Origin: Antedon mediterranea
Taxonomy: Eukaryota > Echinodermata > Crinoidea > Comatulida > Antedonidae
Assembly: GCF_964355755.1 (NCBI RefSeq)
Contig: NC_092677.1
Location: forward strand, 10,004,601-10,068,600
Length of the DNA: 64,000 nt
Direction: 5' to 3'
Below are positions 1-64,000 of this stretch, in pieces (position 1 is the stretch's first letter; every line of letters begins with the position of its first letter). The notes below the pieces were generated by a model, which saw only the letters and a program-made list of their open reading frames with translations, had not been told where the DNA came from and searched no databases. The position numbers and the translations under genes are program-made.

Positions 1-368
1 GTAGAACAAGTCTTCTCGGATAAGGACTTAAAACGAGAGGTCCAGTGTACATTTTAAAGAACACAGTATACCGTTCAGAAGATAAGGAGGTTACACCGGT
101 GTACTGGTCCATTCAGCCCCTGTCGTTGGCAAACAAACGGCAGCCGTTTGGTGGCAGCACTCAACACAAGACCTTTAGGGGAGTTGTGGTATGTATCATC
201 CACACCTGTGCGCAATTCAGACCAATAGGCTGCATGCGAGTCGCAGGTTATTCCCCCAACAAACAAACCACTGCTTTCAATGCATACCAAAATGAGACTC
301 ACATAATACTAACAAACATCTGGTATCGTAAGAGTGACTGTGCCACACAGTGCCTTCTTCCACAAGTT
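1..368. other. Edge region without a recognised gene
   Basis: No convincing coding signal was found on either strand. Open frames here have no family resemblance and no splice signals. On the minus strand this would be the 3' UTR of the exon at 369-503. Confidence 0.4.
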
Positions 369-503
369 TTAATAATACGTCCAGCTTATAAAGCGTTTAA
401 TGCACAAAGCCTCTAAACGCTTCACATTTTTTGGATCAAACAAGTCTGGAAACATACTCCCATAATGTTGCAGCCAGTAATCAGAACAGTTTTGTTTGTG
501 CAC
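369..503 (-). CDS. Terminal coding exon of an unrecognised gene (partial)
   Basis: On the minus strand a polypyrimidine-CCCAG acceptor precedes 44 codons and a TAA stop (369-371). The peptide is rich in charged and aromatic residues and contains LQHYGSMFPDLFDPKNVKRL, which looks like real protein rather than translated AT-rich DNA. A second acceptor-like site (TTTTGTTCAG) near 692 is followed by an open stretch that could be the preceding exon, joined through a GTATGG donor near 633. I do not recognise the family. The exon lies only about 1.1 kb beyond the DECR1 stop on the same strand, leaving little room for a whole gene, so it could also be an alternative 3' exon, a small gene or a pseudogene fragment. 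Confidence 0.4.
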   Translation of the reverse strand: MHKQNCSDYWLQHYGSMFPDLFDPKNVKRLEALCIKRFISWTYY

Positions 504-1585
504 CTGGGTAGAAAAATGCCTGGAAAAGCCAATCAAAAGTTAAATACCCGAAATTCATGTAACCATGGAGAAATATAACAAGGAAAACTACAAAGGATTG
601 GAATTCTAATTTGAGATAATATAAACAGCACCATACAATATTATTACTATTAGGAGCATTGTGTGCATGCTTTAAACATTGTGACAAAAGTTCCTGAACA
701 AAAGGACAAAGAATTCTATATGCCAATTTCCGAGAACTAAACAGTACAGTATCAATGACAAACCAAATATAGGCCTACATATTTAGTTAGTCTTTCAACC
801 GGAAACGATTATATGTCAACTGTACTGGTGCATAAAAACTGATAATCAATTTTAAATAGGTTCTTATTAAACAAACAAGATAGTATATGAAAAGAAGCCA
901 GTTGAATATAGGCCTTACAATTTTCATAATCTTGACATCACAGGAACAGTACAAGAGAAATTTTCCACTCCAGTGCACAATGAAGTCATGGCAGTTGATT
1001 TTGAAAACTAGTTTTTAGGGAATTCCCCATAAAGATATTCACACTCTGTTACAAACACCGAATTAAAAGAGTAAAAAACAACTGAATAAAATAAATATTT
1101 TAAAGTAATTTTTTAAAACTAGATCATGAATTTTTATTTTTTACCTCCCTGAATAAATTGTGGTGTTGTGCCGTGTTCTCAGTTCTACAAAAATAGCAGC
1201 CAGCAGTGTAATAAAAGTCTGGTTTTTCTCTGGGCTGAGAAAATCATTAGTTTAGTCGTCCATTTGTTCAAAATTACATTTCTTATAACAATAACATTTC
1301 CCTGATACACAACTTCCAAAAAACGGAACAGTCTTTATTTTCAAGAAGAATGGCAAAAATGAAATATTGAATTTAATTAAACATATGATATTATAATTTC
1401 AGATTCGCTTCTCATATGTTGAAAACAAAATCAACTTTCGTTTATAATTTAACAATAAAACAAAACTCCATATAAATGTTTTGTTTATAAAATATTGCAT
1501 CAAATATAAGATCTATTTTTTGCCAACTCACTATGACCCTTGAACTCTCCAATTATTATTACTGTACTCTTGACCTCTCCAATCA
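504..1585 (-). other. DECR1 3' flank / probable 3' UTR
   Basis: This AT-rich stretch follows the DECR1 stop codon. AATAAA poly(A) signals on the minus strand occur at 1335-1340 and 1133-1138, either of which could end the transcript. A short repeat of the type TGACCTCTCCAAT with an ATTA core recurs at 1540-1605. No other gene is seen apart from the possible upstream exon noted for 369-503. Confidence 0.4.
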
Positions 1586-11370
<9,785 letters not shown>

Positions 11371-11376
11371 TATAAT

Positions 11377-12588
11377 CAGGGCATCACGTATGCAAAACCC
11401 AGGAGAGCAACAAATCGCTCTCCTCAAATCACCGAGGAGAGCAATTCGCTCTCCTTGCAAAAATTTTAAATCGCTCTCCTCAAATATCAACAAATGTATA
11501 CTGTACCTCTCCCCTAAAATCCCCCACACCCACCTTTACACACAGTATTTTCCGTGGGGATCGTATTATTCTACAGTAAAAAAACTCAAGCCAATTTTTT
11601 TTTTATGGCCTGCCTGGGTAGATTGGGTTTCAGGAGCCTGGAGAATCCTGTCCTGGCCAACTATATGCCTTTAGCCTAGCTTTTCTAGCCTAGCTTGTTG
11701 GCCTAGAAATCAGACAGAAAACCTGAAAAGTATTTACCTGCAATTCATAAATTATACAATTCTAACATGCAACAGCCATTAAAATATTGATAATAAGTTA
11801 CAAAGTGTCATTTTAAAATAATTAAGAAAGATATTTGATCGTGTTTACATGTGTCACACATGGGCGCACGCACAATAGGGGAGGGCTGAGAGAGCTTCTA
11901 GAAGATGCTGACGTCACACGTCAGCACATGTTTTGAGGAGGATTTGAGTGACCAAAATTGGTTAGAACTTTCGAAGAAATAATCCATCTTCAAAATGACA
12001 TAATTAAAGCAACCAGCAGCTAAGCTTTTTTAAATAATAAACATTATATTTAGGCCCTCCTATATTAATGTTTCCTTTTAAAATTAAATATATTTTATTA
12101 ACTCGTTCCATAAAAACATAAAGAGAAAAATTATTGGTTGGGACATGATCTTCCTGTAAAGGAGGTGTTTCTATGACACCGTACTGGTTGCACTATGAGG
12201 CGATGAAGTAAACTCGCCCTTGAATCGAATGCGTGCAGGCAGGGGAATCCCCTTTGTTGGTACCTCGCACTGTGAGATGGAGCGCGATGAATTGCTCTCC
12301 TTTTCGAAGGTTGTTGATTGCGATCGCGCTCGTGATCCTTAAAAACGAGGGACTGCCATTAGGCTTGTAGCTTTATAACTTAGCTTATATATTATTAGCC
12401 TAGGCCTAGATTGGTTTTAACTTTTAAAAATCCACGTGTTTTTAGGCCTCTTGACAGAAAAATCAACACTGTCAAAAGCTAGGCTCTATTTTGAAAATTA
12501 AGGAGCGCGATAAATTGCTCTCCTCGAAGCCTGTTGAGGAGCGCGGAGGAGCGCGGTCGCGCAGGCGCTCCTTATAAATGATGCCCTG
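11377..12588. mobile_element. hAT-like non-autonomous element (CAGGGCATCA ends)
   Basis: Inverted ends CAGGGCATCA and TGATGCCCTG enclose 1212 bp, flanked by TATAAT on both sides (11371-11376, 12589-12594) as target duplication. Subterminal regions repeat GGAGAGCAATTCGCTCTCC-like and GGAGCGC motifs. No transposase frame. CAGGG ends suggest hAT, but the duplication is 6 bp visible rather than 8. Confidence 0.7.
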
Positions 12589-12594
12589 TATAAT

Positions 12595-13637
12595 ACATAT
12601 TTATTAACAAACTAGTGTACATTCACTTTTACAGACAATTATTTACTAACATGCTAAGTTAGTTCACAAAAAAGGCCTTACACAGCAACACCAAAAACGA
12701 ATCGTTACTCAGCACGGCCTATTCTTTACCATTGCCGTGTACTAGTCTACGCCCGGTAAATTAAGTATTGCTTTTATGATATAAATTAGTATAAAATACA
12801 TGTTATTAATAGGACAAAATGTTAAATCTCATTAACATTTACTTGTTTTCCAGAAACAAGTTAAATATAGGAATATTATTAATGATCCTTCGTGAAAACG
12901 CGTAAACACCAACACGCCCGGTCACGCTATCGTAGCGCCCGGTTGATAAAGCAAACTGTTTATACGGCAGTTTTTACTAAATAAATTGCATAAAACAAAC
13001 AATTAAATATCCAAATAGTATTTAACATGATGTTGGCATGTAGTTGATAACATTTTTTATCATGAAAATACTACCGGTGGTCTAGCCTTTGATTATTGAA
13101 ACCGTCACAAAAAGTTGTATACATCCCAGATACATCCACACTTATGGCGGCGCCCTACCACATGGACAATATTACTGTTACAGGGAAAATCGCGGATTAC
13201 TCATTCTTGTGATATATATTCTTTGGCAGGAGGTATGCTTTGCTTATTGACCTTTGACACACACAACCAACCAACCAACCAACCAACCAAAAGTCGCGAT
13301 AGAGAAATATACAAAGTACATGTGTTTTGTTTTTTTTATCATAGATAGGCCTACCACCCTAGAAGTGACAAAAATACATTTTTTTTAAATCGTATAAATG
13401 TTACGATCTATTCTAAGGAATCGTATTGTAAGTTTCTCTACTGATTTCTCCTATGATATATAGATAAGGATTTATTTATGAAAAGTACAAATCAATAGTA
13501 ATTAGTATTGTTTAATGCTAGCTTTGCTATCCGATGGGGCCGCCAACCAGGCCTAGACTAGAGGGCCTAGAGTAGTTAGTTAGTAGCCTAGGCCTGGCTA
13601 GGCCTAGTTAGTTAGGCGCGCCTATATAGCCTAGTCT
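12595..13637. other. Intergenic or DECR1 first-intron DNA
   Basis: No gene seen. Contains an ACCA microsatellite (13260-13290), the inverted partner (13184-13232) of the 11166 segment, and a TAGGCCTA-rich patch at 13548-13615. Confidence 0.4.
13260..13290. repeat. (ACCA)n microsatellite
   Basis: Seven or so ACCA units in a row. Confidence 0.9.
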
Positions 13638-13645
13638 TTACTACC

Positions 13646-15445
13646 GGTTTACGATGAAATCGGTCGCGTCTGAAATCGGTCGCGTTTGAAATCGGTCGCG
13701 ATAAAATCAACTTCCGGTATTTTGTATGGCGCGCCGCTAGAGCTATACGTTTGAAATCGGTCGCGTTTGAAATCGGTCGCGCTATTTTGTATGGAGCGAG
13801 ATGCATGCTAGCGGGATATACATTTTCTTCGTTTATATAGTTTATTTAATTGATATTTTTTAGGAACTAGATTATTTATGTGGATATTTTTTATTTTGGT
13901 TAATAAATATTTATTATCATTTTTTTTTTATTTCACATGTCTCGGAGAAGAAGGACTGTGTCTTTTCTAAATGGCCATTTCTAAACACATTTAAATATTT
14001 TATTAGGCATATAATAATTTACCTCTATTTTATTATGCACTGTGTAATTAATATATTATATAGAGAATATACGTCTGTGTCTTTTATTAATCAAACAATA
14101 TATAGCCCGTAAAGCCAGCGTATCCATTTTTATACTTATGCATTCTGTGGCAGATATATCATATCCATGTCGTTAAAAACTTACTATTGGATTACCTTAC
14201 CGTATTTTAATTTCTATTTTATTTATGTCCGTACGTTATGTAGGATAATATTAAGTTTAGGCCTATAATGAATATTGTTGAGGCAAATCACGTGTATATT
14301 TTTATTTCTAATGTTTAGGCCTAAAATATTTTCTAGTAAAAATGATTATTATATGCGGATCGTTAAAAGGCGAGTTACTGAAATAAACCCCGAAATAGGC
14401 CATTAATCATATCGTGGATGCGCCTTCTATGATCATGCAGACGTTAACTGCACGTTATTTTGCTGACGGGGATTCCCTTTAAAAAAAAACACGCACTAGT
14501 GTGTCAAATCATGGACAAAACACGTACGGCGATCGTTGTCCATGGACATGTAAAGATGACGTATAATAGGCCTATTACTAATAACCATACGTTTAAAACA
14601 TCTATAGGCCTGCACGTGTTTTGTGAAACCTAGTTCCATGGTGAAATGATGTATATAATTTACGTATATACCTCGGCAATACTATAGTTTTTAATTTGAA
14701 TATCTTTTATTTCTATATATTTTCTATACATTTATAATAATCACTAGGCCTATCATTGTACAGTTTAGATTGATATATAACGGCATATTATTTTATTAGT
14801 ATTATCCTAAAACCATGCTCACGTAAGAGTGGCGGATATCGAACGTAAAAATCATCGTCATACATCATCTTCCTTTATTGCATAAACCTCATTGAGCTGG
14901 TATCCACTTGCAGGTATAGAACTAGTTTCGTAATTAACTGTGATAAAAAAATACGCAATAGGCGCGTCTACTTGTTTAATTCAACATTTTTAAAACTTTA
15001 AACAGTGGCATGCTAATCTTTTCAAAAACTTAAACAATATTCAATAACACTTTTTAAAACGATTTTCTAAACGAACACATTACAATTATTCATTGACACG
15101 GTCTGTAAGATAAAATGAAAACACAAATTATTTATAAATAATGAGATAAATATTTATATTTAAGCCTACTGTACTAAAAAAATAATAACGATCGAGGTAA
15201 ACAAAATGTTAATAGTATTAGTTAGAAATTCTATATTCAAAATTAACTAAAAACATAATTAGCGTTTTCATTAAAAATGTATCGTAGTGCGTCCCATGCA
15301 AAATAGCGCGACCGATTTCAAACGCGACCGATTTCAAACGCGACCGATATCATTAAACGTATAGCTCTAGCGGCGCTCCATACAAAATACCGGAAGTTGA
15401 TTTTATCGCGACCGATTTCAGACGCGACCAATTTCATCTGACACC
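13646..15445. mobile_element. Non-autonomous TIR element with GAAATCGGTCGCG repeats
   Basis: About 150-bp terminal inverted repeats, each carrying five copies of GAAATCGGTCGCG and the segment CGATAAAATCAACTTCCGGT. Ends GGTTTACGATGAAAT and its diverged complement ATTTCATCTGACACC. An 8-bp duplication TTACTACC flanks it (13638-13645, 15446-15453). The 1.8-kb element has no recognisable transposase. Eight-base duplications suggest hAT or a relative, but the termini do not identify a family. Confidence 0.8.
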
Positions 15446-15453
15446 TTACTACC

Positions 15454-15896
15454 TCTAGGTAGGGGCCTGAATAGGGGGCCTAGCTAGGCCATACTAGGTC
15501 TACGACCGGTAAGCCTATAGCTAGTCTAGCCTAGTAGGTAGGCCTTCCTCGGACATATAGAGAGCAGAGAGTAGTAGTAGTAGGCTAACTAAAACGCCCA
15601 CATCAGCCTGGCCTGGTGGTGGAGACTGGCCGTGTTGTATGTCAGAGCGCGGCCATGGTGGTCGGAAGTGATTCCCCTACACAGCACATAGACTGGCTTC
15701 TAACTAGCTTTACAAATGACAGAATAAATAAAATATAAAATGCAAGTTTTTAAAATTATTTATGTTTATTGATACATGTCATAATATTAATTAATTAATT
15801 AATTATAGCCTAATAATTATTGATTTGAATTTAAAACCAATTTGATATGTCGGAGGAGAACATGTGACCTATCAAATCATGACAATCTACTTACAG
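15454..15896. other. Probable 5' region of BOLA3
   Basis: GC-richer sequence around 15600-15680 with an ATG at 15654 (GCGGCCATGGTGG) could be the promoter or first exon, but no matching donor is seen. An in-frame ATG at 15879 reads straight into the exon at 15897; whether this is the start or intron DNA before the TTACAG acceptor is unresolved. Confidence 0.3.
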
Positions 15897-18800
15897 GGTT
15901 CTATATTTCCAAGATGGTTGAGTTCACACACAGAAGGTGAACAAAAAATTGTTAAAGTCTTGAAGACAAAGTTTCCAGAGGCTACTACAATTGAGGTAGA
16001 AGATATTTCAGGTAAAAAAATACAGATAAGTTGAATTAAACTGTATGTGACAATGTCCATATATGGACATAATGATGTCATACCATATTTTTTTCATTTT
16101 TACAAATATTAATGTCCATGATACAACATTTACTCAAGGTGAAATCTTGTTCAAGTGGAGGTCCAAGTGCCAAAATTATGCTTCGTTAACATGTCCCATT
16201 TCCATGTTTCTACACACTCAGCACACCAACTTTTTTTGTTAACTAATACCCTTAGACACAATAATCACGAGGTGTGCCGTTGCAAATTTACTGCAGTCAC
16301 CTTGAAATCCAAGATAGCATTAAAAATGGCTGCACTGTTCATAACTTAATAAATATTTGATGTATTTTGTTGAAAATAAGGTTGATTAATGGCTATTTAC
16401 ATTATCTTTTCATTTTAACTTTACAGTAATGAAATAACCGTTTTTAAGCAAACATATAGAATTTTGAAAAGTAAAATATTGAAGTTGAGGGTGCTATTTA
16501 ATTGACAGGTAGTCTTTAAATACTGATTATGATGAAAATAGATTTATTTTATAGATAATTAAACCTTCTTCCTTATTAATTATTTAAAAGTCATGTTAGA
16601 TAATAAATACATATGAAAAATGTATTATCTGTGTAAATCTAATTAAAACTATATCATTTTATGAATTATGTTAATTAACTATTACATGTTTATAAAAACA
16701 ATTAAAGGCGGGTCCAGTTATTTCCACCTATTCTGCACTGTATGTAGTATGTATACAGTACGGTAAATAGTGTATACTGTATATAGACACAAAATAGAGG
16801 GCACACTAACATTTTATTTTCTTCAGGTCACAATGGCATAATCGTTTTTTCTGTGCGCAATACTGTAGTCTAACGTATGACGTACACGTAGCGTTTACGC
16901 GGCGGATAACCTAACTAAGATTTTTTTCTATTTTATTAATTATACTGGCCATCTTATCTACTCTTACTAAATATTAAAGGTATGTTGTCTCCCTACAAAA
17001 AATAATAAATAAATACCATTTTACTGTCACATTAAATAGTTTATCCACTGTGGCCAACAACTGGATCAAGAAAAAAAATTGTTTACTGAAAAATCTATAA
17101 TTTAAAGCAAAAAATAATTTGTCGAACAATGGTTTTTGGTGAAAATTAACCATTTATTTTGTCTTTATAAGTAAGTGAAACGATTATTTTTGTTTGTTTT
17201 TTTCTATGGAAGTGAATAACTTTATTAAAACTTCAAAATGGTCTTCATTTGTTATGTTTTTTGGGGAATAATACATTTTTAATAATTTTGATTATTATTA
17301 TAAATACCTGAGGAATTGGCAACCAACAGGCATGCATTCCAACGATAAAATATTTCTATAAATTTATACAACTAATAATTGCATTTTTGCTAGTTTATTG
17401 CATATAAATGAAAGTTTCCTATTATAGTGTTTTCTAAACAATTTGCAAGAATTGCTATTTTTGGTTTGATAGCAATTTTTTTTTTATTGATAGGTGTATT
17501 TTTAAATGTAATACTAGACAGAGATAGCTTCCATTCAACTGTTAATATACCCGACAACTTCCTTAATAAATACTTGTGACTTTGTTTCCTTGTACTGTAC
17601 TTTTGAGTTGCTTTGAAGTTTAACAAACACCTTTCTTCCAAACATAGGACAAATATTTGAAAAGCTGTCATTTGTCTGAATGCTAATTTAATTCTATTAT
17701 ACAATCAGAGGGAAATCCCAAACTTTAATTCTAGACTTTCTTTTGTCTCAAGAACCCTTTTGCTGAGTACAGATTTATTATCCCTTTCAAGACTATATGT
17801 AAAAATATTTGGTTTTTTTCAGGAGGTTGTGGGGCCATGTATCAAATACATATCGAATCAGAAGTATTTTCAAACAAAAGAATAGTTATGCAACACCGAA
17901 TGGTTAATGAAGTAAGATTACTATTAATATTAGTTGATAATTTACATTTATTTTAATTTGATTTTTTTGTTACATGTTAATGTCTCGTCATGTTGTATTT
18001 CTGTGAGGGTCCCTAATGATCAGTTTTGACTCGTAAAATATTGTTGAAATAAATAAAATAAAAAAGAAGTGTTACATAAGTTTTAAGATGGAAGGTTACT
18101 CCTGGCAGTTTAAGAAGGAAATAAATGTACATTTTGTGGTAGATGACCTCAAACAGGATTTTAAGATCACTTAATCTAAGGGCCTGTTTCTGCTGAGCAG
18201 AAATAATCGATTATTAACCGTTTATTTTTTTAATCGATTATTTTTGGGCAGCAGAAACGGCGCAAAATAAAATAACCGATTAAAAATAACCGATTAAAAA
18301 CACTCAATCCATTGCGTGTTTTAATCGATTATTTCTTGTTTTAACCGATTATTGCGGAGCAGTTTTGAGCTGCAACACAAATAGCGATTATCGTGACGTC
18401 ATATTTTACCCGAGGTCAACTCGTGAATATGGGGAAAAACCACAGAGTCGACCATGCTGTTTATTCGCGGGAGTACGATCGAAGCATCAACAACAACATG
18501 TGGACTGACGAAATAACGCGCTATGTAATCATTTTGTGGGGGGAAGAAAAAACAAGTGGAAGGCTGCAGGGCAATAAAAAAGACTCACAAATGTATAAAA
18601 AAATTGCAAAATCTGTTGAGAAGGAGTTTAATGTGAAGCTAACCGTGTTACAGATCACGAATAAATTGAAGAATCTGCGGCGACAATTTACTGTCGCCAA
18701 AGACAACAATGAAAAGTCGGGGAGGGAAAGGATAACATGTCCTTTCTACGACCTCCTCGACAATATCCTCGGAGATCGTGCATTGCACAATCCCCCTCAC

Positions 18801-21800
18801 GTAATGGAAGGGGGACAAAGACTGAATGCAGAAGAGAACCAGGGTAAGTAGGCTACATCTATAAATAAATCATCGCCGATCGATTGTTAAAGCCTACTAG
18901 GGTGTGGCCATGCCTGTCTCCCATAGTGATGATAGCACTGGCCTACCCTATCTAGACTAGCCTAGCTAGGCCTAGACCTACTTTACTTAATTATTAATAA
19001 TAATAAAACCCCAATATTAATATATGACTGTGATTAAAATCGCTTGAAACTTTTCTTTATTTACTACAACTTTAGCCGGCCTCCATCTTTTAATCCCCGA
19101 CATACAGTATATTGTAGCCCCAGACTAGATTGTTCAGTGCCTAAACTAAGCAATATTTAATTTTCATTTCTATAACTACTGATCCTTCTGTAGTGTTGGG
19201 TTAAATACTATAAATAATATTACTAAATAGTTTCGCCTTTTTTCCTTCAGATTTTGACCGTCAAGCTATTGACAATACAACAGGTAATAATGACAACAAT
19301 ATTCATTTGTAGAAACTAAATACAGTAAAATGGCATATTTATTGATTAATATAATTAATGGTGTTAAGTGGTTCTCATCTTTTCTTGTGTTTAAATAATA
19401 TGGTAATGTTGCATTTTATATAGATGACAGTGAATTAGATGGCAGTAATGCAGATGCAGAAAGTGTTGATGAAAGTGTTGATGACAGTATTGAGGATCCA
19501 AGGGAAAATCAAGACCAACCAGTACAAAATGCTGGTGAGTAATAACTATATTCATTATATAATTAATTCTGTATATGAATATTTGTATGTGAAATCACAA
19601 ATAATTACTAAACGTAGTCAATATGCTTGCAATGCAGCATCTGAAGGTAATTTTTTCTTATTACTTTTAGGTGCACAGCCACTAAAAAAAAAACCCAAAA
19701 AAACAAAGCTGGAACAATCGTTTAAGTTGCTGACTGACATGATGTCCAAGCAGGATGAACAACTTGAAAATCGGCTGCTGCGACAAACCGAAGAACAGCA
19801 GCAATGGATGCAGCGGATGGCTGAAGCAGCAGAAAAGAGTAGGAGGGAAGAGCATGCCAGGATGATGGACCTGTTCAAGATGATGGTACAGCAGCCACAT
19901 CAACAGCCACAATATTATCCACACCAACAGCCACAATATACGCAACAAAGAACAGGTCAAGCACAATATACACAGCCACCACCATATCAAGGGTATAGCT
20001 TGCTGGAAAACCGTACACACAATTCACCAAATCCAATCAATACGATGCAAGCAACACCATTCCAACGTTCACAAGCACCTCATACTTTAACTCGCCCACC
20101 TCATAATTTAACTCGCCCACCTCATACTTTAACTCGCCCACCTCATACTTCCACTCGCCCACCAACCGATGAAGACATCCCAACATATTTGTCCATATAA
20201 ATTCATCCAGATCTTTCAAAAATGAATGCAATAGTTATACAGTATCAACAAAATGTTTTTTTCAACATTTACAGGTTTCTCTTTTTTTTTATTTTTTCAT
20301 AAAAATCCCATTCCCTACGTTTTGTAAAAATATTGCATAAATAGTACTGTACTTTTACAACGTTAAACCAGGTCATTCCTATGTACATTTTATGGTAAAT
20401 AATGATAAGAAAGAAACACTGCACTACCTAATGTATGTTTGGGGTTATAGCAGACTTCATAAATTATTAGAATCAACTTATTTTCCACATTTTTAATCAT
20501 TTAAAGACTGAACAGTTATCGCAATATTATTACATTAAATGTAGTTTGTGACCTTAAATTAGGTCTAAAAAAAGTAGGGAACACGAATTTAAACTACTTT
20601 CCAAACTGCAATATTTTACCTCAGTGATTTAACTTATTTTCTCTAGAACAGAACTTTTGTAGGAAAATTGATTGCATGCTTAAATTATTTACCATAATTG
20701 CATTATTAGTTATTAGTTTTAGATGTTTATTTTTAAACAAAATATTTTTACGCCGTATTATTTGTCTTTCAACAAGGTATTTTTCTACATATTTATAGCA
20801 TGTTTATAACATACATAGTGGTGTTGTATAAAAAAAAAATGTTTGCGTCCAGAAAGAAAACACAGTAGATATACAACAGAAATTTAGTAGGAAAAGTGAT
20901 TGCATGCTTAGATTATTTACCGTAATTGCATTATTAGAAACCATGTATATTTTTTTAGATGTTTATTCGTTCATTTTGGAAAAAAGTTATAAATTAACAA
21001 CCAATATTTGTTTTTAACAAAGTATTTTTCTACATAGTTATAGCATGTTTTAAATATAATATATATATAGGTCTAGTGTGTTGTATAAAAAAAACATTCA
21101 GAAAGAAACCTCATTACTTCTAAACTGCAATATAAAACTTGACTGTGTGGTGTAATTTCAAAAAATTACAAAAGAGCTTTACAAATAGTGTTATATTTAT
21201 ACTGTATATGTATTACCTTTATTCTATTTAGAAACTGAATAGTTTAATTTGCAAATAAATCACTTGGAGTAAAGTGATCAGAAATAGTTTTTATATTTGG
21301 TGCAAGTTACAATAGTTTGTTATTGCAGTTCTAATGTCTAACGCATCTGGGGCTGGATTATCAAAAACATTAATATTGTTTGCTTCATCTTCAATGGGAA
21401 AATCAGGCATTGCTTCTTCTATTGCATCATTTTGTTCAATACAAAAGTTGTGCAGTACACAGCAACTGCTCACGATCAAAGGGACTTTTGAAATATGCAT
21501 GTCATTTCGACGCATTAACATCCTCCACCGGCCTTTAAGGATACCAAAGGCACGTTCAACAACCATACGGGCTCTGCTTAGCCTGTAATTGAACACACGT
21601 TGTCTCCTGTTAAAGTTACCACGCTCTGGAAAGGCTTTCATGAGCCATGGCATCAAAGGGTAGGCTGGGTCACCGATAATAAACACCGGCACATCCACAC
21701 CATCAATTTGAAGGGAAGTGTTCTGGAATGAATAAAAATATATAATGGGTTAAATAAATATTAAAAGTCTCAATAAATTTGCTTTTTTAAACCTATTTTA

Positions 21801-24800
21801 TCGTACTTACCCTTGGAAATAACTGTCCCCCCTGACCTCGTTCATATATGGAAGAATTCCTTAGTACCCGGGCATCGTGCACCTTCCCTGGCCACCCTAC
21901 ATTAACATCTGTGAACCTGAAACCAACAAGAGAACGCCTAAATTAAGAATATGGTAGGTATAGAATTAATTTTGAGGATTAGCAAATTAGTATTTGCCAT
22001 TTCTTTAGAACAAACTGATACACTTCTGTTGACTGACAATATGACTTTATTCTATATCTTCCATAGTATAATACAAATTTTGAAAAAGAATATCAGGATA
22101 TCCCATTAAGTTGATACAGTATATAAAATTAAGAGTACCTATTTCCGGTGTTTCAAAAATTTAATTTACAAACTATGCATTTTAATGTATTGAAATATGG
22201 AAAGGGTACCTTAATTTGTTATCCACAACTCCTTGTAGGATCATCGAGTACCAACCCTTGCGGTTGTAGTAGTCGGCAGGTGAAAAGTGTGGTGCTTTTA
22301 TAGGAATATGAGAGCCATCAATTGCTCCAGCACATTGTGGGAATCCAAGTTCATTGAATCCCACAATTGTGGCCCTCAACCTTTCCTCCGTAGGCCAAAC
22401 AATATAGTTGTTATACATTGTGTCTACTAAGGCTTGGCAAACCTCCTGTACAACACGGCACACAGTTGATCTATGCACACCAAACAAATTGCCTATTGTT
22501 CTCAGTTCACAGCAAGTTGCCAGTCTCCATAAGGTCATTCCCACTAACTTTTCAACACTCATGCCATTCCCAAGGTTTGAATCCTCTCGTTGTAGAGTTG
22601 GCCGCAATATATTGCACAGAACTTGAAAAGATTCTGAAACGCATAAGTATTGTCATGTTCAACTCCTTTTTTGTAAGAGCCGGTATTAATTTATAATTAA
22701 TGTTATTTATTAGTTTTGGTAAGCCTGCCCGGCCGTGGTGGTGGTAGACTGAAAATAGACCAAATATAAATCGAGATGGATTTATAGCCTAGCTAGGCTC
22801 TACTTACTTAGTCCGGTCATACCTACAATTGTAATGCTGGCTATATAAACAAAAGAAAAGTTGGCCTAGGGGAGGCTAGTTTTTAAAAACTTACCTTATC
22901 AACACTACTAGACTTCCTAGACTAGTACTAGTACTTACTACTTACTAGGCCTAGCTAGGCTAGGCCTCTTTAGTATTTTAGTATTTATTTAGTATTTAGG
23001 TTTTTTTATTAAATTACTACAGCTGTATTATATTCATATTTAATACCTTGGGACATTCTGAAGTTTTCTTTCCATAGCTGTTCTGTGTAACGTTGGCACA
23101 CCGTTACATCCCACCAGTCCAGGCTAACAATGTTTTGCCTTGGCCTTACTACTCTCCTCTGCCTGTCCTCGTCGTTGTCGGTAGATGTACCAAGAAGTAC
23201 TGCGGCAGCGAAAATAGTCCTCCTTCTTGCTCGCCTACGTGCCCTTATTATATTCCACACAACATCATTATTCCGCTGTATTTGCTGGTAGATGTTTAGT
23301 GGGTTGACACGCAGTTCTTGATTAAAAGCCCAGAAAAGGGATATCAGTAATATAGCATTACGAAAAAGGTCCATTTTAAACACATGTGCGAAAGAGACAG
23401 CAAGCGCAGGGCGATGTAAACAAAACAACTCAGGTCAACCAAAAACTTCCGGAATTTGAATTGCGTTGTGGGTAATGATGACGTGATTTTAAAAACCGAT
23501 TACCCGAATAACCGATTAAAGTAGTAGCAATTTTCAATTGCAACGCGATTATTTTTGTGGTTTGCGGTGACTGGAAAAAATCGATTATTTTGATTTTTTC
23601 AGCAGAAACAGACCCTAAAAGGCGCCAAGTTTCGGAACATTGCCAAATTTATTTATACTGGGACAACATAGCTGAACCTAAAATAATCCTTTATTGTTTT
23701 GATTGATGCCTTTAAGTTATAAACACAACATTTCAGAGAACTGGTATGAGGAAATAAATGGATTAAATTACAACTTAAACAAAAAAATTACATTTTTAGA
23801 TCAATAGCGTAATGTCACACACAATTTTGTCTTTGTTACTTAAATTATTTTTGTGTTATTATTTCTTTATTTAAAAGCTTCATAAACAATTTAGATATAG
23901 GATGTGATGCTTTTTTTTAGTTGAAAAATATTGATGATATACATATTAGGTATGCCATTGATTTTTATTTATTTGTAGGCCTATTGCTTTCCAAATATGG
24001 AGTAGTCTGTCATACCAACACAGTACAGAACTTCTACATTATATGGAGTAGTCTGTCATACCAACACAGTACAGAACTTCTACATTATATGGAGTAGTCT
24101 GTCATACCAACACAGTACAGAACTTCTACATTATACCGAAACAATAATATTGTATAATATATATTTTTAGCTTTAGTTTTTAAACAAAAATACTGTACAG
24201 AGATATTCTTTATAATTCAGCATTTTATCTCCGCCTTTGTTAAAATATATATTCTATTTCTGATATTTGAACCAGACCTAGATTTAAGTACTCTATTGTA
24301 AAAGAAAACAGACAATTTTTTAAACCACAGGTGTAAATAAACAATCCATTTTCCTGTACAAGTTTATAAAGTAATAACGTATGTGAAAGTAAATAATTGT
24401 CTGATAAATGAGTAGGAGGCTAATAGATGGTCACACCCAAATTCTGTGATACATTTAATCTTTCGTGTTCACATACTGTACATGTGCGCAACATGTGGGT
24501 GGGTCTGATGTATTCATAACGCTATACTATACTATTCATTTCCGTGTGAACATGGCTTGCATTACAAGATGCTTTTGGGAAGTTTGGAATAAAATAAGAC
24601 TCAGAATACTGCAGAATACAGTGTTAAGCTCTGTCTACACTATCAAATCAATGTGCCCATATATGGACATGATAATGTCATATCACTATTTTGGCATATC
24701 ACTGCCATATTTTGGCACATCACACTTTTGATAGTGTAGACAGGGCTTAAGACCTCCGTTGGGAATCCTCTATTAAAGGGGACACTTCTTTCCTGTGAAG

Positions 24801-24989
24801 CAAAAGAGGCGAAATATATGTTTTAACACTATGGCCCACCCTTATTCTAGAATGTGTATTTAAAAGGTCTTTAATCAAATATTAGCTATTGAAGAAGTTA
24901 AATCATTTATTTTTTGTCAACAGGCTTTATCTGAAGAAGTAAAAGAAATGCATGGGTTAAGGATATCAACATCTGTCCCTAAATCTTGA
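15897..24989 (+). CDS. BOLA3: BolA family member 3, mitochondrial Fe-S assembly factor (5' exon missing)
   Basis: BOLA3 acts with GLRX5 and NFU1 in inserting [4Fe-4S] clusters into mitochondrial proteins such as lipoate synthase and respiratory complexes. Exons: 15897-16011, 17823-17911 and 24924-24989, GT-AG and phase-consistent, 89 residues. The peptide matches human BOLA3 (107 residues) from about residue 22 to the end. Visible features: FPEATTIEVEDISGGCGAMY with the conserved cluster-ligand cysteine, HRMVNEALSEEVKEMHGLRI with the conserved histidine, and a C-terminal TSVPKS. The targeting N-terminus is not seen; translation could alternatively begin at the in-frame ATG 15879. The last intron is stretched to 7 kb by a Harbinger transposon. 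After the stop, a 38-bp stretch including the last 11 codons is duplicated in tandem. Confidence 0.92.
16973..17285. mobile_element. MITE family B copy
   Basis: TTAAAGGTATGTTGTCTCCC on the left and GGGGAATAATACATTTTTAA on the right enclose the family body including TCTATGGAAGTGAATAAC. In a BOLA3 intron. Confidence 0.65.
18393..20200 (+). CDS. Harbinger Myb/SANT-like DNA-binding accessory protein
   Basis: In PIF/Harbinger elements this second protein binds the subterminal DNA and helps bring the transposase into the nucleus. Exons 18393-18843, 19251-19283, 19424-19534 and 19671-20200 join in phase to 374 residues. Residues ~35-130 form a trihelix/Myb-SANT-like domain beginning NMWTDEITRYVIILW and ending in CPFYDLLDNILGDR. 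Then comes an acidic stretch (DSELDGSNADAESVDES), a basic cluster KKKPKKTK that could be a nuclear localisation signal, a Gln/Glu-rich coiled-coil-like region, and a tail with repeats of LTRPPHT. An alternative start is the in-frame ATG at 18429. A 9-nt micro-exon between 19636 and 19646 is possible. The frame is open throughout, so the protein may still be made. Confidence 0.85.
20201..21290. other. Interior non-coding part of the Harbinger element
   Basis: AT-rich DNA between the convergent genes. A ~230-bp segment containing GATTGCATGCTTA and TTTTTCTACATA is present twice (about 20640-20830 and 20870-21060). Both genes must end their transcripts here. Confidence 0.7.
21291..23428 (-). CDS. 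Harbinger DDE transposase (HARBI1-like)
   Basis: Exons on the minus strand 23047-23428, 22210-22633, 21811-21916 and 21291-21722 join in phase to 447 residues; an internal ATG at 23374 (MDLFRN) would give 429. The protein has an N-terminal helix-rich region with a basic RARRRARRR patch, a helix-turn-helix-like segment (IGNLFGVHRSTVCRVVQEV), and the DDE_Tnp_4 nuclease: first Asp in CAGAIDGSHIPIKAP, second in VVDNKLRFTDVNVGWPG, a GDPAYPLMPWLMKAF segment, and the Glu in VVERAFGILKGRWR. All three catalytic acids are present and no stop interrupts the frame, so this is potentially an active transposase. Length fits the family (350-450). Confidence 0.92.
23619..24620. other. BOLA3 intron remainder with a 46-bp triple repeat
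   Basis: Three tandem copies of TATGGAGTAGTCTGTCATAC plus CAACACAGTACAGAACTTCT lie at about 23996-24136. Nothing else recognised. Confidence 0.8.
24625..24750. mobile_element. MITE family A copy, well preserved
   Basis: TAAGCTCTGTCTACACTATC at the left, its complement GATAGTGTAGACAGGGCTTA at the right, with the ATATGGACATGATAATGTCATAT-type palindromic core. In the last BOLA3 intron. Confidence 0.85.
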
Positions 24990-25029
24990 TAGGTTAAGGA
25001 TATCAACATCTGTCCCTAAATCTTGATAG
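24955..25029. repeat. 38-bp tandem duplication over the BOLA3 stop codon
   Basis: GGTTAAGGATATCAACATCT and GTCCCTAAATCTTGATA occur twice in immediate succession. The first copy is coding and holds the TGA; the second is in the 3' UTR. Confidence 0.95.
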
Positions 25030-25452
25030 ATATCATAATTATTGAAATTGAAAACACTTAGAAGTGGAAGATATTTTGGTAAGGAAAAAAAATAAGAAAA
25101 AAGAAGATCAATCATTTTAATATTGAAAACAGTTTAATAAACCTAGTCATAATATGTCAAAACTCTACGACTACTTTTAAATTATTTAAATTTATTTTAA
25201 GTGTCATGTCTAATGAACTGGCACGCAGCACATATACAGTACTTGGCCGGGGTATCCAACTTACAAATTAAGTCAAGTAGGTTCTCTTTACGTTCCTTCA
25301 TTACAATATATATCATCATACTGCTCATATTATTACTACTGATATTATGGAAGAAGTACATTTTTATGATGCCTTCATGTTTCATAATATTTTAGCTCAA
25401 TACCATATAAATATATTGATATTATCAAGAATATGTATAATAATAGTTTGTC

Positions 25453-25458
25453 AATAAA
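25453..25458 (+). terminator. Poly(A) signal, probable end of BOLA3
   Basis: AATAAA about 465 bp after the BOLA3 stop, followed by a T-rich stretch. Confidence 0.5.
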
Positions 25459-25459
25459 A

Positions 25460-26858
25460 TGAGCTTTATTACAGTATAATTGTTTTTGCATAGTGTATTA
25501 ATGGATATACAGTTGAACCCTCAGAACGCAAGTAATTCGACCAATCACAAGCGGTGGATGATCAGAACTATCATATTGTGATTGGTCAACTTGCTATTCA
25601 TTACAATTTGTCTGATGGTGATACGGCCACTGCCTCTTACTCAACTCGCAGGGGTTTTTCTGCATTGGTAAATAAACTTAATATTGTTATGATAGAAATA
25701 TGAAACGATGTGCAGATAAAAACATATTTAATGAGGCCTATACTCTAGTGTGCAGATAATTATTTATTTCCTTAAGCCCTGCCTACACTATCAAACTTTA
25801 TGTGACAAAGAAATGTGATGTGCTCATATATCAGCATGATGATGTCATATCACTACCATATTTTGTTTAATAGTGTAGACAAAGTTTAAATGAAATTCCA
25901 CTAGTAACGACTAATCTGTTTTAAAAGCAATTATGAGTACCCTGGTGTTTAATCCATGAGATCACAAAATAATATTATTCTTTGCTAAATAATCAATTAC
26001 AATGGATCATGCCTTGTCCTCCTGAGTCAAGGATCAGTAACCACAATCTTTCCTCTATGCCCCGGATGTTTTGAGCTAAATGATACTTTAAGTGGTACTT
26101 AGAATGAAGATATTGAGAGATATTACAAATATATCAATTGATATACATTAATTACTAATTAATGATCCAGTCTAGACAAATTTTCTATAGCCTAGATTAT
26201 TTTATAATTTCATTCTTTCTTTAAAATAATATTCGTGTAATGATATTGAAAGAATGGTGTTATTTCAAGACAATGATTACTTACATCTTATAATAGTAAT
26301 AGTTACAGTACTTACATTAGTAATCTGCATACACTTATCTATTAAATAATCATTGATTGTGAATAGTCACACCGTTATTAGTAATAATTGGTGGTAATGA
26401 TAAGAGCGACATTTTTATTTTATTTCCTCCTTTAGATAACAATGTGTTACCTTTTCTGCAGGTAAAAGTATCAATTAATACCCTGGGATATTTGACATTC
26501 TTTTGTTTACAACAGATGCTTTGTACGGTCAATGTATCCTTTTTTGGTAGGACTATCACGTGTGACGCGCGGGAGGACAGTCCATGTCACCAATATCGCG
26601 TATTATTTTGATTAATGAATATTATAAGTTATAACAACAGTAAAGCTATTTAAACATACGTCTCAAATTAGCTATTTAATAGAATCTGAATGAATTCGAA
26701 TATCCAATTACGACACGTATATTCAAGCGATACGGCGGGGTAAGTTCCCTTTCATAGTTGGACTCAAAAGGGGATTCCCCTATTTTTATGGATAAGAGTT
26801 CTCGTTTAACCAACACACTTAGCAAGCGATTCAGTCGCTACTAAGAGTTTATAATGAT
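25460..26858. other. Intergenic region between BOLA3 and the TLC gene
   Basis: Contains a family C-like foldback remnant (25510-25640, GACCAATCACAAGCGGTGGA) and a MITE A copy at 25772. No gene seen. Sequence near 26560-26760 may hold the promoter of the next gene, but no specific element is recognised. Confidence 0.4.
25772..25889. mobile_element. MITE family A copy
   Basis: TTAAGCCCTGCCTACACTAT left end and AATAGTGTAGACAAAGTTTA right end, with the GTGATGTGCTCATATATCAG core. Confidence 0.8.
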
Positions 26859-27053
26859 TTGATGTGCTTTATTTCTTGTGCAATGAATGCATTTATTTTA
26901 GAAAGTTTTTTAGCTACCTCACTATCGATAAATATATTCGTAGCAATGTATTGTGGCTCTAAGGTGTTTTTAACGAGTGCCAGATTCACAGATCGCTGTC
27001 CGCCGAGTTTAGGTCGTCTGCACGAGGAATGCCCATGGTATCTGCCACGATAG
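26859..27053 (+). CDS. Possible N-terminal exon of the TLC-domain gene
   Basis: An open frame from an ATG at 26859 encodes a hydrophobic helix (LATSLSINIFVAMYCG) and a hydrophilic stretch ending ECPWYLPR, resembling the first membrane segment and linker of TLCD3/FAM57 proteins. A GTAAGT donor lies at the end (27052). Joining this donor to the acceptors before 28091 gives no clean frame, so either another exon intervenes or the exon assignment is wrong. Confidence 0.35.
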   Translation: MMCFISCAMNAFILESFLATSLSINIFVAMYCGSKVFLTSARFTDRCPPSLGRLHEECPWYLPR

Positions 27054-28090
27054 TAAGTATATTGTATAGTTTGTTTTTTGTTGTTATTTCATCACGAGAG
27101 AATTACGCTACTGAACGTATCATCATTGTGTCTCCTGGTTAATATTGTCAATGTCATAACTAAATAAAGACAAAAATCAAAACACAACAAAAATTATGTA
27201 TTTAAATAGAAACTTCAACTTGAGAACCTGTGTAATTGCGATGTACTTACTTAACTGTTTATTAGTATTAATTCTGTATCTGTATTTAAAATGTAATTGC
27301 ACGTGTATGTCTTTCTATTATCAAAAACAACAACAAATATTGTTGTAACTTATGACTATTCACTGAGTATTATGCATGCATTTCTTTAATCATGGACCAT
27401 TTTGTAAGAACATCATTTTTAATGAAATGTCATCCATGTAAAATAAGTTTATAATTAAATAAATAAATAAAATAATCAGGTTCAAATTAAACGGTCTGTA
27501 TGTGTTGCAATGCGCATAAACACAAAATAAAACCTTTACGTTACGTTATCATATGGGGATAATAATTATTATAAACGTATATGTTTGGGCGCAGGGGCTT
27601 TAAAGCTTAATAAAACTATATCGTTTTTGATACCATATTACAAAATAGTTAATTTTATTTCGCCGTATTTTATAGTATATCTCTTTGCAATGTACATTGT
27701 TTTTGGCGCAATAGCACTATAGGCCTAAATAAGGACTAAAACACTATAACTTAACTTTGCAGCTTCCTGTCTAATAAGACAATATTATCATCTCTTCCTT
27801 TGTTCAACACATACGTTGCTATAAATTCGGATATTAGGAGGGTTTTTAACGGAAATTAGGCCTACCCCTGGCGAATTTTTTTCTGGGATCTTTTAAACTC
27901 CAAATTGTTGGTACTAGTAAAATAAAATGCTATTTTTATTGCCTATCGGAGGTAAATTGCATTCAGCGATAACATTGCGCGTTTTGCCGTTTGGGGTCTA
28001 TACTTTGATCTGATATCAGACGGTAGGGCCTACCATCGGAGTTACTGTAACTGGTTACACTAGGGAAAAGTACAGAAATGTCATTCGTTC
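27054..28090. other. Probable intron of the TLC-domain gene
   Basis: AT-rich, no coding signal or known repeat recognised; contains one AAATAAATAAATAAAATAA tract near 27458. Confidence 0.4.
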
Positions 28091-29656
28091 ATGGTTAAAC
28101 GAGCATTTACTGCGGATGTGATCGTGACGACTAGAACAGAGTAAGTGCATGTAAGTATAAAATACTATAATAGTTAACATTTTATTTAACTTTTTTTTTT
28201 CATTTTCAGTGTTGTTCTTACATTGGGAAACATTCTGTTGTTCCTGCTAGGCATCGTGACTCTGTGTGCAACGAATGTTATCCAGTCACCATTCCGTGAC
28301 ATCCCTCGAACAGTTCAAATAGGATTTGCTATCATGGTTGGGTTCTACATCTTTAAACTAACTCTGGATTCTATCCACTACATCCACATCCCAAGCTACG
28401 GAATACCCACCGTCCATCATATACTAACGATCACGCTTTACTTGGTGTTTTTAGTTGAACGTCAGAACGGTCTTTGCGGAGTTCTAGGCCTGGTTTTCCA
28501 AGCCGACGCCGTTTTTATTGATTTCTCAAAATTGCTGAACCAGATGGATAAGGAAGATCATGAACTCAGCAACATCACTTGGATGAATAAGTGCGTAGGA
28601 GCAAATGTGACGTTTATAACTAGAATAATTTTACCGACTGTTCTAATTATTATATCATATACAACAAATGATATCTTTTCAATGGATCTAATAGTTATCA
28701 TGTTCTATTTTTTAAGCTTAGTGTTCTTTTCTATATGGAACTTGCTCATGTTTCGCAATGCCGCTGTGGGTTGCTTTCGATATCACTACAAGTTGAAGGA
28801 GATGGCGTGTCAGAGAGCTCTCATTGGCTTGTCTTCGCGCGTTACTGGGCAACAACTGAGGAGGACACAGGCGGCTACGCCCAGATTAATAATGGAACAT
28901 AATAATCTAAAACGTTTACCGCCACGTTCAAACACTAACATAGCGACAAAGCACAAAGAGATTGACCGTCCTAATAATCTGAAAGTTCCAAAATTACCAA
29001 TAAGAGAGGCAATAGGTCTGGAACCATTTCAGACGACAGACAGGCCTTCTCATTCCCGCCATGCTGATACAAGTGCCCATGGATTATCGACATTCATTGA
29101 TTTTAATAGTGATTATAATGTACCTCATACGAACAGCGAAATTGATGAACATTTCCGCAAACATGACGGACGATATCGCTGCCTTGATGGAATCTCGTGC
29201 TCAACATCGGATTCCTCGTCATATAATGCCGTCGTCGGAACAGAAAGTAGTCATGTTATGCCTGTCACGCCATCTTACGTTAATTCTGTTGTTGATAATA
29301 CAGGCCTACATTTTCATCGCCCATACAATTACCTGCAGATTGATGGAGATGACGTTAGAACTGATAGACCAAGAGAACAACCTCGTCAAACAGACTCAAC
29401 TATTAATGCGGCGGCGATGACGACCACTGGAGACAGAAGTGCGTCTGCGTCTTGCCTAACTGAAAGCGAGGCTGCACTGACTGCCCAACTTGCGCAAACA
29501 AACTTTAAAGATAAACCTATTACAATTAATGAACAAAATAACAATAGACCTACCGCTATATTTCAAGGAATAAATGTACCTAATAATAATACACAATCAG
29601 TTATTCCCGGCGGCGTGTGCGCTTACCGCCAATTTGGAGAAAGACAAAGTATATGA
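28091..29656 (+). CDS. TLC-domain (TRAM/LAG1/CLN8) membrane protein, TLCD3/FAM57-like
   Basis: Exons 28091-28140 and 28210-29656 join in phase (498 residues). The membrane part (first ~215 residues) has about five hydrophobic helices. Compared from memory with TLCD3A/B, the order agrees: ADVIVTTRTDVVLTLGN, a helix (ILLFLLGIVTLC), GFYIFKLTLDSIHYI, the VHHILTITLYLVF segment with the paired histidines typical of TLC proteins, an acidic FQADAVFIDFSKLLNQ helix, and NVTFITRIILP. The family acts in membrane lipid or ceramide metabolism; catalytic function is unproven here. The last ~280 residues form a polar, Asn/Ser/Thr-rich tail without known domain, unlike the short tails of vertebrate TLCD3. The start at 28091 may be internal if the 26859 exon belongs to the gene. 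Identity is a resemblance, not proven. Confidence 0.6.
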
Positions 29657-29683
29657 CTATTAATTATGTATCCATCCTTATAT

Positions 29684-29803
29684 AATAAAATGAATAATAA
29701 TAATATAATATTAATAATATTCTTGGGTAGATCGCACGCCTGACGTGACTGTCTGGAAACATACTTATTTATGCGTTAATTGTCTGTAATATTTTCTAAT
29801 AAA
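29684..29803 (+). terminator. Poly(A) signals of the TLC-domain gene
   Basis: AATAAA occurs at 29684-29689 and again at 29798-29803, 30 and 140 bp past the stop codon. Confidence 0.55.
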
Positions 29804-30230
29804 ATGCTATAGTATATATCTATATTATTTTGCCTGTTGGTATAATTATGTGTCTTATAAAAAGCAGGAGTCCAGATGTTTATGGTAGGCCTACTGGTCA
29901 TCACTACGTTATTACGTATTCGAACGTCATCCATCATTTAGAATTAATATTAAGTTTAAACCCCACCTTTTGCATGTATACTTTACAATTTACATTTTGT
30001 TGACGTCATATTTGCGTAACTAAGTGCAGCAATTTTTAAAAGACCCTTTTTCATGGGCGAATCTGGGAGGAGCGCAGATGCATGCGCTCCCCACTTTGTC
30101 AGCCAAAATTGATTAAGTCATAATTGTTTGGTATACCAGGGAAGGGGTATATATTTTACTTTTCTCTGGGTATTCTATTAATAGGCATGTAATAATATTT
30201 AGTTTAGAAGCTTACTAAGTACATTAGTTA

Positions 30231-30372
30231 TGGAGAGAGTGCTTTTTGTCAAATCTCTTACCATACTCAGTATGCACTGGAAGGACAAAAGTCTCACCAA
30301 AAAGCGCCGCCGTGCCGCCAAACATGTTCTTTTCCTGGAGTTACTCCTCAAAACGGACAATACTAATACTAA
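30231..30372 (+). CDS. Possible small exon, unrecognised
   Basis: An ATG at 30231 opens 47 codons ending at a GTAGGAAAG donor. The peptide has a basic HWKDKSLTKKRRRAAKH segment followed by LFLELLL. No following exon is recognised and the family is unknown; it may be a spurious frame. Confidence 0.2.
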
Positions 30373-31011
30373 GGTAGGAAAGTCATTAAAATTGATTTAA
30401 AAAAAGGTTAATAAAAATATTTTCATATTTAATTTCTGATCAAATGATCAAAGATTTGCTGGTGTAATGTACTACACTTAACCGAGTCATAGGAGAACGT
30501 CTAACCATTTATTTATATTGGGTTGTTATCAGCTGTCAAATTTTCAATTGTCATAATTAGGCTAGGCCCACTACCTACGCAATATTATATAATACATTTC
30601 ATTAGTATGCCCGAGGCTGTGATCATTAGAAAGAAATTTAACCACAAAATACCTTCGCGCTTCCGGAATTAATATGGATGGATTTGTTTTGTTGCCTCTG
30701 AACTCTTTTTTTTTGGAAAACTGAACTGTTTATTTTCGTTTTCTATATTTTTATATTTATATTATTTTGCCTGTTGGTATGTGTCTTATAAAGGGCAGGA
30801 TGATTATGGTATTGGTCACTACGTTAGGACTTGCTCGCCACAAGGTCTTTTGTTTAATAGAATTTCTGTTTTTCATCTGGCGTTACTTTTTGAGTTTTGC
30901 CCTCTTCCTTCATCTTACAATTTATATTGGATATTTGATGTTATTTAATTAATCGAACGTCATCCATCATTTAGAATTAATACTTTAAACCCCACTTTTT
31001 GCATGTACTTA

Positions 31012-31193
31012 AGCGTGGTTCCCACTAGCGACGCAACACAAGGACGTAACGCAACGTTAGTGAATTGACCAATCACAAGCGATGGCTTATTCGCTTGTGA
31101 TTGCTAACTGTCTATAACTCCGCTTGTCATTGGTTAAAACGCTTGCGTTGCGTTTACGTCCTTGCGTTACGTTCTAGTGGGAACCAAGCTTAT
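31012..31193. mobile_element. MITE family C copy
   Basis: Ends AAGCGTGGTTCCCACTAG and CTAGTGGGAACCAAGCTT, next inner GCGTTACGTCC repeats and a central palindrome around GATGGCTTATTCGCTTGTGA. Flanked by TA. It interrupts one copy of the 230-bp duplication, so it inserted after that event. Confidence 0.85.
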
Positions 31194-31710
31194 CAATACA
31201 ATTAACATAGTTTTCTCAGTATTGTATAATATTATTAATTTTCTTGACGTCATATTCGCGTAACTAGTGCAGCAATTTTTAAAAGACCCTTTTCATGGAC
31301 GAAGGATGGATGGATTTGTTTGGTTGCCTCTGAACTCTTTTTTGGAAAACTGAACTGGCAGTAGGCCTACGTAGTTTCATCCAATACCATTGTCAGTCTT
31401 CACTACACTAAATGGAAGAAAATTCTTTTTTTTATTTCGTTTTCTTTGCATTGTTTTTTTTTTTAAATAAAGTGAATAATCAATCAATCAATCAGTCAAT
31501 CACTATTGAAAACACAATCATAACAAAAAACATTTAACATAAAAATAAAGACAGTAGACCTACCTACAAAGACAACTACAGAATCGGGAGAGGGAGGAAA
31601 GTAAAAATACGTTATATCAATCATAGAGATATTATATGTATATGGTTATACATTACATTTGTTATCGATTGCTCCTCGTTTTTAGTTTTAGTACAGCACA
31701 TTTTTCACTA

Positions 31711-32076
31711 TAAAGCTTGGTTCCCACTAGAACGTAACGCAAGGACGTAAACGCAACGCAAGCGTTTTAAAGCGTGGTTCCCACTAGCGACGCAACGCAA
31801 GGACGTAACGCAACGCAAGTGAATTGACCAATCACAAGCGATGGCTTATTCGCTTGTGATTGCCAACTGTCTCTTCGCTTGTCATTGGTTAAATCGCTTG
31901 CGTTGCGTTTACGTCCTTGCGTTACGTTCTAGTGGGAACCAAGCTTTACCAATGACAAGCGAAGTTATAGACAGTTAGCAATCACAAGCGAATAAGCCAT
32001 CGCTTGTGATTGGTGGTCAATTCACTTGCGTTGCGTTACGTCCTTGTGTTGCGTCGCTTGTGGGAACCACGCTTAA
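31711..32076. mobile_element. Two overlapping MITE family C copies (nested)
   Basis: Four family C ends occur in order: GCTTGGTTCCCACTAGAACG at 31711, GCGTGGTTCCCACTAGCGAC at 31770, CTAGTGGGAACCAAGCTT at 31929 and TTGTGGGAACCACGCTTA at 32057. One copy has inserted into or next to another in inverted fashion. Confidence 0.8.
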
Positions 32077-32250
32077 TAGAGGGCGATAGGATGCATGGGA
32101 ATGGGGATTGATCATGCATATCATTGTCATCTGCTGCCCTCTTCTGGTTGGTGTTAAAGTTGCGCGCGAAAAATAAAATTGAGATGGGAAAAAAAAAGAA
32201 AACGAAACGAAAGCGATGAAGAAATCAATGTACAGAAACTACACAAGAAG
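32077..32250 (+). promoter_or_regulatory. Probable CENPT promoter and 5' UTR exon
   Basis: The sequence TTGCGCGCGAAAAAT at 32160-32174 contains TTTCGCGC on the opposite strand, an E2F-type site, which would fit a cell-cycle gene. A GTTTGTT donor at 32251 could end a 5' untranslated exon that splices to the acceptor at 34018 just before the CENPT start codon. This is an inference from position and motif only. Confidence 0.35.
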
Positions 32251-32810
32251 GTTTGTTTATTATTTTTAAAGCTGATATATAAATAAAACTGTTTTATTTT
32301 ATTTTATATTAAATAATTAGGCTACTACTGCTAGCCTATCTACTATAATTATCTAGGCCTAGGCATCTAACTAGGACCACACAGGCTGGGCCCTGCCCCT
32401 ACTAACTAGGTAGTAACTAGGCCTACCCACCGTACCAGGCACCAGCAGTAGGCTACTAGCCTAGGCCTAGTGTCAGTGATAGGCCTAGTACTACTAGTAG
32501 TAGTAGGCTATTAGTATAATATAGCCTAGTTAGGCCCTACAGTAGTAGAAGTAGTAGGCTAGTCCTTGTTGCTATAGAAATAAATATCAAAATAGGCCTA
32601 GAGGCCTAGTAGATCATAATAACACATTCATTACATTTGGCCAGGCTATATGTAGGCCCTATGTCTGATATTTAAATTATAATTAATAATGATAATTATA
32701 ATAAATTAGTATTCTTATAAACTTTTTAAAGTTCTATAATTTTTTATTTAATTCTCATTGTTGTGTATTGTATTGTAAATCGCTGTTTCAGTGTTTGGGA
32801 TTTTTTTGTA
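32251..32810. other. CENPT 5' intron, TAGGCCTA-rich
   Basis: Dense TAGGCCTA/CTAGTAGTAG runs at 32320-32660. No gene. Confidence 0.6.
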
Positions 32811-33672
32811 TATGTTATGCGCGATTTGAACAATTTGCGCAATTTGAAATTGCGCAAAAAAATCCTTGCGCAATTTGAAATTGCGCAAAGAATTCTTGCG
32901 CAATTTAAAATTGCGCAAGGATTTTTTTTCGCAATTTCAAATTGCGCAAGAAAATCTTTGCGCAATTTTAAATTGCGCTGCACAATTTGTAAATTGCGCA
33001 AGATAGTTCTTGCGCAATATGACACCTTTGCGCAATTTGAAAACGAACTGTAAATTTCCAAATTGCGCAACAAAATTCTACCAGACAATCGGTATTATAA
33101 TAATTTATTGGAAACTAAATAACTCAAAATAAAACATAATAAATGCGAAGATAACATGTGTATAATAAATACATAACATTTATTATTACAATTAAATAAT
33201 ATTATCACTGTAACTTTAAATAAATCAAAATAAATGTAAAAATTAAGTTTTTAATATTAGTTTAAGCTAGGCCATGTAACCTAGTCAGTGTCAGTAGTCC
33301 AGACCCTAGCTAGGCTAGAGTAGTATAGCCGGCCGCCCGCGCCGCGCCCGCCTGGTGGAACACCACCGCTTCGTTTTCCTTCGTCGGTTCTTCGACGGTA
33401 TGCTACCTTATAACAATATATTTGCACTACTAAAATAAGGAAATGCGATATTTATCTTTAATTTTGAATAATTCTTAGAAATTACTATAAAAATATGGGT
33501 GTGCATGATTTCACAATCTGTCGAAAAACCTTGCGCAATTTGCAGATTACTTGCGCAATTTAATACGTTGCTTGCGCAATTTGAAACACATGTTTCAATT
33601 CAAATTGCGCAAGGATTTTTTTTGCGCAATTTCAAATTGCGCAAATCGTTCAAATTGCGCATAACATATATA
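32811..33672. mobile_element. Foldback element built of TTGCGCAA sites
   Basis: Left end TATGTTATGCGCGATTTGAA and right end TTCAAATTGCGCATAACATA are inverted, and about 60 bp inside each end are near-identical. About 18 copies of TTGCGCAA (usually AATTGCGCAA) fill the left half and right end; the middle (33080-33480) is ordinary AT-rich DNA with a GC patch. Flanking TATA on both sides may be the target duplication. Open frames through it are artefacts. Confidence 0.8.
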
Positions 33673-34018
33673 CCGTGATATAACTCTAAATATGTAGGCC
33701 TAGGCCTAGATGCGATTATTAATCTTAATTTTAGTACAATCAAATTAAAGCCTAGACTTACTTAGTATAATCTTCCCATCATGGTGGTGTTTTTTTGTTG
33801 TTAATGTTTATCACTTTTTTAAGATAAGATAAGATAAATCTTTATTGTCATGAACACAACAAGGCGAACATGAAATTGGTTTTCCTTTGATGCTTAAAAA
33901 CACATACAATATATAAAACATTAAAAATATCAATACAATACATTAAAACTATATACAGTAGTAAACAAGTAAACAAACTATGTTATATTTAAATGTGTTG
34001 TTTACTCTCTTTTTTTAG
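33673..34018. other. CENPT 5' intron end
   Basis: A TAGGCCTAGGCCTA patch at 33697 and a tract beginning AAGATAAGATAAGATAAATC at 33821 (SINE-tail-like: AACAAGGCGAACATGAAATT). Ends in a strong TCTCTTTTTTTAG acceptor at 34018. Confidence 0.5.
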
Positions 34019-34066
34019 ATACAATTGTAAATGATTCAATTTTGATCATCTAAACACTACAATTGA

Positions 34067-37000
34067 ATGAGCATGTCTACTGAAAAAGAAACTCCGAGGA
34101 GTTTAATCCAGGGATTCCTACTAACCAATGAAATTAGTCAAAGTGTCATCAATACTAGGTCTCGGTCAAGAAGAAGCAGTCAACAACTCACAAAAGAAGT
34201 TTTAAATAATAGCAAGGGCCGTGCTTCAACAAGTACTGGAAGTCAGGTATACTTTAACATTATTTGGAGAAAGCAACTTAAGTTTTAAACAATCAAAATA
34301 TCCCAATTCTAGCATCTTTATTAAAAATACAATTTATGACTTATTTTTTTATAATTCAATTTCTTAGGTTAGCCCTAAAAAACAAACGTTTTCTTCGGAA
34401 AGACATTCACGAAGAAAACATTCAACTCCTAAAAAGTTGACCCCTGAAGTTTCGGCAAAAGCGGCTGTAAGAAACCGATTCCGTCGTAGTAAAGGAGGAG
34501 CAGAACAATTTCCTGTGGTAGGATTTGGAGGGGATGACCCGACCCCACGAGGCCTGATACAAGGATTTCTAGCTGAAGGTGAAAATCTTTTATTAGTGTC
34601 CCATTCACACTGATAGACAATACTCTTCAGATCTTGTAAAAATGCTATTTATTGTTTGGGTTTATTTAATATTTCTATTTCTTTTCACCATTGGTAGTTT
34701 CTGACTAGAAAAATGTCTAATATTCCCAAACCATCAGTCGTTTATAAGTTGTAAAGCTGTGTAATTTCAAGTGGTCAACATGCTAGGTCTAGGGCACCAT
34801 GCCTTATTTAAAATTTAAATTAAACATACTTATGCTTGATGTTTCAATAAAAATTAATTATTTGTTATAGCTGCTCCAGAAACTCCTGCTGTACATCAGA
34901 CAGAAACTTCACCGCCAACAGAATCTTTTGCGTTGCCTGGTATCTATAATGACCAAGAATTTGAAACTTATCAACAGAGTAGGTAAGTATGAGAGTATAT
35001 AGACAACATACAAGTAATGTTAATATTCCTAATTTGAAAAGTACAGTGGCTGTATTCACCAATCACACTTAAGCTAAAAGCAGTGGGGTAACGCAGTGGG
35101 GAAGCCCTCCAACACTGTGTAACCCTCCATGCTCTGGGGCTTCTGGGTTTAGCCAACAAGCCCTTATATGCCACTGGCTAAAAGGCAAATACTTACCCTT
35201 ACATTCCTGCTCGGCTCTCTTATCAACTTAAGTGAAATCCTTTATTTATTGACTTACATAGTATTACAATATGTGTGAGAGGATCATAACAAATATTGTA
35301 TAAGTATATATAAGTACTTTTAATTTTAAAGTTCAATGATTAAGCTCTGCCTACACTATCAATGTGACAAAAAAATGTGATGTGCCCAAATATGGTAGTG
35401 GTAGTACATCATCATGTCCATATATGGGCACATCAATTCAACCAACCTGTCTACACTATAAAACTTTATTTGACTCAAAAATTTGATTAGTGTAGACAGG
35501 TTTATAACAATTGTTAGTATTTGTCATTACGCCCTATATATTGAGAGTGACAACAAGCATTTTCATCTTCTATCTTTTATCTTTCTATCCTAAATCCACA
35601 AAATCACTTTATTAATCTATATTTCATTTAAGGGCACTTTCTCCTCTCGTGGATGCAGAAGTCGTTACTCGTAGCGGAACTCGTTCAGTTAAGAAGAAAC
35701 GAAAGAGACCAGAGCTTGATTACGAAAACTTTTTTTCAGGGATTGAAAAACGAATAAAGACAGTCGGACCACGATTGGAAGAGGATGCTGCTGCAGAGTT
35801 AGATAAAGATAAATCAACCCTAGAGGAACGTGCTGAAACGGTAAGAAATTATTTTCGAAAACAAACTGTTTTTAATTAAAATTTGCTTTCCTGTGAAATG
35901 AACGAGAGGCAATATATATGTTTTAACACAACGGCCAATCCCTATTCAGGGGACACCCAATTAGGAAAACACTGTTGGATCCTGAAGGTGTTCCTTATTA
36001 GATTTCAATTTAAATTTAACTTCCTAAAGTATTATAATTTAACAGTCTTTCTTTCTTTACGGTACAGTATGTGGTTTCACATAACATGTAAACAAAACTT
36101 ATTTTTCCAATAAAATATAATAATATTCAATGGTTATTAGAAGTGTAATTGGATTTTCTGATAATAGAATTTCAGTTTTAGTTTACATTTAATTTAATAA
36201 TTACTTGGTTGTCTTTTCTCTGAAAAATATGTAGCTTGGTAGTTAACATGCTTGCCTCCAAATCCCAAGGTCCAGGTTTCAAGACCTTGTGCCCAGGCTT
36301 CAATCCTGACCTTGTGCCCAGGCTTCAATCCTGTCCTTGTGCCCAGGCTTCAATCCTGACCTTGTGCCCAGGTTTCAATCATGACCTTGTGCCCAGGCTT
36401 CAATACTGACAATGTGCCCAGGCTTCAATCCTGACCTTGTGCCCAGGGTTCAATCCTGTCCTTGTGCCCAGGGTTCAATCCTGCCCAGGGTTGTAACTCA
36501 CAACTGTTTCCACCCCTATGCCTGAATCAAATCAATGCAGTTTATCCTGTAATTGGCAAGTTTCTTGCTGTTGAATATGTATGAAATTATTTTATATGTT
36601 AATGGACTGTTTTTTTAGGATGTCATTTTGTCATCTAGTCCTGATGCATCTGGCACACCATTATCAAGGATTCATCTTCAGCCAGATGAAAAGATTCCAG
36701 ACTTTAAGATGAGTGATGACGAAAGTATCAGTGGTGATGAGTCAATTGATGGGATGGCTGATGTACCAAGAGAGGTTGATGTTAACTCCACTGGTGATAG
36801 AATGATGGAAGAGGACATTGCTAGAGAGGATCAAGAGAAGGAGGACACTATTGGCAGTGTTGAAAGAGGTCAAACTGATAGCGTTGAGTCTTCTGTAGAA
36901 AGAGACATTCAAGATGGAAACCAGCCAACTGAAGGATGTGAAAGGAGTCCTGAACCAGAAGAAGTAGTTGATAACAGCATGCAACAGTCCAACTGGATTA

Positions 37001-38993
37001 ATGAGAGTAATTTGGAAAGACAAACTCTAAATGAAACTAATGAGTTTAGGAACCTTCAAACACCACATATTTCCCCAAGATCTCGCCAAACACCGATTCT
37101 TACTGAACGAAGAAAAAGTGTTCAGGTGAAAAGAAGGTATGTCAATAATATCGCATAGTTATCCATGCCATCCTTCAATTAAGCTGGTGTTACACACGTT
37201 TTCGTTATGTTGGTGCAAACAATCTAAAAGTCGACAGAGATGTGTTTAGGACCAGTATAACAGTTTAACTTAATGTTTTTATCTAACTAGAGTGTATATA
37301 CAGAATAATCTATGCACTGAAATAATAGTTTCTGATATCTCAATCATACACATAGTTTGAAAAAAAAGTGTGATGTGCCCAAATGTGGTAGTGATAATGA
37401 TATTATCATGTCCATATATGGCCACATAACATTTTTTTGTCACATAAAGTTTGATAGTGTAGACAGAGCTTTCTGGTTCTACTTATGAAATTGCTCTAAT
37501 TTATTTATAGTACGGCTATAATACCCAAAACGACGACAAGAAAGCCAAGAGAAGCAAGAAAGACAAAACTACAGCCACCACTGCCAACAAGTTTAACAAA
37601 GAGTATCTTCAGTCACTTCTCAGTTGCTAAAGTATCAAAAGATGCACTTGATGCTATAGAAAAGGGGTAAGCTACACACTTTTTAGCTGCTTTCTGGGTG
37701 TATGGTACTGATTTGGGTATATGGTGCTTACCTGGGTGTATGGTGCATACCTGGGTGTATGGTGCATACCTAGATGTATGGTACTGACCTGGATAAATGG
37801 TGTTTACCTGGCAGTATGATACCGACTGAGAGTATTTGGTGTATTCAGGTGTATGGTGCTTACCTGGGGTATATGGTGCTTACTTTGGATATATGGTGCT
37901 TACTTTGGATATATGGTGCTTACCTGGCAGTATGATACTTACTGAGAGTATTTGGTGTATTCAGGTGTATGGTGCTTACCTGGGGTATATGGTGCTTACT
38001 TTGGGTATATGGTGCTTACTTTGGATATATGGTGCTTACCTGGCAGTGTGATACTTACTGAGAGTATTTGGTGTATTCAGGTGTATGGTGCTTACCTGGG
38101 GTATATGGTGCTTACTTTGGGTATATGGTGCTTACTTTGGGTATATGGTGCTTACCTGCGTATGAGACATTGGTCTGGGTGTATGAGGCTGACCTGGGTG
38201 TATGAGGCCGACCTGGGTGTATGAGGCCGACCTGGGTGTATGAGGCCGACCTGGGTGTATGAGGCCGACCTGGGTGTATGAGGCTGACCTGGATTTGAGC
38301 TCATCCTAGGGTATAGATAACACATTTATAATTGGGCTGATGTATAGGCAATTGGTAACTGTAATACTTCCTTTTTATCATATGTCCTATCTTTAAACTT
38401 TGGAATTTAGTTATCCAACTCCATACTCTTAACCTGTTTAAACCACTCAATAAGTTATTGAAAGTTAAAGATAAAACTTTTGAAATCTACTTGTTAGGAG
38501 TGAGAAGTTCTTCAAAAGGGTGACAGCTGATCTTGGTGCATACTGTAAACACAGTCATCGGCAAACGATTGAAATGGCTGATGTTGAATTACTTATGAAA
38601 AGGTAATTTTTTTTTGAAACACTATAACATTGGAATAAATTTATACAGTACATTTTGGCATTACGCCTTTTTTCCACTAGACAAATTTATACACGCAAAT
38701 TGTGTGTTTTCGCAGAGAAAAAATGTGCGCCGCCATTTAATTTTTTTTTCCACTACTAGAGTATCTTTTAAGCGGTTATAAATTTTAACTTTACCTTCCA
38801 CAAAAGTAATATCACCTATATACTAGTAAAAATATTTTTAATTTTTTAAAAAATATTTTCTTTTTTTAGGCAAGGTTTGATAACAAACAAGCAGTCTATC
38901 CAGTCATTGATTGAACAGCATCTACCCATGGAGTACCGGAAAGAGTTAATACCAGTGGCGTATTCCGGAAACGTTGTGAAGCCTAAGATGTGA
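34067..38993 (+). CDS. CENPT: Centromere protein T
   Basis: CENP-T is the inner-kinetochore (CCAN) protein that links centromeric DNA, through its histone fold with CENP-W, to the outer NDC80 complex. Eight coding exons: 34067-34246, 34368-34578, 34871-34982, 35633-35840, 36619-37136, 37511-37666, 38498-38602 and 38870-38993, all GT-AG, in phase, total 537 residues (human 561). The C-terminus is a clear CENP-T histone fold: ADLGAYCKHSHRQTIEMADV, VELLMKRQGLITNKQS, EYRKELIPVAYSGN. The N-terminal part is disordered and contains TPRSLIQGFL and TPRGLIQGFL about 105 residues apart, matching the two TPRTLL motifs of human CENP-T that bind NDC80 once phosphorylated. The middle is acidic with many SP/TP sites. 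A 5' untranslated exon probably lies upstream at ~32250. Confidence 0.96.
35340..35505. mobile_element. MITE family A copy
   Basis: TTAAGCTCTGCCTACACTAT left end; TGTAGACAGGTTTA right end; carries an extra internal CTGTCTACACTATAAAAC, so possibly two truncated copies. In a CENPT intron. Confidence 0.75.
36232..36495. repeat. tRNA-SINE-like head running into a ~27-bp minisatellite
   Basis: TAGCTTGGTAGTTAACATGC (A-box-like) and GGTCCAGGTTTCAAGACC (B-box-like) are followed by about nine copies of CTTGTGCCCAGGCTTCAATC/CTGAC. The repeat unit seems to be grown from the B-box region. CENPT intron. Confidence 0.8.
37355..37472. mobile_element. MITE family A copy
   Basis: GTGATGTGCCCAAATGTGGT core and right end CATAAAGTTTGATAGTGTAG with ACAGAGCTTT; left end decayed. 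CENPT intron. Confidence 0.75.
37688..38296. repeat. Minisatellite array (GTATATGGTGCTTACCTGG)
   Basis: About 30 units of 18-20 bp with higher-order units of ~116 bp that include TGATACTTACTGAGAGTATT, changing to GTGTATGAGGCCGACCTGG at the right. Open frames through it are artefacts. CENPT intron between the exons at 37511-37666 and 38498-38602. Confidence 0.95.
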
Positions 38994-39697
38994 TATGTCA
39001 TCATAAATTCAGATTAAATTAATATAAATTTATATAAAGTAGAACACCCCTATAATATTGGAATCCTTATCAACCCAACAAGTTGTCCCCTGAGTAGGGG
39101 TATCCTCGGAATAGATGTAGAGTTAAAACATATATTTTGCCATGTTCATTTCACAGGAAAGTGTCAATAGAGGTGACCCAAAGAAGGGTCCAGAGGCCTC
39201 AGACAAAGTAGACATATATACCACATATCCTCGGGTATAAATCCACTTCGAGTCTAATCCCACCCCCTACTTTACGTCTGATTTTTATAAACTGGGTATA
39301 GTCCCAGTATTGACTTTTGGTCTGGATGTAGGCCTCTCTCTATCCAGTTCAGATGAGGTTTTACAAGAAATGCTTACCAATAATTTTTTTCATGAACCAG
39401 GGTTTCCCAGAGTCATGAAAGTCGGTCCAATTTCGAGTTCTAGGGGGTGGAATTATGCGAGAGGAAATATGGTATATAAATGGCAAATTACTAAATGTCA
39501 GTGCTGTATATAAGCTATTCTTCCCCTTTTTTCTCGATTGATTGTAAATATGTTATATATTATAGAAACAGTTTATAATGTGTAAATAAGTTGGAACTGG
39601 AAAAAGTTTGAATCATTTTTTTTTACTGGGATTGAAGTTTCTGTTTTATTAGGAATAATGTTATATTTTTTGGCAAAAGTCATTAATTACTCTAAAT
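38994..39697. other. CENPT 3' UTR and flank
   Basis: No AATAAA close to the stop was recognised. No other gene; TTATCAACCC-type spacer with TATAAATGGC. Nothing else seen. Confidence 0.4.
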
Positions 39698-39852
39698 CTC
39701 TGTCTACACTATCATTTATGTGACAAAAAAAGTGGTCATGGTAGTGATACGATATGCAAAAATAATGGTAGTCATATGACATCTTCATGTCTATATATGG
39801 GCACATCACGTTTTGTTTTCACATGAAGTTTGATAGTGTAGACAGAGCTCAA
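39698..39852. mobile_element. MITE family A copy
   Basis: CTCTGTCTACACTATCATTT left, TTTGATAGTGTAGACAGAGC right, with ATATATGGGCACATCACG core. Confidence 0.85.
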
Positions 39853-40517
39853 TACAGTACCTGGTCTAACCTTGCATAGCAAACACATAATGCATATAAA
39901 TGCTACAGTAGGATATCCTTGCATCTTTTTGCTATCATAACTGCTCTTTTACTATATTTTATACAATTCTAGGAGACACTTTTCTTTGGTCCTTTAATAC
40001 TAGCGGTCTTTGTCAATGCTTTTAATCATGTTACTAATACTGAATATGAGAGATACCTTTTGTTGGTCATTTGTATGTAATTTCCTTGTATTGGGAAAAA
40101 CAGAATAATGTTAATAAATTTTTTTGAGGTTTGTTATGTTAATACAAATTTTTGAACAAAAATTTGAAAAACCGCATTTTTAAAAGGAAATTTCCTGTTA
40201 AATTCTTATAGAGCGATAAGTTCAAATGAAGACAATTTTGGGTCAAAATTGCAATCATCGTATTTTGATTTTGTCATTCTTAACTGTCAATCATTGTCTG
40301 ACGGATACCTCTTTAATAGTAATGAATTTCATATAGCGCAAAATGCAGAACGTCTCTAATATATGCGCTGAACAAACAACAGCAAAATGTAAAAAAAGCA
40401 ACACATTTAGGTTAAAAGTGCAAATTAAAAAGGTAGGATTTGAAAAAATATGGAGTATACTAACGCGTGTTTGTATTGCTAGAAGTTAAAAAATAAACCT
40501 TTTTATCCAAATAATTC
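39853..40517. other. Intergenic DNA, nothing recognised
   Basis: AT-rich with no coding signal or known repeat; an AATAAA-type signal near 40118 could serve CENPT. Confidence 0.4.
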
Positions 40518-40788
40518 TTAAAGATGTATTGTCCCCCAAAAACATGAAAAATGAAGATTAATTTACTCAGACTTTGAATAGGTTATTTTGTAGTTTTTAA
40601 TCATTTCCGTAGAGAAAAAAAACCCAAAAATGTTTTCACTTATAAAATAACAGAATAAATGATTAAATTCACCAAAAATCCATTGTTTGCTTTAAATTAC
40701 ATTTTTCAAGTAAATACATTTTTTTTTCGATCCAATTTTTGGTCAAAGTGGATAACTATTATTTTTCAGGAGGACAATACATCTTTAA
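40518..40788. mobile_element. MITE family B copy, complete
   Basis: TTAAAGATGTATTGTCCCCC at the left and GGACAATACATCTTTAA at the right define the 271-bp element; used here as the family reference. Confidence 0.85.
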
Positions 40789-40794
40789 TTATTC

Positions 40795-40901
40795 ACTGAT
40801 AATATCAATGAAATATAACACACATGTTGTCATTCAAGCACCGAAGTGTTATGTTATCTTCCGGCAGTATCTGTCCAAACTTCCTTGGTGGTGTTTTTTT
40901 T
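40795..40901 (-). pseudogene. Broken copy of an RBFA exon
   Basis: On the minus strand this reads KFGQILPEDNITLRCLNDN, nearly the same as the RBFA exon at 62978-63136 (KSGQIQPEDNIRLRCLNDN). The copy ends in a stop soon after because of a deletion relative to the RBFA exon. In both places a MITE B copy lies on the same side, so the exon and neighbouring DNA were probably duplicated together. It sits between CENPT and the 98-residue gene. Confidence 0.8.
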
Positions 40902-41186
40902 AATTGATCAGTCAGCAGTCTCAACAAAAAAACCATTGTTGCAATTTTTCGTTGCCCTATGTTACTGAATTGGTTTGAAAACATATGCATTTTCATAATA
41001 TTCTCTTTCGTTTTGTTGATTTTGTTTTTTTGTAACAGAAAACTTCCTAATACATACCAATCTTGAGAATGACCTATTTAAGATACTTCCTCAAACGTTT
41101 TAAACTATTAAAATAATATTTTTTGGGTATTTTCACTCAGATAACAACAGTTCCTTCACATAAGCACCTCACAAACTCGAACCAAA

Positions 41187-44100
41187 ATGTCTGATGTAAG
41201 TTTTAATCTGTTATTACTAACATTTCAGTCTTGTATAGCATTTTCTAAGATTATATTACCGTACTTGCATTTTATGTATGTTTTTCTGTAAATAGGCTGG
41301 CCCGGCAGCCACAAGATTTCTATTTTCTTGGGCACTGCCTACTTCCTTTTATTGATAACTTTATACTTTGTAATCATAATATTAATCATTCTTGACTCGT
41401 TATATATTTTACTTGAATTTATTACGTTTACCTCATTTTCTTGAAGGAAGAAATGCAAGTTGAATTTGAAAGATGCTCGGCTACCAATCCCAGGGTCCTT
41501 GGTTCGAATCTGTCTTTCTCATGACAGAAGAACTCCTCTCCCAAAGATTTGTAATAAAGACTTGGTTTGTGTAGAGCATCTTGTGGATATGTTAGTCTGT
41601 GATTATTTAAGGGGGAGGCCGCCGGTTATTAGCCACTAGCCTTAAATAGTACATATGGCCTCTCCAGGAGACTTGTCTCCAAACACTAATAAAATAAACG
41701 TCACGTCCACGATTGTGATATTTATTCCTATTTTTTTTTACAAATAGGTATACTGTATACCAACATAAAAAGCATGACTATTGATTTTAAGTAAAAAACC
41801 GATATATTGGTGAATTCACAAAGCTTGTTAAAGATTTACCGTCTCCCTGAACAAAAATGTTTTACATTTTTGTTGTTGAATATGCAATTTTTAAATCACA
41901 TAATTTGTATTCACTTTGACCAAAAATAAATATTTTCCTGAAAAAACCCCTGTAATTCAAAGTATGTAAAACATAGTCAAAGTTACTGGAAGTCAATGAG
42001 TTTTTGTTTGAATTGTTACCGTTCAGTAGGTGAAAACATCTATGGAAGTGATTAATTTCAAAATAGCCTTTTCAAAGTCTTTTTCATAATCTTCATTATT
42101 CTTGTTTTTGGTGGACAATACATCTTTAAAACCATGAGATATCTGTATCTTCTATATATGGGATGAAATATTAAACAGCTTGCCCTCTGTCAATTTATTT
42201 ATTTTTCTCCAAAAGTCTATGGAGGAACAGATACAGATACAGATTAATTTATTGTCCAAAAAATTAATGGAAATTACAGTGCTCATAAATGACCTTGGCT
42301 TGCCTAAAAAAATAACTATAAATATAAGGGGGACTATCTAACAAATGTTTTGTTATAATGCCTTATGTTTTCTTAGCTCATGATTATGTTTGTTTATACA
42401 TACTTGTACTTTCAGAAAGAAGGAGAAAATAATATATTACAATCAGGTAATAGTGGTCAGGTTGGGCCAAGAACTGTAAAGAGCAGCAATAACTTACCAC
42501 CAAGTAAGTCTGACCGTTAAAACACATGATTATCTTTTCAACATTTCTCATGGATTTTCTCCTTTTTTAAACAATATGTATTGAAGGTTTGCATGGCGAC
42601 TCGCTATAATGTTGATATAGTTTGCGTTACATGGTATATTTAGTTCTGAAAAGGATGGGGTGCCTTCCTTGTTGTGAATATTGAAGAAAGTCTGTGTAGG
42701 TATAGCTTTATAAAACGAATCAATTCTAGCAATAATGTCTTAATTATGTAACCCAGGTTTAGTCTCCCTCAATCAATACTTATCTTTTAAATAAACAAAT
42801 ATCTTGGAGACAAACTAATCAACGTACATCAAAAACAATCTAAATTCGGAAAAGCTATTTATTGAATAATAGTAAGTATAAATGAATGTTTGGTCACTAT
42901 AAAAGACCACAAACAATAAAACAAAACTTAAATTAATAATCAAGATTTACATCGAACTAAAACCGGTATTGAACTTAGAAACCCCCAAGGCGCCGTTTAA
43001 ATATTTTAAAGTTTACAGTACTTGGTTTTAAGCAAAAATTTGCACCATCGCTTCCAACGCTGTCCTCTTCTAAACCGTCTATGATTTTCCGATGTCCAGT
43101 GTTTCCACGCCTGCAGTTGAATTTTCTTATTATCTTCAGTAAGATTCTAGTTTTTCCAACTAAAATAGAGAGCAACATATAATATGTACAATATGGTAAG
43201 CGTTTGCTATACCTTAAACAGACTTAAACACTGTATGCTCAGCACTAATAGAGTAGTACAGTACAATCAAATTACATACCGTATTCATTTCTTACAAAAT
43301 GGGTTAACCTAATTATCTCGATTGCATCCGTGCAATACTGTAGCTACAAATCATGGAAACTTCCAGTGCTTAATAAAATAACATTAACAATAAGAGGTAA
43401 TAATAAAACTAAACTACAACAGTAAAAGTATAAATCTTTCTAACATTATACTATTCATTCATAGGGTCATTTATCTTCTATTTGCTAATTAATCTCCTCT
43501 TGCTTGATTGCATTCAAGCAACAATACTACCATTGTAATAGCACGATGGAAAATTAAAAGATAAACTAAATCACACTGTACAGTCTAAATACTAAAACAA
43601 TGCAATACAAAACTTAATTTAAAGGTATTAGATCAGGCATCAAGTCTGCCCAAAATAATGATAAAAGTATACATATCACTCACCTAAAATAGAGAGCCAA
43701 TATCCTCATTGTGTAATAAAAATAACTTCAAAACTTTAAGTGTACAAACTGTACAACGTGTAAATATCACAGTCTTCTTTAACACGAATTGTACTTTAAA
43801 CTTAGTACTCTTTTAGTATACCGTATATAATAATATATATATATCTTTCAGTACTTTCAAATAGGTTCTCGAACTCAACGTTGTTCGAAATGTAAAAATA
43901 TATAATTGAAATGTAATTAAAGTTGGAGTGTCCAGCACGTCCGATGGCAAGAGGCAAAGAGAAAGAAATCTCCCAAAACATACCCTAATATTATCCAAAG
44001 TTATCAAACAAGGTACCCCTATTGGTCCATTCTTGTTACTAGGCAAAATTCAAGAGGGGTAAATTGACTGATTGGTCAATTCTCAAATTTAGGACCTCCC

Positions 44101-47100
44101 ATTTAAATAGATAAACATGTGAGAGGATTAAAACAGAACAAAGAGAGTTTTTAAAAGGATTAATTAACAAAATGATTAAAACATATACAGTTCCAAGAAA
44201 AAGCAACATAATGCAAACATCTTAATGCAGACATTGATAAACAATCTTGCCCACCCACTGCACCCAGCTGCATTACATTGTAGGTACAGTGGAAAATGAT
44301 AATAAGTAAAGGAAAAGAAAACATATCTAAAACATGACAGGGTTACAATTAGAACAATCAATATCATTATAGAGTCAACATTGTACCTAAGCCCGTGTTT
44401 CCACAGCCAAAACAAAATAATATCAGTTAATTTTTATTCAATACATGCGCATGATCAGTCATTACCAAACAACCAGATGCCCAATCACAACGCAACAATT
44501 TTTCCTTCAGATCACAGGTTAAAAATGTACACATTCATCCGATAATCATCCGATTTGAATGAGATAATTACTGTATTGGTTAATTTTTCTCGAATGGATT
44601 TGGTTAAACCCCGTTTCCACAGGCAGCTAGTTTATCGGTTAATTTGACTGCAGAAACATGTCCATAGATGTTGTAAAAGCATTACATTTATACCTCTCAG
44701 CGCCAGTGCGCCCTCATTGGCTGGAGTTGTTCGTGCGTTGTTGCTTTGATTTCCATGTTGTTGTATTGAGTTATTGACTGTTATTAAAATACATTATTCG
44801 CATTACATCGGTCTATGTGTGATCTGTAGAGTTGTGGCATATAAAAATCAACCTTATTGGCGTGGTGGCAGCCCAAGATATTCGGACCTTCCGCTTAAAA
44901 CCAGTGAGTTATTAGTTGTTGAACTTAGGCCTAGCCTAGGCCCATCCATACCATTATCTACGAGATCGCACTAACGCACAGAGGCGTACGACCAGCCAGC
45001 ACATATAGCTGGTAGGATGGCGAACGTTAACAGAGCTCCTAAACAGTGGAGCTTAACCAAAACTGAAACAATAAACTCATTTGAGTCATGGCGGCAGAAC
45101 ATTATTTATACACTTTCGTTGGATGAAAATTTTGCTCCATTCTTGATGGAAGGCACACAATGGGGCCCCAAAACCAGAGCATCTCCACTCCGCCTATTTG
45201 AGGACGATGATGACACTGTCCCTAGAGCACGTCGACGTACTGCTCAGCAAAAGGTACACATGCTCGAGCTCATGCTAGGCCAGATCGCAAACTTCTGTCC
45301 TATTATTTCTCGAAGCACAATTGTTAAAAGCTCCACGTCCATCTCGCAAATCTGGCAGGCCATCCGACTTCACTATGGTTTCCAAACGACCGGAGGTCAC
45401 TTCTTAGACTTTGCCACTATTCACCTCGAGGCTGGTGAACGTCCAGAAGATTTGTATCAACGACTATTGGCATTTGCTGACGATAATTTGCTACGCACTG
45501 GAGGCGGAATTAATCATCACGGCGTCGCGATCACAGAGGATGAAGAAATGACACCTACTGTGGAGAACTTTATTGTGTTAACCTGGTTATCCCTTATCCA
45601 TAAAGACCTCCCGCGTCTAGTCAAGCAACGATATGGAACTGATCTGCGAGATCGTACCCTGGCGACAATAAAGCCCGAAATTTCGCAAGCGATGGATTCC
45701 CTTTTCGATGAATTGCGTGCTACAGAAGACACACGCGCAATGCATACTTTCGCAACACCTCCCACGGTCAACTATCAACACGCTTCTCGCACGTCTCGTA
45801 ATACTACTAGTCATATTCGTCGACAGCTAAAGTCTTGTCCTCTTTGCAAACAGGCTGGTCGAAAGCATGACACCCACTTTCTCAGTGGATGCATTCACTT
45901 ACCTGAACAGGACCGGAAGTACATGGTCAGGGCTAGACAGGTCATCGGAATCATTGAAGGTATCGAGGAGACTGACGTTAGCGATGACGCCAGTTTAGCA
46001 GATAACCAGACAGAACAGGCTGCACTACGCGTGCAGATCAGACAGTCGCCCTATCTCGACGTTTTCCACAATCACCACACGGCACGTATTACTATCGACA
46101 GTGGTGCCACCGGCAATATGATCTCCCTTGCCGCAGCGACAGCCCTATCGGCCGAAATTAGAGAATCATCTCAATCAGCCCACCAAGCAGATGGCTCATC
46201 TCCATTAAAGGTTGTCGGCGAGACAACAATTACATTTTCCCGCAACCATATTGAACTTCTCTTTGACGGCCTCGTAGTCGAACGACTCGATGTGGATATT
46301 CTGGCAGGCACACCCTTTATGGAAAACAATGACATCGCCATTCGTCCAGCGACCTGAAGATGCGGGTATTCAAGTAGAATATTTAAACCCATCATTCTTA
46401 GTAAAGAAAGACAGCGGAGGATTCCGCCTTGTAACCGCCTTTGCGGATGTCGGTCGATACGCGAAACCTCAGCCTTCACTAATGCCCGACGTAAACTCTG
46501 TACTTCGTCATATCGCTAGGTGGAAGTACATTATCTCTACAGACCTCACTAAGGCATTTTATCAGATACCGCTTTCACGCGAATCGATGAAGTACTGCGG
46601 AGTGGCCACGCCCTTCAGAGGAATCCGTGTATACGCCAGGTCTGCTATGGGAATGCCGGGATCTGAAACAGCGCTGGAGGAACTAACCTGCCGCGTCTTA
46701 GGAGAGCTTCTCTCTGAAGGCGTCATTGCCAAGATTGCAGACGATCTCTACTGCGGAGGAGACACCCTAGATGAGTTACTTTGCAACTGGCGCCGACTGC
46801 TGTCCGAACTTTATAGATGCGGCCTCAGTCTCTCAGCAAGTAAAACATTTATCTGCCCAAAAACTACCAAATACTCGGGTGGACATGGTCCCTTGGCACG
46901 TTAAGAGCCAATCCACATCGTATTTCGACGCTCGCTACGTGTTCTCCCCCTAAGACTGTAAAGGGCCTCCGATCGTTCATTGGGGCGTATAAAGTGCTCG
47001 CACGGGTTATCCCCAACTGCGCTTCCATCCTCACACCTTTAGACGATGCTGTGGCTGGCCGACAGTCCCAAGACAAAATCACGTGGTGTGATGCCCTTTG

Positions 47101-50100
47101 TGAAGATTTTTAGACTGCTCAAAAGTTGCTCACAACCAGCCAAACAATCACGTTACCCCATCCAGATGACCAGCTTTGGATAGTCACTGATGGTTCAGTA
47201 AAAAGACACGGAATTGGGGCAACACTATACATTAGGCGAGACGATAGTCTGCGGATCTCCGGATTCTTTAGTGCCAAACTTAGAGCTCGACAGCTTACGT
47301 GGCTCCCGTGTGAGATCGAAGCCCTGGCAATCGCTGTCGCAGTTACCGTATTTTCCGGAGTATAGGTCGAGACTTTGTGGGAAAATTTTAATTGCAAAAT
47401 CGGGGGTCGACTTATACTCCGACCATGCGATTTTTGAAAAAAATCAAGCCGAAAAAATTCGTTCAAAAGCCGTCAGCTGTCAAGGCCTAGCAAGGTCAGT
47501 GGCCTATCATCAATCACTCACAGGAGTTTTCAATTTAATAATACCTACATTGTACAAAATAATACAACTCCAACAAGTACTGGTACAAGTACTATTAATA
47601 TATAACAAAGATTAATTTTGATGTTTATATTACGCTTTTATTAAAATAATTAAGAATAAATAGTTTTCGTTTGTGTTTCATATGCTTCGTATTCACTCGC
47701 GAAAACATCGTAACACACACCACAAAACGAACTACACGATGTGGAAGGATCTAAATCTCCCTACTCCAATCCAGGAGATCTTCTACGCATGTGTAGATAT
47801 TTACTACGTCATCATATATGTATCGTATTTTACTTGCGGTCCGGCCATGCAGTATTTACTCACACGTCGCTTATTTTATACCGTATTACAGTACTTAAAT
47901 ATAATGTATATCGCTTTCCCAGACATCCCACAGCTATATAGGTTAATATACATGGAATTAAAGTGTAGGCCTACCAAACATTTTTGAAAAAGATATTTAT
48001 ATTAGATATCATAATCGGGTTATGTTTATGCTGTAGGAAAAAGGAGAATCAACGTAAACGAATACTTAATCTATGCCTACTATGATTCCGGTAAATCCAC
48101 TGTACATAGCCGTATACCTGCCCTGACGTATGACAAATAAGACATTTATTATTTGTCATCCTTCAGGGCAGGTATTGTATGATTCCACTGTACATAGCCG
48201 TATACCTGCCCTGACGTATGACAAATAAGACATTTATTATTTTTCATCCTTCAGGACAGGTATTGTATGATTCCACTGTACATAGTCGTAGGCCTATACC
48301 TGCCCTGACGTATGACAAATAAGATATTTATTATTTGTCATCCTTCAGGGCAGGTATTGTATGATTCCACTGTACATAGCCGTATACCTGCCCTGACGTC
48401 TGACAAATAAGACATTTATTATTTGTCATCCTTCAGGGCATGTATTGTATGATTCCACTGTACATAGCCGTATACCTGCCCTGACGTATGACAAATAAGA
48501 CATTTATTATTTGTCATCCTTCAGGGCAGGTATTGTATGATTCCACTGTACATAGCCGTATACCTGCCCTGACGTATGACAAATAAAACATTTATTATTT
48601 GTCATCCTTCAGGGCAGGTATTGTATGGTTCCACTGTACATAGCCGTTTCCTACAGGCCCACACAATGCACACCTGGTTGGTGAAAAAAAAAGTAATGTT
48701 TTTTCAATACTATTATGCCTCAAAATACATAGGCCTAATATAGACATTGTAGGCCTACAATGGAATTGTATATTGAACGTGAATGAAGTAAAAAGTGAAA
48801 CAAATTGCAATCTGGTACTTTCCCCGCTGTTTGTAAATATGAGGCCTGCTGCAGTAAAGCATTCGTACGTATTTATATATATATTTTTCCAGTACCATAG
48901 ACTGTTTGTCTATATATATATATTAATGGCAATCTTGTATTGACTATACTATGTAGGCACTATAGATTAGTAAAAACGTAAGTTTTACGACGATTTGATT
49001 CAAATATATTGGATCATTAAAAAGAAATTCTTATTTTTCAACATTAGATTGAATATTTTTACTTTCTTTTATTTACAGTTTTGTATTTTAAAAATAAAAT
49101 GTATGTAATAATACATTCATTTAGAACATCACATTTTCTGTTTGGCTGATTCTTCATTTAGGTAGGCCTACATGGTATTAGACCGGGCGCCCGGAAGATT
49201 TATTCATGTGAAAAGATACAAAAGGTTTGATGATGTAGTAAGGTGCGTATTATGGCGAGATGCAATATTCGACATTGCTGCCGGGTCACAGCCTGTACAT
49301 TGGGCCTGTGGGGATCATAACATAGGGGGGTAAAAATGCATTTATTCATGTGAAGCAATACAAGGATAAACTTTGTTGGATATCATTCGTAGTGGGCTAC
49401 TAATGATTACATCACCAATGACAGCAACTTTATCCTGTACGGGGCGCCAAACAGCAACATTTTAGGGCCACGCCCAAATGGGTTTATTCATGTGAAGCGA
49501 TACAAGGTTGAATCTTTTTTTAATGGCAGCAGTACATATTGGGGATGACAAAAACACCAATGACAGCAACTTTATCCTGTACATAAGCTCAGACAGCAGC
49601 CCTAAAGGTCCGCAGTTTCCCCCTATTCGGCTATATACTCGGCGCGTCGTCCTATGGCGTTCAGCTGAGTTAGAAATACGTACTCGGACTGACAATAAAT
49701 ACACAGTAGAATGCTAAAACAATAAATAAAGAGAGCAGTTGTTTCCTGTACCAAATCATCAAACATCAAACTCTTAGGAACTCGCCCAAAATGGGTTTAT
49801 CCATGAAGTATGTAATCATTTTTGAAAAAAAATGGTTTTTTTTCTTCACTTTATTCGGTACCGTACCCAACAGCTCATATACCCGAGGCTCCATTCGTGA
49901 TCAACAATGTTGATAATACAAACACATTCACGATAACGAGTGACTTTTATTTTATAATTGAAATAATATATCTTTATTTTAGAATAATAAATAAAACACT
50001 TAAAATAACCAACAGCAGATTTGTATTTTAGGGTAACATTTTGAACAATCAATATTATATCAAAATCATTATTTCGATCAAAATAATATAATTTAAGAAT

Positions 50101-53100
50101 ATTTTTCAGATAAACTAAATAATTACACTCATAGTGATCGACACCGGTACCGATTATTGTACATAATTATTATAACTCGATTTAAATATTGTTTTAATTA
50201 CACACGAGACACTAGTGATGTATATATGAAAAAAGGCAACAAAATCTAAATTTGCAACATTTTTTAACATAACATAACATAACATAATAGTAAAGTAAAT
50301 AATAGTTCGAATTCAACATAATCACTTAGAGAATTGGTAAGGTATAGATTAGACTATCGATATCTTATTTGTCATACGTCAGGGCAGGTATACGACTATG
50401 TACAGTGGAATCATACAATCAACCTGCCCTGAAGGATGACAAATAATAAATATCTTATTTGTCATACGTCAGGGCAGGTATACGACTATGTACAGTGGAA
50501 TCATACAATACCTGCCCTGAAGGATGACAAATAATCAATATCTTATTTGTCATACGTCAGGGCAGGTATACGACTATGTACAGTGGAATCATACAATACC
50601 TGCCCTGAAGGATGACAAATAATAAATATCTTATTTGTCATACGTCAGGGCAGGTATACGACTATGTACAGTGGAATCATATACAATACCTGCCCTGAAG
50701 GATGACAAATAATAAATGTCTTATTTGTCATACGTCAGGGCAGGTATACGACTATGTACAGTGGAATCATACAATACCTGCCCTGAAGGATGACAAATAA
50801 TAAATGTCTTATTTGTCATACGTCAGGGCAGGTATACGGCTATGTACAGTGGAATCATACAATACCTGCCCTGAAGGCTGACAAATAATAAATGTCTTAT
50901 TTGTCATACGTCAGGGCAGGTATACGACTATGTACAGTGGAATCATACAATACCTGCCCTGAAGGATGACAAATAATAAATGTCTTATTTGTCATACGTC
51001 AGGGCAGGTATACGGCTATGTACAGTGGAATCATACAATACCTGTCCTGAAGGATGACAAATAATAAATGTCTTATTTGTCATACGTCAGGGCAGGTATA
51101 CGACTATGTACAGTGGAACAATACCATACCTGCCCTGAAGGATGACAAATAATCAATATCTTATTTGTCATACGTCAGGGCAGGTATACGGCTATGTACA
51201 GTGGAATCATACAATACCTGCCCTGAAGGATGACAAATAATAAATGTCTTATTTGTCATACGTCAGGGCAGTTATACGGCTATGTACAGTGGAATCATAC
51301 AATACCTGCCCTGAAGGATGACAAATAATAAATATCTTATTTGTCATACGTCAGGGCAGGTATACGACTATGTACAGTGGAATCATATACAATACCTGCC
51401 CTGAAGGATGACAAATAATAAATGTCTTATTTGTCATACGTCAGGGCAGGTATACGACTATGTACAGTGGAATCATACGTACCTGCCCTGAAGGATGACA
51501 AATAATAAATGTCTTATTTGTCATACGTCAGGGCAGGTATACGGCTATGTACAGTGGAATCATACAATACCTGCCCTGAAGGCTGACAAATAATAAATGT
51601 CTTATTTGTCATACGTCAGGGCAGGTATACGACTATGTACAGTGGAATCATACAATAACCTGCCCTGAAGGATGACAAATAATAAATGTCTTATTTGTCA
51701 TACGTCAGGGCAGGTATACGGCTATGTACAGTGGAATCATACAATACCTGTCCTGAAGGATGACAAATATTAAATGTCTTATTTGTCATACGTCAGGGCA
51801 GGTATACGACTATGTACAGTGGAACCATACCATACCTGCCCTGAAGGATGACAAATAATCAATATATTATTTGTCATTACTCCATGGTACAGTGGAATCA
51901 TACAATCCTGCCCTGAAGGATGACAAATAATAAAATAATGTTGTCTTATTTGTCATACGTCAGGGCAGGTATACGGCTATGTACAGTGGAATCATACAAT
52001 ACCTGCCCTGAAGGATGACAAATAATAAATGTCATGTAATTTCATAATTTCATGTGTATTAGCCTATATAGCTGAGGAGGATGGTCTGGGAAAGCGATAT
52101 ACATTTAAGTAATACGGTAGAAAATAGCGAAGTACGAGTAAAATACTACATGGCCGGACCGCAAGTAAAATACGATATATATATGATGACGTACTAGATA
52201 TCTACACATGCGTAGAAGAACTCCTGGATTGGAGTAGGGAGATTTAGATCCTTCCCACGATGTTGGAATGTCCATGCAGCATGTTTGTTATTGCGCGATA
52301 TTTTCATCTATACACATGCGCAGTTTGTTTGTTTGTTCGTAATTACAATTACTGCGCATGTCTATTCATAAAATAAATTCTCCTCAGTCCGGCGCGTGTA
52401 CATTTACAGATAACGCGATTTACAACTACTCGCCTGTACAATTTAATAAGCCTCCTAACGAAAAACTCGTTTTAATTTATTCGAGTGACGCGAAAAAACA
52501 TCGCTGATGGCAAGTACTGTAACGCTACATCGCTGTCATTTATTATAGGCTGGCGAAGACGGCGGCGAAGCCGTTGTGATTACGTCCGTCCGATATTGAT
52601 TAGGCCTACACTTTAATAATTGTATAAACAAACAACCACATTTCATACATTTCTAGCCTTCTTTGAACTTTAAAGTAAGTTGTGTTATTAGCCGATTTTG
52701 GAGGTCGACTTATATTCAGGTCATACCAAAATCAACGATATTCGGCGCTAGTTCCGTTTCGCACCTGTCGTTTATTTCGACTCAAAATTGGTTAAGTAAC
52801 TTTATCGTGAGTACCACACCTTAGAATTAGGCCTCAAAAATATTTTTACAAAGGAGATCACACAAAAAGTAAAAAATAAATCCTTTAAATTGATGAATTT
52901 ACAGACGTGTTTCTCGCACATCGGTTCGTGAATTTCGCATACTCAATGTTCAATGTTGTTGTTTCTATGGAGCGCCAAAAGAGCAATCATAATAGAGGGC
53001 TAAAAACTCAATAAATTGCGTATATTTAATGCATTTATTGGTGAAAATTACGTTCAATTTTATCATATTCTGTCAATGTCAATGCAACAAAAATATTACT

Positions 53101-56100
53101 GTTGATACTGTACATGGTTTTTGCAGGAACTTTTAGGAATGAAAATCGACAAATTCATCATCATATTACATGTACTGTAGGGGTATACCTGATCTAAATA
53201 ATATTCCTCTTAGTCTTACTATAGTCTTAGGTCTAGGGTTGGTTGCTATTTGAAAACAGCAAATTATTAGCAGTAAAATGTTACAGCATTTTTATTGACA
53301 AAATATATTAAAATTAAACGTGTATTTCAATAATAAATGCATTAAAAGAAGACGCATTCCACTGAGTTTTTAACCATCTATTGTTGTTTGCTCTTTTGGC
53401 GCTCCATAGAAACGAAAATATTGAACTTCGAGTATGCTAAATTCGCGAACGGTATGCGAGAAACATGTCTGTAAAATCATCAATATAAGGATTTATTAGT
53501 TAGTTTTTATGTGATTCTTCTTCATAAAAGTACTTATGAGGCCCAATTTTAAGGTGTGGTATTCACAATAAGTTGCTTAACAATTTGGAGTCAAAAGGAA
53601 GTCGAAATAAAAACAGGTGCGAAACGGAACTAGCGCCCGATATTCTAGGTCAAAGTTGGGGGTCGACTTATACTTGGGGTCGACCTATACTCCGGAAAAT
53701 ACGGTAAGCATTTTAGTCCATATAGTCCAGTCCCTAAGGGGAGAAAAAGGGGTGGGATGTTACCAGACTGGATACAAATTTTTCAATATAGCAGTTTGGT
53801 AGAGTATAGTGTGGAGATGCCAAAACAAAGTTACTGGAAATCTGATTTGACCTCTGTGACCTCTGACCTCAATTTTTATATTTTTCTATTATATAACTAA
53901 AAATCGCCATACCTTGACAACGCATGGACATTTTACATTAATTTTTTTTTCAAAATGCTTGGAAGATATATATTTATATTCGCTATAATGAAAAAAATTG
54001 TACAAAAATGGCCGCAAAGGCTTTATTTTTCAGTTTGACCTTTGACCTTGATTGCCTAATATCTCAATAACACGCAATTTCAGAGATTTGAGAATGGGCC
54101 CAAAATGTTAAGAAAATAAATCTAATATTTAGTCTAATAGAAACTTTTTTCAAAAAATTACCATAAATTAAGCTTTCTTGACCCTTGACCTAAAATGTTT
54201 GAATATGTCAATATCTCGGTAACTATTTTTCCTAAAAAGTTCAGTTTGGTGTCAAATTGTTTAGAATATACACATTTATATTTGCTCTAACAAAATATTT
54301 TGTCAGAATTCAATTGGAAATGTCATTTTGAGCTATGACCCATCCGTTTTGCATATATTTAGCAATTAATAATCTATAAAAAGAGATCGAGAGAGGGGAG
54401 GGGGTTGGGGTGGATGGAGAGACACATTTTTTTTACATGTTACACAAATGTTAAACTCTGTCTGCACTATAACATTTTTATGCGACACAAAAATGTGATG
54501 TGCCCATATATGGACACGATGAATGACATATCACTACCATATTTGGGCACATCACACCTTTTTTGTTAAACTAGTTTATAGTGTAGACAAACATGTAAAA
54601 AATATGTGTCTCTCCATCATCCCAACCACCTCCCCCTCTCTCGCTTTTCCAATGCTACTGCATGCATCTATACACATCAAAATGGCCGGAATTGTACTGG
54701 AAAGTTTTTAGCTACATTTGAAAATAAGTCCCAGAGGATGGGTGTATTGTAATGTTATCAGAATTATGGCAATTGTTTGTAATGGGAAAGTTTTAAAACT
54801 ACATTTGAAATATTTGCTTATAATATCACATGCTATTAAAGATATACTTATTTTCCCCCTGACAAAAGCATTTGACAAATATTTTTGTTGAATATGCAAT
54901 TTTAATGTCACACATAATAGTTTCACCAAAAATTGGATTGAAAAAAATGATATAGTGCATACCCAAAAAAACTGTAATTCAAAGCAAAAAATAGGCTGGA
55001 AGTCAATGTGATTTTGGTTAAATTAACTGTTTATTGTGTCTTTAAAGTGATATTTACTCTATTTTTTAGATTAGCTCTTTGATTAAACACCTCTTCCAAT
55101 GCAGTGAAGATCTTAAGTGTCGCCTTGTCTTACTAATCTTCCTTAACTTCTCTTTGAACGATCGTAATCAATATTTGTTGAGGTATAATATTTCCCTCAA
55201 ATGCTTTCTGATAATCTCTAAATCAAAGATTTGGTGATATTCATTTTCTTTTTATTTTAGTTGATTGACAAACTGTATAAGATGGTCCTACAAAGCCATA
55301 TATATTGGTTTATTTACTTCTAGTTGGTCTCTGATTTTGTTTTTTGATTACTTTTGTAAATTATTTGTGTACATGTGATAATGTTCGTTTGGTCGGTAAT
55401 GGTTGATGTCAGTTTTGTCATGTTTTTGTTGATTAAAGTATAATTATCATTGCTTCTCTTCATTTCTTCTGGTTTCAAAGATGTTGTTGTATAGTGTTAT
55501 GAGCTGGATGTGTTATTGCCTGATCAAGCCAAGATGGTAATTTTGACTGCTCACTGGTTTGATTTCCTTTTATATTCCACTAAAGTATGTTCTTGAAAAG
55601 AAATCAGCTTTGTAATTAATTTGTCTTTGATCCTTTTCAGATTTCTAATATTTTAAACATATGTTTTTCTTTTCTTCGCTTTTTCCTCACTGTTTCAAAC
55701 ATTTTATTTTTTCAGCATACTTCACGCAATGAATTGATAATTAGGTCATATGTTTTATGAGTATCAAATCGCATTGGTTAATTCTTCTTTTCTTTCTTTA
55801 AGATCTTGATTTTCTTTTTTTTTTTAATGTTATTTAACTTTAAGTTTATCTAATTTTTTGTTGATATTAAGTGTTGCTCTTACGGTGTAGGCCTACCATG
55901 CGATGGAATTTTATATATTGAAATTAAATTAAACATAAAGTTTTAAGAAAATTGTAAAAGGCTAAATAGGATATTGAAGGTAGTTCTGGTCCATTAAATC
56001 TATATTTTAGGTATATTATTATAAGTATGACACACGCACGCTTTACAGTATATCCTGGTTATACCTCAAACTGGCATTTCCAGTAAAAATATGATAACAT

Positions 56101-59100
56101 CTTCTATTAGAGCTAATATAAATTCTGAACATTTTGACACCAAGTTGAACTTTTTATGACATTTGGTTACAGAGATACAGACATATTTAAACATTAAAGG
56201 TCAAAGGTCAGTAAATGACATTTCCTGTGAATTAGGAAGAACATGTTTAATTAGAGTATATATAAATATGTATGCTCTTAACAATTTGAAACAAATTTCA
56301 AGAAATTTTGACCAGTAGTTATTGAGATATAGTAAGCCGAGGTCAAAGGTCAAAACATTGAGAAATTACATTTCCGGTTGTTTTTTTTGAAAAAAGTTCT
56401 ATTAGAGCGAATATAAATATGTACCCTCTGATCTATTTGACACCAATATTATTTCAATTGTCAAACCCGTTGCGGAGATATAGATGTTTAAGATAGAAAT
56501 ATAAAAATTGAGGTCAGAGGTCACAGAGGTCAAATCAGATTTCCAGTAACTTTGTTTTGGTATCTCCATATCATGTTCTATCAACATGCCAAAGGGCACA
56601 CGTGTATCCACTATGGTAACATCATTTCCCCTTAGGGACCGGACTAATATGTTGTTCAATCTACTAAACGAGCTTGTGTTTTAACTGACAGTAAACCGTG
56701 CGTGCAGGCTTTTGGAAAGCTTTGTCGGGGTGAATTTTCCGTGAGCCCCAGAGTATCAACTTTCCTGTCCTCTGCTAGCCGATACCAGGTTTCCGTTCGA
56801 CACCTAGCTGGTTCCGCGAATGTTCCCTCAGACTTTGCAAGCCGCAATGCTCCTGAATGCATTGATGCCAATTGCCAGGTATGTTCCTTTGTTCAGCGCT
56901 CTGAGGAATCAGTTGTACTCAGAATCGCTTCACACGATTTCATCACAGGTCAATCCAAGTTGCCCTTCACAAGTAGTATAGGTCCGCATGGCTTTCACTA
57001 CAATCTGAATGCCCTGATTTACGTAGGGTACACGCCCACTTAATCCAAGGTACGCGTCCTTCTAAAAAGGTTACCGATAAGAGAGATGTCAAACGCTACC
57101 TCGCTGTCGCATCACTTAGCAAAGACAACCTTCTCGTGTCTCTCGTTCATGAGCCACTTGCTCCTCCACGAGAAAGAATTATTGTTCCACGCCCGTTTTT
57201 GCATGGCCTGCTTACTGCCATACACATCCGATTAGACCACCCGACTTGTCACCAACTCAAACAAATGGCACATCGATATTTTTATGCCCTCGACATGGAT
57301 AAATCGATCGAAGTCACCACCTCATCTTGCCACCAATGCGCCACCCTTCGCCGAATTCCTAAGGCCTCTATCGATCAGTCGGCTGGCGACCCACCGGAAA
57401 CTGTGGGTGTTACGTTCGCTGCAGATGTCATGAAGCGCAATCGTCAATTCATTCTGATTGTGAGAGAAGCGGTAACGTCATTCACAGTCGCTTGTTTTCT
57501 TGACAACGAACAGCGTAACTCACTTCGTGACGCTCTTATCCGAATGTGCGTTGAGCTCCGTCCCCTTGATGGTCCCCACGCCATTATCCGTGCCGACGGG
57601 GCACCCGGATTCCAAGCACTTGTTAATGACTCATTACTCAAGCAGGAACGCATCTGTATTGAAATAGGCCGACTTAAAAATGTTAATAAAAATCCAATTG
57701 CCGAGAAGGCTATTCAAGAACTGGAAGATGAACTACTTCGTTTGGATCCTGACGCTGGTTTTATCTCGCCTATTGCACTCGCTCGTGCAACCGCACAACT
57801 CAACTCACGCATTCGCTCCCGTGGTTTATCCGCTCGTGAGATGTGGACCAAGCGTGACCAGTTTTTCCACGAACAGATCCCACTCTCTGACCTCAAGCTT
57901 ATCCGCGAACAGCACTCATCACGCACCTCTAATCACAAATACAGTCGAATTTCAAAAGCTCCCACTCGTGAACTTGCTCCTGCAACTCTTGTGGAGGTGG
58001 GTGATCTCGTATACCTGTATGCAGATCTTAACAGTCTAACGCTCGTAAGAGATACCTTGTCGTATCTGTTGATGGTACATGGTGTTGCGTTCGCAAGTTC
58101 AGTGGAACCCAGTTACGAAACACATCGTACCGTGTTAAGCGATCCGAATGCTTTAAAGTTCCTAGCTCTATACTTGCTCCTAGTACACTTACCTCACGAA
58201 AGTACCAGAGTGAGGGATCGGACAATGAGGATAATACATTTGGACCTACCGTGGTTGCCCCAGTTCAGCCTGTCATTCCTGTTGAGATATCTTCTCCGCT
58301 TGTCGACGGTGCCACAAACACCGTCCTTGAAGATGTTCATGATAATGATCCGCCCTACAACCAGATTCGCGATGAACCAACTTCCCAGTCTTGTTCAAGA
58401 CCTCAACGCTCTCACCACCTACCAAACCGATTTGCTGAATTTATTATGGACTAGTGGTTTTACGATCTTGCACGTTATTTTATTTTTTAACAAGTTTCAC
58501 TCTGAATAACATTTTATTTTTTGCTTTGATTTTGTGATGCCGGTTACCATATGTTTTGCTTTTCTCCTGTATTGCTTTAAAGGATATTGTTTTAGATTAA
58601 AACTGATTAAGAAAGAAGAAGAAAGAAAAGTAGTCACGCCAGTGCGCCCTCATGGGCTGGAGTTGTTCGTGCGTTGTTGCTTTGATTTCCATGTTGTTGT
58701 ATTGAGTTATTGACTGTTATTAAAATACATTATTCGCAATACATCGGTCTATGTGTGATCTGTAGAGTTGTGGCATATAAACATCAACCTTATTGGCGCA
58801 GAATATAGTTATTTGTTTATCCACCTCAACCCCCTCCCCTACCATGAATGACCTCCCCTACCATGAATGAATAATCCAATTAGAAATGTAATTCAATTAA
58901 TGTTCAACGATAACTAGACTCAATACTGTAATTTTTGTTTTGAATTTTAATCATTTTTAACCGTTAAACAATAAGAATATACAGACATGTTTAGCATTAT
59001 TATAAGAGTCAAAAGTGTATCATAAATAGAGTAAAAAAAAATCATTATATATATTTTGAAATATTCTGAAAAATATTAATATTGCCTTCATTTTTCCTGT

Positions 59101-60071
59101 ATAAATACTTATAAGTAGAAATAATATAGGTTTGATGTTACTCATAATTGTGTACAATCACCCATCCTGTATTTTATGAGGCTTCTAATTCATGTTGTAC
59201 AGACATGTTTAGCATTATTATAAGAGTCAAAAGTGTATCATAAATAGAGTAAAAAAAATCATTATATATATTTTGAAATATTCTGAAAAATATTAATATT
59301 GCCTTCATTTTTCCTGTATAAATACTTATAAGTAGAAATAATATAGGTTTGATGTTACTCATAATTGTGTACAATCACCCATCCTGTATTTTATGAGGCT
59401 TCTAATTCATGTATTGTAATTCAGGTAGTCCGGGACCAGCAACACAAAATTCAAATAATGGAAATGAACGAAGTGAAATGTCTGGGCCACTTGCAATAGG
59501 TACCAATCCTGAAGGTAAGTCTGACCGTCAAAACACATGATTGTCTTTTCAGAATTGCTTCTTCTTTTTTACAAATTGTTTAAAGGTTTGCGAAATCACT
59601 ATGTTGATATCAAGTTTTCGTTATAAAATCATTATATATATTTTGAAATTTTCTGAAAAATATTAATATTGTCTTCATTTTCCTATATACCGGTAAATGT
59701 TGTATGTGTATAAATATGCGAAATCACTATATGTTGATATCAAGTTTTCGTTATAAAATCATTATATATATTTTGAACTATTCTGAAAAATATTAATATT
59801 GTCTTCATTTTCCTATATAAATGTTGTATGTGTATAAATAGCAATACAGTCTCAACGTTTGGTATTTCTAGTTACAGTAGGCCTACTCATAATTGTATAC
59901 AAATAATATAACTCATTCTGTACTTTATGAGGTTTAACATAGAAACTGTATTATAATTCAGAGGCAGGAGGTATGACTATCTCAGAACGGGAAGCAGATG
60001 CCAGCGCTAATTCAGAAAGTATGTCTGAAGCTGTTCCTATTGTAAATACTTTGGAAATGGAAAACATTTGA
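41187..60071 (+). CDS. Unrecognised 98-residue low-complexity protein, four exons
   Basis: Exons 41187-41195 (MSD), 42416-42503, 59425-59514 and 59962-60071 have good GT-AG sites and join in phase to 99 codons including TGA. The protein is rich in Ser, Asn, Gly, Pro and Glu (for example [20 protein letters not shown] and [20 protein letters not shown]), has no hydrophobic helix or known domain, and is probably disordered. The first ATG has a good context (ACCAAAATGT). Introns after the second and third coding exons begin with the same ~35 bp (GTAAGTCTGACCGT, AAACACATGATT), and sequences before the third and fourth are alike, so the gene appears to have grown by exon duplication. More copies may be missed. 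The intron between 42504 and 59424 is filled with transposons. No homologue is known to me; expression is not proven. Confidence 0.55.
41450..41705 (+). mobile_element. tRNA-derived SINE
   Basis: GATGCTCGGCTACCAATCCC with GGTCCTTGGTTCGAATCTG, a B-box, is followed by a ~200-bp body including GGGGGAGGCCGCCGGTTATT and an A-rich end (AATAAAATAAACG). The A-box is weak, so this copy is probably 5'-truncated or decayed. Confidence 0.55.
41828..42129. mobile_element. MITE family B copy
   Basis: TTAAAGATTTACCGTCTCCC left and GGACAATACATCTTTAA right; body includes AATCACATAATTTGTATTCA. Confidence 0.8.
42504..44700. other. Left part of the large intron, no gene recognised
   Basis: AT-rich. AAAATAGAGAGC recurs at about 43160 and 43685. 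The motif CCGTTTCCACAG with nearby ATCAGTTAATTT/ATCGGTTAATTT occurs at about 44395 and 44610, a likely old repeat. No open frame here looks like protein. Confidence 0.4.
44701..44862 (+). repeat. 5' LTR
   Basis: Starts CGCCAGTGCGCCCTCAT and ends ACCTTATTGGCG; the two ends are inverted (CGCCA/TGGCG). By eye it differs from the 3' LTR at about three positions. It is followed at 44863 by TGGTGGCAGCCC, a likely primer-binding site. Confidence 0.85.
45017..46357 (+). CDS. Gag-protease of the LTR retrotransposon
   Basis: Open frame of 446 residues. The N-terminal two thirds is a Gag-like capsid region (starts [17 protein letters not shown]; helix-rich). A zinc-knuckle-like Cys/His motif lies at about residues 275-293 ([19 protein letters not shown]). 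A retroviral-type aspartic protease follows, with the active-site motif DSGATGN near residue 362. The frame stops a few residues past the protease region, and the following reverse transcriptase begins abruptly in another frame, which suggests a deletion. Gag forms the particle and protease cuts the polyprotein in intact relatives. Confidence 0.8.
46359..47345 (+). pseudogene. Reverse transcriptase and start of RNase H, broken
   Basis: The reverse transcriptase fingers/palm are recognisable ([30 protein letters not shown]) with the catalytic motif IADDLYCGG. The frame shifts near 46877, a stop lies at about 47113, and RNase H begins with [11 protein letters not shown] and is cut at 47345 by the TIR element. 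The N-terminal part of the enzyme and the linker from protease are absent. Non-functional. Confidence 0.85.
47739..47960. repeat. Left arm of large inverted repeat
   Basis: Inverted copy of 52040-52261, sharing CTCCCTACTCCAATCCAGGA, TTTTACTTGCGGTCCGGCCA and TATATCGCTTTCCCAGAC. Frames here are not genes. Confidence 0.85.
48096..48648 (+). repeat. Left hairpin-unit array, ~6 units of ~88 bp
   Basis: Unit: CCACTGTACATAGCCGTATA, CCTGCCCTGACGTATGACAA, ATAAGACATTTATTATTTGT, CATCCTTCAGGGCAGGTATT, GTATGATT. Within each unit TGCCCTGA..TGACAAATAA pairs with TTATTTGTCA..TCAGGGCA. Confidence 0.95.
48649..50360. other. Spacer between the inverted arrays
   Basis: Contains three or four copies of a segment with TTTATTCATGTGAA followed by GATACAAGG (49198, 49341, 49484) and TGACAGCAACTTTATCCTGT twice (49419, 49560). 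A TAACA microsatellite at 50266. No transposase or other gene recognised. Confidence 0.6.
50361..52033 (-). repeat. Right hairpin-unit array, ~19 units of ~88 bp, inverted to the left array
   Basis: Same unit as at 48096-48648 but reverse-complemented (TATTTGTCATACGTCAGGGC, AGGTATACGRCTATGTACAG, TGGAATCATACAATACCTGC). Units alternate between GACTATG and GGCTATG variants. One unit near 51870 is truncated. Confidence 0.95.
52040..52261. repeat. Right arm of large inverted repeat
   Basis: Inverted copy of 47739-47960. Confidence 0.85.
52745..53636. mobile_element. Foldback element with ~250-bp inverted repeats (MULE-like)
   Basis: Begins GCGCTAGTTCCGTTTCGCAC and ends with the complement. Arms of about 250 bp include TCTATGGAGCGCCAAAAGAG. 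Flanked by CGATATTCG (52736-52744) and CCGATATTC (53637-53645), a near-perfect ~8-9-bp duplication. Long arms and this duplication length suggest a Mutator-like origin. No gene inside. Nested in the 6.36-kb element. Confidence 0.8.
54451..54592. mobile_element. MITE family A copy
   Basis: TTAAACTCTGTCTGCACTAT left, AGTTTATAGTGTAGACAAAC right, core GTGATGTGCCCATATATGGA. Nested within the 2.9-kb element. Confidence 0.85.
54836..55050. mobile_element. MITE family B copy, truncated at the right
   Basis: Starts TTAAAGATATACTTATTTTC with the family body (AATGTCACACATAATAG) but lacks the right end. Nested within the 2.9-kb element. Confidence 0.65.
55051..56150. other. Interior of the 2.9-kb element
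   Basis: T-rich DNA without a recognisable gene; no long open frame. Confidence 0.5.
56650..57043 (+). pseudogene. RNase H remainder and connection domain of the LTR retrotransposon
   Basis: Resumes the RNase H interrupted at 47345: [14 protein letters not shown] and [18 protein letters not shown] are typical of the C-terminal RNase H and the following linker in Ty3/Gypsy pol. A Cys pair (CIDANCQVC) follows. The frame shifts near 57000-57040 before the integrase. Confidence 0.75.
57044..58460 (+). pseudogene. Integrase and C-terminal pol of the LTR retrotransposon, frameshifted at the end
   Basis: Open from 57136 in the integrase frame. The zinc-binding HHCC domain is visible ([12 protein letters not shown] and CHQCATL), then the catalytic core with Asp in FAADVMKRN, Asp in [11 protein letters not shown] and Glu in [14 protein letters not shown]-terminal strand-rich region follows ([10 protein letters not shown]), and the frame breaks near 58030; the remainder continues in another frame to a TAG at about 58452. 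In intact relatives integrase inserts the cDNA into the genome. Confidence 0.8.
58637..58798 (+). repeat. 3' LTR
   Basis: Near-identical to the 5' LTR. It is preceded by a purine-rich tract (AAGAAAGAAGAAGAAAGAAA) ending about 6 bp before it, a likely polypurine tract. Confidence 0.85.
58978..59412. repeat. Direct duplication of ~215 bp
   Basis: ACAGACATGTTTAGCATTAT through GAGGCTTCTAATTCATGT occurs at 58978-59192 and 59197-59412, nearly identical. Shorter relatives (TCATTATATATATTTTGAA) recur at 59628 and 59757 before the next exon. Confidence 0.9.
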
Positions 60072-60225
60072 ATAATATTATTTTTAGTACTGTATATTCT
60101 TTATTATTAGTTACTATAATCCGGGAGACTGTGGAATTGGTCTCAACCCTGCAATAGCAAACATATTAGTATTAACATGTAATCTTGCCATAATATATTG
60201 CTATATATTATTATATATGTTCTTA

Positions 60226-60368
60226 AAGCTTTGTTCCCACCAGAGTCTCAGAGACGCAACACAAGGACGTAAGCACAGCATGAGTGATGTGACCAATCAC
60301 AAGCGATGGATTATGCGAACTGTTGGTCAATTCACTCGCGTTGCCTTGCGTCTCTGGTGGGAGCTTAA
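60226..60368. mobile_element. MITE family C copy
   Basis: AAGCTTTGTTCCCACCAGAG left and TCTGGTGGGAGCTTAAAGCT right, with GACCAATCACAAGCGATGGA inside. Just beyond the stop of the 98-residue gene. Confidence 0.8.
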
Positions 60369-60371
60369 AGC

Positions 60372-61364
60372 TCAGTAAGCATGAACTTTATATATAATAT
60401 TTCTAAAGTAATCACAAAAAACATGTATTAGTTTGATTACTGATGTTACTATATATGGTGAATCCCTAGAAAATTTAAAAAAAAATGTGGTGGATAATTT
60501 TTGATACAGTGTTAGTTTTGTTAAAAATTCCCCTCTATTTACAACATTTGTGTACAAAAGAATAGGAATTTTACTGTGTCATTTGAATACAGATAAGAAA
60601 GTGCTTAATCAAAAAAAAAAGATTACGATTGATAATTTAATTGAAATGTATGATCAATATGATAATTTATGTACACTCTCCTATCAACACTTTTTTTGCT
60701 TTTGACGGCCATTTAAAGCCTTTAATATTTTTGCTAATGCTATCATGATACTTGAACATTTGATATGGAATTTGTATGTAATTTCTGCCTTTAAAATATA
60801 TACTGTATACATGCATTTGTTGTATTGGAAAGCTTAGAATAATGTTTATCAAATTAATAATTGATGGTTTTTGGAGTTTATAAATTTAACTATTTAATTT
60901 AATACTTAAATACTTTGTACTCTTTGCTCTCTTTTATGCCATTATTATCAAAATAAATGTTGAAGAATCAGAAACGTTTTTTTTTTTTATTTAAATAAAT
61001 TCTAATAATGGAAGGAGACAAGCAGAAAAGGTTAGTTGCCCGAAAGCTCTGCCAATTTTTCTGGCTGTTCTACTCTTTTTGATTGAGGCAGGTTTTGCTT
61101 ATTTATTTGTATCTCCATTGATTGAGATCCAGCCACTGATATCCACAGCATTGTCATTTTTTCATTAATTTGCCTTTGATATATTACTAGAAACGTAGAT
61201 TAAAACATTCACAGTAAAATTCTTGTCATTTTGATACCCCATACGTATGGACGCATGCATTAACAAATACATCTTTTTGATAGTGTAGACAGAGCTTTAA
61301 CCGTAAATCCCTTCTTTATATTGATGTAACAGAGTTTTTAGGAAAATGCCACTAAGTGGTTCAG
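60372..61364. other. Convergent intergenic region
   Basis: Separates the 98-residue gene (+) and RBFA (-). Holds a MITE A remnant (61275-61301, TTTTGATAGTGTAGACAGAG). AATAAA at 60951-60956 (+) could end the + gene. No other gene. Confidence 0.5.
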
Positions 61365-63967
61365 TCACTTATTGAAGTGGTCTTCTGGGGGATTATACCA
61401 ATCAACATCCTCATTATCATCAGTGACATCATCAACGTCATGAAATGCTATACTATCTTCAAAATCCTCCTCCGCTTCATTATAACTAGCTGAAATTGGA
61501 TTCGTTTTCCTATCTTTATGTTTTTTCTTTTTCCTTTGAAGAACTTTAAATTGTTCAAAACTTTTATTGATATCCGTGCATGCTTGTGATTCACTTACAT
61601 CTGTAATATTACTCGATTTCTTTTTATATTTTTCTATTTCTTGATTTATCTTCCCCAAGTCCATATTTAGAAAATTAAGAGACTGTTGCGAGTGAACCTG
61701 AATCGGAGGCATGTCTTCAACAGCTGGTAGCTGATGGTAGTCAATGTCTTCAGAATCTGCTGGTCCCATGTCGGCTTTATCAAGCAGTCTTTCTACCTCT
61801 GCTATATTGGCACTGGCCTTATCACGTGTAAATACCATAATTGGGGTTCTGTTTAATATTCTTAGCGTCGCCAGCATGTGTCTATGTAGAAAATAATGAA
61901 TTTTAAACAATATATAAAGAAGTTTATTTTACAATATTTCATTTACCTGTTGATATCATACTTATCATATAATATAATAATATCCTATCTAATGTATTAT
62001 ATTAAATAGGATATAATGCCATTTTTGACAGATACGGTTATTGGCAATAGCAACTGTGGATGTAATTTATCTTTCTGTAGACAAGGGGGACCATGCGTGT
62101 GCCGATAAGTTAATAGTTAGTGTGGTGCTATCGGCACAGTCAATCATGCATCAAATTCACTATTTTCTATCAGTATGGCCAAATCGTGACAGTAAGCCGA
62201 AAATAGATAGAAATAAGATAGAAAATAGTAAATGACATGCATGGTTGACTGTACAGTGCTGATAGCCACTTCTATTCTTGGCTAGTACAATATTTTTATC
62301 TCTGGTAGAGTTCACTGTACAAACGTACCTAATGGTAAACGCATATTTATCCAGTACTTCTTGCACCTTATCATCACTTTCAACATTACCTGATGCTTGC
62401 CAGTAAACATGACAAGTTCGCAAATCTCCAGCCAACCTAACCTGTTCACAAAAAAAAATTAAACATCGAAACAGAATGAACTACAGTTCTGTCTTATACA
62501 GTATTTTCTGATTTTTCTGGTGAGGTAATTGAAAATAGAAGGTGAAAATGAAAATTTGGCTATATTTTTAATATAATACATTTCGGTTGATATTTTTTCG
62601 CAAAAAACGGCATGTAGTTTTAGCTTGGTTGCCATGTACTTGCTTGGATGTAGTGTTAAGTTGATAAAACACTATTGCTATTAAAATCTGATGGGTGCTG
62701 CTGACAAGAAAACTAACCAATGGAATCCCCAGCCTTTAAGGTTGATGTCAGATTTAAATATGTATTAAAAAATACAAATTCAACAAATTCAGTAGTGTAT
62801 TAAAAAAATAATTAAAAAAATTCAGTAGGCCATTTTAATGTTACATCATTTTTACAAAAGTGAATAACGTTATTAAAACTACAAAATGGCCTATTCAAAG
62901 TTTGATTTTATTCATATTTTTGTTCAAGTTTTGGGAAACAATACAAGATTTTGTATTGCTAAAATAAAAATATTTACTCCAAGTATCTGGACATTTAACC
63001 TCCCTAATTCTTCACTGATCATATCAGAATTGATGAAATCACTGACGTGCTGAAACAAGTTGTCATTCAAGCACCGAAGTCTGATGTTATCTTCGGGTTG
63101 TATCTGGCCGGACTTCCTAGATGTTGTCTTGTTAGTCTAATGGGCGCCAAAAGCACAAATAATTATTAATTTTAAGTATAATTCCTTTTAAATATTTATT
63201 ATTGATTGAGGCCGGATATTTTTAAAATCAAAAATGGCAAAAGGTTTATCAGACATCGTTTCATACTATGCTATTTATATAATGGATAAAGGCATTGTAC
63301 AGTAGTAGGTATAGTAGTAAGTAGCATTTACATGACCATACTGTTCTGTACTTTCGGCCAGAAAAAAGTTAAATAATCCCATGTTTTTATAGAAATTAAC
63401 CTAAAATACAGATCAATAGACTTATAGTTAACAACAACAACACGTCAGACCGACATACCGATTTAGTAAACTGTGTAGGATTGTTCACATCAAAATAAAA
63501 TTGTTTCCTAAAAAGATAAGATCAACAATTATGCTACAATCATTTTTACTGTATATGTTTTTTTAATAATCAAAACATTGCACACACATCATGACCTGTA
63601 ATGTATGCAGCTAGACTCCTTTCTTATCGTCACCTCAAATGAATTAAGGATGTCCAGCAGACAAGAGGCAGATCCCGACACAGCAGGCGAAGAGAAACTG
63701 ACACTGGTCAGGACAGCCTACTAGTAGGCCTAGCTAGGGCCTAGCTAGTTAGGCCATTTTGGCCTGGCCTAACTAGCTAGAGAAATTAAGTTGCAATCCA
63801 TTATGATAGGCCTACCTTTTCTTTACAAGAAGCCTGGTCATTTTTTCGAATTGTGATCTCTTCATTAGCAATGGATAAATTGAAAAACATCTTGGTATTT
63901 GTTGGGTAAATAATAATGTATTCGATTGTAAAAGTCTCATTACATGATGAACCATGGGCGCAGCCAT
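61365..63967 (-). CDS. RBFA: Mitochondrial ribosome-binding factor A
   Basis: RBFA binds the mitochondrial small ribosomal subunit and assists maturation of 12S rRNA in the matrix. Five exons on the minus strand: 63816-63967, 63459-63507, 62978-63136, 62329-62441 and 61365-61881, all GT-AG and in phase, 990 nt or 329 residues (human 343). Exon 1 starts MAAPMVHHVMRLLQSNTLLF and has a mitochondrial presequence composition (Arg, hydrophobic, no acid). Exons 3-5 carry the RbfA KH-like fold: PEDNIRLRCLNDNLFQHVSD, RLNVQILG, LAGDLRTCHVYW, IMVFTRDKASANIAEVERLL. The C-terminal ~120 residues are acidic and Lys-rich, as in animal orthologues. The ATG at 63967 has upstream context CAAAATGGC. Confidence 0.93.
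62800..62950. mobile_element. MITE family B fragment
   Basis: GTGAATAACGTTATTAAAAC and AAATGGCCTATTCAAAGTTT match the right half of family B, ending GGGAAACAATACAAG. In an RBFA intron, about 30 bp from the exon that was copied to 40795. Confidence 0.6.
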
Positions 63968-64000
63968 TTTGAAATATAATCGAGTTCAAAAGTTCAGGAA

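Follow-up and report, generated by a model that had tools for sequence, protein, structure and literature searches.

Transposons whose long terminal inverted repeats (TIRs) contain tandem-repeat domains have been described in Drosophila. In the excerpted account of Tetris, a fold-back element of Drosophila virilis, each TIR comprises a flanking domain, a domain of tandem repeats in variable number, and an inner part; the middle is noncoding, no transposase was found, and duplications of 8 to 10 bp are reported (PMC4079207). The Tetris unit is ~220 bp long, shares a 37-bp stretch with the arm, and has also grown into satellite-like arrays, according to the same excerpts. Galileo, a member of the P superfamily in Drosophila, is likewise described, in the available part of its source, as having long TIRs with internal tandem repeats, F copies with differing repeat numbers at the two ends, and chimeric copies bearing TIRs of two subfamilies (PMC3573991). 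The excerpts of PMC4079207 also cite a sea urchin fold-back element and those of D. melanogaster. The initial annotation of the present locus knew of no described family with its layout, a claim that does not hold given the tandem-repeat domains inside the long TIRs of Tetris and Galileo, as far as the excerpts describe them (PMC4079207, PMC3573991).

The locus lies in a 64,000-nucleotide stretch of the crinoid Antedon mediterranea genome, referred to here as the window; in genome coordinates its outer element occupies C8:10051946-10058304. We consider it highly probable that the 6.36-kb segment at 47346 to 53704 is a stack of insertions, consisting of an outer transposon with elements A and B inside it, of which A is a non-autonomous fold-back element. 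The features, in window coordinates, are as follows.

47344 to 47345, no strand: TA target duplication of the outer element, left copy
47346 to 47742, forward: outer 936-bp element, left part, with 24-bp TIR CCGTATTTTCCGGAGTATAGGTCG at 47346 to 47369; contains the left CACGATGT
47735 to 47742, no strand: CACGATGT, element A target duplication, left copy
47743 to 52255, forward: element A, fold-back transposon, 4,513 bp, bearing both hairpin arrays
47743 to 47960, forward: 218-bp left arm of A, of the alpha type
48093 to 48649, reverse: left array of A, with 5 full and 2 partial copies of the 88-bp hairpin unit
48650 to 49178, forward: element A middle region, matched only by A copies in the search
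49179 to 50361, forward: truncated terminal repeat of family X, another long-TIR family, mostly 91 to 94% identical to copies elsewhere
50363 to 52031, forward: element A right array, 18 full and 1 partial units
52045 to 52255, reverse: 211-bp right arm of A, of the beta type
52256 to 52263, no strand: CACGATGT, element A target duplication, right copy
52264 to 52743, forward: outer element, middle-right part, containing the left CGATATTC
52736 to 52743, no strand: CGATATTC, element B target duplication, left copy
52744 to 53637, forward: element B, 894-bp fold-back transposon with ends GGCGCTAGTTCCG and arms ~80% identical, with gaps
53638 to 53645, no strand: CGATATTC, element B target duplication, right copy
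53646 to 53704, forward: right end of the outer element, its 24-bp TIR occupying 53681 to 53704
53705 to 53706, no strand: TA target duplication of the outer element, right copy

The outer element is a 936-bp non-autonomous DNA transposon of the TA type, which landed in the pol region of a retroelement of the LTR type, in the RNase H part (named by eye). At up to 3 mismatches, the window contains its end CCGTATTTTCCGGAGTATAG at exactly two places, in inverted orientation (shuffle mean 0.00, n = 100). The perfect inverted match, initially put at 20 bp, measures 24 bp, or 26 bp with the TA included, and a TA stands on both sides as annotated. Once the outer element, one TA, and the neighboring insertion C are removed, the retroelement frame runs continuously into the downstream pol ORF; openness close by is no guide, as the frame stays open for some distance either way. 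TA plus 19 bases of the outer end is found at 139 genomic places with at most 1 mismatch, compared to 0 for a reversed-pattern control, and a hand count over 100 of the 139 places gives at least 35 pairs in convergent orientation that span no more than 1.3 kb, plus at least 2 longer ones. The ends thus recur together elsewhere, which supports the earlier view of a TA-flanked transposon without visible transposase. In its 936-bp size, short perfect TIR, TA duplication, and many copies, the outer element resembles TA-type MITEs (Tc1/mariner-like or pogo-like), either of which would be a tentative assignment by the TA. The outer end has no match in a collection of genome contigs outside this genome, and a hit of its 19 bases in one viral contig (25 bases at 92%, no second end) is taken as chance.

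Four intact copies of the outer element, retrieved from elsewhere in the genome, are 935 to 936 bp long, flanked by TA, and contain neither A nor B. When compared to the window copy minus A, B, and one duplication of each, two of them match at 934 of 935 aligned bases with 2 gap columns each, a third at 926 of 931 with 9 gap columns, and the fourth, more diverged, at 859 of 914 with 44 gap columns. These are empty sites: the first three have a single CACGATGT and a single CGATATTC at the two positions, and the fourth has one altered version of each.

Element A, with ends GGAAGGATCTAAATC, is a fold-back transposon of the non-autonomous kind, in which a ~215-bp arm is followed by an array of 88-bp hairpin units, a middle without recognized genes, and then array and arm in inverted orientation. 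Its two arms in the window are 87.4% identical; those of five other copies differ at 0 to 6 of ~200 bases, and those of copy C3a at 22 of 192. An arm search returned 41 matches, of which 16 places were fetched. Duplications of 8 to 10 bp, as in Tetris, flank 10 of 12 arm pairs, the window's included, and are mostly 9 bp; at the window copy the duplication, CACGATGT, is 8 bp long as opposed to the usual 9, and there is an empty site for this copy. The two pairs lacking a duplication are C5 and the C1 copy near 19.0 Mb. The count covers 12 of 13 rows, L034 being dropped as its arms point in the same direction, and leaves outside it L023, L033, L035, and L036, for each of which the sequence retrieved includes just one arm. 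The window copy and the C4 copy, on another contig, show 0 mismatches in 4,513 bp and have different target duplications at their sites; two identical 4.5-kb copies indicate that the family moved recently. Among 40 scored of 199 candidates, the middle region (48650 to 49178) is full in the window, C4, C3, and C1 copies and interrupted in C6, with no other matches. Element A would move as one piece, presumably through cut-and-paste transposition driven by a transposase that is encoded elsewhere.

These copies bear directly on how the 6.36-kb stretch is read. The initial annotation had drawn one transposon with a TA duplication, whose terminal regions hold inner arms and expanded arrays, and the outer ends, the TA, and the inverted order of parts are all real. 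However, the arms, arrays, and B are absent from all four intact outer copies, and A and B are found elsewhere with target duplications of their own. The single-transposon reading is refuted because empty sites exist, and retains essentially no probability. A striking one-element picture is corrected by this direct evidence: its individual features stand, but they belong to a nest of three transposons, elements A (4,513 bp) and B (894 bp) having entered the outer element as two insertions, in either order. The 220-bp inner arms are real, at 218 and 211 bp, but are owned by element A, and the arrays are not subterminal parts of the outer element; arms and arrays make up a separate transposon with its own 8-bp duplication. 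One could also picture A as an immobile satellite array caught between inverted sequences by rearrangement. Locus L036, where the unit has grown into a 7.7-kb satellite-like array of alternating orientation, would suit that view, but identical 4,513-bp copies at two sites with differing duplications, the duplications at 10 of 12 pairs, and the empty site make it very improbable. Helitrons and Helentrons are not known to have TIRs or target duplications, and one with a satellite-like core was rejected for A, which has inverted ends and duplications.

As a mobile fold-back element, A is a new family of a known architecture, that of Tetris. The likeness, judged by architecture and against the excerpted description of Tetris, comprises a long TIR with arm plus tandem array, a noncoding middle, a transposase looked for and not found, duplications of 8 to 10 bp, and a satellite-like array. 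Within the same limits of description, A differs in having an 88-bp hairpin as its unit and in the relation of unit to arm: where Tetris has its shared 37-bp stretch, the 88-bp unit matches neither arm at E values of 1 or below and has only 10- to 11-base matches elsewhere. The window copy also differs from Tetris in carrying arms of two subfamilies. In this respect, and in unequal repeat numbers at the two ends, A recalls Galileo as described in the excerpts. Galileo, in contrast, makes 7-bp duplications and has a known transposase, whereas A has 8 to 10 bp and none found, and chimeric Galileo copies lack matching duplications while the hetero-armed window copy has one. The TU elements of sea urchin and FB of D. 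melanogaster have short simple repeats; compared by description, they fold back like A but are unlike it in their repeats. No paper was found with the four end strings, and a search for TIR elements bearing a tandem palindromic unit of 88 bp gave none that matched in full.

The opposed arrays, annotated at ~6 and ~19 copies of an 88-bp unit, were confirmed (Tandem Repeats Finder copy numbers of 6.2 on the left, and 17.1 plus an irregular tail on the right). Each unit forms a long hairpin, and units therefore also match the reverse strand weakly. In the right array, block 50629 to 51334 is repeated starting at 51335, with partial degradation in the final portion; an eight-unit offset gives a mean of 1.60 differences, compared to 3.00 to 3.80 for 13 other offsets, and a six-unit part of the block copies has 3 substitutions in 529. 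The right array therefore grew at some earlier time by duplication of an eight-unit block, and unequal exchange or slippage may have driven such size changes. Because the C4 copy is identical over 4,513 bp, the 6/19 asymmetry was not produced by this insertion, contrary to the suggestion that the arrays expanded after it. Array sizes, the comparison of which had been proposed, vary between ends and copies: with partial units counted, the main left/right runs are 7/19 in the window, 7/35 in C1b, 20/14 in C1a, 5/7 in C3b, 9/17 in C4b, and 1/2 in C11. An RNA-derived unit was rejected, with no tRNA in 47000 to 54200 and no Rfam match at gathering scores in 44000 to 58600. Viral contigs gave 0 matches to the array unit, to the outer motif, and to the ends of A and B.

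The two arms of the window copy have separate affinities. In a tree of 22 arms, the left arm falls in a clade with support of 0.994, and the right arm groups with both C1b arms (support, 0.885); counting against our reading, the C4b arms are not sisters, and C3b has support of 0.035. Left out of the tree are the far arms of C5 and C6 (that of C6 being interrupted), the left arm of the C1 copy near 19.0 Mb, and the arms belonging to L018 (which are identical to those of the window), L036, and L037. The window copy thus joins an alpha-subfamily arm to a beta-subfamily arm, and the arrays are probably the exchange tracts for such arm swaps between elements. Variants common to both arrays fit arm swapping and leave the site of exchange unplaced.

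Array likeness could instead come from gene conversion within a single element, acting between its arms. This would accord with 0 fixed array differences in the 88-bp unit, compared to 18 of 207 between arms (Fisher P = 0.0023), and with three shared polymorphic columns and an array differentiation permutation P of 0.12. The arm difference, however, is one of subfamily, and window units resemble units of several other copies about as closely as they resemble one another. Gene conversion was our initial reading of the contrast between arms and arrays; the arm tree made swapping between subfamilies likelier, and we regard gene conversion as rather unlikely. A comparable degree of doubt attaches to mobilization of A by a P- or hAT-type rather than a Mutator-type transposase. 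P and hAT families make 8-bp duplications, the length seen at the window copy. Galileo, of the P family, has long TIRs with tandem repeats in the excerpted description (PMC3573991). Against this, 9 of 10 duplicated pairs have 9 or 10 bp, the ~9-bp size associated with Mutator, from which a Mutator-type transposase appears most likely for A.

No such transposase was located: none of 36 PF10551 (Mutator-type) matches lies within 200 kb of the 37 A end matches (by eye), the nearest being ~208 kb from one, and comparison of the 36 yielded no related element with A ends and a Mutator transposase. The A arm has no match in eight MULE loci, searched ~1.5 kb to each side. Three ORFs in or overlapping A plus eight more, drawn from 16 of at least 45 amino acids in the middle region and others in the arms, gave no Pfam match. 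ORFs were listed for five long A copies and for a further stretch of one of them; of ten tested with Pfam, four are reverse transcriptases and six have no match at E 0.001, among which a divergent transposase is possible.

With arm swapping as the preferred reading, we tentatively propose, as a possibility we hold short of likely, that it is the hairpin arrays that do the family's work: through them ends are exchanged between subfamilies and, freed of one arm, they give rise to new satellite DNA of alternating orientation, as at L036. If so, one repeat unit would feed both transposon evolution and satellite birth. In this family the growth of arrays, the swapping of ends among subfamilies, and the beginning of a satellite can be followed within one genome, as described for Tetris and Galileo of flies.

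Element B (52744 to 53637), also of the fold-back kind, lies in the right end of the outer transposon and was overlooked in the one-element drawing. Among 40 scored of 1,286 candidates, 36 matches, the window's included, cover positions 1 to 894 end to end, so there are at least 35 others. Duplications of 8 bp flank all five copies inspected, including that of the window, where CGATATTC stands on both sides.

The 20-bp end proposed in the initial annotation, which read 47346-53704 as one 6.36-kb DNA element with two opposed hairpin arrays, occurs at two places in the window in inverted orientation, at 47346 and 53704 (≤3 mismatches), against a mean of 0.00 in 100 shuffled sequences, confirming the exact inverted ends. 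The inverted match is perfect over 24 bp, or 26 including the TA on each side. Also present as annotated are the inner arms, 87.4% identical to each other (47743-47960 and 52045-52255), and two arrays of an 88-bp unit in opposed orientation, for which a profile scan gives 5 full and 2 partial units on the left and 18 full and 1 partial on the right. Nearly palindromic, the unit folds to give a long hairpin. These observed features are real; they come from ordinary parts nested in one another, one of them belonging to an attractive family.

Features of the nest and of a related array elsewhere in the genome
44701-58798: LTR-type retroelement hosting the whole nest, with RVT_1, Integrase_H2C2 and 162-bp direct repeats
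47346-53704: outer element, a TA-type transposon containing A and B
47743-52255: A, a 4513-bp fold-back transposon with the arms and both arrays
52744-53637: B, 894 bp
53723-56646: element C, long-TIR, ends TAGTCC(A/G)GTCCCTAAGGGG
L036, 650-8354 (contig C3:26644287-26653200): about 7.7 kb of the 88-bp unit, in runs of alternating orientation, with one arm in the stretch fetched

Just outside the arm ends of A, at 47743 and 52255, lie the same 8 bases, CACGATGT. A second inverted structure, B, which the initial annotation overlooked, has the ends GGCGCTAGTTCCG and is bordered by CGATATTC on either side. For random position pairs in the window, the chance of an exact 8-base match is 0.00006, or 0.00028 with a two-base slide permitted. 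Once A, B, and one duplication of each are removed, the outer element measures 936 bp. When the source genome of the window (354 Mb, 18 contigs) was searched with TA followed by 19 bases from the start of the outer end, 139 places were found at ≤1 mismatch versus 0 for a reversed-pattern control. The ends recur together, with at least 35 convergent pairs within 1.3 kb among the 100 places listed of the 139, plus 2 longer pairs, one being the window (hand count). Four copies, picked by the spacing of the end pair, measure 936, 936, 935, and 936 bp with TA at both flanks, and all four lack A and B. Two match the window copy at 934/935 positions with 2 gap columns, the third at 926/931 (9 gap columns), and the fourth at 859/914 (44 gap columns). 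Three carry a single CACGATGT and a single CGATATTC at the insertion sites; in the fourth, each occurs once in slightly altered form. These empty sites prove the nest; a single element is the wrong reading, as the inserts have their own duplications and intact outer copies exist without them. The outer element is a TA-type MITE.

This outer element is located in the pol region of the LTR-type retroelement, flanked by RVT_1 and Integrase_H2C2 matches, one per side; the RNase H part was named by eye. Element C, whose arms are ~70% identical and flanked by ATA, has inserted into the same gene, 18 bp beyond the outer element's right end. With both removed and one TA kept, a single continuous frame runs into the downstream ORF. 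The direct repeats of the retroelement, at 44701 and 58637, have 3 differing positions over 162 bp.

The left arm of A has 41 matches in the genome, and the 16 places fetched yielded 12 proper arm pairs, the window counted. Of the 12, 10 are bordered by target duplications, usually of 9 bp (range 8 to 10 bp); none was seen at the copies on contig C5 and on contig C1 near 19.0 Mb. Contig C4 carries a copy that matches the window copy at all 4513 bp and has a separate 9-bp duplication, AAAGAAAAT. The arrays therefore travelled with A, and their inequality, for which growth after insertion here or recombination had been suggested, predates the later of the two insertions. Main runs in other copies count 7/35, 20/14, 5/7, 9/17, and 1/2 units (left/right, partials counted), and in three of these copies (L029, L031, and L032) the arrays lie nearly back to back, without the middle region. 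Within the right array, units eight apart differ at a mean of 1.60 positions, versus 3.00 to 3.80 for 13 other offsets tested, because an eight-unit block (50629-51334) was duplicated. Over their first six units the two block copies are separated by 3 substitutions and 2 gap columns; beyond that, the second copy shows partial degradation. We read the L036 array as the beginning of a satellite.

Of 207 aligned positions, 18 differ between the window arms, whereas the arrays have three polymorphic columns in common and zero fixed differences (0/88 versus 18/207, Fisher P = 0.0023; permutation test of array differentiation, P = 0.12). The third shared column appears as a gap in that comparison; a separate analysis shows it to be a G/A change at the unit's final base. 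A tree of 22 arms accounts for the contrast between arms and arrays. In it, the left arm clusters (support 0.994) with arms from the copies C6, C5, C8, C3a, and C6b (named by contig), while the right arm groups with both C1b arms (0.885); the window lineage is therefore hetero-armed. A copy's own two arms are closest to each other in C1a (0.985), C11 (0.865), and C3b (only 0.035), and not in C4b. Judged from these sequences, the window lineage of A would most simply be a chimera of two subfamilies, and the arm exchange may have happened within the arrays.

The stretch 49179-50361, between the arrays, comes from the terminal repeat of another long-TIR family, X, and is truncated. X has many matches across this genome, mostly 91 to 94% identical to the window piece (40 of 199 candidates scored). 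Two X copies (L046 and L047) have terminal repeats of ~1.7 kb with their own ~150-bp tandem repeats, spaced at 142 bp in the outer part and ~150 bp inside; no target duplication was recognized in these two.

The initial annotation knew of no described family with such a layout, but Tetris and Galileo show it. In Tetris of Drosophila virilis, duplications are 8 to 10 bp, repeat number varies, satellite growth occurs, and no transposase has been found; its domain order is the same as in A (PMC4079207). Galileo has long TIRs holding tandem repeats in unequal numbers at the two ends, and chimeric copies occur (PMC3573991). A review names the expansion of short arrays inside transposons as one source of satellites (PMC12628747). 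A is a newly found family of the same kind as Tetris and Galileo.

Pfam gave no match for the 11 ORFs of A tested. Four of the 10 ORFs tested from long A copies, all in the stretches L021 and L024, are reverse transcriptases of other elements, and the remaining six match nothing in Pfam at an E value of 0.001. The Mutator transposase domain has 36 matches in the genome, none of which comes closer than 200 kb to any of 37 places carrying the end of A (coordinates compared by eye); these places were found at ≤2 mismatches, where a control pattern gave 7, so that some 2-mismatch places are due to chance. The length of its duplications makes A putatively Mutator-type. Elsewhere in the window, ORFs at 21291-22652 (minus strand) match DDE_Tnp_4, with HTH_Tnp_4 below its cutoff; a Harbinger-type transposase is suspected there.

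A genome search with B gave 1,286 candidates; of the 40 scored, 36 (counting that of the window) align over positions 1 to 894. All five copies inspected, including that of the window, have 8-bp duplications. One of these five lies within an array unit of another A copy (joined stretches L026 and L027, 9641-10529; C1:19000491-19001379), with the duplication GGATGACA identified by eye. The window also holds an inverted pair (13671-13781 and 15323-15436). An 8-bp direct repeat, TTACTACC, accompanies it at positions 13638 and 15446, and 13638-15453 is possibly another long-TIR element.
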